From Bacteroidales bacterium (GTDB taxonomy: Bacteria > Bacteroidota > Bacteroidia > Bacteroidales > UBA1715), in assembly GCA_017618935.1 (NCBI GenBank), contig JAFZTG010000069.1, forward strand, positions 1 through 9,098: DNA of 9,098 nucleotides, in the 5' to 3' direction. Below, one piece after another: positions 1-9,098 of the stretch. Below the pieces are notes generated by a model that had not been told where the DNA came from, searched no databases, and saw only the letters and a list, made by a program, of their open reading frames with translations. How positions within the stretch are numbered: position 1 is the first letter of the stretch; every line of letters begins with the position of its first letter. Both the position numbers and the translations under genes were made by a program.

Positions 1-149
1 AGGGACGCAATGCGTGCGTCCTCATTATTATTCGTTTGATTATTCACGGACGCATTCAATGCATTTTTCACGGACACATTCAATGTGTCCCTGAATACGT
101 CCGCGAATTATCGTTTATAAAAACAGGACGCACGCAGTGCGTCCCTACA
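1..149. repeat. REPIN-like element, intergenic copy (left end cut by the window)
   Basis: This is a non-coding relative of the insert inside the transposase gene at 520-713. Its first 85 bases match 523-607 with one visible mismatch (position 61). It begins with the palindrome GGACGCA-N5-TGCGTCC (3-21) and ends with a second one (126-144) followed by CCTACAG, the same right end as the other copy. Between them are two 24-bp units starting at 48 and 72; the second forms GGACACA-N5-TGTGTCC (72-90), a compensated variant of the palindrome. In the frame that would continue the transposase reading on the minus strand there is a TAA just beyond the tandem units, so this copy is not coding. It is probably a mobilised REP-type or MITE-like element served by a RAYT. 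The exact left end lies outside the window. Confidence 0.75.
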
Positions 150-302
150 GAATTACCAGGTAAATATAGAAATTTGTTTTGTAAAAAGAAAAGTAATCTT
201 CGAAAAATCAGCAAAATAACCGTAGAGATATTGTAAAATCTACACTTTGAAAATTGAGAATTGAAAATTTTGTGGCGTATTATGGCTGCCCTACAAGTAA
301 TT
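150..302. other. AT-rich intergenic stretch, no gene seen
   Basis: This stretch lies between the intergenic REPIN-like element and the 3' end of the transposase gene. It is AT-rich and contains imperfect direct and inverted runs of AAAATT and AATTGAAAATT around 245-275. Together with 1-149 it makes up the only gap longer than 300 bases without a gene. I see no convincing coding region, RNA gene or strong terminator for the minus-strand transposase here. Confidence 0.5.
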
Positions 303-977
303 TCAATCATTTTTGTAAAAACAATCGTATTCCCATCGCAACGGATTTTGTTCTATATAAATGCCGATTTTGTTCTTTTCGTCTTGGTTACGGATAATAT
401 GGTCGTGGTATCGTGATTGCCACATAAATGGTATTCCATTTTGACGGGCAAATTTTGTGACGGAGGATTTGATGCCACGAATAATTGAACCCAAATTTTT
501 CGATTGTGGTCCAAATCGTTGTAGGGACGCAATGCGTGCGTCCTCATTATTATTCGTTTGATTATTCACGGACGCATTCAATACATTTTTCACGGACACA
601 TTCAATGCCTTTCTCACGGACGCATTCAATGCCTTTCTCACGGACGCATTCAATGCCTTTCTCACGGACGCATTCAATGCCTTTCTCACGGACGCATTCA
701 ATGCGTCCCTACAGATGGTATCGCGAATATATACAATCAGATGAACATGATTTGGCATAATCACATACAATGGTATTGAAACATCGCCTCCACGAATTGT
801 TTCGGTATTTTCTATCTGCATTTTCAACCATTCCCCCACAACGGTCAATTGCATTTGTCCGTCGTGAATTTCGCCGAAATAATGTTCTCGGTTCTTGGTG
901 CAAATGGTGACAAAATATTCAGCACCATTGTAATCGTGCCATTTCGCACGGGGTGTTTTGCGATTGCGGATATTCAT
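303..977 (-). CDS. REP-associated tyrosine transposase (RAYT, IS200-like Y1 family)
   Basis: A 224-aa Y1-type HUH transposase, the class that nicks and joins single-stranded DNA at REP palindromes. The HUH motif is His77-Val-His79 in MPNHVHLIVYI. The likely catalytic tyrosine is Tyr190 in MWQSRYHDHIIRNQ, followed by the family-typical YIEQNPLRW near the C-terminus. The N-terminal part (about 11-50) has the usual YFVTICTKNREHYFGEI block. Between the HUH motif and the C-terminal helix (LGSIIRGIKSSVTKFA, 162-177) lies a foreign-looking stretch of about 64 residues (about 89-153), with six units of an eight-residue repeat of the type ALNASVRK. It is encoded by the REPIN-like insert at 520-713. 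Without it the protein would be about 160 aa, a usual size for the core family. All core motifs are present and the frame is open, so it may still be active, but a lengthened linker could also disable it. The ATG at 977 follows a plausible promoter at 1026-1033. Family assignment is confident; activity is not known. Confidence 0.9.
   Translation of the reverse strand: MNIRNRKTPRAKWHDYNGAEYFVTICTKNREHYFGEIHDGQMQLTVVGEWLKMQIENTETIRGGDVSIPLYVIMPNHVHLIVYIRDTICRDALNASVRKALNASVRKALNASVRKALNASVRKALNVSVKNVLNASVNNQTNNNEDARIASLQRFGPQSKNLGSIIRGIKSSVTKFARQNGIPFMWQSRYHDHIIRNQDEKNKIGIYIEQNPLRWEYDCFYKND
520..713. repeat. REPIN-like element inside the transposase gene
   Basis: The insert is bounded by a perfect 12-bp terminal inverted repeat: TGTAGGGACGCA at 520-531 and its reverse complement at 702-713. 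Each end also folds as a REP hairpin, GGACGCA-N5-TGCGTCC at 525-543 and 690-708. The inside is a short spacer followed by 24-bp tandem units. On the minus strand it is open in the transposase frame. No target-site duplication is obvious. Removing exactly 521-712 would create a TAA at the junction, so the pre-insertion sequence cannot be rebuilt from this copy alone. The first 85 bases recur at 1-85. Confidence 0.75.
570..713. repeat. 24-bp tandem repeat, six units
   Basis: Units begin at 570, 594, 618, 642, 666 and 690, exactly 24 bases apart. The three units at 618, 642 and 666 are identical; the first two differ by few bases. The last runs into the right terminal REP palindrome. Each unit starts with GGACGCATTCAATG, that is, one arm, the loop and part of the second arm of the REP hairpin, so the array probably arose by repeated duplication of the right REP. 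Because the period is a multiple of three, copy-number changes keep the transposase frame. On the minus strand it encodes the repeated octapeptide ALNASVRK. Confidence 0.9.
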
Positions 978-1025
978 TGCGGTTGTTTAAATTATTACTA
1001 AACATGTTTCGTTAATTGGTTGGCA

Positions 1026-1033
1026 CAAAAATA
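1026..1033 (-). promoter_or_regulatory. Candidate -7 element of the transposase gene
   Basis: The minus strand reads TATTTTTG here, a full match to the Bacteroidetes -7 consensus TAnnTTTG, about 50 bases before the ATG at 977. No clear -33 TTTG/TTG is seen at the expected distance, so this is only a candidate. Confidence 0.4.
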
Positions 1034-1079
1034 GAAACTATTTCCGAATTAAGAATTAAAATAAAAAATCATTTCCACA

Positions 1080-1108
1080 TTGTTCATCGGTAAGAATTAG
1101 TATTTTTG
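1080..1108 (+). promoter_or_regulatory. Candidate promoter of the three-gene operon
   Basis: TTG at 1080-1082 and TATTTTTG at 1101-1108 are separated by 18 bases, fitting the Bacteroidetes -33/-7 pattern. Transcription would start near 1115, leaving a leader of about 60 bases before the ATG at 1179. The leader has no Shine-Dalgarno site, which is normal in this phylum. Confidence 0.55.
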
Positions 1109-1178
1109 CCATGTAAAAAATCGGTACGAAAAAGATTATCGGATTTTACAAGATATATGAATATCATAGATATAGAAA

Positions 1179-1556
1179 ATGAAAGTTCCAGAAAAATACT
1201 ATGACGAAAAATTCAATTTCAAAGGTCAATGGGATATGCCATCAACCTGCGGATTGAAAGTGTTGGATTACAACGGAAAGAAACTTGTGATTGTGACGGA
1301 ATTATACCAAGACAATCCCGGGACATCAGTAACATACGCGGGAGCGTCGTTGGCGAACCAAATTTGCGAAGCGAAAGGTTTCAATGTGAACGACATTCTT
1401 TATATAGAATGCAATCCCGACACAAGTTCAAAACTATCGTTTTACGATGAAGAATTTTTCCAAGTAACGTTTGACATTGTTGACGGAAAATTTGCGGGAA
1501 CGCCAAAATACAAACAACTTTCGCAAGAAGAAGCAAAAGAAATGATTACGCTATGA
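1179..1556 (+). CDS. Conserved-looking hypothetical protein, 125 aa
   Basis: I cannot assign a function. The product is a compact soluble protein without signal peptide or membrane segment. Its first part is rich in aromatic and glycine residues (KFNFKGQWDMPSTCGLKV), followed by a strand-rich block KKLVIVTELYQDNPGTSV at about 34-51. The middle (about 53-83) alternates helix and strand, with a Cys at 62 and another at 77. The C-terminal third is acidic and ends in a helix (QLSQEEAKEMI). It opens the operon: its TGA overlaps the ATG of the esterase gene (ATGA), so the two are probably translationally coupled. The start at 1179 is the first in-frame ATG; an ATG at 1156 is in another frame and stops soon. 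The ordered alternation of charged and hydrophobic residues makes a real gene very likely. Confidence 0.8.
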   Translation: MKVPEKYYDEKFNFKGQWDMPSTCGLKVLDYNGKKLVIVTELYQDNPGTSVTYAGASLANQICEAKGFNVNDILYIECNPDTSSKLSFYDEEFFQVTFDIVDGKFAGTPKYKQLSQEEAKEMITL

Positions 1557-2536
1557 GACGTTTTTTGTCACTACTCAGTTTCTTTGTTTTTTTAAGCCAA
1601 ATATCTTTCTCCCAATACGTTACACGTTGCAAAGAAGACGGTTGCATATCAAAAGTTGCCCCTTGGCAATATGTGCATAGCGTAACATCGAATGGAAAAG
1701 TAAAAAAGACGAAGGAAACCACGCGTATTTACACGTTTTTACCGACAAACTACAGCAAGGAAGATAAAAAGGTACCAGCTGTAATTATCTGCCCCGGAGG
1801 TAGTTACCACCATCTTGGGATGAAACACGAAGGGTATCAGGTGGCGCAATGGTTTGCACAAAACGGTTATGCCGCATTTGTGCTTCGCTACCGTGTGAGC
1901 AGCCACGGATACCATCACCCTGCCATGATTCAGGATTTGCAGCTGACCATTGCTCTCATAAAAAAATTTGGCAACGACTGGATTGACACTACTCGAATCG
2001 GAGCGATAGGATTTTCGGCTGGCGGCCATTTGGTTTTGCACAGCGGCATTGAAAAGCAGAATTACATAAAGAATGCATTTCCCGCTTCCGAAAAATACGG
2101 TCTGCGCCCCAACTACATTATGGCGATTTATCCCGTGGTTTCAATGGAAGACAGCATTGTGCACCAGAAATCACGTAAAAATCTTCTTACGAAGAAATAT
2201 ACGGAAAGCGACATTCACCAATTTTCCATCGAGCAAAACATTCCCGACGACATGCCTCCGACCTTTGTGCTTGCCTGCACCGACGACGACGTGGTTGACG
2301 TGCGGAACAGCCGAGCTCTCTGGAAATCACTGAAAGAAAAACAAACATCTTATTTATACGACGAAATACAAACAGGCGGTCACGGTTTTGGAATGTACAA
2401 AAACAAGAGTGAATCGACAAAAGATTGGAACGAAAAACTATTGAAACCGTGGCTTGACTATCCACAAGAAAGAGCCAAAGAATTTCAATCTTTTTTTAAA
2501 TCCTATAATAATCTTGTAAAACCCGATGAACAATAA
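1553..2536 (+). CDS. Exported alpha/beta-hydrolase, acetyl-esterase / acetylxylan-esterase type
   Basis: A 327-aa serine hydrolase of the lipase/esterase alpha/beta fold. Residues 1-20 form a classical signal peptide (MRRF, then a Leu/Phe-rich core, then FSQ), so the enzyme is probably periplasmic or secreted. The oxyanion region is CPGGSYHHLG (80-89), the place where relatives have HGG. The nucleophile elbow is GFSAGGH with Ser155. The acid is in CTDDDVVDV (Asp244 or Asp245), and the catalytic His is His277 in GGHGFGMY. This order and spacing fit the BD-FAE / acetyl esterase family, whose members remove acetyl or related groups from plant polysaccharides. The actual substrate cannot be read from the sequence. 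The gene overlaps its upstream neighbour by 4 bp and its downstream neighbour by 11 bp. The C-terminal tail from about 305 is charged and probably outside the fold. Confidence 0.88.
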   Translation: MRRFLSLLSFFVFLSQISFSQYVTRCKEDGCISKVAPWQYVHSVTSNGKVKKTKETTRIYTFLPTNYSKEDKKVPAVIICPGGSYHHLGMKHEGYQVAQWFAQNGYAAFVLRYRVSSHGYHHPAMIQDLQLTIALIKKFGNDWIDTTRIGAIGFSAGGHLVLHSGIEKQNYIKNAFPASEKYGLRPNYIMAIYPVVSMEDSIVHQKSRKNLLTKKYTESDIHQFSIEQNIPDDMPPTFVLACTDDDVVDVRNSRALWKSLKEKQTSYLYDEIQTGGHGFGMYKNKSESTKDWNEKLLKPWLDYPQERAKEFQSFFKSYNNLVKPDEQ

Positions 2537-3428
2537 CAAGCCACTCGGTCATATAGCGATATTTCTTGCCTACACCATTTTTGGGTTCAACATCATCACG
2601 TGCAAGAATCTTGTGTCGTTTGGCGTTGTCTCCCCTATCGGAATTTTCTTTTTACGAGCATTGGGAGCAACTATTTGTTTTTGGTTAGTTTCATTGTTTC
2701 TTCCGAAAGAAAAAGTTGAAAAAAAAGACTTGCCGAAAATTTTTCTTGCGTCGATGCTGGGACTGTTTCTCACGCAGATGAGTTTTCTCAAGGCAATGAC
2801 AATCACCACACCAGTGGATGCGGCAATCATCACCACACTTACGCCTGTATTCACCATGTTTATTGCCGCCATTTTCTTGAAAGAACCCATCACGTTCAAA
2901 AAAGCAGGCGGTGTGGCACTCAGTTTTATAGGTGTTATCTTATTGATTTTGAACAGCGTACATACACCAAACGGAATTGAGCACAGTCATCCGTTGGGTT
3001 TATGTTTAATGATTTGTAACTGTCTCTTTTTTGCCCTGTATTTAGGTGCGTTCAGACCTTTGGTGCAAAAATACGGCACCATCACGTTTATGAAATGGAT
3101 GTTTTTGTTTTCAATGCTTGTTGCCATTCCGTTCAATATTGGCGAGATGGCAACAACAGATTATAGTTTGCTCACGTCAGAGTTTATGTGGAATTTGGCG
3201 TTTACGGTGATTTGCGCCACGTTCATCGCCTATTTCCTTGTTCCCATCGGGCAAAAAAATCTACGACCGACCATTGTGAGCATGTACGCATACGTGCAAC
3301 CGTTTATTGCGGCAATTGTCAGCATAATCATCGGAATGGACGTGATGACTTGGCAGAAAATACTTGCCGCAATCCTTGTTTTTTCAGGAGTTTATCTTGT
3401 AAATAAAAGTAAAGCGAAAGAAAATTGA
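2526..3428 (+). CDS. EamA / drug-metabolite (DMT) superfamily transporter
   Basis: A 300-aa inner-membrane protein with about ten hydrophobic helices arranged as two EamA repeats (about 8-143 and 157-293). The length is typical of the family. The first repeat ends in the characteristic block TPVDAAIITTLTPVFTMF then LKEPITFKKAGGVALSFIGV (about 96-140). The second repeat shows the matching SMYAYVQPFIAAIVSIIIG and WQKILAAILVFSGVYLV. Family members export small molecules such as amino acids, or act as uptake permeases; the substrate here is unknown. The ATG at 2526 lies 11 bp inside the esterase gene, indicating translational coupling, and the ATG begins right before the first membrane segment, which supports it. 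It is the last gene of the operon; no clear terminator follows, but an 86-bp gap does. Confidence 0.9.
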   Translation: MNNNKPLGHIAIFLAYTIFGFNIITCKNLVSFGVVSPIGIFFLRALGATICFWLVSLFLPKEKVEKKDLPKIFLASMLGLFLTQMSFLKAMTITTPVDAAIITTLTPVFTMFIAAIFLKEPITFKKAGGVALSFIGVILLILNSVHTPNGIEHSHPLGLCLMICNCLFFALYLGAFRPLVQKYGTITFMKWMFLFSMLVAIPFNIGEMATTDYSLLTSEFMWNLAFTVICATFIAYFLVPIGQKNLRPTIVSMYAYVQPFIAAIVSIIIGMDVMTWQKILAAILVFSGVYLVNKSKAKEN

Positions 3429-3460
3429 TAACTTGTGTATAAATTCGTCTATTTACTTTT

Positions 3461-3488
3461 TTTGAAAACATAAAAACGATTTATTTTG
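3461..3488 (+). promoter_or_regulatory. Weak candidate promoter for transketolase
   Basis: TTTG (3461-3464) is followed after 16 bases by TTATTTTG (3481-3488), which differs from TAnnTTTG at one position. The spacing is short. A start near 3495 would leave a leader of only about 20 bases before the ATG at 3515. Read-through from the upstream operon is an alternative. Confidence 0.35.
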
Positions 3489-3514
3489 CACCAGATTTAC
3501 ATAATGATAGTAAA

Positions 3515-5557
3515 ATGAAAAACATTTCAGAACGTTCGGCCGACAATATGCGTATTCTCGCGGTTTCAATGGTCGAAAAAGCAAAATCCGGTCACCCAGG
3601 AGGTGCAATGGGCGGCATGGATTTCATCTCCGTTTTATACTCAGATTTTCTTCAATACGACCCAACCGACATGGCATGGGCAAACCGTGACAGATTTTTC
3701 CTTGACCCAGGTCACATGTCACCGATGCTGTATGCGACTTTGTGCATGGTTGGAACGCTTTCCATAGACGATTTGAAAAACTTCCGTCAATGGGGAAGCC
3801 TGACTGCCGGACACCCTGAAGTAAACCACAAAATTGGTGTTGAAAACACGTCGGGACCGCTCGGACAAGGTCATACGATGGCTGTAGGTGCGGCTATTGC
3901 AGAGAAATTCCTTCGCGCTCGTTTCGGCGAATGGATGAAACACAAAATCTACGCGTTCATTTCCGACGGTGGCATCCAAGAGGAAATTTCGCAAGGCGCA
4001 GGCCGTATTGCAGGTCACCTTGGGTTGGACAACCTCATTATGTTCTACGACTCCAACGACATTCAACTTTCTACCCACACCGACGCAGTTTCGAGCGAAG
4101 ACACCGCTATGAAATACGAATCGTGGGGATGGAGAGTCATCACTATAAATGGAAACGACCACGACGAAATCCGCAAGGCGTTGCAATGGGCAAACGAAGA
4201 AACGGGAAAACCATCGCTGATTATTGGAAAAACAACGATGGGTAAAGGTCTGCTCGATGCCGAAGGCAAATCGTTCGAAGGACAGACTTCAACTCACGGA
4301 CAGCCTGTAAGCAAAGCTGGCGCTTCTGTTGAAAAAACTATTCTCAACCTCGACGGAAATCCGAACGATCCGTTCGCTATTTTCGACGACGTAAAACAAT
4401 TTTGGAAAAACGTCAACGAAAATAAAATCAAAAACGCACAAAAACGTAAGGCAGAACAAGCGGAATGGGAAAAGGAAAATCCTGAATTGGCGAAAAAACT
4501 TGCTCAATTCTTATCGGGAAATATCCCAGCCGACATTGATTTCGCAAGCATAGAACAAAAACCGAACGTGGCTACCCGTGTTGCTTCAAGAGCGGTTCTC
4601 GGTTACTTTGCCGACAAGATTGAAAATATGATTTGTTCGTCTGCCGATTTGAGCAACAGCGACAACACCGACGGATTCCTCAAAAAGACGCAGGATATTA
4701 CCAAAGACGATTTTTCTGGAAAATTCCTCGAAGCTGGCGTTGCCGAACTGACAATGGCTTCAATTATGAACGGTATCGTGCTTCACGGCGGATTGTTCAC
4801 CGCATGCGGCACATTCTTCGTATTCTCGGAATATATGAAACCAGCAATGCGTATGTCGGCATTGATGGAACTGCCTGTTAAATATGTATGGTCGCACGAT
4901 GCGTTCCGCGTTGGCGAAGATGGTCCTACCCACCAGCCAATTGAACAGGAAGCGCAAATTCGCTTGATGGAACAGGTTTACAACCACAGCGGAAAACGCA
5001 GTTTTCTCGTTCTCCGTCCAGCCGACGCACAGGAAGCAACGGTTTGCTGGGAACTTGCCATGAAAACAAACGACCGTCCGACTGGCTTGATTTTCTCTCG
5101 CCAAACGATCAACGACATTCCTGCAAAACCAGGGTCAACACGATATGCCGATGCACAAAATGCGAAATTCGGTGCGTATATTGTAAAAGAAGCACAAGGC
5201 GAAGCCGACGTTATTTTGGTTGCCAACGGTTCCGAAGTCAGCACAATTTACGATGCGTCGCTCATTCTCGAAAGCAAACACGGCTTGAAAGTTCAAGTTG
5301 TTTCCGCTCCGTCGGAAGGCTTGTTCCGTGACCAAAGCAAAGAATATCAGGAAAAAATTCTTCCTTCTGGAAAACCAATTTACGGCGTAACCGCAGGACT
5401 TTCAATCAATCTGCAAGGACTTGTGGGGGCAAAAGGTAAAATCTGGGGCTTGAACCACTTCGGCTACTCCGCACCATACACCGTACTTGACGAAAAGTTC
5501 GGTTACACGGCGGAAAATATTGTAAATCAAGTAATTGAATACTTGAAGGAAAAGTAA
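3515..5557 (+). CDS. tkt: Transketolase
   Basis: A complete 680-aa thiamine-diphosphate enzyme that moves two-carbon units between sugar phosphates in the non-oxidative pentose phosphate pathway; cytosolic. Domain order is the usual one: ThDP-binding (PP) domain about 1-330, pyrimidine-binding (PYR) domain about 350-525, C-terminal domain about 540-680. Visible motifs are SGHPGGAMGG (His27), DPGHMSPMLY (His67), TSGPLGQGH, and the cofactor motif ISDGGIQEE through DSNDIQLS (Asp151 to Asn181). In the PYR domain they are AELTMASIMNG with Glu411, the presumed activating glutamate, and WSHDAFRVGEDGPTHQPIE (His461, Asp469, His473). The cofactor motif has Ser-Asp-Gly instead of the textbook Gly-Asp-Gly; I believe this is usual in Bacteroidetes. 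The gene is richer in GC and more regular in codon use than the genes to its right, consistent with a chromosomal housekeeping gene. A strong hairpin follows 15 bases after the stop. Confidence 0.98.
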   Translation: MKNISERSADNMRILAVSMVEKAKSGHPGGAMGGMDFISVLYSDFLQYDPTDMAWANRDRFFLDPGHMSPMLYATLCMVGTLSIDDLKNFRQWGSLTAGHPEVNHKIGVENTSGPLGQGHTMAVGAAIAEKFLRARFGEWMKHKIYAFISDGGIQEEISQGAGRIAGHLGLDNLIMFYDSNDIQLSTHTDAVSSEDTAMKYESWGWRVITINGNDHDEIRKALQWANEETGKPSLIIGKTTMGKGLLDAEGKSFEGQTSTHGQPVSKAGASVEKTILNLDGNPNDPFAIFDDVKQFWKNVNENKIKNAQKRKAEQAEWEKENPELAKKLAQFLSGNIPADIDFASIEQKPNVATRVASRAVLGYFADKIENMICSSADLSNSDNTDGFLKKTQDITKDDFSGKFLEAGVAELTMASIMNGIVLHGGLFTACGTFFVFSEYMKPAMRMSALMELPVKYVWSHDAFRVGEDGPTHQPIEQEAQIRLMEQVYNHSGKRSFLVLRPADAQEATVCWELAMKTNDRPTGLIFSRQTINDIPAKPGSTRYADAQNAKFGAYIVKEAQGEADVILVANGSEVSTIYDASLILESKHGLKVQVVSAPSEGLFRDQSKEYQEKILPSGKPIYGVTAGLSINLQGLVGAKGKIWGLNHFGYSAPYTVLDEKFGYTAENIVNQVIEYLKEK

Positions 5558-5571
5558 TATTTTTTCTTGTT

Positions 5572-5599
5572 CCATTTCTTTCGGCGGCGAGAGAAATGG
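5572..5599 (+). terminator. Strong hairpin after transketolase, probable terminator
   Basis: CCATTTCTTTCG and CGAGAGAAATGG pair over 12 positions, with one T-G wobble, around a GCGG loop. It begins 15 bases after the transketolase stop. The T-run lies before the stem (about 5560-5566) and only a weak run follows (TTTT near 5611), so it is not a textbook intrinsic terminator. It may instead protect the 3' end of the mRNA. Confidence 0.6.
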
Positions 5600-5635
5600 G
5601 ACATAATAGGTTTTACACGACGATCGTAGATAATC

Positions 5636-5710
5636 CTGAACAAATTCATCTGCCCCTCTCTAAAATCCTATCTTTTATTTAGGATAATTCCCTAATTTTC
5701 AGTATATTTG
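5636..5710 (+). promoter_or_regulatory. Shared promoter module, copy A (LRR gene)
   Basis: The module ends with TATATTTG (5703-5710), a perfect match to the Bacteroidetes -7 element. Its last 40 bases (5671-5710) are identical to 7850-7889 in front of the 112-aa gene. Its left part shares CTGAACAAATTCATCTG (5636-5652) and TCTCTAAAATCCTA (5657-5670) with copy B. An inverted repeat, ATCCTA (5665-5670) and TAGGAT (5680-5685), sits just upstream of or over the place where the -33 contact would fall, a good position for an operator. No TTTG is seen at -33, so the promoter may need an activator or a dedicated sigma factor. Confidence 0.65.
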
Positions 5711-5785
5711 TAATTGGACTTATTTGAATAAATAATTCTTACTTTATGTAATTAATTGCGTAATAAAGAAAAAACTTGTACGTGT

Positions 5786-7189
5786 ATGGAACAATGGACA
5801 GACGAATTTGGTGCTAAGTTTGAAAAAGATGATAACGGTGCAATATCTTTACTAAAAGTACCTGAAAACATAACAGAATATGCCATTCCTGATTTTGTAA
5901 CGAAAATTGGAGCATTAGCATTTAGTGGTCGTAGAGGGTTAACAAGTGTTTCTATACCAAATTCGGTGACGAAAATTGGTTGGGGAGCATTTTCAGACTG
6001 TTGTCACCTCACAAACATTACAATTCCTGACTCAGTAACGGAAATTGGGGCATCAGCATTTGAATTTTGTAAAGAAATCACAAAAATCATTATTCCGAAG
6101 TTGGTAACAATAATTGGAGATAGTGCATTCGAAGGATGTAGCAAACTTACAGGAATTATTGTAGATGCTGATAATCAAATTTTTTCAAGTGAAAATGGTT
6201 TGTTGTTGAATAAAGATAAGTCAGCGGTACTCTATTGCGGAGAGGGACTTACAACAGTTTCTATTCCAGATATGGTAACAGAAATTGGAAATACAGCCTT
6301 TTATAGATGTCTTGGACTAAAAAACATAACTATTCCAAAGTCCGTAACAAAGATAGGAGAAAAAGCCTTTTCTGGTTGTTCAGGTCTAAAAAGCATTTCT
6401 ATTCCTGATTCAGTATCAGAAATAGGAGTTGCTGCATTTGCTAGTTGTTCAGGACTTACAAACATTGTTATCCCGAATTCGGTAACAAAAATTGGTGGAA
6501 GTGCCTTTTATGGTTGCAAAGGGCTTACAAGTATATATATCCCAAATTCTGTTACGAAAATAGGGAAAAATGCATTTTGTGGTTGCTGTAATTGTACAAA
6601 CATAGAGGTTGAAAGAGATAACACTGAATATATTTGTAAAGATGGCAACCTCTTTAATAAACAAATGACATGTTTACTTTTTGTAAAAAGAAATGTTTCC
6701 ACATATCAAATTCCTGATTCGGTAACAGAAATCGGAGATGCGGCATTTTGTGATTGCATTGGGCTTACAAACATAAATATCCCAAATTCTGTTGCGAAAA
6801 TAGGAAATAATGCATTTCGTGGTTGTACAAATCTTACAAGTATTACGATTCCTAATTCAGTAACAGATATTGGAAATTCTGCCTTTAGTGATTGCACAAA
6901 CATTACAAGCATTACTATCCCAAATTCGGTAACAGAAATCGGAGGTGCTGCGTTTTGTGGTTGCTCAAGCCTTACAAACATTACTATTCCGAATTCGGTA
7001 ACAAAAATTGGAAGAAGAACTTTTGGTTTTTGTACAGGTCTTACAAATATTATTATTCCGGATTCGATAACGGAAATTGACTATGATGCATTTGAATGTT
7101 GTGATAATCTTGTTGTTCATCTTTCTTCAAAATCCTCGTTAAAAGACGATGTTTTTTATCCTTGCACGGTAATAAGAGATTTGCCATAA
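5786..7189 (+). CDS. BspA-like leucine-rich-repeat protein without signal peptide
   Basis: A 467-aa protein built almost wholly of the 23-residue LRR type known from Treponema and Bacteroidetes surface proteins (BspA; LRR_5). The unit reads IPNSVTKIGxxAFxGCxxLTNIT. I count 15 units from about residue 34 to about 445, interrupted by two non-LRR islands of about 33 residues each: one after unit 4 (DADNQIFSSENGLLLN...) and one after unit 9 (ERDNTEYICKDGNLFN...). The islands resemble each other in pattern. The N-terminus (MEQWTDEFGAKFEKDDNG) has no signal peptide, and the C-terminus (CTVIRDLP) shows no sorting domain or anchor. The protein is therefore predicted to be cytosolic, although many relatives are exported. 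LRR solenoids bind other proteins; the partner is unknown. ATG at 5786 is preferred to an in-frame TTG at 5756. The gene is AT-rich compared with transketolase and stands behind copy A of the shared promoter module. Confidence 0.9.
   Translation: MEQWTDEFGAKFEKDDNGAISLLKVPENITEYAIPDFVTKIGALAFSGRRGLTSVSIPNSVTKIGWGAFSDCCHLTNITIPDSVTEIGASAFEFCKEITKIIIPKLVTIIGDSAFEGCSKLTGIIVDADNQIFSSENGLLLNKDKSAVLYCGEGLTTVSIPDMVTEIGNTAFYRCLGLKNITIPKSVTKIGEKAFSGCSGLKSISIPDSVSEIGVAAFASCSGLTNIVIPNSVTKIGGSAFYGCKGLTSIYIPNSVTKIGKNAFCGCCNCTNIEVERDNTEYICKDGNLFNKQMTCLLFVKRNVSTYQIPDSVTEIGDAAFCDCIGLTNINIPNSVAKIGNNAFRGCTNLTSITIPNSVTDIGNSAFSDCTNITSITIPNSVTEIGGAAFCGCSSLTNITIPNSVTKIGRRTFGFCTGLTNIIIPDSITEIDYDAFECCDNLVVHLSSKSSLKDDVFYPCTVIRDLP
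5885..7123 (+). repeat. 69-bp coding repeats of the LRR gene
   Basis: The LRR units are visible in the DNA as a recurring block of about 69 bases. The most constant part is ATTCC-A-ATTCGGTAACA-AAATTGG, with GCATTT and GGTTG following. Units 10-14 (about 6710-7060) are the most alike, which suggests recent duplication or recombination within the gene. Such repeats allow unit number to change in frame. Confidence 0.8.
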
Positions 7190-7295
7190 TTTTCTTCCAA
7201 TGTGCAAAAGTTGAACTTTGAAAAGAGAAGTTAATACAAATCTTTACATTTTTCCTTGATTGTATGTGAATAGACCACACACACTTTAGGTTTTT

Positions 7296-7346
7296 TGTTC
7301 ATCGTGTTGAACATATTTTATATCAAGATGTTCATTATACTGAACA
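7296..7346. promoter_or_regulatory. Pair of TGTTCA-N6-TGAACA dyads, operator candidates
   Basis: Two perfect inverted repeats, at 7296-7313 and 7329-7346, share both 6-base arms but not the 6-base spacer. Their centres are 33 bases apart, about three helical turns, so two dimers could bind on the same face. They lie about 60-100 bases upstream of the TATATTTG of the 113-aa gene. The geometry, two half-sites separated by 6 bases, is like that of Crp/Fnr-type sites, but the half-site differs and no regulator can be named. The right arm of the second dyad is part of the block shared with copy A, where only this half-site remains (5637-5642). Confidence 0.55.
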
Positions 7347-7410
7347 AATTCATCTGAAAACCATCTCTAAAATCCTACCTTGCGCTTAAGACAAATTCCC
7401 AGTATATTTG
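7340..7410 (+). promoter_or_regulatory. Shared promoter module, copy B (113-aa gene)
   Basis: It carries CTGAACAAATTCATCTG (7340-7356), TCTCTAAAATCCTA (7364-7377), AATTCCCAG and TATATTTG (7403-7410). The part between ATCCTA and the -7 element is diverged and about 7 bases shorter than in copies A and C, so the TAGGAT arm of the inverted repeat is lost. The -7 element overlaps the in-frame TTG at 7408, which excludes that codon as the start. Confidence 0.6.
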
Positions 7411-7452
7411 TACGTAGTTTGTATTTTTATTAACATTTTAAATAAGCGTATT

Positions 7453-7794
7453 ATGGAAGCTGTAGATGAAAAGGGCGATTTGATTGCATTTTTTGATGAT
7501 GATTTTCTTTTTTTCTGTGCAATACAGAAAAAAGTAGTGACGTTGCTTAAGTTTCTTGGTTTTAAGGATGAAGACAACACGTGGGATCTATCACATAGTA
7601 TGTTTGTGAATGAGAACGGTCGTGACAATGGATTTTGTAATCAATTCACATCATGTTTAGAAGAACCGTTTACCAAAGATGAAATAGAACTTGTTCTCAA
7701 AAAGGTGGGATTTCGTGAAGATGGCATTCTCTTCAAACTGCGTGATGAATTGTATGAAAAGAAAATCACGAGTGAAACGAAATTTCTTGACTAA
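7453..7794 (+). CDS. Hypothetical protein, 113 aa
   Basis: I do not recognise a family. From ATG 7453 the product is an acidic soluble protein. Its N-terminal helix and strand region contains DLIAFFDDDFLFFCAIQKKVV (split by a phenylalanine-rich core), then LLKFLGFKDEDNTWDLSHSMF. The C-terminal half looks helical: FTKDEIELVLKKVGF, then LRDELYEKKI. The two stretches ending in LGFKDED and VGFREDG may be a weak internal duplication. No signal peptide or membrane helix is evident. The open frame extends upstream to a TTG at 7408, but this lies inside the -7 promoter element, so ATG 7453 is preferred. The gene follows two operator-like dyads and copy B of the shared module, which points to its own regulated transcription. 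Confidence 0.7.
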   Translation: MEAVDEKGDLIAFFDDDFLFFCAIQKKVVTLLKFLGFKDEDNTWDLSHSMFVNENGRDNGFCNQFTSCLEEPFTKDEIELVLKKVGFREDGILFKLRDELYEKKITSETKFLD

Positions 7795-7837
7795 AACTTG
7801 TGGTACGTATACCTTTAACATCGTACTGCAAAAATCA

Positions 7838-7889
7838 TCTAAAATCCTCTCTTTTATTTAGGATAATTCCCTAATTTTCAGTATATTTG
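7838..7889 (+). promoter_or_regulatory. Shared promoter module, copy C (112-aa gene)
   Basis: Bases 7850-7889 are identical to 5671-5710 of copy A, and TCTAAAATCCT (7838-7848) extends the match with a single difference after it. The module ends in TATATTTG (7882-7889), and the ATG follows 26 bases later. It keeps a 5-bp inverted repeat, ATCCT (7844-7848) and AGGAT (7860-7864). The left block with TGAACA seen in A and B is absent. Confidence 0.65.
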
Positions 7890-7915
7890 CACCATTAACA
7901 CTAAAATAAAAAAAT

Positions 7916-8254
7916 ATGAAAAAGTTTATTCCAATTTTGGTTTTACTGGTTTGTTGTAACACATGCGTTTGTCCAATAACGATTATTGATAAAACAAGGT
8001 TTTATGCACATGGATATTATAAAATAAATGGCGTACAATTGGGCGCAACTGATCAGGAAGCATACGAAAACATAACCATGATTCTTTCCGATGTGAAGAA
8101 ATGTGGTTGCACCGAAATATGTGTCGGCGATATGTCGTATGTGTTTTACCAAAAAGGTAAAATGATTTGCGTCGATATATTGGATGACGACTATGAAGAT
8201 GACGATTACGATTATAAAAAAGAACTTAAAATGCTGAAAGGCATGTTGTGGTAA
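7916..8254 (+). CDS. Small exported hypothetical protein, Cys-rich with acidic tail, 112 aa
   Basis: No family is recognised. The N-terminus MKKFIPILVLLVCCNTCVC is a signal-peptide-like segment with two Lys and a hydrophobic core, so export across the inner membrane is likely. Several Cys sit near its end, but none is preceded by the small residue usual for a lipobox, so lipoprotein status is doubtful. The mature part has a strand-rich section (TRFYAHGYYKINGVQLGAT), a helix (QEAYENITMILSDVKK) and a CGCTEIC cluster. These are followed by VFYQKGKMICVDI and a strongly acidic DDDYEDDDYDY tail before a short Lys-rich helix. The CGC-x3-C group could form disulfides or bind metal; this is inference. 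It stands behind copy C of the shared promoter module and is 74 bp from the next gene. Confidence 0.72.
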   Translation: MKKFIPILVLLVCCNTCVCPITIIDKTRFYAHGYYKINGVQLGATDQEAYENITMILSDVKKCGCTEICVGDMSYVFYQKGKMICVDILDDDYEDDDYDYKKELKMLKGMLW

Positions 8255-8328
8255 CCAACAATCATATAAAAACTCCAGGTTTTGTATCGTTGAATTAAAA
8301 GAATGTAAAACAATTAAATGTTGAGGTT

Positions 8329-9006
8329 ATGAGACAAGATTGTGTATGGATTGGTACAAAAGGTGCATTAGAAGAATATCAGTTGCAGTTTTGTAAAGAA
8401 TATTGCATACGTCATAATTCTTTGACGGGTGGTGCGTTTAAATATGACGGAAAGAATCATACAAAAAGGGATTATGTGCCACTTGACGAAAAAGAATATA
8501 ATCGTTTGGCAGATTGTGTTCGTGATGTTTACAAAGGTGTAGAGATAAGCAAGGAGGATATGGATAGTCTTGTAAAGGCTGCACACGCAAATAATTGGCT
8601 TTTATATAGACGAGGTGCAGAACCAAATAGTACGTACACACATACACACGCAGACTATATTCGTTTCTTTCAGTTTGGTACTAAAATAGGGCAAAAGAAC
8701 TTTGAAGATATGAATTACGAAGTTGCACAAAATGTTGCTATCAATCACCAAATATATGATAAGAATGGAATGCCAGTCATTACAAAACTAAACGCAAAGA
8801 ACGGAAAGGAATGTATTGAAAGATTGAGCGGTAAAAGTAAAGAACCGCTTTATATCTTTGATGGAAGATTGCCAAAAAACAATGTTGCAGTAGAGAAACA
8901 CGACACGTTTATTGTTTCGTTGGGGAAATTTGTTGGTGGATGGATTGGGTTATTATTGATTTATGCTGTGATACCTATTCTTTTGTTACGTACTTGTTTT
9001 CATTGA
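8329..9006 (+). CDS. Hypothetical protein with C-terminal membrane anchor, 225 aa
   Basis: I do not recognise the family. Residues 1-195 are soluble and charged, and contain several Cys (5, 22, 26, 63, 162) and a THTHAD stretch at 104-109. One strong hydrophobic helix lies at about 201-221 (FVGGWIGLLLIYAVIPILLL), followed by only RTCFH. With no signal peptide this fits a tail-anchored inner-membrane protein whose bulk faces the cytoplasm. The ATG at 8329 is preceded by TTGAGG at close distance, a weak Shine-Dalgarno-like sequence. No TAnnTTTG promoter is seen in the 74-bp gap upstream, so it may be transcribed with the 112-aa gene. Low GC and many A/T-ending codons match the neighbours from 5.7 kb onward and differ from transketolase. 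Confidence 0.72.
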   Translation: MRQDCVWIGTKGALEEYQLQFCKEYCIRHNSLTGGAFKYDGKNHTKRDYVPLDEKEYNRLADCVRDVYKGVEISKEDMDSLVKAAHANNWLLYRRGAEPNSTYTHTHADYIRFFQFGTKIGQKNFEDMNYEVAQNVAINHQIYDKNGMPVITKLNAKNGKECIERLSGKSKEPLYIFDGRLPKNNVAVEKHDTFIVSLGKFVGGWIGLLLIYAVIPILLLRTCFH

Positions 9007-9061
9007 TTTATTGTTTTCAAATATTGGTGTTTTCATATTTAATTTTTAATCGAAGAAAATT

Positions 9062-9098
9062 ATGGGAAAAACATTTGAAGAAAGAGCAAATAACGTAT
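9062..9098 (+). CDS. Start of a further gene, cut by the window end
   Basis: An ATG at 9062 opens a frame reading MGKTFEERANNV to the edge of the window. It lies 55 bases after the stop of the preceding gene, in the same direction. The short peptide is hydrophilic and has no signal peptide. Too little is visible to suggest a function, and even its being a gene rests on position and codon pattern only. Confidence 0.4.
   Translation, partial: MGKTFEERANNV

Follow-up and report, generated by a model that had tools for sequence, protein, structure and literature searches.

The stretch of DNA analysed here (the window; 9,098 nucleotides from a Bacteroidales bacterium) carries tkt and, behind it, a block of genes on the forward strand. 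The first encodes an LRR_5 (BspA-type) protein of 467 amino acids counted from its ATG (5786..7189; Pfam LRR_5, E 4.3e-111), which begins MEQWTD and in which no signal peptide was seen by eye. It is followed by a 113-amino acid orphan (7453..7794) without a Pfam match at E<=0.1, by a 112-amino acid protein (7916..8254) whose N-terminus looks exported by eye, and by an accessory protein of 225 amino acids (8329..9006). Copies of a promoter module, designated A, B and C, precede the LRR, orphan and 112-amino acid protein genes, respectively; the 225-amino acid protein has none ahead of it. Between tkt and module A there is a 16-bp hairpin (5568..5603, forward strand; -23.5 kcal/mol, z -6.9, G-U pairs counted) which is a possible terminator of tkt and is absent from the list of terminator-like sites in the window.

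The four products show no pairwise similarity at E<=1, in agreement with the sequence-only reading, which had called the proteins downstream of the modules unrelated. In a search of 5.8 billion proteins the sole match of the 113-amino acid orphan was itself, while the 112-amino acid protein had two matches (99% and 51%) and the 225-amino acid protein eight relatives. Two of the latter (P0005 and P0010) share a longest-contig figure of 107228 and so may belong to a local multi-copy family. Searches of related genomes, run without a positive control, found the 113-, 112- and 225-amino acid proteins in 0 of 60, 0 of 60 and 0 of 31, respectively. Structure models of the two small proteins are poor (pLDDT 52 for the orphan, 47 for the 112-amino acid protein). 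Rfam gave no match, and the plasmid and phage collections none for window 5560-8328.

By 31-letter words the nearest to the window of the genomes compared is G001 (25%), but in the tkt region G003 is closer, with 93.6% identity over 4.4 kb (window 1176-5550). This likeness stops at tkt, behind which G003 has a 433-amino acid ORF that we read, without a family search, as an M28-type peptidase. Because the G003 match ends with tkt and a different ORF stands behind it, the LRR/113/112/225 block is an islet, missing at this place in a 94%-identical relative.

Three related candidate promoters

The core promoters of A (5659..5710), B (7366..7410) and C (7838..7889), all on the forward strand, close with one common element, TATATTTG (5703-5710, 7403-7410 and 7882-7889), as had been noticed from the letters alone. 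A and C are identical at 51 of 52 positions, the sole mismatch being at base 12, so that the final 40 bases agree without a break. The likeness between them stops abruptly, with 10-base flanks that are dissimilar on both sides. B starts with TCTAAAATCCT and ends with AGTATATTTG, both as in A and C, and has an interior 7 bp shorter. A further likeness of A to B, also claimed previously, was borne out by the common TCTAAAATCCT and by an upstream block of A (5630..5652, forward strand) sharing 21 of 23 bases with 7334-7356. All three copies have the element TCTAAAATCC without a change; its distance to TATATTTG is 44 in A and C and 37 in B. Leaders of 75 (A), 42 (B) and 26 (C) bases separate the -7 boxes and the start codons. 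Nearly the same promoter DNA thus stands ahead of unrelated genes, A and C differing by a single base and B having the same ends.

The pattern AAAATCCTNNCTTN{16,30}AGTATATTTG, which was derived from the three copies themselves, matches the window three times, compared with no match in 200 shuffles. The window was also scanned for like places separated by 60 bases or more, setting aside pairs with the first place before 760 (where 24-bp repeats lie) and pairs within the LRR gene; only A/C reached 42 or more identities out of 52 (24 overlapping registers).

At Bacteroidetes sigma-ABfr promoters the transcription start lies about 7 bases downstream of the -7 box. In the available excerpts of PMC7366714, promoters of this primary sigma factor of Bacteroides are given a -7 element TAnnTTTG and a TTTG near -33. 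We identify TATATTTG of the three copies as the Bacteroidetes primary-sigma -7 element: it has the TAnnTTTG form at 5703, 7403 and 7882. A TTG lies 20 to 21 bp upstream of the -7 box in B (7380-7382; spacer 20 bp) and in a copy found in G001, whereas in A and C the -33 position reads TTA, a weak box in A (5679-5681; spacer 21 bp). The conserved lead with TCTAAAATCC is an addition of the window copies to the known promoter type.

The inverted repeat ATCCTA-N9-TAGGAT, previously noted close to -33 of A, is present there (5665-5685); its arms, however, are 5 bp in C and it is broken in B and in the G001 copy. It was rejected as a regulator site since it is not conserved across the copies. Its predicted RNA fold is hardly better than that of shuffled sequence (z -1.25; 21 of 200 shuffles as good).

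The block in related genomes

Among 60 relatives the only convincing copy of the block is in G001 (C43 28006-28059; 87% over 54 bases). This copy (L001 1501-1552) shares 45 of 52 bases with A, has TCAAAAATCC in place of TCTAAAATCC, keeps the distance of 44 to TATATTTG, and precedes a relative of the LRR gene which likewise starts MEQWTD after the ATG. Between the promoter and the LRR start of G001 there is a 42-base piece (C43 28104-28145) with 90% identity over 42 bp to window 7761..7802 (forward strand), the 3' end of the orphan gene including its stop; by this likeness we take the piece for a relic of the orphan's last codons and stop. The order in G001 is accordingly promoter, orphan tail, LRR, and that in the window promoter, LRR, promoter, orphan, promoter, exported protein. 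An ancestral order of promoter, orphan and LRR, followed by different duplications and deletions in the two lines, would explain both most simply.

At E<=0.1 some match to the block was obtained in 25 of the 60 genomes, of which only L001 spans most of the query. The remainder are matches of 17-33 bases in the other 59 genomes and a second, 37-base, match in G001 which is gene-internal. Twelve of the short matches were inspected: several lie within ORFs, some resemble plain promoters and some are ambiguous. We judge that nothing in the other 59 relatives compares with the G001 copy. Even when 3 mismatches are allowed, the pattern is not found in G001, because L001 differs from it by more than 3. 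In genome_contigs, a collection that may lack records of the strain itself or its closest kin, the pattern matched seven stretches, one apparently that of G001 and the others from Prevotellaceae, Chitinophagales, Coprococcus, Calothrix, Tamlana and a Bacteroidetes MAG; in viral contigs it had no match.

A double palindrome upstream of B and arrays before ATPase genes

Upstream of B stand two exact palindromes TGTTCA-N6-TGAACA, at 7296..7313 and, 33 bp from it, at 7329..7346 (no strand assigned), compared with a mean of 0.01 per window in 200 shuffles. A retains, within its upstream block 5630..5652, the right half (TGAACA) of the second site together with the letters after it (CTGAACAAATTCATCTG); C has no trace of the site. 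The double palindrome, which the sequence-only reading had overlooked, is the best operator candidate at the locus. In G001 there is a single exact site (C43 9553, some 18 kb from the promoter copy), and this is the first of three, which follow one another at intervals of 32 and 33 bp; the second and third have the right arm TAAACA. The array precedes TATATTTG and the gene of an AAA_14 ATPase (AAA_14, E 1.8e-26; DUF4143, 26.3 bits with a cut-off of 28.1, or 28.5 bits counted with neighbours) which matches the PADLOC candidate PDC-S01; some DUF4143/AAA_14 ATPases are candidate defence genes. The two-site stretch of B is identical to the G001 array in 39 of 53 columns (score 23), whereas the highest scores reached by 500 shuffles and by the remaining 86 ATPase upstreams were 18 and 15. 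A tblastn search of the window with the G001 ATPase turned up no piece of it (lowest E 3.9).

Across the genus the palindrome shows no enrichment: the 7 genomes have 7 sites, compared with 6 for a control pattern, and five of the seven sites fall within ORFs of at least 100 amino acids. The operator case rests on the double site together with the likeness to one array. Alternatively, the palindromes of B could serve the LRR mRNA as a terminator or RNA element. Their stretch does fold better as RNA than any of 200 shuffles (z -3.3), but it has A+T-rich stems without a T run behind them, and no terminator is listed there.

A family search gave 90 DUF4143 matches in the seven genomes of the genus (G001-G007), 5 to 17 in each. 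With a fragment (G002:C2), a locus without a usable ORF (L117) and one identical upstream left out, 87 distinct 150-bp upstreams were available (loci L113 and L115-L202). Arrays, defined by a 16-base window that is repeated with at least 14 identities, are present in 73 of them, at lags of 21-23 (19 upstreams) or 32-34 (54); one of the 73, L165, is a simple short-unit repeat. The same test found none in the upstreams of 113 other ORFs of these genomes, a control set that is small relative to a whole genome. Neighbours of the ATPase genes gave 4 of 25, two being that simple repeat and two belonging to divergent genes that share an already counted array. With a narrower test (lags 26-40, shuffle p<=0.02) the proportions are 55 of 87 and 4 of 25. 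The 87 upstreams fall into 59 clusters, and in 47 of these at least half of the members have arrays (lags 22, 23, 32 and 33). By eye, the repeated word varies from cluster to cluster, and some arrays extend beyond the -7 box. A looser test for repeated palindromes was positive for 29 of the 87 DUF4143 upstreams and 4 of the 113 controls.

B resembles these arrays in having a repeated 6-N6-6 palindrome with a 33-bp period upstream of TAnnTTTG, and its arms are those of the first site of the G001 array. It differs from them in that the gene behind it is the 113-amino acid orphan rather than an ATPase, in having two sites rather than the three of G001, and in the lack of a site adjoining the -7 box. 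Although its palindromes are exact, the repeat of B scores 12 over 16 bases at its best lag of 33 (cut-off 14); the G001 array itself scores 13, at lag 32. On these likenesses we propose that B carries an operator of the DUF4143-ATPase array kind, which would now stand ahead of an orphan.

ATPases of the DUF4143 kind are expected to carry a DNA-binding wHTH part. As a tentative reading of the whole, more doubtful than not, DUF4143/AAA_14 ATPases might regulate themselves through private tandem operators placed two or three helical turns apart around their own promoters, and the array of B might have been captured from such a gene. If so, the orphan behind B would be controlled by an ATPase encoded elsewhere in the genome. 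We rate the arrays, a by-product of the analysis, as more important than the promoter copies themselves. A widespread ATPase family has, in this genus, helically spaced tandem repeats around its promoters, with words that vary from one gene to the next, and this offers a direct handle on what these ATPases may bind. Our literature search yielded nothing on the function of DUF4143 ATPases, the family being named in a single paper of the collection searched, on Thermus Argonaute.

Beyond this genus the signal is weak: arrays stand in 9 of 41 or 42 DUF4143 upstreams, compared with 2 of 32 or 33 controls. This set comprises 43 loci, of which L203 has no ORF; L245 (score 12) is counted as DUF4143 in the figures of 9 of 42 and 2 of 32. 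Judged by eye, many of the DUF4143 genes from outside the genus (among L204-L244, for example L211, L214 and L218) seem to bear one long palindrome across the promoter instead of an array.

Origin of the promoter copies

We consider it probable, with a good measure of doubt, that A, B and C are primary-sigma core promoters which descend from one ancestor through local duplication in the islet behind tkt. One clear copy in G001, with the orphan relic next to it, and nothing equivalent in the 59 further relatives speak for local duplication and deletion rather than for a regulon or for a mobile promoter with dispersed copies. The near-identity of A and C, spanning the spacer as well as the boxes between unlike flanks, likewise favours a copied segment. 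Short local duplications would have derived the three from a single promoter, the A/C event, of 52 bp with both ends sharp, being the youngest. B, with its two-site operator candidate, would be an older relative, and we take it as the oldest form. At each copy the core block would recruit the primary sigma factor, and its copying would have given the LRR and exported-protein genes one and the same promoter. Each promoter would drive its own gene, and so the three should have a common basal strength and no common switch. B would additionally have its palindromes as a binding site, the likely ligand being a DUF4143-type ATPase, and would alone answer to such a regulator, A and C being free of this control. 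The copies suggest that local duplication and reshuffling can supply accessory genes with a ready promoter, and G001 preserves another arrangement of the promoter and gene pieces.

Some observations weigh against local duplication. Between the window and G001 the block is 87% identical, compared with 79% for tkt and 65-75% for LRR coding stretches; being better kept than its surroundings, it may have been under some selection or have been transferred more recently. The -33 position of A and C has TTA and not TTTG, and TCTAAAATCC, kept in all three copies, could be a binding site.

A common regulator of the three genes was one of two explanations offered in the sequence-only reading. None of the operator candidates is intact in every copy, the palindromes being complete only in B, and what the three have in common is the core promoter and TCTAAAATCC. 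In a small local regulon the regulator would bind TCTAAAATCC(T) upstream of -33 and switch the genes jointly. This agrees with the exact conservation of that element in the window, its near-conservation in G001 and its placement relative to the -7 box, but we hold it unlikely: the spacing is shifted by 7 bp in B, the identity of A and C includes a spacer for which a regulator has no need, and with one clear copy the block does not mark a regulon in G001, the other 59 genomes having nothing that compares with it.

The second explanation, cassettes that spread with their promoter, stands locally, where three copies lie within 2.3 kb and some of the pieces are reordered in G001. Putative mobile promoters have reportedly been described by Matus-Garcia et al. 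2012 and van Passel et al. 2014. These two papers are cited for them in the available excerpts of PMC8049555. The window is similar in having near-identical promoter DNA ahead of non-homologous genes, and differs in that its copies, judging from the relatives, are local. A self-moving promoter or small cassette spread genome-wide would account for the sharp ends, yet it is improbable, still more so than the regulon, given the one copy in G001, the few pattern stretches in genome_contigs and their absence from viral contigs. Nor do its ends resemble those of a MITE: inspection by eye showed no terminal inverted repeats or target duplications where A and C end, and none lies there among the inverted pairs listed (best 25 of 63, arms of at least 14).

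Convergence of AT-rich Bacteroidetes promoters, for which one can cite TATATTTG-like sites just ahead of ORFs elsewhere (L008, L011 with TATATTCG, and L012) and the frequency of TANNTTTG in the window (17 compared with 11.5, without clear enrichment), could explain part of the likeness of B but is refuted for A/C by their single mismatch and opposed by the shuffle comparison above, and we give it next to no credence.

Near the start of the window (303-977, reverse strand) there is a transposase-like ORF of the IS200-like type (Y1_Tnp, 20.8 bits, under the cut-off of 23). It holds the 24-bp repeats in frame, and similar words occur at 1-150 and 521-713. The ORF and its repeats look like a REP/RAYT pair, presumably one in which the repeats have entered the gene.
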